A stretch of DNA of 64,000 nucleotides from Erinaceus europaeus (Eukaryota > Chordata > Mammalia > Eulipotyphla > Erinaceidae): the NCBI RefSeq assembly GCF_950295315.1, contig NC_080164.1, forward strand, positions 11,687,659-11,751,658, written 5' to 3'. The position numbers and the translations under genes were made by a program. Below, piece after piece: positions 1-64,000 of this stretch (the stretch's first letter is position 1; each line of letters opens with the position of its first letter). Under the pieces are notes generated by a model. That model did no database searches. It was not told the DNA's origin and was given only the letters and a program-made list of their open reading frames with translations.

Positions 1-434
1 ATCATTGAAGAAGAGAGAGAAGTAGCGTGGATAATTAGCTCAGAGAATTTGGAGGGCTTTCTTGCATTTTAGAGGGCTGTGATCTCTCAGGGAGTATGGC
101 AGGTGGAGGAAAGGGTTTTTGTAAATGAGCCCTTTGGTGGAGATCTGGGGCTCCCCTACCTATGGTGTCTAAGGCAAGAATGATGGTTTTTGTTAAGTTC
201 TTAGAGTCCTCTGGGTTTAGGAAGAGTGAAGGGAGTTTCAAGTCACTGTTTTGGGATTATTTTCCCCTGTCCCCTTGACGATGTAAAGTGACTTTTTGAA
301 TGCTGGACTGACAGGAGAGGAACTTTAAAAGGCAGCACATTGAGTTCAGCTTGGGTCAGGTTTCCTCCGTCAGTAGAAAAACACCACCCAGTTCACCCAA
401 CTTAGGACATACACCTTAGTATTCTACAGAGCCT
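1..434. other. Unique sequence, nothing recognised
   Basis: No repeat family, splice-bounded reading frame or RNA gene was recognised. Short open frames here have no recognisable domain and no splice context. Confidence 0.5.
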
Positions 435-436
435 TT

Positions 437-890
437 GATTTATTTTTCCTTTCCTTCTCCTTCTCCTTCTCCTTCTCCTTCTCCTTCTCCTTCTCCTTCT
501 CCTTCTCCTTCTCCTTCTCCTTCTCCTTCTCCTTCTCCTTCTCCTTCTCCTTCTCCTTCACCTTTTCCTTCCCTTCCCTTCCCTTCCCTTCCCTTCCCTT
601 CCCTTCCCTTCCCTTCCCTTCCCTTCCCTTCCCTTCCCTTCCCTTCCCTTCCCTTCCCTTCCCTTCCCTTCCCTTCCCTGCCTTTCCCCTCCCTTCCCTT
701 CCCTGCCTTTCCCCTTCCCTTCTCCCCTCCCCCTCCCCTCTCCCCTTCCCTTCTCCCCTCTCCACTCCCCTCTCCCTCCCCTCCTCTCTCCCCTCCCCTC
801 CCCTCCTCCTTCCTTCCTTCCTTCTTTCCTTCCTTCCTTCCTTCCTTCCTTCCTTCCTTCCTTCCTCTCTTTCTTTCTTTTTCTCTGTTT
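437..890. repeat. Long pyrimidine tract of linked microsatellites
   Basis: The plus strand is almost purely C and T for about 450 bases. Blocks in order are TTCTCC hexamers (about 452-560), CCCTT pentamers (about 568-680), degenerate CCCCTCTCC sequence, and CTTC tetramers (about 808-866). Long frames on both strands (Ser-Pro and Glu-Gly-Lys repeats) are artefacts of the repeat. Confidence 0.95.
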
Positions 891-985
891 TTATTGTTTA
901 TTTATTCGTAATTGCACAGAAATAGAAATAAACTGAGATAGAAGGGGAAACAGAGAGGGAGATAGACAGAGAGACACCAGGAATC
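885..985 (-). mobile_element. SINE family B fragment
   Basis: The inverted B body is recognisable (ACAGAAATAGAAATAAACTGAG, then GAGAGGGAGATAGACAGAGAGACACC). The tRNA-like head is missing. The pyrimidine tract upstream may have grown from its tail side. Confidence 0.55.
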
Positions 986-1191
986 CAGGTTAGTGTGAAT
1001 CCAAAATAGTTCTGGTTCCAATAAAATATTCTTTATCTGAAATCAAATTTTCTTGATGCCCTATATTTTATATGGAAATACTAATCACGAAGATTTATAT
1101 TTTTCCATTTTATTTTATTCTTCGTAATTGATAGTGGTTTGCATGATTATAAGACTACAGGGTATAATTCTGTATCATACTAACAACATTC

Positions 1192-1481
1192 CTTTTTAAA
1201 AATTTTTTAAAATATTTATTTTCCCTTTTGTTGCCTTTGTTTTTTTAATTGTTGTTGTAATTATTATTATGGTTGTTATTCATGTTGTCATTGTTAGATA
1301 GGACAGAGAGAAATGGAGAGTGGAGGAGAAGACAAAGAGTGGGAGAGAAAGATAGACATCTACAGACCTGCTTCACCACCTGTGAAGTGACTCCCCTGTA
1401 GGTGGGGAGCCAGGGGCTTGAATAGGGATCCTTATACTTCGTGCCACCTGAATTTAACCCACTGCGCAACCGCCCGACTCC
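1192..1481 (-). mobile_element. SINE family A, full length
   Basis: This is a complete inverted family A element running from tail (TTTTGTTGCC, GTTGTTGTAATTATT) to tRNA-like head. It is flanked by a perfect 14-bp target duplication, TACTAACAACATTC, at 1178-1191 and 1482-1495. The duplication shows L1-driven retrotransposition. Confidence 0.93.
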
Positions 1482-1495
1482 TACTAACAACATTC

Positions 1496-2295
1496 TGAGC
1501 TTCCACACTCCCAATGGCAGGTCTCATAAAGTCTTAGCTAGAGTTTGCTGGTTTACAAATACGTTGGCTGGAGTATGTGTGTGTGTGTCTCCGTGAAGAT
1601 TATAGGCAACTCTACCTGAAGGTTATAAGTCCTATGGGTAAACTACCGGCTGGCTACTCTTGGATTGGAAAGCCAGGAGATAGCTGAGGGAGGTTCTTGT
1701 GAGAACCAGATTTGAAGTCATCATGATACATGAGCACTTAGATAATCAAATAATTGGCAACCACTAACAGATCATGATTACCTTCTGTGTTTAAGTAGAA
1801 AGGCGTTTGTAGAAGAAATTACCAGTGCTGATTTGCTGAATCCCTTACAGGGTGTACATGGGTTATCTTGAGTCAGTTTGTGGCCTTAGGAAGGGAATAC
1901 CTAATACATTCAGAGATGACACTCCTTTCAGGAAATAAAGCATAAGGAGAAGCCATCAGCCACCTCTAGGGCATCACCTGGCAGCTCTGGAGAAAGAAAA
2001 CTCTTAGGAGGACATGCTCAGGGGTCTTAGAGATATTCTGGGACTTGGATCTTCTCTCCTGAGTAGAGTGGGACTTGTTCCGTTGTTTCTAGATATAAGT
2101 TAAAGCACATTGATTGTCAGCCTAGATCACTAAGGATGAACTGACTTTCAGAATTGTGACCCTTTCCATTTCTGTTGCCATATCTCCTGTCTGAGATTGT
2201 CTCTTCAGTTGACACCTCTGTTGCGTTAAGGACTTTGGGCTCTTTACCACATTACATGACCATGATCGTGGACATTTCTCCTAAGAAGCAGGTGG
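1496..2295. other. Unique sequence
   Basis: No repeat or coding feature recognised. A short GT run lies near 1577-1589. Confidence 0.45.
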
Positions 2296-2757
2296 CTAAA
2301 CATTCTTTTTAAAGATTGTATTTATTTATTTTTATTTTTTTATATTTATTTCTTTATTTTCCATTTTGTTGTCTTTTTTTATTGTTGTCATAGTTGTTGT
2401 TATTGATGTTTTCCTTGTTGGATAGGACAGAAAGAAATGGAAAGAAGAGGGGAAAACAGAGAGGGGGAGAGAAAGACACCTGCAGACCTGCTTCACCACC
2501 TGTAAAGCAACTCCCCTGCAGGGGCTCAAACCAGGGGCTCAAACCGGGATCCTTAATCAGGTCCTTGTGCTTGGCGCCATGAGTGCTTAACCTGCTATCA
2601 CCGGACTCCCAAAGATTGTACTTATTAATAAAAGAGCTAGAAAAAGCAGAAGACAGAGAATCAAACAGCACTGCGATGCACTCAGTGCCAGGAATCAAAC
2701 TCGGGACCTCATCCTCAAGAGTCCATTGCTTTTTCCACTGTGCTATCTACCACCCAG
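2296..2757 (-). mobile_element. SINE family C, split by a family A insertion
   Basis: The inverted C motif GACCTCATCCTCAAGAGTCC and the head (TTTCCACTGTGCTATCTACCACCC) lie at 2611-2757. The tail side lies upstream of the nested SINE at 2321-2610. Confidence 0.7.
2321..2610 (-). mobile_element. SINE family A inserted in a family C SINE
   Basis: A full-length inverted family A element. The target duplication AAAGATTGTA lies at 2311-2320 and 2611-2620. A short internal duplication (GGGGCTCAAACC repeated) lies near the B box. Confidence 0.9.
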
Positions 2758-2779
2758 GCTGTATCAGTAGGCATTATTG

Positions 2780-2890
2780 TAGTCAACGACTGCCACCTCT
2801 CCAGATTCAAAGGAGGTCTCGAAACTTTACATCAGGCTCAACCTGACGCTGTTGACTGGCTACGGAAGAAGGGCAAACGCTAGAAGAAGA
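2780..2890 (+). mobile_element. 3' end of jockey-like LINE, strongly 5' truncated
   Basis: This segment matches 59821-59932 with two C/T differences in 112 compared bases. It encodes the last residues of the same protein (ending DAVDWLRKKGKR, then TAG) and the AAGAAGAA tail that starts inside the stop codon. The junction begins abruptly at TAGTCAACG. A 4-bp duplication (ATTG at 2776-2779 and 2891-2894) is possible but too short to prove. The match shows at least two insertions of the same young element in this window. Confidence 0.9.
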
Positions 2891-2894
2891 ATTG

Positions 2895-3326
2895 TATCCC
2901 TTCTTATGGATGTTAAATAGCATCTCATGACATTAACTTCTCAGCTCCTTAGCAAGTTTGGCAGCTTCTTTTTTTATATTTATTAGTCAATTTATCCTCT
3001 TCTATGACCTTTCCTTATCTTCATTCCCCTGATCTATGGGCTTCTGTTGGGACTCATTATATTGTCTGAAATATTTAAACACAATGCCAGGCTTCTTCCT
3101 ACTGTCATATTTGTGTTAAATCTATAATTCATTGAAGAGAGGTTTTAATTTTTGTATTAATTTCACCATATTGTGTATGCTTTTGATTGTTCACTACATA
3201 AAGTGGAAGAGAAAGAAACCCCAGCATAAAAAAAAAAAAAATTGCCCTGTAGGGTGGGACTGAGTTGAGTCAGGTTCCCAAGCAAAATAAACCAGGCACT
3301 CTCTCAGGTGAGCTGTCTTGCTAGGA
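2895..3326. other. Mostly unique sequence with an internal A run
   Basis: An A-rich run at about 3227-3241 may be the tail of an old unrecognised retroposon. Nothing else is assignable. Confidence 0.4.
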
Positions 3327-3333
3327 CACATTT

Positions 3334-3601
3334 ATTTTATTTTTTCCCCCTTTTGTTGCCCTTGCTGTTTATCGTAGTTGTTGTTATTGCTGTTGTTGCT
3401 GGATAGGACAGAGAGAAATAGGGAGAGGAGAGGAAGGTAGAGAGGGGGAGAGAAAGATAGACACCTGCAGACCTGCTTCACTGCTTGTGAAGTGAATTCC
3501 CTGGAGAGGGGAGCCCGGGCTCTAACTGGGATCCTTATGTTCGTCCTTGCACTTTGCACCATGTGCGCTTAAACTGCAGCACCACTACCCAGCTCCCTAA
3601 C
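3334..3601 (-). mobile_element. SINE family A
   Basis: Inverted, near full length. A 7-bp duplication CACATTT lies at 3327-3333 and 3602-3608. Confidence 0.88.
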
Positions 3602-3608
3602 CACATTT

Positions 3609-4230
3609 GTTTTCTAATATGTACTTTCAAAATCCAAGTCCTCTCTTCATAAATTATCTTGCCAGAATTGTGATTTGTCACTGTTCTACAAAACTCAGTT
3701 TGGAGTATTAAGTCTTCCGTGGTTTCATAAATTACCTAATACAATGTCTTGTTGAAACTGGTACATATAGTCTTTCTTTCTGATCTATTTAATATTGTTA
3801 TCTTTTTACAACTTCTTGACTTTTAGTAGCAATTAACATTTAAAGCATGTCTTTACAGATAAATTTAATTAAACTCAGCACAAAAGTCCCCCAAATTCAT
3901 TTAGTTTTCACTGTCTTGTTCTTAATTCTTCCAAAAATTATTTTTAAATTGGAGTCTTTTTGCTAGAACTCTATTCTGTACTCGAGTACATGAACTCTTT
4001 AAAATTATCTGTGGTATTTCTATTTTTAACATTTTGATTTTAGTGTCTAGTATATATAATACTGTCTTTGTCCATTTTGTGTTTGATCTGTTTATATTTT
4101 AAGAAATCAGTACATATACTAATTTTCTAAATATAGCATGCACACTCAGAAATAGCATTATCTGATTAATTGTTGTATGTAGATAAATGAATTCTAAGAT
4201 AAATTAACTGGATTCAATTACTTTATTATT
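3609..4230. other. AT-rich unique sequence
   Basis: No repeat or coding feature recognised. Confidence 0.45.
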
Positions 4231-4452
4231 GTGCCCAGGAGGTGACATACCTGGTTAAGTACACATGTTACAGTACATAGGGAGTGGGGTTCGAGCTCCA
4301 GCTCCCCACCTGCAAGGGGAAAGCGTCACAAGTGGTGAAGCAAGGCTGCAGGGAGAGATGCAGGGACAGAGTTTTCTCTGTCCCTCTCTATCTCCCCTCC
4401 CTGGCTCAATTTCTCTGTCTCAATGCAGTAAATAAATACATATAATAAAATG
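4231..4452 (+). mobile_element. SINE family B
   Basis: Direct orientation. The head (GTTAAGTACACATGTTACAGT), CCCCACCTGCAAGGGGAAAG and a tail of AAATAAATAC are all present, with an insertion-like irregularity in the pyrimidine body. Confidence 0.85.
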
Positions 4453-4664
4453 CATTTATTTTCTTATCCATTTATCTATTTATCATGCCTTGTAGGTTTT
4501 GTCTGTTTCTGTGAGGCATATGACAAAGATATCTACCAACAAGTAATAGTTTGTATATTTCTCTACTGCTTCACCTTTTGTCTTTAAATATTTTGTGGCT
4601 TTTTGGGTTGCATTCATAGATGTTTATGATGCTTTTGTTTTCCTGCTCATTTGTCTTGGCTTTT

Positions 4665-4797
4665 TAAAATAATTTTATTATTATTATTTTTAACCAGAGC
4701 ACATCTCAGCTCTGGTTTATGGTGGTGTGGGGACTTTGGAGCCTCAGGTGTGAGAGTCTCTTTGCATAAACATGATGCTATCTATCTCCATCCTGGT
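4665..4797 (-). mobile_element. SINE family D
   Basis: Inverted signature AACCAGAGCACATCTCAGCTCTGG, then GAGAGTCTCTTTGCATAAACATGATGCTATCT. Family D appears older than A and B because it hosts their insertions elsewhere in the window. Confidence 0.75.
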
Positions 4798-4997
4798 ATA
4801 ACTTTTAATGTATTTTATACTTTTGAATTCTTATATTCAAATATTACATAAGATATATCACTAGACCCCCCCTTTTTTGTCCTCACTTATTCATAATTTC
4901 ATTGAGGAGCTTAACATTACATATTGGCATAATTACAGGAAGTTTTTGTTTATGCTATCTTATTTAACATTTCTCTTTAATGTCATCTTTGTTTGCT

Positions 4998-5044
4998 GTG
5001 TAAGTACCGCGCGCTAACCGATTGTGCCACTGGAGCTCCGTCAA
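4998..5044 (-). pseudogene. Tailless tRNA-Ile 5'-half retropseudogene
   Basis: Read on the minus strand, the 47-bp insert contains GCTCCAGTGGCACAATCGG followed by TTAGCGCGCGGTACTTA. This is the 5' half of intron-containing tRNA-Ile (UAU) through the D arm into the anticodon loop, with one G-to-A change by my recall of the tRNA. The copy stops in the anticodon loop, so there is no T arm or acceptor 3' strand and it cannot be a functional tRNA. It is bounded by a perfect 16-bp direct repeat, GTCATCTTTGTTTGCT, at 4982-4997 and 5045-5060, and has no A tail. The architecture matches the known class of tailless retropseudogenes made by L1 machinery from truncated small RNAs. Eight extra bases (TTGACGGA on the minus strand) precede the mature 5' end. 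They could be pre-tRNA leader or filler. Confidence 0.82.
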
Positions 5045-5060
5045 GTCATCTTTGTTTGCT

Positions 5061-5539
5061 TTCCAATATCTTCTTCTATTTATATCTTCAGTTTCTTGAA
5101 TTTTCCTCTATTATCCTGGAAATTACAAATTCTACTTAACTGTCTTTGAATAAAGAGTTCTTCTCATATTAACATGTATGCTGATGTTTTTTTTAATTTT
5201 ATCATTATCTATATTATTTCCCTTAGCAAATAAAAATATGTGGAACATTTCCCATTCTCAGTATTATTTGGCTTTTCTAACCACCTTACCTCCATTAACT
5301 TTTTGTTCTAGATTACTATAACATATTATTCTTATTATTTCCCTCTTTTACCTGTTTCTGAACAGACCAGTAAACTCTATGCCATCCATTTACCCATCCT
5401 TTCTTCTATGGACTATTACGTCCTTCTAGAAATAGTTTTTTTTTTTTTTCCTTCTGAAGACCTTGTTTCTAGTGTGTTTTCCAATTTTTTTTTTTTACTG
5501 TGATAAGGATTCTTGTCTGTGTATGTTTCCTTCACTCTC

Positions 5540-5540
<1 letters not shown>
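5061..5540. other. AT-rich unique sequence with two poly-T runs
   Basis: Poly-T runs lie near 5436-5450 and 5487-5497. No element boundaries could be fixed. Confidence 0.4.

Positions 5541-5590
<50 letters not shown>
5541..5590. repeat. (TTTC)n microsatellite
   Basis: About twelve TTTC units, followed by CCTTCC. It lies at the tail side of an inverted SINE and probably grew from it. Confidence 0.95.
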
Positions 5591-5592
<2 letters not shown>

Positions 5593-5604
5593 TTCCTTTC
5601 TTAG

Positions 5605-5788
5605 TTTCACATGGAGAAAGAGAGGCAAAGGGACAGAGAGTAAGGGGCTCTGCACCATCACTCTGCTGCTCCTAAAGCCTACCCTGGTGCCATACATGGT
5701 GCCCACATGGACAGTCAGGGACTTATACCCAGATCTCCATACATGGTAGAGTGCTCATTCTACTGGGTGAGCTATTCCCAATTCCCAA
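5605..5788 (-). mobile_element. tRNA-derived SINE, family E-like
   Basis: On the minus strand the head reads ATAGCTCACCCAGTAGAATG with GCACCATGTATGG repeats, followed by a purine/pyrimidine body. The assignment to E is tentative. Confidence 0.55.
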
Positions 5789-6099
5789 GTATCCTTATCA
5801 ATCACAGATCTTCTCAGGTTGATATGCCTGAGAATATTTATTTTACACCTTCACTTTTAATCACAAGGTTGCTAAGCACCAAGCATTCCAGATCCAGTGT
5901 CAACATCATTCTATGAAATATTTTTCCCATTTCTAAATACTGTTTCAGCCTGTTGAATGTTCTGGTTCGTATGTGTAGGCTATGTTTCCTTACATGTCCA
6001 ATTTGGAACTATGTGAGTTCTTATCTTAATTTTAATTCTAAGAAATGTACCTTTATTATTTTTGTAAATAGTTCATTTATACTATTTACGATTTTTGCT

Positions 6100-6767
6100 C
6101 TTCTGATACTAGTATACAAAATTACAGAGGTCCGATTCTATACTGTTCCCACCACCAGAGTTCTGTGTTTTTTCCCTTCTGTTGTAACTACAGTGGTTCT
6201 ACTAAAGTCACAGATATGAGCTGACTGCTAAGGTCACACATATGGGTTGACTATTATTTCTATAACTATCTTTCTCTCTATATATTTACCCATCTTTTCT
6301 GTTTTCTTCTTTTCCTGTGCCTTCTCGTCTATGCTTTCTTAAGTCACACCTACACCTATTACTACTCCAAAATGTCTTTCCCCTTTTATTTTACCCTCTC
6401 CTATCTCTGTGTCTTGATGGGAGTTGGCTTCAGAGCTCTCTAGTCATCTTCCTCTAATACCAGCCCCATCTGGAAGTATGCATCAAAATTCTTTTTTTTG
6501 GGGGGGGGGTTCAGAAGGTAGGAGCTCAGGCTTCTGTAATTGCTTTTTTGCTGGACATGGGCATAGGTAGGCATATCCATACCCCAGGCCTGTCTCTATC
6601 TTTCCCTAGCTGGGTAGGGCATATTGGTGAGGTTGCCTACCTTATGGAAGTCAGAATAGAGTCACAGTGGCATCTACAACTTGGTGTCTGAAAGGCAGTA
6701 AGTTATCTCATACAACTTCTATATATTCTATAACTTGTCTGAGGGTCAAGAAGTTGAAATCCAGAAA
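6100..6767 (-). mobile_element. Old L1 3' UTR fragment
   Basis: The inverted signature GCTTCTGTAATTGC, then GCTGGACATGGGC and CATATCCATACCCC, is a diverged version of the 3' UTR seen at 13862-16040. It abuts a plus-strand L1 ORF2 fragment. Confidence 0.6.
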
Positions 6768-8867
6768 TCAATTCCTTTTACTATAGCAACAAACACAATA
6801 AAATATATGGGAATAAACCTAACCAAAGAAGTGAAAGTCTTGTGTACTGAAAATTATGAGTCACTACTCAAGGAAATTAAAAAAAATACATGAATAAATG
6901 GAAAGATATTTCATGTTCATGGGTTGGAAGAATTAACATAATCAAAGTGAATATACTACCCAGAGCCATATACAAATTTAATGATATCCCCATCAAGATC
7001 CCAAACACATCTTTAGGAGAATAGAACAAATGCTACAAATGTTTATCTGGACCCAAAAATACCTAGAATTGCCAAAACAATCTTAAGAAGAAAGAAGAAA
7101 ACTGGAGGCATCACATTCCCAGATCTCAAATTGTATTATAGGACCATTGTCATCAGAACTGTTTGGTACTGGAAAATGAATAGACACACTGATCAGTGGA
7201 ATAGAACTGAGAGTACAGAAGTAACCCAACATACCTATGGACATCTAATCTTTGACAAAGGTGCCCAGACTATTAAATGGGGAAATCAGAGACTCTTCAA
7301 GAAATGGTGTTGGGAAAAATGGGTTGAAATATGCAGAAGAATGAAACTGAACCACTATATTTCACCAAATACAAAAGTAAATTCCAAGTGGATCAAAGAC
7401 TTTAATATTAGACCACAAACTATCAGATATTTAGAGGAAAATATTGGTAAAACTCTTTTCTGCATAAATTTTAAATACATCTTCAATGAAACTAATCCAA
7501 TTACAAAGAAGCCTAAGGCAAGCATAAAATTATGGGACTACATCAAATGAGAAAGCTTCTGCACACAAAAAGAAACCACTACCCAAACCAAGAGACCCCT
7601 CCCAGAATGGGAGAAGGTCTTTACATGCCATACATCAAACAAGAGGCTAATAACCAAAAAATATATAAAGAGCTTGCCAAACTCAACAACAAGAAAACAA
7701 ATAACCCCAATCCAAAAATGGGGAGAGGACATGGACAGAATATTTACCACAGAAAAGATCCAAAAGGCTGAGGAACACATGGAAAAATGCTCCAAGTAAA
7801 GCTTCGATTTTCAGAGAAACGCAAATAAAGACAACAATGAGATACCACTTCACTCCTGTGAGAATGTCATACATCAGAAAAGGTAGCAGCATCAAATGCT
7901 GGATAGTCTCTGGTGTCAAAGGAACCCTCTTACACTGCTGGTGGGAATGTAAATTTGTCCAGCCTGTGTGGAGTACAGTCTGGAGAACTCTTAGAAGGCT
8001 AGAAATGGACCTCCCTATGATCCTGAAATTCCTCTCCTGGGGATATATCCTAAGGAACCCAACAGACCCATCCAAAAAGATCTGTTACACATATGTTCTT
8101 AGCAGCACAATTTGTAATAGCCAAAACCTGGAAGCAACCCATGTGTTCATCAGCAGACGAGTGGCTGAGCAAATTGTGGTATATATACACAGTGGAATAC
8201 AACTCAGCTATAAAAAATGACTTCATCATTTTTAGCAGATCTTGGATGGACCTTGAGAAATTCATGGGAGTTGGGCAGTAGTGCAGCAGGTTAAGCACAA
8301 TGACCCGCTGAAGGATCCCGGTTCGAGCCCCCAGCTCCACACCTGCAGGGGAGTCACCTCACAAGAGGTGAAGCAGGTCTGTAGGTGTCCATCTTTCTCT
8401 CCTCCTCTCTGTCTTCCCCTCCTTTCTCCATTTCTTTCTGTCCTATCCAACAACAATGACATCAATAACAACATCAATAATAACTATAACAATACGACAA
8501 CAGGGGCAACAAAAGGGAATAAAAAAGTAAATACATATTTTTTAAAAGTTCATATTAAGTGAAATAAGTCCAAAACAGAAGGATGAATATGGGATGACCT
8601 CACTCTCAGGCAGAAGTTGAAAAATAAGATCACAAGAGAAAACACAAGTAGAACCTGAACTGGAATTGGCATGCTGCACCAAAGTAAAAGACTTTGGGGT
8701 GGGTGGGGGTAGAATTTAGGTCCAAAAAGGATGACAGAGGACCTAGTGGGGGTTGTATTGTTATATGGAAAACTGGGAACTGTTATGCATGTACAAACTA
8801 TTGTATTTACTGTCAAATGTAAAACATAAATACTCCAATAATGAAATTTAAAAAAGTAATACAAAAA
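6768..8867 (+). mobile_element. 5'-truncated L1: ORF2 C-terminal half and short 3' UTR
   Basis: Frames spread over 6768-8225 encode typical L1 ORF2 C-terminal sequence, including AFFNEMNPI-like and WWECKFVQPVW-like segments and the end motif YIHSGIQLSYKK. They are broken by stops and frameshifts. The region after 8549 is a short 3' UTR (GGGGTGGGTGGGGGTAGAA) ending in AATGAAATTTAAAAAAG. This is an older L1 type than the one with the 1.3-kb 3' UTR. A family A SINE interrupts it at 8266-8548. Confidence 0.9.
8266..8548 (+). mobile_element. SINE family A inside L1
   Basis: Direct orientation with a B box of GGTTCGAGCCC and a tail ending AAATACATATTTTTTAAAAG. The target duplication is short and imperfect (TTCAT at 8261-8265 and 8549-8553). 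Confidence 0.9.
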
Positions 8868-9047
8868 TAGTGGTCACAGGTAGTCATAGATAACAATACA
8901 TAAATATGATTTTGTACTAAACAGTTGTGTTCATGTTCTTTTGAATAGAAGACCTACCCATCTCTCACAGAGACTATGCATTGTCCTCATTTATATCTAT
9001 AGACAGTCTGTTATGATGATTGTGCTTCTTGTAACATGCTTGTTGTC

Positions 9048-9235
9048 TTTTTTTTTTAAGAACAGAGAGAAATATAGAAGGGATGGGGGGGCAGAAAGTG
9101 AGACGAAGACACATGCAGACCAGCTTTACCACTTGTGAAGCAATGCTCCTGCTGGTGGCGATCCATGGCTGAACAGAAATCCTTATGCTGTTCCTTGTGA
9201 TTTGCGCCATATTCGCTTAACCCACTGTGCCCCCT
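9048..9235 (-). mobile_element. Diverged SINE, family A-like
   Basis: Inverted body AACAGAGAGAAATATAG, CACTTGTGAAGCAATGC and head CGCTTAACCCACTGTGCCCCC. Confidence 0.7.
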
Positions 9236-9520
9236 TGTTGGCTTTCTTGAATGGTGATCATACTTGGTATATGTGTGGAAATTTGGCATATAAGTTCTTA
9301 CTTTTCTTAATGTTATTTATCTCTCATGATAGTATTTATGTTCTACTTTGAGTCTATGTTGACTGTCTGATAGGAGACATAATAAACTCCTGTTCTCCCC
9401 AGGTTCACAGACTGAGGGTCTTGCCTATCTAAGAAAACTTGTGAATTATCTATGAGAAATGGTGAGGACAAGGGTTTATAATTTGTCTCTTGTAATAGAT
9501 ATGAGCCTTTCCAAGCAACT

Positions 9521-9582
<62 letters not shown>

Positions 9583-9913
9583 AGCAATTCTGTTTCTTAG
9601 TTTCAGGAGACTAAAGTTAAACCTACCAATAACACAAGGAAGCATAAAAGTGGACTTTCCAAGACAAGTTCTGATGAGAGTGAAGACTCAGTTAACCTTA
9701 GTTTATTGCCTAATGTGATGAGAAGTCGATACCACTGACTAACAGAGACTGAGACACACTGACAGTGTGCTTCTGCTTTCCTATGGAGTCAGGTCTTACA
9801 CACACATGTCCATCTGGCCTGGGCCACATTTTCATTACAATAGTAAAGGAGAGAGAGGCAGATAAAATGAAGCAAGGCCTTGGTTCAAGGTCTATACACA
9901 AGTTACTATCAAT
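9236..9913. other. Unique sequence with (CA)n microsatellite
   Basis: A pure CA run occupies about 9524-9580. No gene or element was recognised in the remainder. Confidence 0.6.
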
Positions 9914-9923
9914 ATGAATCTAT

Positions 9924-10349
9924 GGGGCAGAATGATGGTGCAGCTGATTAAATGCACACATTACAGTTTACAAGACCCTGGGTTCAAGCACATGGTCCCC
10001 ACCTGGAGGGGGAAAGCTTCACAAGTGGTGAAGCAGGGCTGTAGGTCTCTCTCTCTCTCTGTTTTATTATTGTCTTTATTTATTTATTGGCTAGATACAG
10101 CCAGAAATTGAGATGGAAGGGGGGGGGTAGAGAGGATGAGAGACAAAAAGACAAGTGCATTGCTTCACCACTTGTGAAGCTTTCCCCCTTCAAGGAGGAA
10201 CTGGAAACTCCAACCTGGATCCTTGCCCATTGTAACATGTGTGCTCAACCAGTTATGCCACCAACCAGACCCTTTTTCTCTCTCTATCATTACCTCCCTT
10301 CTCAATTTCTGGCTGTCTCTATCCAATAAATAAAGGTAATAAAAAAAAG
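9924..10349 (+). mobile_element. SINE family B, split by an inverted copy of itself
   Basis: The first half is 9924-10061 and the second half 10271-10349 (CTCAATTTCTGGCTGTCTC, then AATAAATAAAGG). A 10-bp target duplication, ATGAATCTAT, lies at 9914-9923 and 10350-10359. Confidence 0.88.
10062..10270 (-). mobile_element. SINE family B nested in opposite orientation
   Basis: Inverted family B from TTTATTTATTTATTGGCTAG to the head (CAACCAGTTATGCCACCAACC). Host and insert form a large imperfect palindrome. Confidence 0.85.
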
Positions 10350-10359
10350 ATGAATCTAT

Positions 10360-11049
10360 ACCTCAAATCTCCAAGACTGTCATGCGCTGCTACTTTGTGT
10401 CTCTTTCTGCCAGACAGGAACTCGAGCATGCATAATTCCACTATTCCTCGTGGAAGTTTTTTATATTAATGTTTATTATTTGCCTTTTGGACCACAGTGA
10501 TGTTATAGCCTTCAGTGTATATAGACACTACATGATGGCGACATTTAATCTTCATAAATCTTCACAAAAGTTAGGAAAGATATTTATGAAGCTAATTTCA
10601 AGAGCTAATTCTCAGAAAGTGAAAATGAACTAAATACAACTTGTTGATAGAACATAAAGAGTCAGGCTAGATGGTTTGCCTTTTAACAACACAGACCTTC
10701 CACTCACCCCCAACTCCCCCATTCTGTTCTCTGCAGAGAGACCTAGAAGAAATAAATCAAAGCCAAAGTCATCTTTAGAGGTGTAGAGCTGAATATGAGT
10801 ATGATTTTGGTTGCTCATGGATGTATTCCATCCTCTTATATTGGAGGATATATATTTCAGGATATGTTCTGAATTTTCCTTACAGTTGGGTATCAGTCCT
10901 GGGGGATATACTCTTAGTTGAGTGTATATGCTAGGTAAAAGGGATTATGAAGGCCATCACAAAGGGATCAAACTTGATAATTGTCATGTAACTCAAACTC
11001 TGACCAAAGATGTGGCCAAAACATGAATTAATTCATGAATTAATATTTT
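10360..11049. other. Unique sequence
   Basis: No repeat was recognised. A plus-strand acceptor-like sequence (TTCTGTTCTCTGCAG ending near 10736) has no convincing donor and only a short open frame. Confidence 0.4.
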
Positions 11050-11195
11050 CATATTTTAGTTATTTATTCATGAGGAAGGAGGGGAGGGAGAGAAAGAACG
11101 AGGCACCACTCTGGCACATGTGCTGCCAAGAATTGAATGCTGGGCCTCATGCTTGAGAGCCAAATGCTTTATCCACTGTAAGACTTCCTGGACCA
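11050..11195 (-). mobile_element. SINE family C
   Basis: Inverted C: GCACATGTGCTGCCAAGAATTG, CTCATGCTTGAGAGCC, ATGCTTTATCCACTGTAAG. Confidence 0.8.
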
Positions 11196-11279
11196 CTCTA
11201 CTAAAATTTTCCCCAACATTCCTTTTAATGTTTTCTTAGCATTATTCTATATTTTTCCCTAAAGATCGGATTTTTCATT

Positions 11280-11423
11280 TTGATTTCACTTATTTATTTT
11301 GTATGGATATGGAAGGGAAGTTTAGAGAGAAGAAGAAAGACACACACACACACACAGTACAGCTTCACTACTCATAAATCTTACCCCTTCAAGTGGGGAC
11401 CAAGGCCTTGAACCTAAGTCCTT
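11280..11423 (-). mobile_element. SINE family B fragment, head missing
   Basis: The inverted body and TTACCCCTTCAAGTGGGGACC are present. The tRNA-like head is cut off where the L1 at 11424 starts. Confidence 0.65.
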
Positions 11424-13036
11424 CATAGCAGCACAATTTGTAACAGCTAAAACCTGGCAGCAACTCAGGTGCTCAACAACAGATGAGTGACTGAGAAAGC
11501 TGTGGTACATATACACAATGGAATACTATGCAGCTATTAAGAACAATGAACCCACCTTCTCTGACCCACCCAGAAAGAATTATGTTAAGTGAGCTAAGTC
11601 AGAAAGATAAAGATAAGTATGGGATGATCCCACTCATCAACAAAAGTTGAGAAAGAAGAAAAGAAAGGGAAACTAAAAGCAGGATTTGACTAAATCTGGA
11701 GTAGGGCACCAAAGTAAAAACCCTGGGGTTAGGGTGAGGGTAAATATTCGGCTTCCTGGGCCGGGGGTGTGTGTGGCTAAGGTGGGTGGGTGGGATGGGA
11801 CACAGTCTTTCAGTGGTGGGAATGGTGTTTATGTAAACTCCTATTAATTTGTAGTCATATAAATCACTATATAATTAATATGAGAGGGGAAAAATTGATT
11901 GTATGTCTCAAACTTTTTAAAGCAAAGACTGAGCCGTTTTAATACACAGGCTGAGTCTTTGATATGGGGACTCTCTCAAAAGTCTAGACCAGGGAGAGCA
12001 GAAGCAACCAGTGGCACAGCTATATACAAATAATGTCAAAGGACATAAATTATGGTGATGTTGGGTATTCTACAGCAAATCCTAACAAAGGGATTTTTCA
12101 AAGTTAACCCAATTACCAAATAATGTGATCATAACAAGAACTATCTAGTGTCTTCTTGAACCCTAAGACAGCAGGAACTTCACATTTCCACTATAGAGCT
12201 TATATTTCCCCCAGTCCTGGAACCTTAGGGTGGGGCACACTTTCCTGCATGCTTCTCTTAATTCATACCAAATAATATTGTATCCACTGATCCCAGCCTA
12301 ATCAATGAAACGAATGTCACCTCAGCATGCTTCACTTCTGTCTGTATCCAGAGATTTTACGTGTGGAACGACAACATTTCAGCTTCATTACTCGGGTGAG
12401 ACCTTTCCTTTCATAGTATTCTCTAATTCCATTCCAGGCGGTTCACTTCCTAACAAAGTTCTGAAACCTAGATATAGACCAGGTCCTCTGAGGTAGAGCA
12501 TATGTTCACATGTATTCATAAACTAGGACAAAATATATACCTGAAAGCAAAAGTACACAATAGTCTGCAGTGAGTACCCCCCCCAACTCTTCATCTGCAC
12601 TACTCCAGCCTTTAGGCCCATGATTGTTCAACAATTTGTTTGGCTTTGTTTGTTAACTCTCTTTTCAGCCACCAGGTTCCAGATGCTAGCATGATGCCAA
12701 CCAGACTTCCCTGGACAGATGACCCCACAAATGTGTCCTGCTCTGCTTCCCCAGAACCCCAACCTACTATGGAAAGAGAGAGACAGGCTGGGAACATGGA
12801 TGGACCAGTCAACGTCCATTTTCAGCGGGAAAGCAATTACAGAAGCCAGAACATTCTTCATCCCTCAATGACCTTAGGTCCATACTCCCAGAGGGATAGA
12901 GAATGGGAAAGCTATCAGGGGAGGGGATGGGATACGGAGTTCTCATGGTGGGAATTGTGTGGAGTTGTACCCCTCTTATCCTATGGTTTTGTTAATGTCT
13001 AATTTTTAAAATAAATAAAAACATTTGAAAAAAGAA
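11424..13036 (+). mobile_element. 5'-truncated L1: end of ORF2 and long 3' UTR
   Basis: The fragment starts in the ORF2 C-terminus (AGCAGCACAATTTGTAACAG; YTQWNTMQLLRTM-like). It continues through the whole long 3' UTR and ends with TTTTAAAATAAATAAAAAC. The 3' UTR holds recurrent open frames (12305-12496 and 12640-13002) that also appear in other copies. Confidence 0.9.
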
Positions 13037-13815
13037 GTCACACAAGTCATGAGCCCTTAACTCTCACATCTTAGACAATAATTTGTCACATGCAATCATT
13101 AATGTTTATGGAGAGGAGGTAGGATCAAGGTGGGCAGGAAACTATCTCTGAATCAGGCTTTCTCCAAGAAATGTCACAGGAGACACTGGAAAAGTACATG
13201 GGAGAGAAGGCAGAAGGCAGGCTTCTTAAGCGAGGTGTAGAACTGAAAACAAGGAGGGAGTTCAGAGAGGAGGAATGTGGCAAATGTGGGCATAATGTCA
13301 CCCATTATTAGAATCTAGACATTGTGTGTCTAAAGCTCTATTAAATTTTCAATAGTCATATAATAACTTCCTGGAACCTGTTAGTCATATCTCCTCCACT
13401 TTGATTTTTGAATTAATGACTAACCTTTCCGTATACATTTCTTTTATTTCCTTTCTTCTTTTCTGAAGATGATTTCATGGGTTAGAACATAAACTGCCTA
13501 AACTTATTTCTAAAGAATAGAAGATAATGTAAGTTTCTCTCCAGGTCTTCATATTAACTTCAAAATTATATAAAGATAAAGCATAGGAATTAAGCAGTCC
13601 AAATACTGATGGTGAAGGGACAGTTAAAATGCAGTATGTACATACAATTCAATACTTCTCAGTCTTTCATTAAAAAGGAGAAAATTCTGATATGTACTAT
13701 TGATATGATAGGGAAAAATGAGCCTTGACAGCATGCTCAGTGAAAAATGATACTAGTCACAGAGGAAATATTTAGTATATGATTCTACAGATAAGAGGGA
13801 CTAGTAGTCAATTAC

Positions 13816-13849
<34 letters not shown>

Positions 13850-13861
13850 ATACATATTTTA
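13037..13861. other. Unique sequence with a short TA/TG run
   Basis: An (AT)(TG) microsatellite lies at about 13816-13850. No gene recognised. Confidence 0.5.
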
Positions 13862-16040
13862 TACATTTTTTAAGTTTTTATTTATAAAATAGAAACAGTG
13901 ACAGGACCATAGGATAAGAGGGGTACAATTCCACACAGTTCCTGCCACTGAACTCCATAGCCCATTTTCTCCCCTGATAGCTTTCCTGTTCTTTAATCCT
14001 CTGGGAGCATGGACCCAGGATTATTATGGGGATGCAGAAGTTGGAAGGTCTGGCTTCTATAATTGCTTCCCTGCTGAACATGGGCATTGACAGGTAGATC
14101 CATACTTCCAGCCTGTCTCTCTCTTTCCCTGCTGGGGCAAGAATCTGGGGAGGTGGGGCTCCAGGACACACTGGTGGAGTCCTCTGTCCAGGGAAGTCTG
14201 GTGGCATCATGGTAGCATCTGGAACCTGGTGGCTAAAACAGAGTTAAGATAGAATACAGAACAAAATGTTGACTAATCATGAACCTAACAGCAAGAATGT
14301 TATGGGTGGAGATTTGGGTTCTCCATTTTGGAGAAAGATAATAGGTCTATTTTAGGTATATTCCAAGGGGCCCATGACTTTACTAGTTTTGCCTGAGCCT
14401 GACATCCAATATGCAGGTGACCTAAACTGTTGTCTGGGGGGATGGTGTCACAGTTGGAAAAGGACCAGGAAAGCTGGATCAGGGAAGAGAGTAGCTCTCA
14501 AATATGGGAAAAGTGTATAAATATTGTTGACTATAAACCCTATCGCTGACTATGGGCCCATAGTCAGCACAATAACCTATGTAACCTCTGCATCCCTGTA
14601 GGTCTAAGCTCACATCTCACAGTCATGGCTAGGAACATTCCAGGCTGCACCAATTTCAGGACCCATCATCCCCGGGTGATAGGCAGAATATGCCATCCAA
14701 CTCCCCTGTAAAGAATGTCACATTCCCTACCACTGTTGATTCACACTGAGGGCCAGGTCTCATAGGGACCCACAGAGGGGCCCATTATGTTGTTCCTGAT
14801 GGAGATGACCAGAGACAGTGGTGAGAGGGATCTGTTAAAGGTCTAGGCCCATCATGTCTGTGTGGGAATCTCAGGACTTCCTGACTAGAGCCCTAGGTAA
14901 TGGGGTGTCCTAGTAGTGACTAAATTAGTCATCATTAAAGCATGTTAGTCTCTTGCCCTTATTCAGCTTTTGTAGTCCTTACTTTCTTTCTCTGACAGGG
15001 TTAGCTTTGGAGTGACTGAGGGATGTAAAATAGAAGGTAGGTGAGGAAAGTATCTAGGTCTTAGTAAAAACTAATTCATTAGGTACTTTATGGTGTCTTT
15101 TTAGGTCTTTCTTCTTACTTTCTGCATTTATTGACTCACTGCAAACTACTGTGCACTTTTGCTTTAAGGTCTATATTTTTTTCCCATTTCCTGGATATAT
15201 ATACTTATGCCCCATCTCATGGACCTTGGTCTATATCTAGATTTTGAGGTTTGCTAAGAAGTGTACCACCTGAAATTAATTTAAGGAATCCTATGAGCTA
15301 GGAAATGTCTCACCAGAGTGATGGAGCCGGTGTGTTCACATTCCACACCTGACATCTCTGGACACAGTCTAAAGTGAAACTTGCTGAGGTGGTACTGGTT
15401 GCATTGAATAGGTTGGGATCAGCAGGTGCAGTGTCAGTTGGTATGAATTGGGAGAAGCATGTAGGAAAGGGAGCCCCACCCTAGATGTTTCAGGACTGGG
15501 AGAAATATGGGTTTTATAGAGAAAGGGGAAGGTTCCTGCTGTATTAGGGTTTAAGAAAGCAATAGGTAGTTATAGATATAAACACATTATTTGGCAGTTG
15601 GGTTAACTTTGAATATCCCATTGTTAGGGTTTGTTGCAGCACATAAGACCTCGCCATAATTTATGTCCTTTTATGCTATTTATATATAGCTGTATTTTAT
15701 AAAGGAACACCACCAGTCGCTTTTGTTCTCCCTGGTTTAAGCTTTTAGGAGATTTAATATTTCAAAGAGCAAGTATTTATTAGAGATATATTAACAATTT
15801 GAGGCCACTGTCAAAATTCACTCTGACTACTAATTTGAAGTCTTAAGTGCTTAGACTGAAATAACATATACTCAGAGCTACAGCCTATACAGTTTGAGAA
15901 AATTGATCTATTTTTCCCCTTTCTTATAAATTGAATAGTAATTTGTGAGACTGTAAGTTACTAGGAGTGTGTAGTAACACCATTCCTGCCACCAAAAGTC
16001 TGTGTCCTATTCCCAGGGAAGCTGAATTCTACCCTCATCC
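13862..16040 (-). mobile_element. L1 3' UTR, older long type
   Basis: Inverted from the A-rich end (TTTTTATTTATAAAATAG) through GATAAGAGGGGTACAATTCC, GCTGAACATGGGCATTGACAG and a middle segment absent from the younger copies (about 14250-14960). It continues to CACCATTCCTGCCACCAAAAG near 15980. It carries no ORF2 to speak of. It is about 2.2 kb, so this L1 lineage had an exceptionally long 3' UTR. Confidence 0.8.
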
Positions 16041-16048
16041 TCCATTCA

Positions 16049-16770
16049 GAGATTTTTTTTAAAATTTATTTATTTATAAAATGGAAACACTTTCAAGACC
16101 ATAGGATAAGAGGGGTACAATTCCCACCACCAGAGCTCTGTATCCCATCCCATCCCCTGTTAGCTTTCCTATTCCTTAAGCCTCTGAGTGTATGGACCCA
16201 GGGTCATTATGAGGTACAGAAGGTACACCTTCTGTAAGTGCTTCCCCGCTGAACATGGGCGTTGGCAGGTCGATCCATACTCCCAGCCTGTCTCTCTCCC
16301 TAGTAGGGCAGGGCTCTAAGGAAGCAAAAGCTCCAGGACACATTGGCAGGGTCATCAGTCCAGGGATTTCCAGTTGACATCATGCTAGCATCTGGAACCT
16401 GGTAGCTAAAAAATGAGTTAACATATAAAGCCATACAACTTATTGATTAATCATGAAACTAAAGACTGGAATATTACATATGAAGATCTGGGGGTCACCA
16501 TTTTGGAAGTAGCTAGTAGGTCTATTTTAGGTATATTCCTTAAGGCCCATAACTTTATTAGTTTTTGTCTGAGCCTGACATCTGGTATGCAGGTGGACCT
16601 AGGTTATTGTCTGGGGATATGATGTCATGGCTGGAAAAAAAAGGCTGGAAAGCTGGATCAGAGAAGATGGTGGCTCCCAAATATTGGAAATGTGTATAAA
16701 TATTGTTGACTATGAACCCCATTGATTTGATTTGATCTGGGGCCCATATTCAGCATATTCCCTGCATAAT
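16049..16770 (-). mobile_element. L1 3' UTR fragment, older long type
   Basis: A second inverted copy begins at the poly-T (TTTTTTTTAAAATTTATTT) and repeats the order seen at 13862 onward. It breaks off after the segment matching about 14560. Confidence 0.85.
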
Positions 16771-17009
16771 TTTAGGTGGTAAAACTGACCACTCATTTGA
16801 CAATATCAAGAAATGTGTCTATTTAGTGTTTAGAGGCAATGTTTAAATATATAGTCTGAGTAAAATGAGTGAAGAAATGACTCAAGGTGACACTACAGAT
16901 TTGATGAACATTTTGTTTTAGGATGGAAAGATTAAGGGGGGATATATATATTCTTTAGGCTAACAGAACATCATACTCCAATAGCAGTTTGCATTGAGAA
17001 TTTACCCAA

Positions 17010-17052
<43 letters not shown>

Positions 17053-17200
17053 TATCTTTCCCTGAGTCTTATTGATTCAGATTGGCTTGAGGCCTGGAAT
17101 TTCTGTAATTTTTCATGTTCTGGCAACATAGGAAGAGAAGGTATTTTGCAACTTAGCTCCATTGTTTTTTAATGTTTGGAATGAAATATATCTTCTTGTA

Positions 17201-17235
<35 letters not shown>

Positions 17236-18743
17236 TGTTCAGTTGAAAAGAAACATGCTTTCTTGATGTACAGAAATATCTAGTCCATATTCATACTAGA
17301 TTTGCATTTAAGTCCAAAAATAGTACACTGATTTTGTTCCCTGATAATTCTCAAGCTCAGAAATTATAACCATATTACCATTGGGATTCCAGTGAAAATT
17401 GGATTCGCAATAACTAGGGGAAAACACAATAAAACCTTCAGTGTAGAAAGACAAGATTTATGCTCTGGGTTTAACTTTATTTTATGTCCTAGGGACTAAT
17501 CATCTCTGACATTTGCAAACTACTCTTCATGTGACTGTCTCACAGGTCTTCCCCATTCAAGAGCTGGTCTCTGAAAGCCACTTCTGGACTCAGTGACAAG
17601 CTACTCTCCTGCCGTGGCAGGTCAAACCCTTTAAATGAGAGGGAACAGTATGGTATGCTTACAGCAAAAAACTCAAAAATATCCCTCAGGGGCAGAAGCT
17701 CTGGGACTGGGAGTTCTTGTGTGTATAAACTATACAGCCAGCCTGGACAATTGGTTGGTAGAATGTGCCCTGTAGTGCAACTTCACTCCAGGGAAATTAT
17801 TAAATGTACCTTTGGGTAATCTCAATCCTTTGGGAAGGGTCCTTTAAAACTCTGGTGTAGATTCATGTCACCACTTCTATTAAAAGTCTAACAGGTCACA
17901 GCAGAGTCAGATTTCTTAAGATTCTATAACCTTCTTGACCACCATATATGACATGGTGACATATATGACCTATCTATGTAGGGATAGCTTCCAAAAGATA
18001 TACATACAAATGACATACAAATAATTAATGCTAGTTCATTTTTGGCATCAAAGTGTTTTGGGAAATTACAATTATGATGAACAGGGGACTACTAGTTAAT
18101 ATTACCATTAGGAAATTACATACTAGAACAGTCAGGGCAAGATTCACAATGCTGATGTAACAGAATAAATCATCATGCAAACCATTCATATTCTGAAAAA
18201 ACATCTTAATTTTAAGTAATGTGTAATAAAATAAATTAAATTATGACTTTCCTTTCAAATTATTTTAATTATTCCAGTTTGGTAGTGTGTTGACTAGTCC
18301 ACAATACTTAGGGATTTTACATTATATATTTCATGACATATATATATACTGTTTTATATATGTGTTTATGAAAAAAACTGTCTCCCTTAATTTGCTTTAA
18401 CTGATAACCAAGTGTAGAATTACTATTTCTAGGTACTCACTTTTCAGTCCCAGTTAATGAGAGCGAAACTTTTCTATACTGCTTGTGATTTCAGTTTATG
18501 GGTAAAGAATTATGTTCTATCTTTCATTCATATCCTCAAACAGTTTTAAGGGGTGGAAAATCATATCTTTCTACATGTTATTCAGAATGTAAAATATGAC
18601 CACTTCTTCCCCCCAATAAAATGTTTAGTAGTTAACCATTCTATGTAATAGTAAAGTTTTATTTATGACCTAATAAATAAATTCATACATATTATATTTT
18701 TCATTATACTGCAATGGGTGCAAAATGTTAATTAAAAGAATTA
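16771..18743. other. Unique sequence with two (TG)n runs
   Basis: TG runs lie at 17013-17044 and 17204-17232. The interval 17460-17960 is less AT-rich than its surroundings, but no frame with paired splice sites stands out. Confidence 0.5.
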
Positions 18744-19180
18744 AAGAGTGCTGGGGAGATAGCATAATAATTATGCAAAAAGACTCATGTCTGAGGTTCT
18801 GAGTTCCCAGGTTCAACCCCCAACACCATCATCATAAGCCAGAGCTGAGCAGTGCTCTGGTCTATTTTTTTTTTTTGTTTTTTTTTGATATTGTTGTTAT
18901 AACTGTCGTTGTTGCTGGATAAGACAGAGAGAAATAGAGAGAGGATGGGAAGACAGAGAGGTGGAGAGAAAGATAAATACCTGCAGATCTGCTTCACGCT
19001 TGCATAGCGACCGCCCTGCAGGTGGGAGCCAGGGGGCTTGAACCAGGATCCTTACTCAGGTCCTTGTGCTTTATGCCATGTGCGTTTAACCTGCTGTGCT
19101 ACTGCCCAGCTCCCCTCTGGTCTATTTTCTATCTCTTGATCTTTCTCTACTTTCCTATATTTCTCATTAAAATAAATAAA
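18744..19180 (+). mobile_element. SINE family D, split by a family A insertion
   Basis: Direct D: GGGGAGATAGCATAATAATTATGC, then CAACACCATCATCATAAGCC and AGAGCTGAGCAGTGCTCTGG. It resumes after the nested SINE and ends in AAAATAAATAAATAAAAT. Confidence 0.85.
18869..19114 (-). mobile_element. SINE family A inserted in family D
   Basis: Inverted family A flanked by a 14-bp duplication, CTCTGGTCTATTTT, at 18855-18868 and 19115-19128. The insertion shows A was active after D. Confidence 0.93.
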
Positions 19181-19428
19181 TAAAATACTGGACAAAGAAA
19201 GTATTAACACATGTTAATAGCATCATTATTGACATTTTCAATTGACTTAAAAACTGAATTCAGAAAGTGGTAATACATTTTAACTTAATTTGAGTCAAAT
19301 TTAAACATTATTTGATTGTACTTTAAAAATTGATGCCACTTTCAAAATAACTCTTGAGTACTTTAAATAGATCAAGTTGTTCGTTTGATTCTCAAGCTTT
19401 CCACAGTTGCATTTAAAATGGACTAAGA

Positions 19429-19724
19429 GGGAGCCGGGCGGTAGCGCATCGGGTTAAGTGCAGGTGGCGCCAAGCACAAAGGCCGGCATAAGGATCCCGG
19501 TTCGAGCCCCCAGCTCCCCACCTGCAGGGGAGTCGCTTCACAGGCGGTGAAGCAGGTCTGCAGGTGTCTGTCTTTCTCTCCCCCTCTGTCTTCCCCTCCT
19601 CTCTCCATTTCTCTCTGTCCTATCCAACAACGATGACATCAATAACAACAACAACTACAACAATAAAAAACAACAAGGGAAACAAAAGGGAAAACAAATA
19701 AATATAAAAAATATTTTAAAAAAT
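19429..19724 (+). mobile_element. SINE family A, best-preserved copy
   Basis: Full length, about 296 bp. An A-box-like TAGCGCATCGG lies at 19442-19452 and a consensus B box GGTTCGAGCCC at 19499-19509. These are followed by GCGGTGAAGCAGGTCTGCAG, the CTCTC body, the CAACAA linker and an A-rich tail. A 14-bp target duplication, AAAATGGACTAAGA, lies at 19415-19428 and 19725-19738. CpGs in the head are well kept, so the insertion is young. Confidence 0.96.
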
Positions 19725-20011
19725 AAAATGGACTAAGAATGGTATTAAAAAAAATCAGGCAATAACTGTGCTAGCCAAGTATTCTATCTCTGGTATTGAA
19801 TCAATAGTATATTTACAGCTTAAGGTAAACATCTTATTCTATTAGACAAGGACAAGTAATTTGGCACTTAATTGCTAGCTTCACCTCGTATATTATACTG
19901 GAATATATACTTGATATACTAGCATTCCCACTGAAAGACTAGTGACCTGTTTGATATAATATCTATCTGAATATAGTATCAAATCATTTTTTAAGCTAGA
20001 GTCAGAGTAGG

Positions 20012-20133
20012 CAGAGATGATAGATAGTTCAATCCCACTGTCAACATGTTGTTCAAGGAAGTAGGGGCCAGGCTTGAACTTGAGTTGCATACATAACAAG
20101 GTAGCACATTAAGTGAGCTATGTTGCTGGTTCC
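20012..20133 (-). mobile_element. Old SINE fragment
   Basis: A tRNA-like inverted segment (TTGAACTTGAGTTGCATAC, TAAGTGAGCTATGTTGCTGG). The family is uncertain. Confidence 0.4.
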
Positions 20134-20146
20134 ACCAAATCAATTT

Positions 20147-20336
20147 TTTAACATACATATATATTTTTCTCTTTAAAATATTTTATTTATTACTGGGCAA
20201 AGATGATAACTGAGAGGGGAGGGGGACGGAAATGGAGAGAGACAGAGAGATACCTGGGACCTGGGGATTGGGCCTAGGTCCTTGTGCATTGCAATGTGTG
20301 TGTGTAAGGAGGTGTGCCACCACCTAGCCCCCATCG
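20147..20336 (-). mobile_element. SINE family B
   Basis: Inverted, with the linker between CCTGGG and the head shortened. A 9-bp duplication AATCAATTT lies at 20138-20146 and 20337-20345. Confidence 0.85.
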
Positions 20337-20470
20337 AATCAATTTGAATCACCTTCTTTAACATTACAAATAGAATCTGATACTAAAGAGTAGGAGCTTT
20401 GTCCCCACCAATTTTAAATCTAGATGGTGCATGTGACACAAAGTTAATTTTATGATAAAGAATTCATTTG

Positions 20471-20634
20471 AGTGGCCTGGGAGGTGGCACAGTGGATAAA
20501 TCATTGTACCCTCAAGCGTGAGTCCTGAGTTCAATCTCTGGCAGCACATGTACCAGAATACATGTGCTGGGATTCTGGTTCTTTCTCTCTGTCCTCTTAT
20601 CTTTCTCATTAATAAAATAAATAAATAATTAAAA
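20471..20634 (+). mobile_element. SINE family C
   Basis: Direct C: GGGAGGTGGCACAGTGGATAA, AGTTCAATCTCTGGCAGCAC, and a tail of AATAAAATAAATAAAT. A near-perfect duplication (ATTCATTTG and ATCCATTTG) flanks it. Confidence 0.88.
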
Positions 20635-22409
20635 TCCATTTGCAACTGGATTCATGAATGTATTTATTACATTATCTGTTGCACAATGACAAGGGTTTTT
20701 TGATTAATGCTGAATGTTCTTGAAACATGAGTGGTATAGATTATGAGACAGTACTATAAACATATAAAAAAGTCCCCATATGACAACTTCCACTTCTGAT
20801 CAATATACTGTTATTGTTATCCTTTAAATAAAATATTCAGAATACAGATTAAAATATGAGAAAAATATTTTGGGCATTCATCTTGAACCACCTAGAGTAA
20901 AATCATATGGAATGTAAATAGTGGTAGAATCTCTCGACACTTCAGAAAGTAAAGTGAAAATTAAAAAGCATGCATTTTAAATATGACATAAGCATGTTGA
21001 AAATAAAAAGATATCAGAAGGTATTAGCAAGCTATCACTCATCAAAATGAAATTGTCGTGATTATAATAACATCACATAAACTTGATTGCAGAACAATCT
21101 TGAGATTGCTAAATCTTCTGGTTTTGAATGTTCTTGAAAACACTGCCTATTACCACGATAGGGTTCCATCTTCTTATTTCATGTATCTCATGAACATACC
21201 TTGCAATATTGTCTTTGATATTCCTGATGCTTAAGAAGATTTAGGATTGTTATAGCTTGTTTCAATATTCTCTTATGATCTTTTTGTCCCCAATATACTT
21301 ATTTCTAGGCCATTCCTTGAAGAACCTATTATACATATCCTGAAATGTTGTTTGTGGCTCTTCAGGTCCTGCCTTTCATTCCTTTGAATTCACCTGGAAT
21401 AACATTATTATAGCCAACATAAAGGAGCTATTCTTGTGTATCATAGGCACTAAAAGGTGTCCTGGTTCTACTTTTCTTTTCTTCTGAGTCTTAGTCTTCA
21501 GGGAGTCAATTACGGGGGGAAAAAAAAGTGGGGCATAAAGTTAGGATTTCTGTATATTAGAGGGTATTGTTTTTTTGCAGCCCACAGGGAGCAGTTTCAC
21601 TAGCATCACTTGTGCAGATCCAAAAAAGGAAATGGAGTTGGAAAACCTACAAATCCATATATTCACACTCACATACATTAATCACACATAATGCATTAAA
21701 TGTTCTAGTATGAAAAGAGAGGTCATAATATCTCATTAAACTGCTATAATAAATACCAAATTCAATGTGTAGACACTGTGTTGTATCAGAACCCAGCCAA
21801 ATGTGGCCATTTGGGGATCACACCTAAGAAAATATTCTTACTGTTATTCTGAAAGAGACAAATTTTCTGCTTTTCATAAGTTTTTTTTTTTTTAATCTTT
21901 CTCTTGAGTGTTTTCTTCTGCTTTGGAACTTAATTGCTATCAGGGGAGGTGAATAGCTTTTGTGATGACACTGCCAAGTTAACTAGACCCTGGCAGGGTG
22001 ACTCATTCTCTGAATCCATTAATCTCAGCTGAATAGAAAGAACCAGATTGAAGTGAAAGGAAATAGGCCATTCCCTTCCAAGAGTTAGCATAAGGAGTAC
22101 TCAGTGTGGCAGATTTTATATTTAGTTTTGGCTAAGGAAGTGCAGGTCACATTCCCTGCTTTGTGGGACTGCTAAAGAGATAAATACCACAGAGGCCTTT
22201 TACTTTTAATTTATAGAGGTTCAGGGGCAGTAAACATCTTAAAATATATAAGACATATACAAATATTTTGAATATTTTATAGTATAAAAGAAGTATGAAC
22301 TTATAGTAAGTTCAGATCAAGTGTGCAGACAAGCAGATATCCCAGACATTTTTTCTTATGAAATATTTGTTGATTGTCTAGCATACTTCTAACAATAAAA
22401 TTCAAGAAG
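20635..22409. other. AT-rich unique sequence
   Basis: No repeat family recognised. On the minus strand, 21120-21540 has short coding-like stretches interrupted by stops, which could be a decayed retrocopy or chance. I could not identify it. Confidence 0.4.
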
Positions 22410-22506
22410 TTTTTTTTTTCTTTAGAGACAGAGAAGCAAAGAGGGAAAGAGATACCAGAGAACCAAAGCTTCATTCAATGCAGTGGGGACTAGGCTCAAA
22501 CTTGGC
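22410..22506 (-). mobile_element. Old SINE fragment
   Basis: Poly-T, AGAGACAGAGAAGCAAAGAGG and CAGTGGGGACTAGGCTC remain. The head is lost. Confidence 0.5.
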
Positions 22507-22627
22507 CTATCCACAAAATGAGCTATTTTGAGAAACTACATACTATTCTACAAGCCTACACTTGTATAGACTTCTTTTTTAAGAGCCTCTTTAAGAGGAT
22601 CTGCTTTAAGAATGCTACTTTTCATGC

Positions 22628-22832
22628 TGGGTGGTGGCACACCTGGTTGAGTGCACATGTTGCAATGTGCAAGGACCCTGGTTGGCACTCCCAGTCCCCA
22701 CCTGCAGGGGGAAAGTTTTGCGAGTGGTAAAGCAGGGTTGCAGGTGTCTTTCTGTCTCTTTCTTCCTCTCGATTTCTCACTGTCTCTACCCTACAAATAA
22801 ATAAATATAATACTTTTTTTTAAAAAGAAGGA
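22628..22832 (+). mobile_element. SINE family B
   Basis: Direct orientation with GTTGAGTGCACATGTTGCAAT, CCCCACCTGCAGGGGGAAAG and a tail of AAATAAATAAATATAATAC. Confidence 0.9.
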
Positions 22833-23960
22833 TATTATTTCCATTTTCCATGAGGGATATGGTGCTCTGATAGGTTTGCTACAAGAAATAAAAGGTTAGC
22901 TTTGATTCAATTGGGTTGAAAGTTTGAACAGTTTATTTCATTCTGAATTGCTTGGACAATTGACTTAATTTCTCTGAAACTCAGATTCTTTATCTGCAAG
23001 TGAGGAGAATCTTCACAATAGTATTGTGACGATTATGTAGACTATCTCTATAAAGTACTCCCCTTCCTTGATCCTTATGAAAGATATCCAACTATGCCTT
23101 GAACCTTTACTAAATGGAAAAAAAAAAACATTCTGCCAAAAGAATTAAGTCTAAATGAAGGCTATTGAGTCACTCAGACATAATCCTTCCAAATATAACA
23201 GATTTGCTTTATCCCATGGAAGCAGCAGAAATCACTGAAGGGAAAGAGAATGACTATAAAACAGAAATTTCTGCTGCACTGGGAAACTTAAAGAATCACT
23301 GGTGGGGGGGGGATAGTGTACGTCACCTAAGGCCTTAGAGAAGTAAATGGGGGCCTGAATTTCTTATAGTAAAGATGATCTAGAGCTCAAACGCCCTTCA
23401 GTTTTTGTTCACTTCAGTTTCTTGCATTCTGAAGTAGCCAGAGGAAAGTAGTCCTGTATCCCTCACTCCCTCCCCACATTATTTTGCTTAGTCTGTGGAC
23501 AGTTCTCTAGACAGTGACTGTTATGGTTGGGGGGCAATGGCTGAATGTTGACAGGGCAACTCTGACAATCTACTTTGTAATAATTCAGCAATATTTTAGT
23601 TCAAAGTGATGGAAGAAGCCTGATTTCAATAGACAGTGGATTGTAATGTCAGGGAGGTAGAAGTCATCAACTATTTAAGACTCATGCTACTATTTAAGAC
23701 CCATAACTTTGTCCTATGAGGTTCTGAAACCATCAAGGTATTAGAAGCTATTCATTTATCACAGTGCCTCTTGATTGAGCATGGAGGCTGTTCAAAGGAC
23801 TGTTCTAGGCTCTGTGAGAGGCAGTAAAAATAGGGAATACATGGCAGCTACTCAAAATATCTACAGATATTTTACCGCATAAGCCAGACTTAAATATATA
23901 CAAAATTTCCTAACAAACTTTTATATAAATACATAGCTAGAGAATTAGCTCAGCTGATGG
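22833..23960. other. Unique sequence
   Basis: No repeat or gene recognised. A run of ten G lies near 23301. Confidence 0.45.
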
Positions 23961-23964
23961 AATA

Positions 23965-24200
23965 TAAATTTTATTTATTTTCTTTATTGGGGAGATTAAT
24001 GGTTTTAAGTCAATAGTAAAAAAAAAAAAGAATAGTTTCTATATGTGTATCATTTCTCAGTTTTCCACATAAAACTCTAACCTCCCACTTAGGTCCAACT
24101 CTGCCATTAGGTTCCAGAAACTGAACCCTCTCCCATCCAGAATCCTTTACTTTGGTGCAATACACTAAACCCAAATACAAATTCTGCATGCATGAGACTC
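23965..24200 (-). mobile_element. L1 3' end fragment, short 3' UTR type
   Basis: Inverted: TTTATTGGGGAGATTAATGG and TTACTTTGGTGCAATACAC. It resembles the 3' UTR at 60385-60860. Confidence 0.55.
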
Positions 24201-24305
24201 CCATTTTGGTTCCTGGCATGTGTTTGAATGGTCTATCATCTGTCTATCTCTGTATGTACATATTTATTATTTATGTATGTCTCTCTCACATGAAACAAAT
24301 TGAAT

Positions 24306-24470
24306 CATGGTCCAGGAGGTGGTACAATGGATAAGGTGATGGACTCTCAAGCATGAGGTCCTGAGTTCAATCTCCATCAGCACATGTACCGGAGCGATGT
24401 CTGGTTCTTTCTCTCTCTTTCTATCCCTCTCACTAATAAATTAAAAATTATAAAAAGAAATAAATTTAAT
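24306..24470 (+). mobile_element. SINE family C
   Basis: Direct C: GGTCCAGGAGGTGGTACAATG, CTCAAGCATGAGGTCCTGAG, and TCTGGTTCTTTCTCTCTC. Confidence 0.9.
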
Positions 24471-24639
24471 AAATGTGATGTAAGATGAAAGGCTTATTAG
24501 TGTCTGATGCCACAAAACACCGATTCTTTGCACAAACTTTTGAATGAAAGAAACAAAATTTATTCGCTAAAATCGAGGCCAGGCTATCTTTTACTCAAAT
24601 CCATTTCCCCACAATGGTTGCCTTTTTATATTTCTATTT

Positions 24640-24846
24640 TTTATCATTTTTAGAAAAATCTTACTTATGTACTATTGTATAGAGACAACCAGAAATTTAG
24701 AGGGTAAAGGGAGACAGACAGGAAGAGACACAGAGAGAGACACCTGTAGCTTCACCGCTAGAAAAGCTTTCCCCCTGCACATGGGGACTGGTGCCTTGGT
24801 CCTAGGTCTTTGCAAATTGTAACAGGTGCACCACCACCCAGCCCCA
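24640..24846 (-). mobile_element. SINE family B
   Basis: Inverted body with AGAGACAACCAGAAATTTAG and head AACAGGTGCACCACCACCC. Confidence 0.85.
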
Positions 24847-25950
24847 CCCTCAGATCTACCCTTCACTTGCACAGATATCATAAGAGTGGTGCTGGGTGTT
24901 GGTCCACCTGTTACAAGGGTGTGCCTGTTACCACGTATCTCTCTACCTCCCCCTGCTTCCCTCAGACCCCGAGTCCTTCCTAAGATGACATCAGGAAAGG
25001 GGAATGAATTTGTGTCCCCAGGGCAACCACTGTTGTTCTTAGACTAATGCACTAAGTTCTGGGTTTAAATTTTACAATCTGTCAATCAATTAATGGTTCT
25101 CTCAGATTCCAGGCTCACCAGGGGTGTCATTCCAAGCCTCTTCCTTTAACTTTTCTCTCTCTCTCTTTTTTTAAGTGGCTGGAGCTCTATTTGAGTGACA
25201 AAATAACTGACCAATCAGAGACTCATCCCTGCCTGGGAAAGACTACCTGTAGGTTTTCTTTCTTTCTTTTTTTGAATACTTCTTACAATTGGCTGTCTTT
25301 GCTAAGGCTGCCTGAAGCCAATTGAGTGGTCCAAGTTGCAGATTGACTGTTAGAGGTATTCTATTGTATTTTATTACTACTATTATTATATACACGTATC
25401 CCATTCCCATCCACCTTCTTCAGGATGACCAAAATTAACCATTGTTTTTTCCATTGTTAGGTGACTGGGTTTCCTATCTAAGTGAGAGGAACTTGTCTCT
25501 CTCTACCTCTTCTCTCCACTCTCCTTTTACTAATTAAAAAAAAAAAAAACTCTTTCCTTTCACTGCTCTTCCTTTTTATTTTCTTCTTTCATTCTTTCTT
25601 TCTTCCTTTCTTTCTATTATTATATTCTTTTCTTCCTTCCTCGTTTTGTTTTCTGAATTCACTGATACTTGCTTGTGAATTACTTTGGGGAAGAAATCTG
25701 ACTTGGAGTGCACTTTATGTGTGTGTTTCTTCTCTACTTCCCTTTCTTCCATTTATATCCTTAGAATTTATAGTGGACTGTAGATTTGCATAATGGTCTA
25801 TTCTTACCTTCCCTTTTTTTCCTGTATCTTTCTTTTTATTTTGTTTGGTTGCTATTTTTCTTGGACTGGAGGTGTTGTTTGGCTTAATGGTATTGGTTGA
25901 ACAGTATCAGTGTTTGCCTCAGTTACTCTTGCTATAATTTTTTTGAACTA
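24847..25950. other. Unique sequence with T-rich stretches
   Basis: CTTTCTTTC-type runs lie near 25255-25270 and 25560-25660. A short TAT/ATT run lies near 25372-25395. No gene recognised. Confidence 0.45.
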
Positions 25951-26172
25951 TTATTTTATATTTTTTATTCTCTTTATTTATTTATTGGATAGAGACAGTC
26001 AGAAATCAAGCGAGAAGGGGGAGATAGAGAGGGAGAGAGACAGAGAGACACCTGTAGCCCTGTTTCACCACTCATGAAACTTACCCCCTGTAGGTGGGGA
26101 CCAGGGCCTCAAACCTGGATCCTTGTGGATTGTAACATGCGCACTTAACCAGGTGCACCACCACCCAGACCT
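25951..26172 (-). mobile_element. SINE family B
   Basis: Inverted and full length: TTTATTTATTTATTGGATAG, ACCCCCTGTAGGTGGGGACC, AACCAGGTGCACCACCACCC. Confidence 0.92.
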
Positions 26173-26259
26173 AATTGTTGTAATTTCTGAGGTTGGTGAC
26201 TGCACTTGTCATAAAGGTATTTACTATAGGGTGGCTTGTACTCAAAACACAACAACTGA

Positions 26260-28656
26260 AGAATGATATAACAGAAAAATAAAAAAAACTCATCAATAAA
26301 AAATGGGTAAATCAAGAGCAAATTAAACTGCTACCACAATGAATCAGGACAGGAGCCCAGAAGTAACTAATAATCACAGAAATGAAGACAACTATGGAGG
26401 GAAAGGATATCAGTATTAGGGAAACAACAGAGGAGAACCTCAAAGAAAATACAAGATACCTTGAGGTAAGTAGAGAAATGAAAGCTGAAATAACTGAGCT
26501 AAAAGGCCAACTATAAGGACAAGTTAATACTATAAATGAACTGAAGAAAGAGGCTCAAGGAAGGGAAAGCAGATTAACAGAAGCAGAAAACTGAATTAGC
26601 CAGACAGGAGGTAATCATCACCAAGCCTGCAATAAAAGAGTTACTAAAAGACCTCTTATAAGGAATAATACCACCATAATACTTGCCATATATCAGAGAA
26701 AATAAAGAATTGTTGAATAATGGCACTACAATACATTAAATCCATAATATCAATAAATGTCAATGGGTTAAATTCACCCATTATAACTCACAGAGTGGGA
26801 GGATGGATGAAAAAACACAACCCAACCATATGCTGCGTGCAAGAATCCCACCTGAGCCAACAAGACAAATGCATACTTAAAGTGAAATAATAGGAAACTA
26901 TCATACAGGATAATGGACCACAAAAAAGGGAAGGAATAGCCATTCTCATCTCTGACACCACAGACTTCAAATTGAATAAAATAATAAAAGATAGGCAAGG
27001 ACATTACATAATGATTAGAGGATCAATCAACCAAGAAGATTTAACAATTATTAACATATATGCACTCAATGAGGGACCATCTAAATACATCAAACACCTA
27101 CTGAAAGAACTATAAAAATACATCAATAGTAATACAATAATAGTGGGAGACTTCAACACCCCACTCTCACACTTAGAGAGATCAATGAAGCAGAGAATCA
27201 ACAAAGAAACAAGAGAATTAAATGAAGAGATGGGCAGACTAGAACTCCTGAACATTTTCAGAGTCCTTCAACCCCAAAAACTGGAATACACACTCTTTTC
27301 AAATCTACACAGCACATCCTCAAGGTTAAACCACATGTTACCCCACAAAGACAGTATCAACAAATTCAAGAGCACTGAAATCATCCCAAGTATTTTTTCA
27401 GACCACAGTGGAGTAAAGTTAACATTCTACAACAAACAAAAAATTACTAAAAGTCACAGAATTTGGAAACTAAACAACATACTATTTAAAAACCACTGGG
27501 GGGGGGGGCAGGCAGTGGCACACCTGGTTAAGCACACATACTACAGTGCACAAGGATCTGAGCTCAAGTCCCTGGTCCCCACCTGCAGGGGGAAAGCTTC
27601 TCAAATGGTGAAGCAGGTGTGCAGATGTCTTTCTGTCTCTCTCCCGCACTATTCCCCCCTCCCCTCACAATTTCTCTCTGCCTCTATTCAATATAAATAA
27701 ATAAATAAATAAATAAATATTAAAAAATAGAACCACTGGGTCAGAGAGGCACTCAAGCAAGAAACTCAAATGAAACTGGAAACAAATGAAAAGGAAGATG
27801 CATGTTATCAAAATATTTCAGATGCAGCTAAAGCAGAGCTGAGAGGGAAATTCATAGCCATACAATCACATATTAGAGAACAAGAAATAGCTCAAAGAAA
27901 CGATCTTACTGCATGCCTTAAGGATTTAAAGGAAGAAGAATAAAGGGAACCTAAATCAACCTGAAGGATGGAAATAATTAAAATTAGAGCAGAAATAAAC
28001 AACATCGAAAATAAGAGAACCATACAAAAGATCAATGAATCCAAATGTTGATTCTTTGAAAAATTAAACAAGATTGACAAAACACTAGCCAGAATAAAAA
28101 AAAAAGGGGAGGAGAAAACCCAAATAAATCAAATTGTAAACTATAGAGTAGATATCACAACTGACACCACAGAAATCCAGAAAATCATGTGAGCCTTCTA
28201 CTCAGAACTATATGCCACCAAGCTAGAGAAGTTAGAAGAAATGGAAGAATTATTTGAAACATATACCCTTCCAAAACTGAACCAAGGAGAACTACAAAAC
28301 CTAACTGCACCAGTAATAGACAGAGAAATCAAAACTGTTATTAAGAATCTTCCCAATAGCAGAAGTCCGGAACTTAAGATGACTTAAGAAACAAATTCTA
28401 CAAAAATTTCAGGAAACAGCTAATACCTATACTTCTAAAGCTCTTCCAAGAGCTTCCAAGATCAAAGAAACAGGAACACCCCCTTGCACCTTCTATGAAG
28501 CCAACATCACCCTGATACCAAAAGCAGATAGGGACACAACAATAAAGGAAAACTACCGACCAATATCTCTAATGAACACATACGCCAAAATATTAAACAA
28601 GATCCTGGCCAACCAGATACAGCAGTATAACAAAAATGATGACTCTTTAGTCAATA
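26260..28656 (+). mobile_element. L1 with decayed ORF1 and truncated ORF2
   Basis: ORF1 remains (26280-26660) have a large internal deletion: the coiled-coil start runs straight into the C-terminal tail (KPAIKELLKDLL-like). ORF2 would start near 26720. It shows the endonuclease region (ESHLSQQDKC-like, VGDFNTPLSHLERS at 27143 onward) and the N-terminal RT region up to about 28650 ([16 protein letters not shown], [16 protein letters not shown]). It is full of stops. Sequence then jumps directly to 3' UTR, implying an internal deletion of roughly 2 kb of ORF2. Confidence 0.85.
27501..27730 (+). mobile_element. SINE family B inside L1 ORF2
   Basis: Direct orientation with an AAATAAATAAATAAAT tail and a perfect 10-bp duplication, AACCACTGGG, at 27491-27500 and 27731-27740. 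Confidence 0.95.
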
Positions 28657-30795
28657 TCAGGTCACCCCATCAGCTGGGGCCCTATTGGGGGAGTCCTGAG
28701 ATTCTCAAATGGACATGATGGTCCTAGACTTCAAATAAATCCCTCTGTCCATTGGTACCAGTCATTTTTTCTTTCTTTTTTTTATTTAAGAAAGGATAAA
28801 TTAACAATACCATAGGGTAGGAGGGGTACAACTCCACACAATTTCCACCACCCAATCTCCATACCACATCCCCTCCCCTGATAGCTTTCCCATTCTCTAT
28901 CCCTCTGGGAGTATGGACCCAAGGTCATTGTGGGTTGCAGAAGGTGGAAGGTCTGGCTTCTGTAATTGCTTCCCCACTGAATATGGATGTTGACTGGTCA
29001 ATCCATACTCCTAGTCTGCCTCTCTCTTTCCCTAGTAGCCTGGGTCTCTGGGGAAGTGGAGCTCCAGGACACATTGGTGGGGTCTTCTGTCCAGGGAAGC
29101 CTGGCCGGCATCCTGATGGCATCTGGAACCTGGTGGCTGAAAAGAGAGTTAACATACAAAGCCAAACAAGTTGTTGAGCAATCATGGACCCAAAGGTTCG
29201 AATAGTGGAGAGGAAGTGTTAGGGGGGTACTCATTGCAAACTCTAGTGTACTTCTGCTTTCAGGTATATATTTTGCACTAGTTTATGGATAAGTGTGAAC
29301 ATATGCTCTCTCTCACAGAACCTGGTCTATATCTAGGTTTTGGGACTACGTTAGAAAGTGAACCACCTGGGATGGAATTAGAGAATACTATGAAAGGAAA
29401 GGTCTTACCTGAGTAATGAAGCTGAAGGGTTGTCATTCCAAACGTGAAGTCTCTGGACACAGTCTGAGCTGAAGCATGTTGAGGTGGCAATCATTGTGTT
29501 GATTAGGTTGCAATCAGCAGATGCAATATTATTTGATATGGATTGGGAGAGGCATGCGGGAAAGTGGGCCCTATCCTAAGGTTCCAGGAGTGGGGGAAAT
29601 ATAGGCTCTATAGAGATGTGAGGTTCCTGCTGTCTTAGGGTTCAAAAAGACAATAGATAGTTAATGTTATCATCACATTATTTGGTAATTGGGTTAACTT
29701 TGAAAAGTCCTTTTGTTAGAGTTTGCTGTGTAGTACCCAGTATCTTGTATGTAGCTGTGCCATTGGTTGCTTCTGATCTACTTGGTCTAGGCTTTTGAGA
29801 GAGTCCGCATATCAAATACACCAGTCATTTCTATCAAGAGCAACACAATAGACCCCTTTGTGGGCCCCCATAGGATCTTGTCCTCAACTTGGATCAGCAA
29901 TGGTAGAGACTGTTCCATCCTCTGAAAGGAGGATGGACAACATACTCTATGCTTCACTTGAAGATGATGGTTCAATATTGGGGCAGCATGGAATGTTCCT
30001 ACTCTTGACCACAGATTTTAAGCTCAGATCTAGAGGGATGCAGAGATCACATAGACACCTAAGCTGATTATAAGCCCCAGATCATGTCAAATTGATGGGG
30101 TTTACAGTCAGCAATATTTATACCCCTTTCCTATATTAAGCAGATACTCTCTTCCCTGATCCAGCTTTCTGGTCCTTTTCCTAGCCATGGCATCATCTCC
30201 TGAGACAATAACTTGGATCCACATTCATATCAGATTTTAGGCTCAGGGTCAAAAAAAAAAAAAAAAAAAAAAGGAAACTAGTATAGCCACAGGCCTTTTG
30301 AAATTTAACTAAAATATGCCTACTAGTTATCTACAAAATAGAGGACCCCCAACTCTTCATCTGCACTATTCCAGCCTTTAGGCTCATAATTGGTCAATGA
30401 TTTGTTTGGCTTTGTATGTTAACTCTCTTGTTAACCACCAGGTTCCAAATGCCAGCATGATGCCAATCAGACTTCCCTGGACAGACAACCCCACCAATGT
30501 GTCCTTTAGGTCCGCTTCCCCAGAGCCCTGCCCCACTAGGGAAAGAGAGAGACAGGCTGGGAGTATGGATCCACCTGTCAACACCCATGTTCAGCAGGGA
30601 AGCAATTGCAGAAGCCAGACCTGCCACCTTCTGCATCCCACAATGGTCCATGCTCCCAGAGCTTTAAAGAATAGGAAAGCTCTCAGGGGCAGGAATTGAA
30701 TACAGAGTTCTGGTGGTGGAAATTGTGCCAAGTTGTACCCCTCTTATCCTATTGTTTTGTCAATGTTTCCTCTTTATAAATAAAAATAAAATAAA
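28657..30795 (+). mobile_element. L1 3' UTR, older long type, split by a younger L1
   Basis: Direct 3' UTR segments at 28657-28767 and 29831-30795 match the reverse complement of 13862-15000 in order and end with TTTATAAATAAAAATAAAAT. An A run of about 21 at 30252-30272 expands a short A stretch of the other copies. Confidence 0.82.
28768..29819 (-). mobile_element. L1 3' UTR, younger type, inserted in an older L1
   Basis: A 5'-truncated inverted copy consisting only of 3' UTR. An 11-bp target duplication, ACCAGTCATTT, lies at 28757-28767 and 29820-29830. It contains the recurrent frames 29278-29490 and 28925-29185 in L1 sense orientation. Confidence 0.92.
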
Positions 30796-30809
30796 ACATG
30801 CATAGAAAA

Positions 30810-30942
30810 AAAGAGGGAGAGAGACACCTGCATCACTGTTCTATCACTTTTGAAACTTCCCCCATGTAGGTGGTGGGGTGAACTTGGGTTCTTCCAAATT
30901 ATAATGTTTGAGCTCAAACAGGAGTGCAGCCATCTGGCCCCT
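30810..30942 (-). mobile_element. SINE family B fragment
   Basis: Inverted body from GAGGGAGAGAGACACCTGC to the head (GAGTGCAGCCATCTGGCCC). The tail portion is missing. Confidence 0.7.
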
Positions 30943-30950
30943 CCCTTTCT

Positions 30951-31102
30951 ATCTATCTTTTTTCATTTATTCATTCACGAGAAAGATAGGAGAGGGAGAA
31001 AGAACCAGGTTTCACTCAGGCACATGTGCTGCCAGGGATTGAACTCAAAACCTCATGCTTGAGAGTCCAGTGCTTTATCCACTGAGTCACCTCCTGGACC
31101 AA
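30951..31102 (-). mobile_element. SINE family C
   Basis: Inverted C with GCACATGTGCTGCCAGGGATTG and CATGCTTGAGAGTCCAGTGC. The duplication GGCCCCTCCCTTTCT (30936-30950) matches 31103-31117 with one mismatch. Confidence 0.92.
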
Positions 31103-31299
31103 GGCCCCTCTCTTTCTAATAAATTAAAAATAAATTAAAATAATAAAGAAGAAATAAATATTAAAAACCAGTGCAATGGGCTCTCACGAGTCTTCTGAAC
31201 TATGTGCATGAAGATCATTACTGCAGAAGCCTATATTAGTCTCTGTCCAACTTAGTTTCCTCACTTCTCACTAGAAGAACATGTTCCCTGTTTTCTTTC

Positions 31300-32015
31300 C
31301 TTTTTTTTTTAGTTATTTAATAAAGATTGTAGGATAAGAGGGGTGCAATTCTATAGCATTCCCACCATCAGAGCTTTGTATCCCCTCCCCTCTATTAGAA
31401 GTTCCCCAGTTCTTTATCCCTCTGAGAATATGGACCCAGGATCATTATGGGGTGCAGGAGGAGGGAGGTCTTGCTTCTGTAACTGCTTCTCTGTTGACCC
31501 AAGTCAAGGATGGGCAGAGGATATGAACAGGATATTCACTACAGAAGAGATACAAAAGGCCAACAGATATATGAAAAATTGCTCCAAGTGACTGATGGTC
31601 AGAGAAATGCAAATAAAGACAACAAGGAGATACCACTTCACTCTTATGAGAATGTCATATATCAGAAAAGGTAGCAGCAACAAATGCTGGAGAGGCTGTG
31701 AGGGACAAACGAACCCTCCTGCACTGCTGGTGGGAATAAAAACTGAACCAAGTCTTGTGGAGAACAATCTGGAGATCCCTCACAAGGCTAGAAATGGACC
31801 TTCCTTATGACCCAATAAATCCTCTCCTGGGGATATATCCTAAGGGGTCAAACACACCCATCCAAAAAGATTTCTGTATACTTATGTTCATAGCAGCACA
31901 ATTTATAATAGCCAAAACCTGGAAACAGTGCAGATATCCAGCAATAGATAAGTGGCTGAGGAAGTTGTGTTATATTCACACAATGGAATACTACTCAGCT
32001 ATTAAGAACCTACTC
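31300..32015 (-). mobile_element. L1 with 5' inversion (twin priming)
   Basis: 31300-31490 is inverted L1 3' end (poly-T, GATAAGAGGGGTGCAATTC, ACCCAGGATCATTATGGGG). It is joined directly to 31500-32015, which is forward-strand ORF2 C-terminal sequence (MKNCSK-like, WGYILKGSN-like, YTMEYYSAIKN). A 3' part in one orientation followed by an upstream part inverted is the known product of twin priming during L1 integration. Sequence between the two parts was lost. Confidence 0.75.
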
Positions 32016-32611
32016 ATTTTATTTTCATTATCAGTTTTTCTTATTTAACCACATAGTTCCATTTATAATTAGGACTTGCTCTTTCTATATTTTTATAAAT
32101 TAATATAAATGGGATCATTCTACGTATATTATACATCTATCTGTTACTATTAATATAGAGATTCTCATCCTGCTCTGGGACTTTCCTTAGGCTACATTTT
32201 TGCTTTCTGGGAAAAATTTTCAAACATCAAAATTCTGTGACTGATAAGTGTGGTTATTTGTCTTACCACAAATACTTGTGATGTGTCTTGTGTTGTGTTG
32301 CTTTGCCCTGAGTCTGATGATCAGGGTATTAGTCTGGGATCCAAGCATACACTTTGAAGCTATGGATAGAAATATTGTAGATGAAACTAGGAATCTTGAC
32401 AAGATTCACTAATGAGTATTTCTAGAGACAGAAAAACAGGGTTTAAACAAGCAGAATGTTAAGGTTGTAGCTGTTTTAGTGAGTGACAGGGGAAGAAAGT
32501 GAAAAATAAGAGTCATGTTTAGGTAATAAATACAGATAAAAAGACGGAGATAAATCATGAAAGCCAGGGAGGTCAGATAATAGCAGTTGAGGAGTAAACA
32601 AAGATAGTCAT
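32016..32611. other. Unique sequence
   Basis: No repeat or gene recognised. Confidence 0.45.
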
Positions 32612-32811
32612 ATTTCTTATTTAATTTTCTTTATTTATTAGATAGAGATAGCCAGAAATCAAGAGGGTAGAAGGAGAGAGGGAGAGAGACAGAGAGACTC
32701 TGCTCACCACTGGCAAAGCTTTGTCCTTGAAGGTGGGCCATAGGCATGAACCCAGGGTCTTGTGCACTGGAGCATGTGTGTTCAACCTGGTGTGTCACCA
32801 CCCATCCCCAA
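32612..32811 (-). mobile_element. SINE family B
   Basis: Inverted body TTTATTTATTAGATAGAGATAG, through head CAACCTGGTGTGTCACCACCC. Confidence 0.88.
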
Positions 32812-33187
32812 GAATATACTTGTAAATGACCTGAAAATCATAAAATCAAGTTGGATTTAAAACAAAAAAAATGAAGATAAAAAGTAATGAAAAGTGATAA
32901 GATTCTCATTGATGATGTAAGGCGGGAAAGTTTCAGTGCAATTGTCGGGCCAGAAACCATTTAGGATAGACAGAGAACTGAGTTAACAGAACAGATGGCT
33001 ACAACAAGCAATGCACTTGAAAACCGGAAGATGGAATAGTGAGTCTAAAAATGATGTGGAATAGTTATTTTTGAAAGAACACTAGAGATCTGAGTGTATT
33101 TATAAGCTGGGTAGAAAGACCATCCAAATAGGACTGGGTAGAGATAAAATAAAATATAAAAGTGCATATCTATATTAAAATTTGAAA

Positions 33188-33436
33188 GAAGGAGGCCAGA
33201 AAGTGGCACACCCAGTTAAGTAGACATTTTACAAAGCACAAGGACCTGGGTTTGAACCCCTGTTCCCCACCTGCAGAGGGTTCACTTCATGAGCAGTGAG
33301 GCCTTCTGCAGGTGTCTTTCTTTCTCTTCACCTTGCTATCTCTTTGTCTTCTCTCAAAAAATAAAAGGAAGAAATGGCTGCTGAAGCTGTGTATTTGTAG
33401 CAATTGGCACTAAGCCCCAGCAAGAAGCCTGGTGAC
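33188..33436 (+). mobile_element. SINE family B with 3' module M
   Basis: Direct B (GTTAAGTAGACATTTTACAAAG, CCCCACCTGCAGAGGG) followed after an A-rich spacer by module M at 33374-33436 (GGCTGCTGAAG, AAGCCCCAGCAAGAAGCCTGG). Confidence 0.82.
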
Positions 33437-33526
33437 ATTAAAAATAGAAAGAAACAAATCTGAAAGGTATAAGCACACAGGTGGGGAAACTCAAGAGGAG
33501 AATATGCCAGCAGAGAGGCAGCCATG

Positions 33527-33527
<1 letters not shown>

Positions 33528-33559
<32 letters not shown>
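33528..33559. repeat. (AT)n microsatellite
   Basis: Sixteen AT units. Confidence 0.97.
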
Positions 33560-33561
<2 letters not shown>

Positions 33562-34291
33562 CAGAATGTTCAGGACAGTTTACCTAATTCTACATAGTTC
33601 ATCTCCACATATATGAAAATACAATTTCGTTCTACTTTTCCAACCATTATTAAGACAGTAGGTGAGCCAAAACACCCTCACATTGGAGGATGTTTCATTG
33701 TTGTCATGCCTTCCTTTCCCTTTCTCTCTCTCTATAGCTAAACAAGTTGGTTCAGAGTGGTGAATCACTGGTGATAAGACAAAATAAAAGAAAGAAAAAG
33801 AAAATAGCTAAAAGAACAGTTTTAAGTGTCTTCACGATGTAATTGGTCGTATAATGCTTCTGTGTGATTGCAACCCTCCCTTTTTGTCTTCTTTATCGAG
33901 TGAGATAGTAACAAAAACCCAGAAATTTCAAGTCTATTGTTTGTTGGTCAGAAAAAGATGTAGGCTGTGAGCTTAAACAATTTATTCCGGTTAGAATTTT
34001 TGGCAGGAGTCTTTGCTTGCTTGGTTTTGGTTGCTTCCTCATGTAATTCTCATACCAACAGTTCTGTCTCCAATCTCATGTTGACTTTCTTCGTCAACTG
34101 GGACTCAGAGCAAGAAGCACGTCCTTCTGTTCAAAAGCCTAGACTCTCCCAGGTTTGCGGGAAGATGTTGCAAATTCTGATTGCTGAGAATGAACACCTT
34201 GTGAGCTTGGTCCACTACCCAGTAGTCTGGCTCTCTTAGGGCCAGAGGGTGGCTTAGAATCCTAGGGGAATTAGAGTGGAAGAAAGCGTAA
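33560..34291. other. Unique sequence
   Basis: No repeat recognised. The frame 33967-34239 (90 codons, plus strand) has a hydrophobic N-terminal stretch but no paralogue, splice context or upstream promoter signal that I recognise. I do not call it a gene. Confidence 0.4.
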
Positions 34292-34695
34292 GAGGGGGCA
34301 GATGGTGGTACACTGAGTTAAGCACATACAGAACTACTAAGCACAGGGACCTAAACAAAGATCCGGTTTGAGCCCCTGCCCCGCACCTACAGAGGGGATG
34401 CCTCATGAGTGTCTAGGAAAGTCTGCAAATGTCTATCTTTCTTTCTCCTTATCTCTCCCTCCCCTCTCAATTTTTCTCTCCCCTATCTAATAAAATATTA
34501 AAAGAATGGCTGCTGGGAGCAGTGAGTTTGTAGTGCTGGCACCTAGTCCCAGCAATAACCCTGGAGGCAAAAAAGAAGGTGAAGAAGAAGGAGAAGAAGG
34601 AGGAGATGAAGAAGAAAGAGGAGAAAGAAGAAAGAAGAAGAGAAGGAGGAAGGAGAGGAGGAGGATGGAAGAAGAGAAGAAGGAGGAGGAGTAGG
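34292..34695 (+). mobile_element. SINE family B with module M and expanded purine tail
   Basis: Direct B head and body, module M at 34508-34568 (GGCTGCTGGGAGCAGTGAG, CCCAGCAATAACCCTGGAGG), then about 125 bases of GAAGAA/GGAGGA. The tail probably arose by expansion of the SINE 3' A-rich end. Confidence 0.85.
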
Positions 34696-35384
34696 AGATC
34701 ATAAGATAGATATGATTCAGACAGAGTAGAATGAAGATAAAAATACAATACAGGGTAGAGGCTCATGAAATACCAGCAAAATCTCTAGATGACAAATGCT
34801 AGTGAGATTATGAAATAACATTTTTATTCAGCATGGATAATAAATTACATGTTTTGCCTTTCATATACAGTAAGCATAAATGTTTTAATTACTGAGATCC
34901 TGAGTAGCAATATTGAAAATGTTGTTTGACTAAAAAATGACCTGTCATATCACCATCTCAATAAAGCAGTTACTTTCATGTTTGGGTGTATTAGATATAT
35001 GGTCTGTAAGAAAGATGTTCATTGTCTTCTTGTATTACAACAGTGATATAAACATCTCCATGTTGAAACTTGCTATTATTTTAATGAGTCTATCATATTC
35101 TATCAAGTAAGTTTAATAGTGGGTTTTTCTATTATTTCTGCTTTTTAAAGCCATTACAGTGAATCCTTTATAAGTGTATTTAATTACATATTTAAGGATG
35201 AGTTTTCATGACAACAGTGATTAGGTTAGAGAGAATGAAAAACTTTATGTATTTAAGTCTAGGAACTAGTATTTCATTTTTCATTCAATTTATTTCTCTA
35301 TTTTTTTCCTAAGAGTATTACCTCTGGGGCCTAGTGTCTCACAATAGCTCCCTAGACATACATATATATTCCTCTTTCTTCTGA
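34696..35384. other. AT-rich unique sequence
   Basis: No repeat or gene recognised. Confidence 0.45.
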
Positions 35385-35520
35385 CGGAAACAGAGAGGGA
35401 GAGAGACAAAGAGATACTAGCAATATTACTCCAAATATTGTGCAGGTGGGGATAAGGGGCTTGAACTTAGGTCTTCACGTTTGATATCATGTGATCTCTC
35501 CAGGTTGTGCCACTACCCTA
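35385..35520 (-). mobile_element. Old SINE, family B-like
   Basis: Inverted: AACAGAGAGGGAGAGAGACAAAGAG, GCAGGTGGGGATAAGGGGC, then a decayed head. Confidence 0.6.
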
Positions 35521-35654
35521 ATTTAATTTATTTTAAATAATTTCCTTTGTTTATTTCCTATTATAAATGTACCCATGGTCCTCATATCTTTTATAGGAGA
35601 CTCAGGCATAACAATTAAAGGGCAAAAGGATTTTCACAAAGGATTTCTGAGAAA

Positions 35655-35760
35655 CCAGGTGGCCACACACCCAGTTAAGTGAATGTCACGATGTGCAAGG
35701 ACCAGGGTTCAAGTACCTGAAGTGGAAAAACTTCATGAGAGGTGAGACAGTGCTATAGGA

Positions 35761-35797
<37 letters not shown>

Positions 35798-36210
35798 CTC
35801 CAGGATTATTGCTGGGGCTCAGTGCCTGAACCACGAATAAACTGAATACACTGCTACTGGAGACTATCTTTTTCCCTTTTGTTTCATTTGTTGTTATTTT
35901 TTATCATTGTTGTGGTTATTATTATTGTTGTTATTGATGTCATTGTTGTTGAATAGGACAGAAAGACATGGAGAAAGGAGGGGAAGACAGAGATAGGGAG
36001 AGAAAGATAGACACCTGAAGACCTCCTTCACTGCTTGTGTAGGTGGGGAGCTGGGGCTTGAACTGGGATCGTTCATTATGCCGGTCTTTGCCCTTTTTGC
36101 CGTGTGTGCTTAACCTGCTGCACTACTGCCCCAACCACCCAGCATCTCTCTTTCTCTTTCCATATATCCTGTCCCCTTTCAAGTTCTCTCCATACTCACT
36201 AAATAAATAA
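35655..36210 (+). mobile_element. SINE family B, split by SINE A plus M
   Basis: The head and body at 35655-35795 (CCCAGTTAAGTGAATGTCACG) resume at 36141-36210 (CATCTCTCTTTCTC, CTAAATAAATAAATAAT). The insertion point is inside the CT run. Confidence 0.75.
35796..36140 (-). mobile_element. SINE family A with 3' module M, nested
   Basis: In inverted order: module M (35796-35864, GCCTCCAGGATTATTGCTGGG), then the family A tail, body and head (AACCTGCTGCACTACTGCCCC). M is therefore at the 3' end of the A element. Confidence 0.85.
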
Positions 36211-36324
36211 ATAATACATTTATAAAATAACTTCTGTGAGGAAAGCAGAAGTTAACTATATGGAAGAGGCAGCAAACCCCACCCCAGCATTGAGATATTA
36301 GTGATATATAATATTATGTATAGT

Positions 36325-36479
36325 TCCTTTATTGTTGTAGTTATTGACATCGTCGCTGTTGGATAGGACAGAGAGAAATAGAGAGAGGAGGGGAAGACAG
36401 ACACCTACAGACCTGCTTCACCACCTGTGAAGTGACTCCCCTGCAGGTGGGGAGCCTGGGGCTCAAACCGGGATCCTTC
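36325..36479 (-). mobile_element. SINE family A, head truncated
   Basis: The inverted tail and body end at the B-box region (CTCAAACCGGGATCCTTCC). The 5' third, including the A box, is missing, as expected for 5' truncation. Confidence 0.85.
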
Positions 36480-37430
36480 CCATATAGTATTAACTATATA
36501 ATGTGAAAATTGGATACAACTCTGTTTTTGAAATATTTATCAAATGAGCTCAGGTAGCATGTAGTGTCCTATAACTCACATGATTGCCATTTGACTGATT
36601 TTCTGGTGATGAGATACAAAAGCGCTACAAGTAAAGAGATGGTGGCTACAATTAAGTTCTTGCTTATCAACAGCTGCTTTAAAGGTAAGTGGGTTAAGTT
36701 CTTCAAGTAAAAGTCAGTGAAATTACTCCTTTAGGCATGCACTGCTTCATTCTGTGAACACACAGGTTTGAACTCCTTCCCCCAGTTGACTGCATGAAGC
36801 TTCAAAGCTATAATCTCTGTCATTCTCCCCCCCCCCACCAGTCTCTATCTAGAAATGAAAAAAAAAAGTTTTGATTAAAAGGCACAGAGTCGCTTAATGG
36901 AAGTGAGCTACCTCAGAAAAGCATGTTAAAAATGAAAGGATAGAAAAAGGTATCCAAACAGAAGACACACAAAGAGAAGCAAAGAAATATTTATATCAGA
37001 AAAAAAAAAGACTTACAGTTAGAAATTATAACAAGTCATAAAGACAGTGAGATAATTATATAATGATGAAGTGGGTAATTAGTTATAAGGGCTTAGTGAG
37101 TGTGTGTGTGTGTGTGTACCTCTAGCATCAGAAAAATTATATTAAGCAAATACTAACGATCTGAGGGAAGTGTTAGATAGCAATTCAGTACTAGGAGGGA
37201 ACGTCAGTATTCTGTCTTTACTGGACAGGTAAAACACTGAGTTGGAAAATCAATGATTTTCTTTTGATGAATCTCTGTTCCCTCTCCCACTATAGTGGAC
37301 TCTTCTGTCTCTTCACCCATCTATCCCTACTTTCCTGATGGCCTAAAAGCTGATGGAAAAGTGGAGAGGTCATGGGCCTGAAAGCTGACTGACAATGGCA
37401 TGGACTTTCCTTGTTGAAATAGTACTATTT
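36480..37430. other. Unique sequence with one old SINE B piece
   Basis: A weak direct family B remnant lies at about 36725-36869. A short TG run is at about 37098-37118. No gene recognised. Confidence 0.5.
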
Positions 37431-37612
37431 CCTCTCTCCCTCTCTCCCTCTCTCCCTCTCTCCCTCTCTCCCTCTCTCCCTCTCTCCCTCTCTCCCTCTC
37501 TCCCTCTCTCCCTCTTTCCCTCTCCCTCTCTCCCTCTCTCCCCCTCTCCCTCTTTCCCTCTCCCTCTCTCCCTTTCTCCTTCTCCCTCTCCTTCCCCCAT
37601 CTCTCTTTCTTT

Positions 37613-37677
<65 letters not shown>
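37431..37677. repeat. (CTCTCCCT)n then (TG)n microsatellites
   Basis: An octamer-type CT repeat at about 37431-37600 passes into a pure TG run at about 37615-37677. The adjacent body of an inverted SINE suggests expansion from SINE sequence. Frames through it are artefacts. Confidence 0.95.
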
Positions 37678-37678
<1 letters not shown>

Positions 37679-37679
37679 C

Positions 37680-37832
37680 TTTTTGGATAAGGGCATAAAG
37701 AAACTGAGAGGGAAGACAGAGAATGGAAGACCACTTGGGAAGCTCCCCAGCAGTACCACCACCACCTCAAAAGTGGGGTGTGAGGGCTTGAACCAGTGTC
37801 CTTGGACATTGTAAAGGCCATATCCCAGCCCC
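37680..37832 (-). mobile_element. SINE family B-like fragment
   Basis: Inverted: GAGAGGGAAGACAGAGAATGG, GGGGTGTGAGGGCTTGAACC, head remnant ending CCCAGCCCC. Confidence 0.6.
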
Positions 37833-37839
37833 TGACATA

Positions 37840-39533
37840 ATATTGTCAGTGGGAGATTTTGTTATATGTTCTACTGCTATTCATATGTTCTCTTAAGAAA
37901 TGCCTATTTTTTAAAGTTAAACACAGAAACTGTGTAGCAAGAACTGACTCATCCCTTCTGTTTTCTCTTGTCCCAAGATAGTGTCGCTTCACATGCTTAC
38001 AAAATGGCTATAAGAGATTCAGTAGAGGACCAAGAGATGACCTTCACACACGGCAGTGACACAAGATGCCCAGAATCAGAATTTTATGCCACATAAAGCA
38101 TTGGGAGTGGGATCCCAGTGGGACTATGTCTATCTCTGTTGTGTGAAGTCACAGACAGAGAATGGGATTTTGGAATTTCTGCAGATAGTTTTAGAGTTTC
38201 TGATTTATCCACCTCATAACAGTGATGAGAACATATGCACTGGACTTTGTTGAACACCACATGATGCTCAGCACAAGACTGAATGGTTGGACACATTTTT
38301 TAGATCACTTCATCAGGGGAAAATGTTGATTTACAAGACTGTTCTTATCACAGGTACACTGACTGCTTCACATGGAGCATGGAATCTGCGCCTGAGTTTC
38401 TGACTTTGTAACTAACTGAGTGTGGAGGGCACAGGACTGTCAACTATTCTGCCTAATGAGGTTGTCACTGATTTCCAAACTACCTGAAGATCTTGAGTGG
38501 CAGTGTTCCAGATACAAAGTGATAATCCTGCTTAGGTAAAAGGTTGTGGAAATCTTGTCTTTTGAATAAGACCTTCTTTTACATTCTCTGTTAAGTAGCA
38601 GGGTACTTTGCCACTGTTTTACGGCCAAAGTCATTAGTGCTAAGTGTATGGACATGGCCTCTACATAATTAAACTTCTGGTTTTGCAATATGAATAATCT
38701 GATTTCAATATCTGTAATGCTTTGCAAGATAAATTCCTGTGAAATCCCCTGTGCTTGGTTGTTCAGACATGACTCCGGGGGAAAGCCACCTCACATGGAG
38801 AGCTATCTGCCTGAGGTGATTAGACTGGAATTTAATTTTATTTAAATGTGTGAACACTTTTAATAAGGCTCTGGAGGTATTATGAAGTTTGCAGAATCTT
38901 TATATTTGAAAAATGTTTTATTTTGCTTGATAATGTGCAGAAAAGCTCTTATTGTGATTAGCATTTGAATAGGAGGATCATCTTAATACTTTTGTTATTA
39001 ATATGACAGATTTAATTTTCCCAGAGGTGACAATTGAACCCAATTCTCAGATCAACTAATCCATGTATTTATGGGAATTGAACCTTTCTACCTTGTAATT
39101 TGGTTCTGGAGTACATTGGATTTTGTCCTGCCCTGTGGGGTTAATGCATCAATTTAAATACCTAAGCTAATGACCTACTTTTTGCTTTATATGAAGATTC
39201 AGAGTTCTCTCTGCATCTTGAAGGTTATACATGCTTTCTGCTGGCAATGGCCAGTTCACCTTGTCAGCGATGAGTTCTCCAACTCCGAGAAGTTACAGTG
39301 ATTTCTGAGAGACACCATTTCAATGACATTTCCAGTTGTACTTGAACACCTACCAGTGTCTTTTCCATAGATGTGAAAAGTGCAGCCATGGAGAAAACTT
39401 TCATTGCTTATCACGATAAACATCTCTAGAGTCAGACTCTGTGCATGCCTCTCTCTATAAACGTTGCTGTTGTCCTTTCCTTCTAAAAAATCACTGTCTT
39501 TCCATGGACATCAGCTCTTCCCTGGGTTGATTC
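37840..39533. other. Longest repeat-poor stretch between 36 and 43 kb
   Basis: Apart from an old MIR-like piece, no lineage-specific element is present for about 1.7 kb. Some intervals (38580-38720, 39230-39480) are balanced in composition and could be conserved non-coding sequence. No splice-bounded exon was found. Confidence 0.4.
38202..38278 (-). mobile_element. Ancient MIR/L2-like core
   Basis: On the minus strand, GTGCTGAGCATCATGTGGTG followed by TCATCACTGTTATGAGGTGG resembles the MIR pattern (TGCTAAGCACT, then CTCA..AACCCTATGAGGTAGG). It is strongly diverged. Confidence 0.4.
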
Positions 39534-39544
39534 ATGTCCTACCA

Positions 39545-39840
39545 TTTCTTTTTTAAAAATTTTTAAAAAAATATTTACTATTCCCTTTTTGCTGCCCTTG
39601 TTGTTTCTATTGTTGTAGTTATTATTGTTGTTATTGATGTTGTCATTGTTGGATAGGACAGAGAGAAATGGAGAGAGGAGGGGAAGACAGAGAGGGGAGA
39701 GAAAGACAGACACCTGCAGACCTGCTTCACTGCCTGTGAAGTGACTCTCCTGCAGGTAGGGAGCTTGAACTGGGGCCCTTACACAGGTCCTTGTGCTTTG
39801 AATCACTTGCACTTAACCGCTGCGCTACCACTGACTCCCA
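39545..39840 (-). mobile_element. SINE family A, full length
   Basis: Inverted, about 296 bp, with an 11-bp duplication ATGTCCTACCA at 39534-39544 and 39841-39851. Confidence 0.95.
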
Positions 39841-39968
39841 ATGTCCTACCACTTCTATTTGTACCTGTGATTATATTGCCAAAGTTAAGTCTATGGTTCT
39901 TGAATCTCAGCTATGTGTTGCTTACTTGCTTGTGCATATGAATTCTCATGAGAAACACTGTCCCATAT

Positions 39969-40384
39969 TGCTGGGATAGTCTGAGGGTGCTTCTTCCCAA
40001 GCAAGTGCTCTCTGGGTTGGAGAGAACTCGACTGGAGCCAACCTAGGCTGCTCTGTGGGAGAGAAATCTGGTGCTGGGCTAGCGTTGCAGGAGAGAGGCT
40101 CTGGGACTCTGGAGCCAGAATGCAATCCCAAGTGTATTCCACCAGAAGAGCAGCTGTATATATACTCGCCAAGTAGGGTGGAAACAGGATGTGATGTAGA
40201 GAGGGTGGAGCAAAAAGAGATTGGTGGAAATCAGGGTGTGACAAGGAGAGGGGGCAGAGCAAAAAGACAATTCGAACCAGTGGGATTAAACCAGTGCCCT
40301 GCAGGCAGGGCGGTTCTTAGTTAACAGTGGTTATGTAAATAGACTGCAGCATTAAGTAGGGGGAAGCTGGCATACTGCCCTACA
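39969..40384 (-). mobile_element. Solo LTR of a class II (ERVK/IAP-like) endogenous retrovirus
   Basis: The 416-bp element begins TGTAGGGCAG and ends CTATCCCAGCA on the minus strand, so it has the 5' TG and 3' CA of an LTR with matching inverted ends. A perfect 6-bp target duplication, CCATAT, lies at 39963-39968 and 40385-40390; a 6-bp duplication is typical of class II retroviruses. A TATA box (TATATATA, 40157-40164) sits mid-element in the minus direction. No gag, pol or env sequence is nearby, so the provirus has recombined to a single LTR. A related LTR lies at 50383-50830. Confidence 0.92.
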
Positions 40385-40390
40385 CCATAT

Positions 40391-41130
40391 GTGACAACAC
40401 ACCTCTTTTGAAATCACATGACATGTACATCTACTTCTGAGTAGTGAAGACTGAAAAATCTGGCTGCTGGAATGTGATAGATATAAATCTGGAAAGAAAA
40501 TTCAAATTATTAAAAAAAAAACACAAAAACACCTGAGATTTTTCTCCCTGTCAGCCATTCTTGGGTTTTGACCATGTTTACCTAAGCCCCTTCCTGAATC
40601 CAATACACTTGGCCAGTATCTTTCTCCTATATGTATTAAGATGCCCTGTACTGAAGCTCCTGGATTATATAGCCTTTGTTGTAACTTTTTCTCTTTACAT
40701 AATGATGCACTTTCTATCTCTCAATTGTTCCCACTAGTTTCTCCTTTACATCTCTTTTCTGGCTGAGCCTTTATCTAGAAAGATAGGCCTCCATACCCTT
40801 TCACCTAGAGAGAATGAAAACTTTGTATTCTTTAGGGTAGCTGAAGATAATGTTATGTCGAGCTAATATGGGTGTTTTAGGCCTTCTGCCAGCATATGAC
40901 AAAGCAGAAACCATGTAACCACAGAATGTGTGTTTCTTTCTGCTGTTGCACATGATTTAAATATGTGTTTTTTTAATTTACTGCTGCTTCACATGATCAC
41001 CCTGCAGGCTGACTGCTTTACCCCTTAGTGTGATTTGTATGTGTGCTGGGGGCGTGGTGTCTGCTATCCTGTTTCTGAACCCATGGGGCTGCATAAGCCA
41101 TCTTGCTTCCTGACCTAGGGAGATATTGCT
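40391..41130. other. Unique sequence, possibly part of an old LTR
   Basis: From about 40850 the composition changes (CAGCATATGACAAAGCAGAAACC, CATGGGGCTGCATAAGCC) and leads into the tandem region with a polyadenylation-like AATAAA at about 41526. It could be U3 of an unrecognised LTR, but I found no target duplication. Confidence 0.3.
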
Positions 41131-41418
41131 GCTGCTGCCCTGGGAGCTGGCCAAGGCTGCTGACCATGAGAGCAGATGCCAAGAGAGAGAGAGGAGAGGG
41201 AGAGGGAGAGGGAGAGGGAGAGGGAGAGGGAGAGGGAGAGGGAGAGGGAGAGGGAGAGGGAGAGGGAGAGGGAGAGGGAGAGGGAGAGGGAGAGGGAGAG
41301 GGAGAGGGAGAGGGAGAGGGAGAGGGAGAGGGAGAGGGAGAGAGAGGAACTGCTCACCAGGGACTGAGCAAAAGACAGGTTTGCTGGGAGCTGGCCAAGT
41401 CTACTGACTATGAGAGCA

Positions 41419-41466
<48 letters not shown>

Positions 41467-41515
41467 AACAACTGCTCACCAGAGACTGAGCAAGGGACAG
41501 CTTTGCTGGGCAAGT
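41131..41515. repeat. Tandem unit with embedded GGGAGA and GA microsatellites
   Basis: A unit runs GGGAGCTGGCCAAG, GAGAGCAGATG, a purine run, AACTGCTCACCAG, ACTGAGCAA. It occurs twice (from about 41139 and about 41387). The first carries (GGGAGA)n at about 41194-41345 and the second (GA)n at about 41425-41465. The two copies show duplication before or during microsatellite growth. Confidence 0.92.
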
Positions 41516-41536
41516 TCCTTGCCAGAATAAAGTGCC

Positions 41537-42340
41537 CCTGTCTTTTCCTCTGCCTTTTTCTCTGTCTTTCCCTCTTTCTTTCTGTTTCCCTCTGCCTCTG
41601 TTTCTCTCCCTCTGTCTCTTCCTCTGCCTCTGTTTCTCCCTCTGTCTCTGACTATCTCTCCCTCTCACTGTTTCTCCTCACTCTGCCTCTTCTCCCTCTG
41701 CCTCTTCCTCTGTCTCTCTCTCTTTCTGTCTCCCTCTGCCTCTCTCCCTCTGTGTCTCCCTCTGCCTTTGTTTCTCCCTCTGTTTCTCCCTCTCCCTCTC
41801 TCTCTCCTCTCTCTGCCTCTTCCTCACCCTCCCTCTCTCTCTCTCTGCCTCTATCTCTTCCTCTCCCTCAGTGTCACCTTCTGCCTCTGCCTCTCCCTAT
41901 CACTCCGTTTCTCCTTCTCACTCTGCCTCTTCTTCTGCCTCTCCCTCTGTCTCTCCCTCTCCCTCTGTGTCTCCCTCTACATCTCTCTCTGCCTCTGTTT
42001 CTCCCTTTGCCTCTGTTTCTCCCTTTGTCTCTCCCTCTCACTCTGTCTCTCCCTCTCTCTATGCCTCTCCCTCTCCCTCTGTCTCTCTGTCTCCCTCTGC
42101 CTCTGTCTCTTCCTCTCCCTCAGTCTCTCCCTCTGTCTTTCTGTCTCCCTCTGCCTGTCTCCCCCTCTGTCTGTCTCCTTCTGTCTCTCTGTCTCCCTCT
42201 GCCTCTGACTCTTCCTTTACCTCTCCCTTTCCCTGTCTCACCCTCTCTCTCCCTATTTCCCTTTTATCTCCCTATCCCTCTGCCTCTCCCTCTGCCTCCC
42301 TGTGTCTCCTTTCATCTGTCACCTCTCCTGTGTCTCTGCT
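41537..42340. repeat. CT-rich degenerate minisatellite
   Basis: About 800 bases of TCTCCCTCTGCCTCTGT-type units with very few purines on the plus strand. Frames up to 354 codons through it (Leu/Ser/Pro-rich) are repeat artefacts. Confidence 0.95.
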
Positions 42341-42493
42341 CAGGAACAAACAAAAGGTGTTTGCCCCCCACAGGCCAAACGGAAGGACATAATGTACTCA
42401 AATTATTATATCTCATTTTTCGTCTGGGTGGTTTGAAAATAAAAATAAAGATCCAAATTGAGCTTAATCTTTAAAGCTTATACCAAGTCTTAC

Positions 42494-42628
42494 CTCCTTT
42501 AAACCATGGTAGTAATCTTCCTGAATGTTCTGACAAGTATTGTATAGCTTCTTTTGTACCCATCCAGGAATGCCAGTCCTTGGCACTTCTGAGACAGAGT
42601 CATCTTGATATAGTAGGTTGTCAATTTG
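42494..42628 (-). CDS. Candidate internal coding exon of an unidentified gene
   Basis: On the minus strand, 135 bp is bounded by a splice acceptor (TTTCTTGACCATGTAG, ending at 42629) and a strong donor (AAGGAG then GTAAGA, from 42493). It is exactly 45 codons, phase 0 at both ends, and open throughout. It begins QIDNLLYQDDSVSE and ends EDYYHGLKE, with RTGIPGWVQKKLYN in the middle. The acceptor supplies an in-frame TAG directly upstream and intron stops follow downstream, so the open frame is confined to the splice-bounded interval. The residue composition is that of an ordinary soluble protein, not of a repeat, and no copy occurs elsewhere in the window. I do not recognise the family. If real, a long-intron gene runs on the minus strand through this window. 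No second exon was found. Confidence 0.6.
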
Positions 42629-43170
42629 CTACATGGTCAAGAAACAGTTAAGTCTGCTATGCTGTGCAGACATTTGTAATAAAGATAAAGCATACACTCA
42701 GAATCCTGGATTCCAATTCCTTTGGGGGGGACAATAAACTGTTGTATTTGCCTTTTGTAAATGTAATTTTCCACTTTGTTTTCCCTTTTTATTACTTTTT
42801 TTTCTGCAAAATAAATTGGAATGCTACAAGAACTGACTCTCAAGCCTGCTATCAGACAAATCCACTCACTGCAATTTTAAACTAGTGGTATTTCATGGTA
42901 TTAACCCAATTTTTATATAAATCATTTTGCATCTGAATTTTCTAAATATTATAAAGGGTTAGTGATACACATTAAAAAAACACAAGGTATGTTTTAAACT
43001 ATATTTGAATAAAAGGAATCTTACTTTAGAATCACACTATCACTTCAGTTTTTAAAGACTTAGCCTGTTGCTTATTCTGAAAAGGAAAGCTTTTTATCTA
43101 CTTCTTGCTATGCCTGCATGCAAATGAAAACACACCTAAAGATACATTTTAAGGTGCTTCTACAAAATTT
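42629..43170. other. Unique AT-rich sequence, likely intron
   Basis: No repeat recognised. It lies immediately upstream, in gene sense, of the candidate exon. Confidence 0.45.
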
Positions 43171-44530
43171 GGGTGCTTAATTTTTTTTAAATTTTTTATT
43201 TAAGAAAGGATTAATTAACAAAACCATAGGGTAGGAGGGGTACAATTCCACACAATTTCCACCACCCAATTTCCATTTCCCACCCCCTCCCCTGATAGCT
43301 TTCCCATTCTCTATCCCTCTGGGAGCATGGACCCAGGGTCATTGTGGGTTACAGAAGGTAGAAGGTCTGGCTTCTGTAATTGCTTCCCCGCTGAACATGG
43401 GCGTTGACTGGTCAGTCCATACTCCCAGTCTGTCTCTCTCTTTCCCTAGTAGGGTGGGTCTCTGGGGAAGTGGAGCTCCAGGACACATTGGTGGGGTCTT
43501 CAGACTAGGGAAGCCTGGCCGGCATCCTGATGACATCTGCAACCTGATGACTGAAAAGAGAGTTAACATACAAAGCCAAACACATTGTTGAGCAATCATG
43601 GACCCAAAGCTTGGAATAGTGGAGAGGAAATGTTAGGGGGGTACTCACTACAAACTCTAGTGCACTTCTGCTTTCAGGCATATATTTTGCAGTAGTTTAC
43701 GGATACGTGTGAACATATGCTCTCTCTCACAGAAACTGGTGCATATCCAGGTTTTGGGACTTTGTTAGAAAGTGGACCACCTGAGATGAAATTAGAGTAT
43801 ACTATGAAAGGAATGGTCTCACCCGAGTAATGAAGCTGAAGGGTTGTCATTCCACATGTGAAGTCTCTGGACACAGTCTGAAGTGCAGCATGTTGAGGTG
43901 GCAATCATTGTGTTGGTTAGGTTGTGATCGGCAGATGCAATATTATTTGATAAGGATTGGGAGAGGCATACGGGAAAGTGGGCCCTATCCAAGGGTTCCA
44001 GGACTGGGGGAAGTGGAGGCTGTATAGTGGAGATGTGAGGTTCCTGCTGTCTTAGGGTTCAGAAAGACAATAGATAGTTAATGTTATCATCACATTATTT
44101 GGTAATTGGGTTAACTTTGAAAAGTCCTTTTGTTAGGGTTTGCTGTACAGTACCCAGTATCTTGTATATAGCTGTGCTATTGGTTGCTTCTGATCTACTC
44201 AGTCTAGGCTTTTGAGAGAGTCTGCATATCAATTACACAGCCTATATATTGAAAAGATTCAGTTTGTGTTTTGAAGAACTTTGAGACATACAATTAATTT
44301 TCCCCCTCTCGTATTAATTAACTAGTGATTTATATGACTACATTTTACTAGGAGTGTACATAAACACCATTCCCACCACCAAAAGACTGTGACCCATCCC
44401 TTCCTCCCACCCCAGCCCCAACTGTCCCAGGAAGCTGCATGTCTACCCCTCACCACAGGGCTTTTACTTTGGTGCCCTACTTACAATTTGGTCAGGTCCT
44501 GCTTTTAGTTTCCCTATCAGATCTTCTTAC

Positions 44531-47500
44531 TCAACTTCTGTTGATGAGTGGGATCATCCCATACTCATCTTTATCTTTCTGACTTAGCTCACTTACCATA
44601 ATTCCTTCTAGCTCTGTCCAAGATGGGTCAGCGAAGGTGGGTTCATTGCTCTTGATAGCTGCATAGTATTCCATTGTGTATATATACCATAGCTTTCTCA
44701 GCCACTCATCTGGTGTTGGGCACCTGGTGCTCAACAACAGATTTGTGCTGCTATGAACATAGGAGTACACACCTCTTTTTGGTTGGGTGTTATGGAGTCT
44801 TTGGGGTATAACCCCAGGAGAGGAATCACTGGATCATATGGAAGATCCATGTCTAGCCTTCTGAGAGTTTTCCAGACTGCTCTCCACAGAGGCTGGACCA
44901 ATTTACATTCCACCAGCAATGAAAAAGGGTTCCTCTGTCCCCACAACCTCTCCAGCATTTGTTGCTGCTGTCCTTTTTGATGTATGCCATTCTTACAGGA
45001 GTGAGGCAGTATCTTAGTGTTATCTTAATTTGCATTTCTCCGACAATCAGTGACCTAGAGCAGTTTTTCATATGTTTGTTAGACTTTTGGATCTCCTCTG
45101 AGGTGAATGTTTTGTTCATATCCTCTGCCCATTTTTGGATGGGGTCATTTGCTTTTTTGGTGCTAAGTTTGCTGAGCTCTTTATATATTTTGGTGATTAG
45201 TTTCTTGTCTGATGTATGGCATGTGAAGATCTTCTCCCATTCTGTGAAGGGTCTCTTTGTTTGTTTAATAGTTTCTTTGGATGTTCAGAAGCTTTTAAAT
45301 GTGATGTAGTCCCATTGGTTTGTTTCTGCTTTAGTCTTCCTTGCAATTGGGTTTGATTCATCAAAGATGTCCCTGAGGTGTAGGTGGGAAAGTGTTTTAC
45401 CAATGTTTTCCTCTAAGTATTTGATTGTTTCTGATCTAACATCTAGGTCTTTGATCCATTTGGAGTTGATTTTTGTTTCTGGTGAGATAAAGTGGTTCAA
45501 TTTCATTTTCTGCATGTTACAACCCAGGTTTCCCAGCACCATTTATTAAAGAGAGCCTCCTTTTTCCATTTAATACTTTGGGCCCCCTTGTCAATGACTA
45601 GATGTCCATAGGTGTGGGGATTTATTTCTGGGCTTTAAATTCTGGTCTACTGGTCTGTCTGCCTATTTTTGTTCCAGTAACATGCTGTTTTGAAGGTGAT
45701 GGCTTTATAATATAGTTTAAGGTCTGGGACTGTAATGCCTCTATTTCTGTTTCTTTTCTTTAAGATGGTCTTGGCCATTCTAGGTGTTTTCATGTTCCAG
45801 ATAAATGACTGTAGTGTTTGTTCTATTCTCTTAAAGAAGCTTGGTGGAACTTTGATGGGTATTGCATTAAATTTGTATATGGCTCTGGGGAGAATATTCA
45901 TTTTGATGATATTTATTTTTCCAATCCATGAGCATGGGATATCTTTCTATTTCTTGGTATCAGTTTCTATTTCCTTGAGTAGCGACTCATAGTTTTCAGC
46001 ATACAATTCTTTCACTTCTTTGGTCAACTTTATTCCTAGGTATTTGATTGATTTTGCTGAAACAGTAAACGGGATTGATTTCTGGATGTCTTCTTCTTCA
46101 GATTTAGTGTTTGCATAAAGAAATGCCACTGATTTTTGTACATTGATTTTGTACCCTGATACCTTGCTATATTGCTTAATAACTTCTAGTAGTTTTCTGA
46201 AGGATTCTTTAGGTTTTTCTATGTATACTATCATATCATCGGCAAATAGTGAGAGCTTGACTTCTTCCCTTCCAATCTATATTCTTTTGATTTCTTTCTC
46301 TTGCCTGATTGCTATAGCAAGAACTTCCAATACTATGTTGAAGAGTAATGGTGATAGTGGACAGCCCTGTCTAGTCCCCGATCTGAGGGGGAATGCTTTC
46401 AGCTTCTGTCCATTGAGTATGATGTTGGCTGTAGGTTTGCTATATATAGACTCCACTATCTTGAGGAATTTCCCACCTATTCCCATTTTTTGTAGAGTTT
46501 TGAGCATGAATGGGTGTTGGATTTTGTCAAAGGCTTTCTCTGCATCTATTGAGATAATCATGTGGTTTTTGGCTTTGCTTTTATTGAAGTGGTGAATGAC
46601 ATTGATTGACTTATGGATCCTGATCCAGCCTTGCATTCCTGGGATGACTCCCACTTGGTCGTGATGAACAGTCTTTTTGATATGTTGCTGTATCCGGTTG
46701 GCCAAGATCTTGTTTAATATTTTGGCATCTATGTTCATCAGAGATATTGGTCTGTAGTTTTCCTTTTTTGTTCTGTCCCTATCAGCTTTTGGTATCAGGG
46801 TGATGTTGGCTTCATAAAAGGTGGAAGGGAGTATTCCTGTTTCTTCAATCTTATGGAAAAGTTTAAGAAGTATGGGTACTAAATGTTTCCTGAAAGTTTT
46901 GTAGAATTCATTTGTGAAGCCATCTGGTCCAGGACTTTTGTTGTTGGGGAGGTTCTTAATAAAGGTTTCAATTTCTTTGTCTGTAATTGGTGCATTTAGA
47001 TTTTGTAGTTCTTCTTGGTTCAGTTTTGGAAGGGCATATGCTTCTAGGAATTGTTCCATTTCTTCCAGATGCTCTAGTTATGTGGTGTATAGTTCTTTAT
47101 AGAAGTTTCGCAGGATTCTCTGGATTTCTGTGGTGTCTGTTGTGATATCTCCTCCATCGTTTAGAATTCTTTTAATTTGAGTCTTCTCTCTTTTTTTATT
47201 TGGTGAGTCTGGCTAGGTGTTTGTCAATTTTGTTTAATCATTCAATGAACCAACATTTGGCTTCATTGATCTTTTGTATGGTTCTTTTATTTTCGTTGTT
47301 TATTTCTGCTCTAACTTTAGTGATTTCTGTCCTTCTGGATACTTTAGGGTTCATTTGTTCCTCTTCCTCTAAGTCCTTGAGGTGTGCAGTAAGGTCGTTC
47401 ATTTGAGCTTCTTCTTGGTGTTTAATATGTAATTGTATGGCTATATGTTTCCCTCTCAGTACTGCTTTAGCTGTGTCCCAAATATTTTTATAGGTGTGTC

Positions 47501-48333
47501 TTCATTTTCATTTGTTTCCAGGAACATTTGAATTTCCTGCTTGAGTGAGTCTCTGACCCAGTGGTTCTTAAGGAGTATGTTCTTTAGTTTCCAAATTCTT
47601 TGACTTTTAATAATTGTCTGTTTGTTGTTAAATGTTAGTTTTACTCCACTGTGGTCTGAGAAGATACTTGGGATGATTTCAATGTTCTTGAATTTATTGA
47701 TGCTCTTTTTGTAGTCTAACATGTGTCTATCCTTGAGTATGTGATATGTGGATTTGAAAAGAAGGTGTATTCCAGTTTTTTGGGGTGAAGGACTCTGAAA
47801 ATGTCCAAGAGGTCTAGTCTCTCAATCTCTTCATTCAATTCTCTTGTATCTTTTGGTTCTCTGCTTTGTTGATCTGTCTAAGTGTGAGAGTGGGGTATTG
47901 AAGTCTCCCACTATTATTGTATACTACTGATGTATTTTTGAAATTCTTTCAGTAAGTGCTTGACGTATTTAGTTGGTCCCTCAATGGGTGCATAGATGTT
48001 AATGATTGTTAAGTCTTCTTGGCTGATTGATCCTCTCATCATTATTTAGTGTCCTTGCCTATCTTTTATTACTTTATTTAATTTAAAATATATCGTTTCT
48101 GAGATGAGAAAGGCTGTTCCTGCCCTTTTTTGTGGTCCGTTAGCCTGTATGATACTTTTCCATTCTTTCACTTTAAGTCTGTGTTTATCTCTTTGTGAGA
48201 GATGGGATTCTTGCAAGCAGCATATGGTTGGGTTATGTTTTCTGATCCATCCCCCAACTCTGTGCCTTTTGATGGGTGAGTTTAAGCCTTTGACATTTAT
48301 TGATATTATGGATTTAATGTATTGTAGTGCCAT
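44531..48333 (-). pseudogene. L1 ORF2 (endonuclease and reverse transcriptase), broken
   Basis: ORF2p nicks target DNA and copies L1 RNA. The frame starts at 48333 (MALQYIKSI) with the endonuclease signature LNSPIKRHRV and CCLQESHLS. The RT region at 46277-47059 shows [34 protein letters not shown] and [14 protein letters not shown]. The catalytic SADDM motif lies after a frameshift near 46230. The C-terminal zinc-knuckle region (GTLFHCWW) and end (MIPLINRS) are present. The span of about 3.8 kb equals a normal ORF2, so damage is by point changes and small indels, not by deletion. Confidence 0.92.
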
Positions 48334-48397
48334 TGTTCAAAAAAAATTTTTTTTTGTTTGCTCTGATATATTGCTAGTATTATAGTGATGTTCTTGT

Positions 48398-49313
48398 TTA
48401 TAAGAGGTCTTTTAGAGCCTCTTTCAGGGCCGGTTTGATGATGGTTGCCTCCTTTAACTGTTGTTTGTCTAAGAAGGTTTTGATCCCTCCATCTAGTTTG
48501 AATGAAAGTCTAGCAGGATATATTATCCTTGGTTGAAACCATTTTTCATTCAGGACTCGATAGATATCTTGCCATTCTCTTCTAGCTTTTAGAGTTTTAG
48601 TGGAGAAATTTGCATATAATCTTATGGACTTTCCCTTGTATGTGACTTTTTGTTTCTCTCTTGCAGCCTTTAGGATCCTTTCTTTATTCTTACTACTTCT
48701 CATTGTGACTATGATGTGTCTTGGTGTCTTCATGTCTGGGTTGATTCTGTTTGCTACTCTCTGTGCCTCTTGAATCTTGATGTCCTTTCTATTATTCAGG
48801 TCTGGGAAGTTTTCTTGTATTATTTCCTCTAGAATGTTTGCTTCCCCTTCCTCTCTTTCTTCCTCTGGCAGGCCAATTATGCGAATATTCCTTCTTTTGA
48901 GATCATCCCATATGTCTTTGTTGTTGTTTTCAGTGTCTCTCAATCTCTTTTTAAGCTCTTTCACCTCTTTCTTAGTTTTCTCTAACTCATCCTCTGTCTG
49001 ACTGATTCTGTTTTCTGCTTCTGTTAGTCTGCTTTCCCTTGCCTCAGCTTCTTTCTTCATTGCAGCTATTTCAGCTTTCAGTTCTGTAATTGCCTCAAGA
49101 TAATCAGTATTTTCCTTGGGGGTCTCAACTGTTGTTTCCCTAATACTGCCATTCCTTTCCTCCCATGTTGTTTCATTTCTGTGACTAGTAAGTTTATTAT
49201 TGCTTGCATACTTTTCTTATCTATGGTTACTTCTGGCTGATTTGTAGTTTCTTCTGGGCTCTTGTCTTCATAAATTGGAGTAGCAGTTTTATTTGTTTTT
49301 CATCTACCCATTT
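48398..49313 (-). pseudogene. L1 ORF1 (RNA-binding chaperone), broken
   Basis: ORF1p forms trimers that coat L1 RNA. The C-terminal 220 residues are open (48398-49060): coiled coil with heptads (ESRLTEAENRISQTEDELEK), RRM core (RRNIRIIGLPEE) and C-terminal domain (EKWFQPRIIYPARLSFKLDG). The likely start near 49313 is followed by a TGA at codon 4, and a further frame break separates the N-terminal part from the coiled coil. Confidence 0.9.
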
Positions 49314-49564
49314 TTTTGATTTACGTGTTTCTTTTTTATGTTCTATTGTTCCTCTGTTGTTGTGTCTTGAGCACAAGCAACACTGAACTAAATACCTTTA
49401 TGACAATTGCACTCACCAACCTCAGGAATTATAGTAGCAACTGAAGCATGTATTGAAGCAGTTTTATCACTACCATTTAGCCGAACAATTTCTCCAGTCT
49501 GTGAAAAAATAGTAACCAAATCCCAGTGAAGAAGAAAGAGAAAAGAAAGAAAGGATAGCAAGAA

Positions 49565-50160
49565 TAGACAGTTATGCATATCTACTATCCACTGTATATT
49601 CTAGGGGTAACAAGAGGGGAAAGGGTACTAGAGCAGAGATACACACATAGAGAGTCCACTCTGAGTCAGATTTCTTCCCCCAAATAATTCACAAATTCAG
49701 AAAGGCAAAGAAGAAGGAAGGAAGAAGTGTATGACAAGATAAAAAAAAAAAAGACAAGTGAGAGAAAAAGGAAAAGAGAAGAAAAAGAGCTGTAATTAAA
49801 GAGCAGTGAAAAGAAAACAAACCCTCAGGACTAGACAAGGATGGCTGAAATAGACAGTTATGTAAATCTACTATCCACTATATATTCTAGGGGTAGCTAA
49901 AGGAGGAAGGGAAGTTGAGCAGAGACACTCACAGTGAAAGTCCACAATGAGTCAGAATTCTTGCCCAAAATAATTCCCAAATGTGTATCAGTGAATTCAA
50001 AAAAGCACACTGTTTGGTGGTGTGGGGGCTGGGGCCTGTGGCTTTGGAAGCTGTATGATTAAGGAAGAAAGGATGACAAGAATGAGAAAAAGAAGAAAAA
50101 AAAGAGAGAGAAAAAATAAAAAGATAAGAAAAAGAACAGTCATAAAAGAGCGGTGAAAGA
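49565..50160 (-). repeat. Tandem 286-bp duplication in L1 5' UTR
   Basis: The unit beginning GACAGTTATG and containing CTACTATCCACT(G/A)TATATTCTAGG occurs at 49567 and again at 49853. Each copy runs through an AAAAGAAAAAGA-type block to AAAGAGC(A/G)GTGAAA. The promoter region of this L1 therefore has two monomer-like units. Confidence 0.88.
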
Positions 50161-50382
50161 AAGATTTTTTAAATTTATTTATTTTTAATTATTTAATTAG
50201 CAATGCGGGGTGAGGTGGGGGGGGTGGCTACTTAGAAAGAAAAAAAAGGCCAGAGCTTTCAGAAGGGTATAGACTTAGAATGAATGATACTCCCTGGTGG
50301 GACAGGAATTTGGTAAAGACAGAAGCTCAGCAGGGGAGCCTGCTAGGAGCTGGTCCCCAGGGACTGGTTATGGGGCGGTGGG

Positions 50383-50830
50383 TGCCGGGATAGCCTGAGG
50401 GTACTTCTTCCCGAGCTAATGCTCTCTGGGTTGGAGAGAACTCAACTGGAGCTGATCTAGGCTGCTGTGTGGGAGAGGGATCAGGAACGCGTGCTGCACC
50501 AACTTCCGCAGGAGATACACTCTGGAACTCTCGGAGCCGGAAAGCAATTTCCAAGTGTCTTTAATCAGAAGAGCAGCTGTTTTTATACTCTCCAAGTAGG
50601 GTGGAAACAGGATGTGATATAGAGAGGGTGGAGAGAAAAGTGACTGGTGAAAATCAGAGTGTGACAAGGAGGGGGCGGAACAGGCGAGAATCCTATAACT
50701 GAACCACCAATGCCCTGGAGTGCTTTATGTAAAAGTGATTTATGTAAATAGACCAAACCTTTGGATCAGTAAATCCCTATATAGCCATATGGATAAGAAG
50801 AAGCCAGGGGGAGATGGCAACTACCCAACA
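50383..50830 (-). mobile_element. Solo LTR, class II ERV, inside the L1 5' UTR
   Basis: 448 bp, minus orientation, starting TGTTGGGTAG and ending CTATCCCGGCA. A perfect 6-bp duplication, GGTGGG, lies at 50377-50382 and 50831-50836. The TATA box is TATAAAA on the minus strand (50581-50587), and ATTAAA (50561-50566) is a likely polyadenylation signal. It is related along its length to 39969-40384 and inserted after the L1. Confidence 0.92.
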
Positions 50831-51052
50831 GGTGGGGAGGGGGAGGAGGTGTGCTTTATAATTAAATGGAAAAAAAAAATTCCCCCTTTTTTTTCTACTC
50901 TATTTCTTAACCAAAATTAAGTTATAGTCACCTCGTTGGTTTCTCCGCTAGGACCCCTTATTGACTGGCCTACTAAAGGCAGAAAATCCTACCGTTTCCA
51001 GAAGATGTGGTCAGAGTTCAAGCCACTAGCAGCTTCTCAGTCCGCCATCTTC

Positions 51053-51333
51053 AATTTTTTTTAAAAAAAAAATTTATTTATTTCCTTTTTGTTGCCCTTG
51101 TTGTTTTTTTATTGTTGTTGTAGTTGTTGTGATTGATGTCATTGTTGCTAGATAGGACAGAGAGAAATGAAGAGAAGGGAGGAAGACAGAAAGGAGGAGA
51201 GAAAGATGGACACCTGCAGACCTGCTTCACCACCTGTGAAGTGACTCCCCTGCAGGTGGGGAGCCGGGGGCTCGAACTGGGATCATCCTTGCACCACATG
51301 CACTTAACCCGCTGTACTATCGCCTGACCTCCA
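51053..51333 (-). mobile_element. SINE family A abutting the L1 5' end
   Basis: An inverted full-length element whose A-rich tail touches the first base of the L1 5' UTR. No target duplication of its own was found. The sequence after its head is the outer copy of the L1 duplication. Confidence 0.9.
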
Positions 51334-51347
51334 GGTGCTTCATTTTT

Positions 51348-52233
51348 ATATCAGGACTTTCCAAAGAAGTCATGGCATAAAATATATATGTATATTTCCA
51401 AAGAAGTCATATATATATATTTTTTTCCTGAGGGTAGCCCATACAGTGTGCAAGTTCTAGTGAGCCCTTGAATTAATTTGATTATATCAGACTTTGTGAG
51501 CTATGTCTGGACTTGCAGGCCGGACTCTGGTGTTTGTCAAGTCTCCTTGAGAAGCAAGAAGCTGGTAGGCTGAGGTAGGAATGATAGCTGACTGAAACCA
51601 CAGAGTCTCTGCAATGGAGTTCTGAGAAAGTGGCCCTTCCCAACAGCCAGCAACAATTCTTCTGGGCTTCTGGAGATGCAGGTGAATTGGCTTTCAGACT
51701 TCAAAGGAAGAGGATATTCTTGCTTCCAGGCAGCTCTGGAAGGACAGTGAAATTTTCTCCTTGGGATCTGGGAGGAGATCACAGGCTGCTGATGACAGGG
51801 GTGGCTATCATTTGGCACCTCACACTTTTTCCCCATTTGACCACCAAGAATATGCTGCCCTTGAGAGCCGTGACTCATTAAAATAATGAGAAAATGAGTT
51901 TGCATAATGCAGAGTGGTATTGTTAGTGCAGGAGCAGAGTGTCAGGTCTAATAAAAATGCTAAGCACTGGGTCTGTCCTAACTGAATGTGTAACCTCAGG
52001 GTACATCACAGCCCACACACAGCCCTCACAGCATAACTTAGATGCAGGTCTTCTGGGGCCTTCACTCTTGTTAGGCATCTCTAAAGCCCTCTTTTCTAGG
52101 AGGAAAGACCGTGATAGTCTGGATCTGGAGGTAAAAGGTAAGTTTTGTTGCTTCTCTTGCTGTTTTATGACCCTTAGCACAATACACTGATTCTTCTGAA
52201 CCTAACCACTAATGCACAGAATTGGAACAGTTG
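51348..52233. other. Unique sequence
   Basis: No repeat recognised. It contains a weak plus-strand microexon-like pattern at 52100-52137 (see findings). Confidence 0.45.
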
Positions 52234-52515
52234 GAGGCCGAGTAGAGGTGCACCCACTAGCGAGATGCATTACCATGTGCTGAGGATTCTGGTTCAAATC
52301 TCTGACCCCTATCTGCAGGGTGGAAACTTCCCAGGCAGTGGAGCAGGGCTACAGGTGTCTTTTCTCTCTCTCTCTCTCTCCCTCTCCCTCTCCCTCTCCC
52401 TCTCCCTCTCCCTCTCCCTCTCCCTCTCCCTCTCCCTCTCCCTCTCCCTCTCCCTCTCCCTCTCCCTCTCCCTCTCCCTCTCTCTCTTGTTCCCTTCCTC
52501 TCTTTCTGTTTTTGA
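52234..52515 (+). mobile_element. SINE family B with expanded CT body
   Basis: Direct head (TGCACCCACTAGCGAGATGC) and CTGCAGGGTGGAAACTTCCC. The normal CTCTC body is expanded to (CTCCCT)n at about 52377-52487, giving artefact frames on both strands. Confidence 0.88.
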
Positions 52516-52520
52516 TTAAT

Positions 52521-52793
52521 TTTTCTTTTTTTTTTCATTTTGTTTATTTATTTCCCCTTTTGTTGTCCTTGTTGGTTTTATTGTTGTTGTCATTGTTGGA
52601 TAGGACAGAGAGAAATGGAGAGAGAAGGGGAAGACAGAGGGGGAGAGAAAGACACCTGCAGACCTGCTTCACCATTGTCTGTGGAGCGACTTCCCTGCAG
52701 TGGGGAGTCGGGGGCTCAAACTGGGGTCTTTATGCGGGTCCTTGTGCTTCGTGCCACATGTGTTTATCCCGCTGCCCTAATGCCCAACCCCTC
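52521..52793 (-). mobile_element. SINE family A
   Basis: Inverted: CCCCTTTTGTTGTCCTTG, GGATAGGACAGAGAGAAATGG, head GCTGCCCTAATGCCCAACCCC. Confidence 0.92.
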
Positions 52794-52799
52794 CCTTTT

Positions 52800-52985
52800 T
52801 TTTAAACCAAATCATTGACTCTGGCTTATGATGGTGTGGGGGACTGAACCTGGGGCTTCAGAACCTCAGGCATGGCACTCTGATTGCATAACCACTATGC
52901 TATCTACCCCTGCCTCTTCCCCCTTTCTTTCTCTGATTTTCATCCTCATCCAACAGAGAGAGAGAGAGAGAGAGAGAAAGAAATC
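52800..52985 (-). mobile_element. SINE family D
   Basis: Inverted: TCTGGCTTATGATGGTGTGG, CTCAGGCATGGCACTCTG, ATAACCACTATGCTATCTACC. A (GA)n run follows at about 52956-52977. Confidence 0.75.
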
Positions 52986-53463
52986 AAATGAAATTGTAAT
53001 GTAGGCCCAGAGCCCTAGCAATCACACTAATGACAAAAAGAGGGGCCGAGAGGGAGTGAATTTGGATGTGAAATGAATAAATTGATGATATACACAATTT
53101 AAAAATGATGGCATATAGGTTAAAAATCATTTACGCCGTAGGCTCTCATATAATGGCATTTGAGCTTATTCATCTTCGAAAGACAGAGGACGCTAGTGTG
53201 CAGGAATTGCACTATATTAAACGTCTAGGGACACAAAACAAGCAAAAACTGCAGTGACAGGGTTATTAACATACTTTAAACTTTAGTGAGCAAGCAGTAG
53301 AGAGAGGAAAGCAGGGGAAACATACCAGAGATTACTGTGCACCAGCTGGGGAACTTTGCATCTAGGGTTGAGCAACAAAGTGCCTTCTCATGGATGCCAC
53401 ACTTTGCTCATTCACTAGGAAACTTTCTTAGAAAAGAAAACTGGGGGCGGGGGTGTGTGTGTG
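52986..53463. other. Unique sequence, possible conserved non-coding element
   Basis: No repeat. 53000-53300 is AT-balanced, holds several TAAT/ATTA and TGACA-type motifs and lacks microsatellite character. It ends in a (GT)n run at about 53454-53470. Confidence 0.35.
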
Positions 53464-53469
53464 TGTGTG

Positions 53470-53767
53470 TCAAGTGGTAGCCCACAGCAAGTTAAGCACA
53501 TGTGGCAGGAAGCAGTAGGGGTTTAAGGATCCCTGTTCTAGCCTCAGGCTCCTCACCTGCAGGGGGGTCGCTTCATAGGCAGTGAAGCAGGTCCTTTTCT
53601 CCCCCTCTCTGTCTCTCCTCTTCTCTGGATTTCTCTTTGTCCTATTTAACAATAACAACAGGACAACAAGGGTAACAACAAGGGCAACAAAATGGGAAAA
53701 ATGGCCTCCAGGAGCAGTGGGTTCATAATGTAGACACTGAGTCCCAGCGATAATCCTGGAAGCATAA
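53470..53767 (+). mobile_element. SINE family A with 3' module M
   Basis: A diverged A head and body, GGACAACAAGGGTAACAAC linker, then module M at 53703-53763 (GCCTCCAGGAGCAGTGGG, CCCAGCGATAATCCTGG). It passes directly into L1 3' UTR. Confidence 0.85.
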
Positions 53768-54222
53768 ATTCTTCATCTGCACTACTCCAGCCTTTAGGTT
53801 CATGATTAGTCAACAACTTGTTTGGCTTTGTATGTTAACTCTCTTTTCAGCCACCAGGTTCCAGATGTTATAATGATGCCAACCAGACTTCCCTGAACAG
53901 ACAACCCCACCAATGTGTCCTGGAGCTCTGATTCCCCAGAACCCCTCCCAAGTAGGGAAAGAGAGAGGCAGACTGGGAGTATGGATCGACCTGTCAACAC
54001 CCATGTTCAGCGGGGAAGCAATTACAGAAGCCAGACCTTCCACCTTCTGCAACCCACACTGACCTTGGTTTCATACTTCCAGAGGGTTAAAGAATAGGAA
54101 AGCTATCAGGGGAGGGGATAGGGTATGAAGTTCTGGTGATGTGAATTGTATGGAGTTGTACTCCTCTTATCCTATGGTTTTGTCAATGTTTCCTTTTTAT
54201 GAATAAAATAATTTTTTTTTAA
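53768..54222 (+). mobile_element. L1 3' UTR, 5'-truncated
   Basis: Direct 3' UTR from TTCATCTGCACTACTCCAGC to TTTTTATGAATAAAATAATT. No ORF sequence. Confidence 0.9.
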
Positions 54223-54248
54223 AAGTAAAAGGAAAGAGGACTGGATGG

Positions 54249-54540
54249 GTAGTCGGGCAGTAGCACAGTGGGTTAAGTGCAGGTGGCACAAAGCGCAAGG
54301 ACTGGCAGCTTAAGGATACTGGTTGGAGGCCCTGGCTCCCCACCTGCAGGGGAGTCACTTCACAGGTGGTAAAGCACGTCTGCACATGTCTATCTTTCTC
54401 TCCACATCTCTATCCTCCCCTCCTCTCTCCATTTCCCTATGTCCTATCTAAAAACAATGACATCAATAACAACAATAATAGCTATGACAACAATAAACAA
54501 AGGCAAAAAATGGGCATATAAATAAATATAAAAAAATTAA
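54249..54540 (+). mobile_element. SINE family A, full length
   Basis: Direct A with a 16-bp perfect duplication, AAAGAGGACTGGATGG, at 54233-54248 and 54541-54556. Confidence 0.95.
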
Positions 54541-54556
54541 AAAGAGGACTGGATGG

Positions 54557-55374
54557 ATGGAAAACCTTGTTATTATTTGTCTTTGAAAACAATCTTTGGT
54601 TCCTAAGTTGTTGTTGTTTTTTAAGGTAGACATTTGGAGTCTGAATGAGATTCAGTTTTGATTAACACCTATGCACACATTTGCCTATTTCATGGTTAAA
54701 TTCACTTGTCCTACAGTTTTCAAAGGATAACTGTTTCTTATCTCGTAGTTCCTAGCCACAAAGCTGCAGTTGGGATTCATTAAAGTTCTTGACTAGTACT
54801 CACTAGAGTGCTGAAGCACGCTTGCTATTGAACTGTATAGATGGTACATGCATCTAGCAATGCACTGATGTCACTTTTTGAAGGTGGACCATTTGTTTTT
54901 TTCCATATGCAGACTTAGCTCATCTCATGTCACTGAAATCCCAGGTGTAAATGCTGACTAGGATTTTATTTATTTTGACACCATTTCATATCTGAAACAG
55001 GTGTTGGTGGCTTCAGAAAACAAAGGCTACATCATCTGTGTTGCCATAGTCCACCGATTCTGAGACAGCTAGGGCCTAAGGGAGTTTGGCCAGTAGGAAG
55101 CACCGGTGACATGTGAACTGTCAATAAGTATTTGATGCGTTGTCATGTGGAACAGGAAGCAGCCTTGTCCTGTTCGGCTCCAGTAGGCAGAACTAGACTA
55201 ATATATGGGGATTATATAAAGGCAGATGTGGACTCAAGTTTAGGAAGAACTTTGTAATCATGAGAATGGTTTGAAATGGAAAAGGACATTGCGTAAGGGA
55301 GTCAGTACTCCACTGCTAAGACTACCGCAAAACGGAATAGAAGTTTGTATTTATTTTATTTTTCCAGAGTGTTA
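54557..55374. other. Unique sequence
   Basis: No lineage-specific repeat. 55020-55270 could contain an ancient element, which I could not name. Confidence 0.4.
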
Positions 55375-55967
55375 CAGAGAACAGGTGGCCATGCCCCAAA
55401 TAGAGTGCACATGTTACCAGGAGGGACAACCTGTTTTCTTTTTCTTTATTTTTTTCTTTTGCCTCCAGGGTTATTGCTGGGGCTTGGTGCCTCCGCCATG
55501 AATCCACTGCTCCTAGAAGCAATTTTTTCCCTTTTGTTGCCCTTGGTGTGGTTATTATTGTTGTTATTGATTATGTCGGTTTTGAATAGTACAGAGAGAA
55601 ATAGAGAGAGGAAGGGAAGACAGAGGGGGGGGAGAGATAGACATTTGCAGACCTGCTTCACTTCTTGTGAAGCTACCCCCCACCTCCCGCAGGTGGGGAC
55701 CAAGGGGCTCCAACCAGGATTCTTATGCCAGTTCTTGTGCTTTGTGCCACATGCGCTTAACCCACTGTGCTACAGTCTGACCCCCGACAACCTGTTTTCT
55801 TTCACATGTCCAACCCCCACCTGCATCTGGGTAGCCCCATGCATAGTGGGGCATTGCTGCAGGTATCTGTTTCTCAGCCTCTATCAAACAAAAAAGAAAG
55901 GGGAAACACTGGTTGCTGGAATGGGTGGAGTTGTGCAGACACCAAGCCCTAAAAATAACCCTGGCAG
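55375..55967 (+). mobile_element. SINE family B with module M, split by SINE A plus M
   Basis: The head region at 55375-55441 resumes at 55803 and ends with module M (55910-55967, GGTTGCTGGAATGGGTGGAG, CTAAAAATAACCCTGG). Confidence 0.78.
55442..55785 (-). mobile_element. SINE family A with module M, nested in SINE B
   Basis: In inverted order: module M (55461-55521, GCCTCCAGGGTTATTGCTGG), then the A tail, body and head (CCCACTGTGCTACAGTCTGACC). A 17-bp perfect duplication, GACAACCTGTTTTCTTT, lies at 55425-55441 and 55786-55802. M lies inside the duplication boundaries, so A plus M moved as one unit. Confidence 0.95.
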
Positions 55968-55986
55968 AAAAATATATGCACATACA

Positions 55987-56465
55987 TGTTGTTGAGCGCA
56001 GGCCGTGGAGAAGAGAGAGAGGGTCTGGAGCGAAGAGGAAACACAAATCCTTATTTGCGCTGGCACCTCAGAGTTGGGTGCTAGAGAAGCAGGTTGGGCC
56101 ACGTGGAGGTAGTGAAAATGGCCGCCTCACGCAGTAACCTTTCCTGCGTTTGAACACCGGAGTGAAGCGCTGGCAAGAGAGTGAGGTGTGGAAAACAAAG
56201 GGTTTTTATAGGAGTAGCTTTCAGGAGAATGGGAAGGGGGAGGAGTAACCATAGCACTCCAGGATAGGATGATAACTCTTGTGAGAATAGGAGGGGGGAG
56301 GAGTGACCAAAGCACTCCAGATATCTCGGGGATATAGACAATGTCCTGAGGGCATAACATGGTGGAACAGGCACTCTGAGAATGTCCCAACTCTCACAGG
56401 AACTAGCAGTAGCCTGAGGGGACAACATGGCAGATGTGACTGCATCGCACAATTTCCCATCATCA
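55987..56465 (-). mobile_element. Solo LTR of a second ERV family
   Basis: About 479 bp. On the minus strand it starts TGATGATGGG and ends GCTCAACAACA. TATAAAAA lies mid-element (reverse complement at about 56203-56210), and AATAAG about 140 bases further may be the polyadenylation region. Flanks CATACA (55981-55986) and CATATA (56466-56471) agree at five of six bases. It is GC- and CpG-richer than its surroundings. Unlike the other two LTRs in sequence. Confidence 0.68.
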
Positions 56466-56471
56466 CATATA

Positions 56472-57605
56472 TTGCGTTATATGCATATGTGTGTATACAA
56501 GCATGTAACACAATGTATATATCATTTTTCTATTGTAGATATAGTAAGCACACAGCCTAGGGAACCGTTTTTGTTGATCCTGGACATAGATTTCTTGTAC
56601 TGAAAAAAAATTGTTTTTTTTCCTCTGGTATTTTTTCTATGTCTCTGCTGTTGACAGATTCAGTGAGTTTGTCTGAAATATAGATATTTATTTTGAAGTG
56701 TGCACTTTGGTAGATAACAATGTCGTTGACATTGGATTTCATTTATCTTCTTAAAGATGCACAAAAGCAGAATTAAGGCTTTGATTGAATTATTATTTGA
56801 TTCTGTCTTCTAATTATCAAGTAAATATGCACTGATGTTTGAGCTATATACTGTAGGATAGCTTGTAAATGATACTGGCACCATGAGACTCAAGTTTTGA
56901 TAGAATACAGAAAATATGTCCATATCTTCAGCTCTCTTTAGTTAATCTGTGAGTTCCTCCTTCTTATACCATGCTTACTTTACTAGATATTTCATTTTAT
57001 TTTATCTTACTAAGTCATGACACATGAAGTCTTTACACATTATTTCTTTTACTATATTGGAATTATGCTTAGAAAGGTCATCTCTGTACTAAGATGGAAG
57101 ACAGTTGACACTATCTTTACTCCTGTTACATTTATGCTTAGATTTTATATTTAAATAGCTAGGCATAAGTTATGATAATGATCCAGATTTCTTTTCCAGC
57201 TTAATGTGTTAATTGTGTTATTTTTGCTCAATGACTTGAAATGCCTTTATTATTACCATACAGTCATTTGATAAACTCCAGTTTAAGGGAACGTGTTCTC
57301 TAGTCACCCTGTTTTCAAGATTATTCCCATATATAACAATTCATTTTCTTATAAATATACATGTTTATAATATATTTTCTAGCTGGGGATAAAACTTTTA
57401 TTTTTCACCAGGCTATTAAACATTATGTTTTGATTCAGAGGAATGATGCAGAATAAGACACCAGCAATAGTTAGCTCCGTTATCCCAAGTGTCCCAACTA
57501 GACATATTTTGGGTGTTATTATATCGTAGCAGCATTAATGCAATAATTGAAGTGTGAAAAAGCATGGTCTGTGTGACTGGAGAGAAGACTGTCAAATACT
57601 GCCAA
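56472..57605. other. AT-rich unique sequence
   Basis: No repeat or gene recognised. Confidence 0.45.
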
Positions 57606-57790
57606 GTCAGGACTGGCAAAAAAGCTCACTTGGATAGCATGGTGTTATTCTATGTATGTGACCCATGTGTGAGCCCAGTACCTACCACACTGAAGGAAGC
57701 TTCATGCTGTAGTTTTCTCTGTGTCTTATCTGAGAAAGTCAACCCGGAGAAGTCAATTCTAAGAGACAAAAAGAATTCCAAGGCTGTAGA
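57606..57790 (+). mobile_element. SINE family E
   Basis: Direct E: AAGCTCACTTGGATAGCATGG, ACCACACTGAAGGAAGCTTC, TTCTCTGTGTCTTATCTGAG, AAGTCAACCCGGAGAAGTC, then AGACAAAAAG. The lack of a nested A or B gives no age. Confidence 0.7.
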
Positions 57791-58400
57791 ATAAAGACTC
57801 ATACTGGTCTTTTATTAATATGGTGCTAAAGCCTAGACTTTTGGTCTTGTTCATTTCCTGTACATCATTTGGGGAGAAAAACAAAAGGGACAGTCATGAT
57901 GGGGGAAGTTGAAGGGGTAATACACTAGTGTCCACCATCCCTGAGATTACAGTACATGGCATTCCTGTGTGGTTCAGAAAGTATGTACCCAACAGGTGAC
58001 CTGACTCTGATCCTCATTCGTAAATATGAGACAACTTGATTTTGATTTTGGTTATCCTAACAAACAGTCCCAAACTTGGTGATCTAATACAATAAAGGTC
58101 AAAACAGCACTCACATCCACTCTTGGTAAGTTAGTCCATTTATGGTTTCTGCTGTAATTGGGGGACTTGCTAGTCCATGTTCATCCCACTTTCAGACTGT
58201 CTACTGACTGCTAAGTTAGAATGAAGGAGAGAAAAAATGCTAGAGTGCCAGAGTTGTTTTTAGGATCTGTTAGAGAAGAGATATACACCTGATATTCTTC
58301 AGTATTTGTTGAAAAATAAAATATAAATGGAAGACATATAGCATTAATTTAGTTTCTAAATTTCAGTGTTGATAGTTACTTCTTCAAATTGAGTTAATAG
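57791..58400. other. Unique sequence
   Basis: No gene recognised. 58040-58180 may contain an ancient DNA-transposon-like fragment, not assigned. Confidence 0.4.
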
Positions 58401-58570
58401 TATTAAGTTCTTTTTTTTTTTTTTTTTTTTTTTGCTGCCAGGATTATTGCTAGGGCTTAGTGCCAGTACCATAAATCCACTGCTCTTGGAATCCCTTTTT
58501 TTTTTTTTTTTTGTAAATAGGATATAGCAGAAATACGTTGACGAGCTGAATAGTTCCAATAGTAATGGAG

Positions 58571-58894
58571 TCATACAAGGTCGAAGAGGCCGTATGGTAA
58601 ACGTCCGCAAAACACGATTTGGCGTAGATGGCTCGGCTGTGGTTTAGGATGGAGATTATAGCATATTAAATCGAATCCACTGATGGTGAATCGAGCAGCT
58701 TCATCGACTGCTATATGTGTTTCTTGTAGGCAAATAACATTTGCCTGATGCTGTATCGCCAATTGACCAATAAGAACGCGTTTGGCAAAGGACAGCCCCT
58801 CAACATTAAGTTGGAGGACTCTCAAAGCAGGACCAACAGCTTGAAATCTGTCAGAAGCTGCTTGTTGCTGGCTTTGAAAGTGACTGGGATCCAT
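58571..58894 (-). pseudogene. Endonuclease N-terminal fragment of jockey-like LINE
   Basis: 107 codons. After a short leader (MDPSHFQSQQQA) the apurinic-type endonuclease begins: LRVLQLNVEGLS (the Asn motif), then NVICLQETHI with the catalytic Gln-Glu-Thr, then SGFDLICY. The frame is lost after about residue 90. An alternative frame just beyond resembles the expected continuation, so a small indel is likely. It lies in inverse orientation to the RT part because of twin priming. The original ORF probably starts close to this Met. Confidence 0.85.
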
Positions 58895-58933
58895 ATGGAT
58901 TCAGTCGGCTAGGAAGGATCTTCAGTTTCCCCA

Positions 58934-59923
58934 ATGAATGGGTACTCACGGGATGCACCACAGGAAGGTCGATCCAATGCATCCCACTGTAAAAAATGGC
59001 AACTAATCCCTAGCACTGCAAAAACGGTATCATCTGTTTTCCATCTACACCATGCCTTGGCCTCGCGTGAGCTTAATGTGCAGCTTGACGATATGAGAAT
59101 CCGGCATGAAGCCCAGCCAGTCTATCTTGGCATTACTCTTGATCGCACTCTGTCATTTCACGAACATCTCATAAAAACTGCAGCAAAGGTGGGCGCGAGG
59201 AATAACATCATTGCAAGACTGGCCAGCTCCTCATGGGGCACGGGCGCTTCCACACTACGATCATCATCTCTGGCATTATGCTATTCCACTGCAGAATACT
59301 GTGCCCCAGTATGGTTCCGTAGCCCCCATGTCCACTTGGTCGATTCCAAATTATATTCCTCCATGAGGATAATTTCTGGAACCATCCGTTCCACCCCGGT
59401 TCCATGGCTGCCAGTTCTTAGCAACATCGCCCCGCCAGATATTCGTCGGGATGCGGCATCATCTAAGTTCATTTCCCACGTCTACGCTCGACCGGACCTG
59501 CCAATATACGCGGAGATCTTTGCCCACCCTGTCCAACGCTTGACGTCTCGTCACCCAATCTGGTCCCCTACGCCTACACCGAACTTCTCTGTTCCAGTCT
59601 CTTGGAAACAGAGTTGGCAGTCAGCTGAGGTAAAGAACAAACACCTCATCACAGACCCCTGCAAGCGTCAACCCGGCTTTGACCTAGCACGTTATGATTG
59701 GGCCCTCCTCAATCGCTATCGAACAGGCCATGGCCGGTGGTGCGCCGCTATGTTCCATCGCTGGGGAGCCAGAGACGACCTGAACTGCCCCTGCGGCTAC
59801 AGACAGACTATGACCCACATAGTCAACGACTGCTACCTCTCCAGATTCAAAGGAGGTCTCGAAACTTTACATCAGGCTCAACCTGACGCTGTTGACTGGC
59901 TACGGAAGAAGGGCAAATGCTAG
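58934..59923 (+). pseudogene. C-terminal reverse transcriptase region of jockey-like LINE
   Basis: The frame is open for 329 codons; the first 17 or so are junction sequence. RT homology starts at KKWQLIPSTAKT, just after where the YxDD catalytic box would be, so the catalytic core is missing. It continues with PVYLGITLDRTLSFHEHL (thumb region), STAEYCAPVWFRS, RWCAAMFHRWG and a cysteine-histidine motif C-x-C-x7-H-x4-C (about residues 285-300). It ends DAVDWLRKKGKC. No stop or frameshift in about 310 codons means the copy is young. It is not functional on its own. Confidence 0.9.
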
Positions 59924-60384
59924 AAGAAGAAGAATGGCAGAAATAAACTGAGAAAGGAGGAGGAGATAGAGAGAAAGAGAGAGATAGACACCTGCTGATC
60001 TTTATCACCTCTCATATAGGATCCCGCCCCCACCACCACACTTATGGAGTTGGGAATGAACCCGGATCCTAGCACATGTCCTTTCACTTAACCAGGAGCA
60101 GCACAGCTGGGTCCCAAAGCATTAAGTACTTTCTCTCAATTTCAACACTTACATCCCTGTAGACAGGTAAGATATAATTCATAAACAGATAGCGTTATTT
60201 AGACTATACTTTAAAACATTTAGACATAAACTACAATGATTCATTTCTGTTGTCCAGCAAACAATAACACACCATCTCAGCTACCAGCAAGAGATCTTGG
60301 GGCATGTTTTTTGTTAGTGCTCACCAAATGGAAATATACGGGTGTGTGTATAGCCCATTTCTGCTACAGAACTGCAATTATTTT

Positions 60385-60860
60385 TTTTAATTTCCTTTTT
60401 GGGGAATTAATGTTTTATAATTGATAGCAAATACAATAGTTTGTACATGAATAACATTTCCTAATTTTCTATATAACAATACAACCACCACTAGGTCTGC
60501 TGTCATCCTTTTTGGACCTGTATTCTCCCCTCACCCAGCCACCTACCCCAGTCATTTACTTTTGTGCAATATGCCAATTCCACTTCAGGTTCTACTTGTG
60601 TTTTCTCTTCTGATTTTGTTTTTCAACTTCTGCCTTAGAGTGAGATCATCCCATATTCATCCTTCTGTTTCTGACTTATTTCACTTAACATGAATTTTTC
60701 AAGGTTCCTTCAAGATTGGCTGAAAATGGTGAAGTCATCATTTTTAATAGCTGAGTAGTATTCCATTGTGTGTAAATACCACAACTTGCTCAGCCACTCA
60801 TCTGTTGTTGGACACCTGGGTTGCTTCCAGGTTTTGGGTATTACAAATTGTGCTGCTAAG
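60385..60860 (-). mobile_element. L1 3' end, short 3' UTR type
   Basis: Inverted: TTTCCTTTTTGGGGAATTAATG, CATCCTTTTTGGACCTG, ACTTTTGTGCAATATGCC, then the ORF2 C-terminus (AGTAGTATTCCATTGTGTG). Same type as 8549-8867. Confidence 0.88.
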
Positions 60861-60984
60861 TTGGAGCAAAGTGGCCTTAAAATCCTCTTTTCTTCTCTGT
60901 AATCTATGGGAGCCTGAGGGCTTTTCAACTATGAGTAGGCTTTCTAGCTTAATACCTGACTCCTTATCATGAGATAAAGCAGGG

Positions 60985-61095
60985 TGGGGGAGAGATAATA
61001 CAGTGACTATGCAAAGAAGATGTCACAGCCTAAGGATCCAAAGCTCCAGGCTCAATTCAATTTCTCTGCCAAGCTGGGCAGCACCACTGGGCCCT
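60985..61095 (+). mobile_element. SINE family D
   Basis: Direct: GGGGGAGAGATAATACAGTG, ACTATGCAAAGAAGATGTC, CCAGGCTCAATTCAATTTCTC, GGGCAGCACCACTGGG. Confidence 0.7.
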
Positions 61096-61904
61096 GTGAG
61101 TTTCTAAACAAGTCCCTTTTATAGTCTGTAGATTTTGAGGCAACTATTCACGATGTTCTCATCAGGAGAACAACATGGAGAGGCTCCCACCACACAGCCC
61201 CACCACTAGGTCACCAAGGTGTAGTTCTTCTCCTGAGTTTTCTGGTCAATTCTCTGTCCCCTGGTGTCAGCACAGGGCCTCCCCCATGCTGCTCCAGCCT
61301 CTGAGGGCAGTAGCAGTGGAGACTCACAGTTGCCTTTGGTGAGTCATAGGGGAGTCCTCTCCTCCCTTCAGCTGTCTTTTTGTTGGTAAAACAGACTGGA
61401 GGTGGTGCCTCAACTAGTAAACGTCTGGACTGTTACCAGCCACTTAACCTCTCCCTAGGCTCCTCTCTGTCCATGAGCCACACATATTTACACTCACCGG
61501 TAATTTGTTGGGTTCCTGAAGTCTTTCTAGTCCTGCCTTGTTGCGGGTCCCAGATGATCTCCCTTGGTATTCCTAGCTGACCTGGGAGAGGAGCGGAGAG
61601 AAACACAGCTGTTGCTGCTTCATAGCCCCGAACTGCAACTAATTTGAAGTGAACTTGTTGCATGATTTACTTAATACCTTTTCTTGTAAAAATATTATCT
61701 AGTAACAGCTTGTTACAGAATGTCTTAGGAATGTACTCATTCTTTTTTTAGTGCTTATAAAACTGTGTATCTTCTGATTTAAGGACTCAATATCCTCTGT
61801 TATAAGGCTTTTTACATATTTGGTTGAGGACATAGCTCAGTTGTAAAGTATATCTAATTTTCACACTATTATGTATTTCCTTCTTTCTTTTCTTCTCTTT
61901 ACTT
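61096..61904. other. GC-richer unassigned sequence
   Basis: 61100-61670 is less AT-rich than its neighbours and free of microsatellites. Read on the minus strand it could be a 5' UTR of an L1 type different from that at 49.4-51 kb. I cannot confirm this. No splice-bounded frame was found. Confidence 0.35.
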
Positions 61905-62042
61905 TTTTCATTCTTTTTATTTTTAACCAGTCCACTGCTCAGCTCTGTTTTATGGTGGTATGAGAGTTTGAACTTGTTACCTGGGAGTATCAGGGATGAG
62001 AGTCTGTTTGTATAACCATTATTCTATCTCCTGTGCCCCCAT
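61905..62042 (-). mobile_element. SINE family D
   Basis: Inverted: AACCAGTCCACTGCTCAGCTC, TTTATGGTGGTATGAG, GAGAGTCTGTTTGTATAACC. Confidence 0.75.
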
Positions 62043-62044
62043 AG

Positions 62045-63338
62045 AAAATGCACCAAAATAAAAACCCTGTGGTGAGCGTTAGACATGGGTGGGAGTGGGT
62101 GGGAGGGATGGGTCACAGTCTTTTGGTTGTTGGAATTGGTGTTTATGTACACTCCTAGTAAAGTGTAGTCATATAAATCACTAGTTAATTAATACGAGAG
62201 GGGGAAAATTAATTGTATGTCTCGAAGTTTTTAAAACACAGACTGAGTCTTTTTAATATATAGGCTGTGTATTTGATATGCGGACTCTCTCAAAAGCCTA
62301 GAGCAAGTAGAATAGAAGCAACCAATAGCACAGCTATATGCAAGATACTGGGTACTGTACAGCAAACCCTAACAAAAGGACTTTTCAAAGTTAACCCAAT
62401 TACCAAATAATGTGATGATAACATTAACTATTGATTGTCTTTCTGAACCCTAAGACAGCAGAAACCTCACATCTCCACTATAGAGCCTCTACTTCCCCCA
62501 GTCCTGGAACCTTCGGTTAGGGCCCACTTTCCCGTATGCCTCTCTCAATCCATCTCAAATAATATTGCATCTGCCAATAGAAACCTAATCAACACAACAA
62601 TTGCCACCTCAACATGCTTCACTTCAGACTGTGTCCAGAGACTTCATGTGTGGAATGACAACCCTTCAGCTTCACTACCCGAGTGAGACCTTTCCTTTCA
62701 TAGTATACTCTAATTCCATCTCAGGTGGTTCACTTTCTAACAAAGTCCCGAAACCTGGATATACACCAGTTTCTGTGAGAGAGAGCATATATTCACACGT
62801 ATCCATAAACTACTGCAAAATATATACCTGATAGCAGAAGTACACTAGAGTTTGCAATGAGTACCCCCCTAACACTTCCTCTCCACTATTCCAAGCTTTG
62901 GGACCATGATTGCTCAACAATTTGTTTGGCTTCGTATGTTAACTCTCTTTTCAGTCACCAGGTTCCAGATGCCATCAGGATGCCGGCCAGGCTTCCCTGG
63001 ACTGAGGACCCCACTAATGTCTTCTGGAGGTCTGCTTCCCCAGAGATCCACCCTACTAGGGAAAGAGATAGGCAGACTGGGAGTATGGAACGACCAGTTA
63101 ACCTCCATGTTCAGAGGGGAAGCAATTACAGAAGCCAGACCTTCCACTTTCTGCAACCCACAATGACCCTGGGTCCATGCTCCCAGAGGGATAGAGAATG
63201 GGAAAGCTATCAGGGGAGGGGATGGGATATGGAGATTGGGTGGTGGGAATTGTGTGGAGTTGTACCCCTCCTACCCTATGGATTTGTTAATTTATCTTTT
63301 CTTAAATAAAAAAAAAATAAAAACTTTCAACAAAAAAG
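62045..63338 (+). mobile_element. L1 3' UTR, younger type, 5'-truncated
   Basis: The direct, nearly complete 3' UTR (AAAATAAAAACCCTGTGGTG to TTAAATAAAAAAAAAATAAAAAC) matches the reverse complement of 43186-44480. It holds the recurrent frames 62601-62831 (76 codons), 62857-63309 (150 codons) and 62906-63166 (86 codons). Confidence 0.93.
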
Positions 63339-63494
63339 AAGAAAATGTTTAATAAATGCTTTGTAAACAGAATTAACTGTCTCACTAAGCATGATGTTAT
63401 TTGCCTAATTCAGAAATATCTCTTTATCAACTAGTTGGAAGATATAATGGCAATGGGGGAGGTATGAATGGAGGTAAGACTTTTTTTATTTTTT

Positions 63495-64000
63495 AATATT
63501 TACTGTTAAAATTGAGTCAGGTTACCAATTTGAAACCTTAATTGCTTACATTGAAGAAATATATACTCAGAACTGGGGTCTATACTTTAAAAAGCTCAAG
63601 ACTGCATGTCCAGCGGAAAAGCTATTACAGAAGACTGACCTTTTTGCACCCATAATGATCCTGGTCCCTACTCGCATAGGAAAGCTTCCAATGGAGGGAA
63701 GGGAATGCGGAACTCAGTTGGTGGGAATTATTTGGAATTGTAGCCCTCTCTCCTATGGTTTTTTCCAACCGTTTACAACGGTGAAAATCAATAACAATAA
63801 AAATGGTTGACACATTCAATCTAGGTTTTTCCTTTCATATTGTTTAGTCATTTAAAGACTATAAGCTAATATGAATATATATTAACATCATCCCTGCCAC
63901 CAAAGGTCTGTGTCCCTACCCCACCCCACCATAGTGAGCTGAAAACCAACCAGCCCTCTCTCCTTGAGTTTTTTTTTTTTCTTACTTTTTACTGTAATAC
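63495..64000. mobile_element. Decayed L1 3' UTR pieces in both orientations
   Basis: 63600-63815 is forward 3' UTR (AGCTATTACAGAAGACTGACC, TAATGATCCTGG). 63840-63960 is inverted 3' UTR (CATCATCCCTGCCACCAAAGG). 63530-63590 also looks inverted. The element may be an old rearranged copy cut by the window edge. Confidence 0.55.

Follow-up and report, generated by a model that had tools for sequence, protein, structure and literature searches.

A probable twin-primed, 5'-inverted copy of a Vingi LINE in the hedgehog genome

Vingi elements and the 5' inversion of LINEs

Non-LTR retrotransposons of the Vingi clade carry an AP-type endonuclease domain in their ORF, and the lack of an RNase H is what separates them from Ingi. 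In the hedgehog, Vingi is compact, with a single ORF, and has non-autonomous derivatives with internal deletions. Elements of the Jockey clade have a gag-like ORF1 ahead of a second ORF and combine an AP endonuclease and a reverse transcriptase (RT) with a Cys/His C-terminus. Kojima, Kapitonov and Jurka reportedly presented Vingi in 2011 as the sister clade of Ingi, without RNase H, and are said to have described its non-autonomous families as arising by internal deletion. The family itself is already known in hedgehogs, where it has been in print since 2011: a passage of PMC5753468 reports it there (citing Kojima, Kapitonov and Jurka 2011), and an excerpt of PMC3183009 gives 311 copies of Vingi-1N3_EE under 1% divergence in Erinaceus europaeus, in such a way that the novelty which an initial annotation of the present locus had seen in the element does not stand.

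As the hallmark of twin priming, passages of PMC2837659 and PMC12016303 give one pair of target duplications around opposite-strand pieces of a single element, and for human germline L1 the same passages report 165 inverted insertions out of 897. In cell culture, according to an extract of PMC4245944 that deals with L1, ZfL2-1 and Nimb-2_DR, 5' inversions were confined to L1 in human cells, one Nimb-2_DR insert excepted.

A two-piece insertion and its family

The window, that is, the whole stretch of 64,000 nucleotides of E. europaeus DNA that was analysed, contains at 58536-59936 a single non-L1 LINE copy with endonuclease and RT-type C-terminal segments (Table 1). In this copy around 450 bp of the 5' end of the element are reversed and joined to its last 950 bp, the ~1.69 kb between them being missing, and the internal junction of the two pieces showed neither a tail nor a duplication. 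The initial annotation had described an endonuclease segment with ICLQETH, an RT C-terminal frame with LGITLDRTLSFHEHL and a C-x-C-x7-H-x4-C end, an exact 9-bp target duplication, and the lack of a 3' UTR except for an AAG repeat, and all of these were found again. ICLQETH lies inside an open 109-codon frame on the minus strand (58574-58900), the change of strand having been overlooked, and LGITLDRTLSFHEHL and the C-terminal motif lie inside a 336-codon frame on the plus strand (58913-59920). It is the inversion of the 5' part that puts the endonuclease and RT segments on opposite strands and, as the 336-codon frame starts inside the inverted piece, its first 24 codons (58913-58984) are not RT. 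The 9-mer of the duplication has one further occurrence in the window (27989-27997), so that what gives the duplication its weight is its placement at either end of the element.

Table 1. Coordinates in the window of the inverted insertion, its flanks and a second copy
Feature	Position	Strand	Basis
Left target-site duplication, GCAGAAATA	58527..58535	.	exact copy at 59937-59945
ATA microhomology of target and element at the putative second-priming junction	58533..58535	.	target ...AAATA/CGTTGAC; element (reverse complement) ...ATATA/CGTTGAC
Inverted 5' piece: short 5' leader, ORF start, N-terminal AP endonuclease (ICLQETH)	58536..58984	-	collinear with first ~440 nt of L009:2613-5687
3' ORF piece: C-terminal region of the RT protein, C-x-C-x7-H-x4-C end	58985..59920	+	97-98% identity to 39 other long own-genome matches
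TAG stop codon (at 59921), then directly short (AAG)n tail AAGAAGAAGAA, without 3' UTR	59921..59936	+	AAG-type tails in 47 copies compared
Right target-site duplication, GCAGAAATA	59937..59945	.	exact copy at 58527-58535
Second Vingi copy: final 112 bp of the element at 98% identity, with AAG tail	2780..2891	+	sequence match

A full-length natural copy of ~3.07 kb is present in the same genome (L009:2613-5687), itself with stops and flanked by a 9-bp duplication. Both window pieces are collinear in it, its first ~440 nt corresponding to 58533-58984 inverted and its last ~946 nt to 58986-59934 forward. The full-length element has one reading frame, with AP endonuclease and RT, preceded in L009 by a leader of ~90 nt ahead of the endonuclease ORF, and ORF1 is absent from this copy. 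Inward of the window junction point the sequence is common to fourteen copies, with a mean identity of 0.91 across the first 12 nt; outward of it these copies are unrelated (mean identity 0.25 over 60 bp), and therefore the inverted piece reaches the true 5' end.

The Pfam family Exo_endo_phos was matched by the inverted piece of the window (E 0.0072) and by L009 (E 6.4e-05) below the curated cut-off, and by L029 (E 2.1e-11) above it. In open frames of natural copies Exo_endo_phos_2 was found at E 3.6e-10 and 1.7e-11 (the latter in L009), and RVT_1 at E 1.2e-33, the 3' piece of the window giving no Pfam family match of its own. No RNase H family appeared at E<=1 in six scanned pieces, among them the 305-aa C-terminal piece and the 629-aa frame of RT plus C-terminus, in a scan where the filters of HMMER may drop very weak matches. 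A PDB search with the C-terminal piece gave 0 hits, and the chains matched by the RT were R2 (E 9.4e-13) and, more weakly, L1 ORF2p (E 3.3e-9).

The element thus combines an AP-type endonuclease, a non-LTR RT, no detected RNase H, a ~3.07-kb single ORF and deleted derivatives, all of them Vingi traits, and it is very probably the Vingi LINE of hedgehogs, an assignment made by architecture, host and description. With Vingi-1_EE and Vingi-1N of E. europaeus it shares a hedgehog-type host, a young age and a high number of copies and, going by the general description of Vingi, also the endonuclease and RT without detectable RNase H and the internally deleted derivatives; it differs from Vingi-1_EE in that the window copy is 5'-inverted and has lost ~1.69 kb. 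We regard it as, very probably, an ordinary copy from a known family, uncommon only in its 5' inversion.

Two derivative copies of ~195 bp (L025:2615-2810 and L035:2426-2620) are internally deleted, each consisting of about 130-148 bp of the 5' end and 57-64 bp of the 3' end, and one of them is inserted within a longer Vingi copy. They agree with the description of Vingi given above.

The element had been labelled jockey-like and unrelated to L1, and this label survives only in part. It is indeed a young non-LTR element and not an L1, with R2 ahead of L1 ORF2p among PDB chains and endonuclease-RT proteins, up to 61% identical, as the closest proteins listed. The jockey-like part is not supported because the architecture fits the published hedgehog Vingi better. 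The AP endonuclease, the RT and the Cys/His C-terminus are common to both, but the full-length copy is without the ORF1 that characterizes Jockey elements and the element has an AAG tail. An upstream ORF1 of Jockey type was found neither in L009, given its short leader, nor in the 14 copies with the same 5' end, and the single ORF, the lack of a detected RNase H, the length and the host also favour Vingi, a preference that comes from architecture and host.

Copies in the hedgehog were searched in its own 2.72-Gb assembly of 1172 contigs, in which the window occupies C3:11687659-11751658, and where the 1401-base, inverted-piece and last-301-base queries gave 8070, 3110 and 1168 first-look candidates, respectively, figures which are not copy counts. 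With the 1401-base query 45 matches were obtained, five of them short (92-96%) and 40 long (97-100%, the window itself and 39 others), the alignments of these 39 opening at query position 450 or 451, the start of the forward piece. The inverted-piece query and the last-301-base query gave 40 matches each (self and 39 others). The sets of the 1401-base and last-301-base queries have one copy in common besides the window's own (C4:24815226), and combined they contain 77 or more further 3' ends with an identity of 97-98%, in such a way that the proposed low copy number is not supported. Among 26 copies (935 bp, 325 pairs; a sample biased to the nearest copies) the mean pairwise difference was 2.8%, which at mammalian rates suggests that the LINE may have been active during the past several million years. 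Compared with the majority of the 26, the window copy has 15 differing sites, nine of them at CpG and three private.

In proteins, the C-terminal query matched 734 of 1653 scored proteins at E<=0.001 and the 629-aa RT query 2079 of 8000, with identities of 42-61% among the best 120 listed per query, P0121 excepted. Both the own-genome and the protein matches are far beyond chance. Named hosts among the matches listed are eel (54%), turtle (52%), pseudoscorpion (45-46%) and insects (44-46%), in addition to metagenomes. The exception, P0121, belongs to a 2,072-base metagenome contig; along 563 residues this protein reaches 96% identity, and most likely it represents hedgehog-type host DNA in a sample. 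In a midpoint-rooted tree of 120 rows, made of 119 of the 120 C-terminal-query matches listed (P0001 left out) and the window, a set of 71 rows with 97% support includes eel, turtle and the element, the last with an end branch length of 0.67, and no supported closer partner for the element was found within this set.

The initial annotation had proposed a recently and horizontally acquired, low-copy LINE of the jockey clade, and this proposal we consider unlikely. The patchy distribution among the matches listed (fish, turtle, arthropods and metagenomes) and the long end branch within the set that includes eel and turtle speak for horizontal transfer, and a passage of PMC3183009 counts hedgehog Vingi among the likely horizontal transfers in mammals. 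Nevertheless, the many genomic copies argue against the low-copy part and the lack of ORF1 against a jockey-clade acquisition; no donor exceeds 61% protein identity among the matches listed, except for the hedgehog-like P0121; and a further point against the proposal is X12_LINE, a human repeat classed as Vingi in a passage of PMC5753468. Horizontal transfer of the element as such is possible and, because of the classification of X12_LINE, so is vertical descent with loss.

Formation of the inverted copy

With its inverted 5' piece and forward 3' piece within one target-site duplication, the window copy bears the mark of a twin-primed insertion, and we hold with high confidence that it is a dead copy of the hedgehog Vingi LINE, 5'-inverted by twin priming. 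According to this mechanism, the endonuclease of the element would have nicked the bottom strand of the target, and the AAG-ended RNA would have been reverse transcribed from this nick, the first cDNA stopping ~950 nt in. The 3' end of the top strand (...AAATA) would then anneal to an internal site of the RNA and prime a second cDNA, which would extend to the 5' end of the RNA, and the joining of the two cDNAs would produce the head-to-head copy.

Two further copies have the same organization, making three twin-primed copies in all, with duplications of 9, 12 and 12 bp. In L031+L069, reference positions 3-619 are inverted and 587-3075 are forward, with a 33-bp overlap and the 12-bp duplication AACCACAACAAT, and in L033+L070 positions 3-2445 are inverted and 2449-3072 are forward, with the 12-bp duplication AATGGTTATGCA. 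Both come from the 11 non-self loci of the 5'-piece search, a set that favours copies with an intact 5' end; eight of the remaining nine are collinear to the edge of the retrieved DNA, their far ends lying beyond it, and L035 breaks at reference 713.

A head-to-head arrangement could also arise by chance from two independent Vingi insertions, or from one insertion followed by a genomic inversion, and nested Vingi insertions do exist in this genome (L019, L025 and L026). Such a two-event origin is nonetheless very improbable, in view of the single duplication pair that brackets both pieces, the internal junction without visible tail or duplication, the 3 nt common to target and element at the second-priming site, and the like architecture of L031+L069 and L033+L070, each with one duplication pair.

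Two observations count against the twin-priming explanation, namely the ~1.69-kb gap and the lack of inverted copies among 25 described below. As to the gap, it exceeds the breakpoint spacing of 132 of 287 human L1 inversions, which, according to passages of PMC12016303 and PMC2837659, have near-adjacent breakpoints (within 20 bp).

Inversion frequency and target duplications

The frequency of twin priming was approached with a sample anchored at the 3' end, taken from the best 39 matches to the 3' end of the window, 29 loci of which were examined and the 10 others left out. Three loci run off the retrieved DNA (L046, L048 and L056) and one has only 17 bases past its left edge (L050), leaving 25 resolved copies. 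No 5' inversion was found in these 25, in which an inverted piece had to be at least about 20 bp long to be visible, and 13 of the copies have a duplication of at least 7 bp at the expected place. Likewise, there was none in 17 usable copies with a long 3' piece (L020 left out), the nested L019, L025 and L026 aside. One copy, L018, has 19 unexplained bases between the duplication and the left edge. At the L1 rate of 165/897, the probability of 0/25 is P = 0.006, a value that is only indicative in a non-random sample.

Like the human L1 twin-primed insertions in passages of PMC12016303, PMC2837659 and PMC4245944, the window copy has an inverted 5' piece and a forward 3' piece, one duplication pair, a short homology at the second priming and an internal deletion. 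It differs in that its tail is AAG rather than poly(A), that ORF1 is missing and that the RT is only distantly similar, and inversion looks rarer in Vingi (0/25, in a biased sample) than in germline L1. From the three twin-primed copies set against 0/25, 5' inversion in mammals is probably not confined to L1: Vingi, with duplications of ~10 bp, would do so too, seemingly at a lower rate than human L1, and we claim no priority for this. As the family is known, the finding itself adds little, and its useful part is mechanistic. If true, it would provide a natural experiment on which of the two, element or host, determines how often inversion occurs. With a non-L1 LINE resident in a mammalian genome, the shares of element and host in twin priming could be separated by counting.

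Among the 47 copies whose 3' end was usable, 23 have a readable duplication of at least 7 bp, with a median of 10 and a range of 7-13 bp. These readable duplications, together with the position of the window within a 185.7-Mb contig and the spread of copies over many contigs, leave practically no room for contamination of the assembly by foreign DNA, in favour of which no point was found.

Twelve of the 23 duplications start with AG (11) or AAG (1), compared with 6.9% AG in the window, and the proportion is 10/21 if only an AG lying beyond a 7-bp core is counted; L025 is omitted from the count of duplication starts, its only match of at least 7 bp being the tail repeat matching itself. This suggests that the AAG end of the RNA may pair with the target, a lead only, since the tail ends in AAG and detection is thus biased towards AG.

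Elsewhere in the window, frames at 46280-49216 (minus strand) and 7017-8217 (plus strand) resemble, by their motifs, pieces of L1 ORF2 and ORF1.
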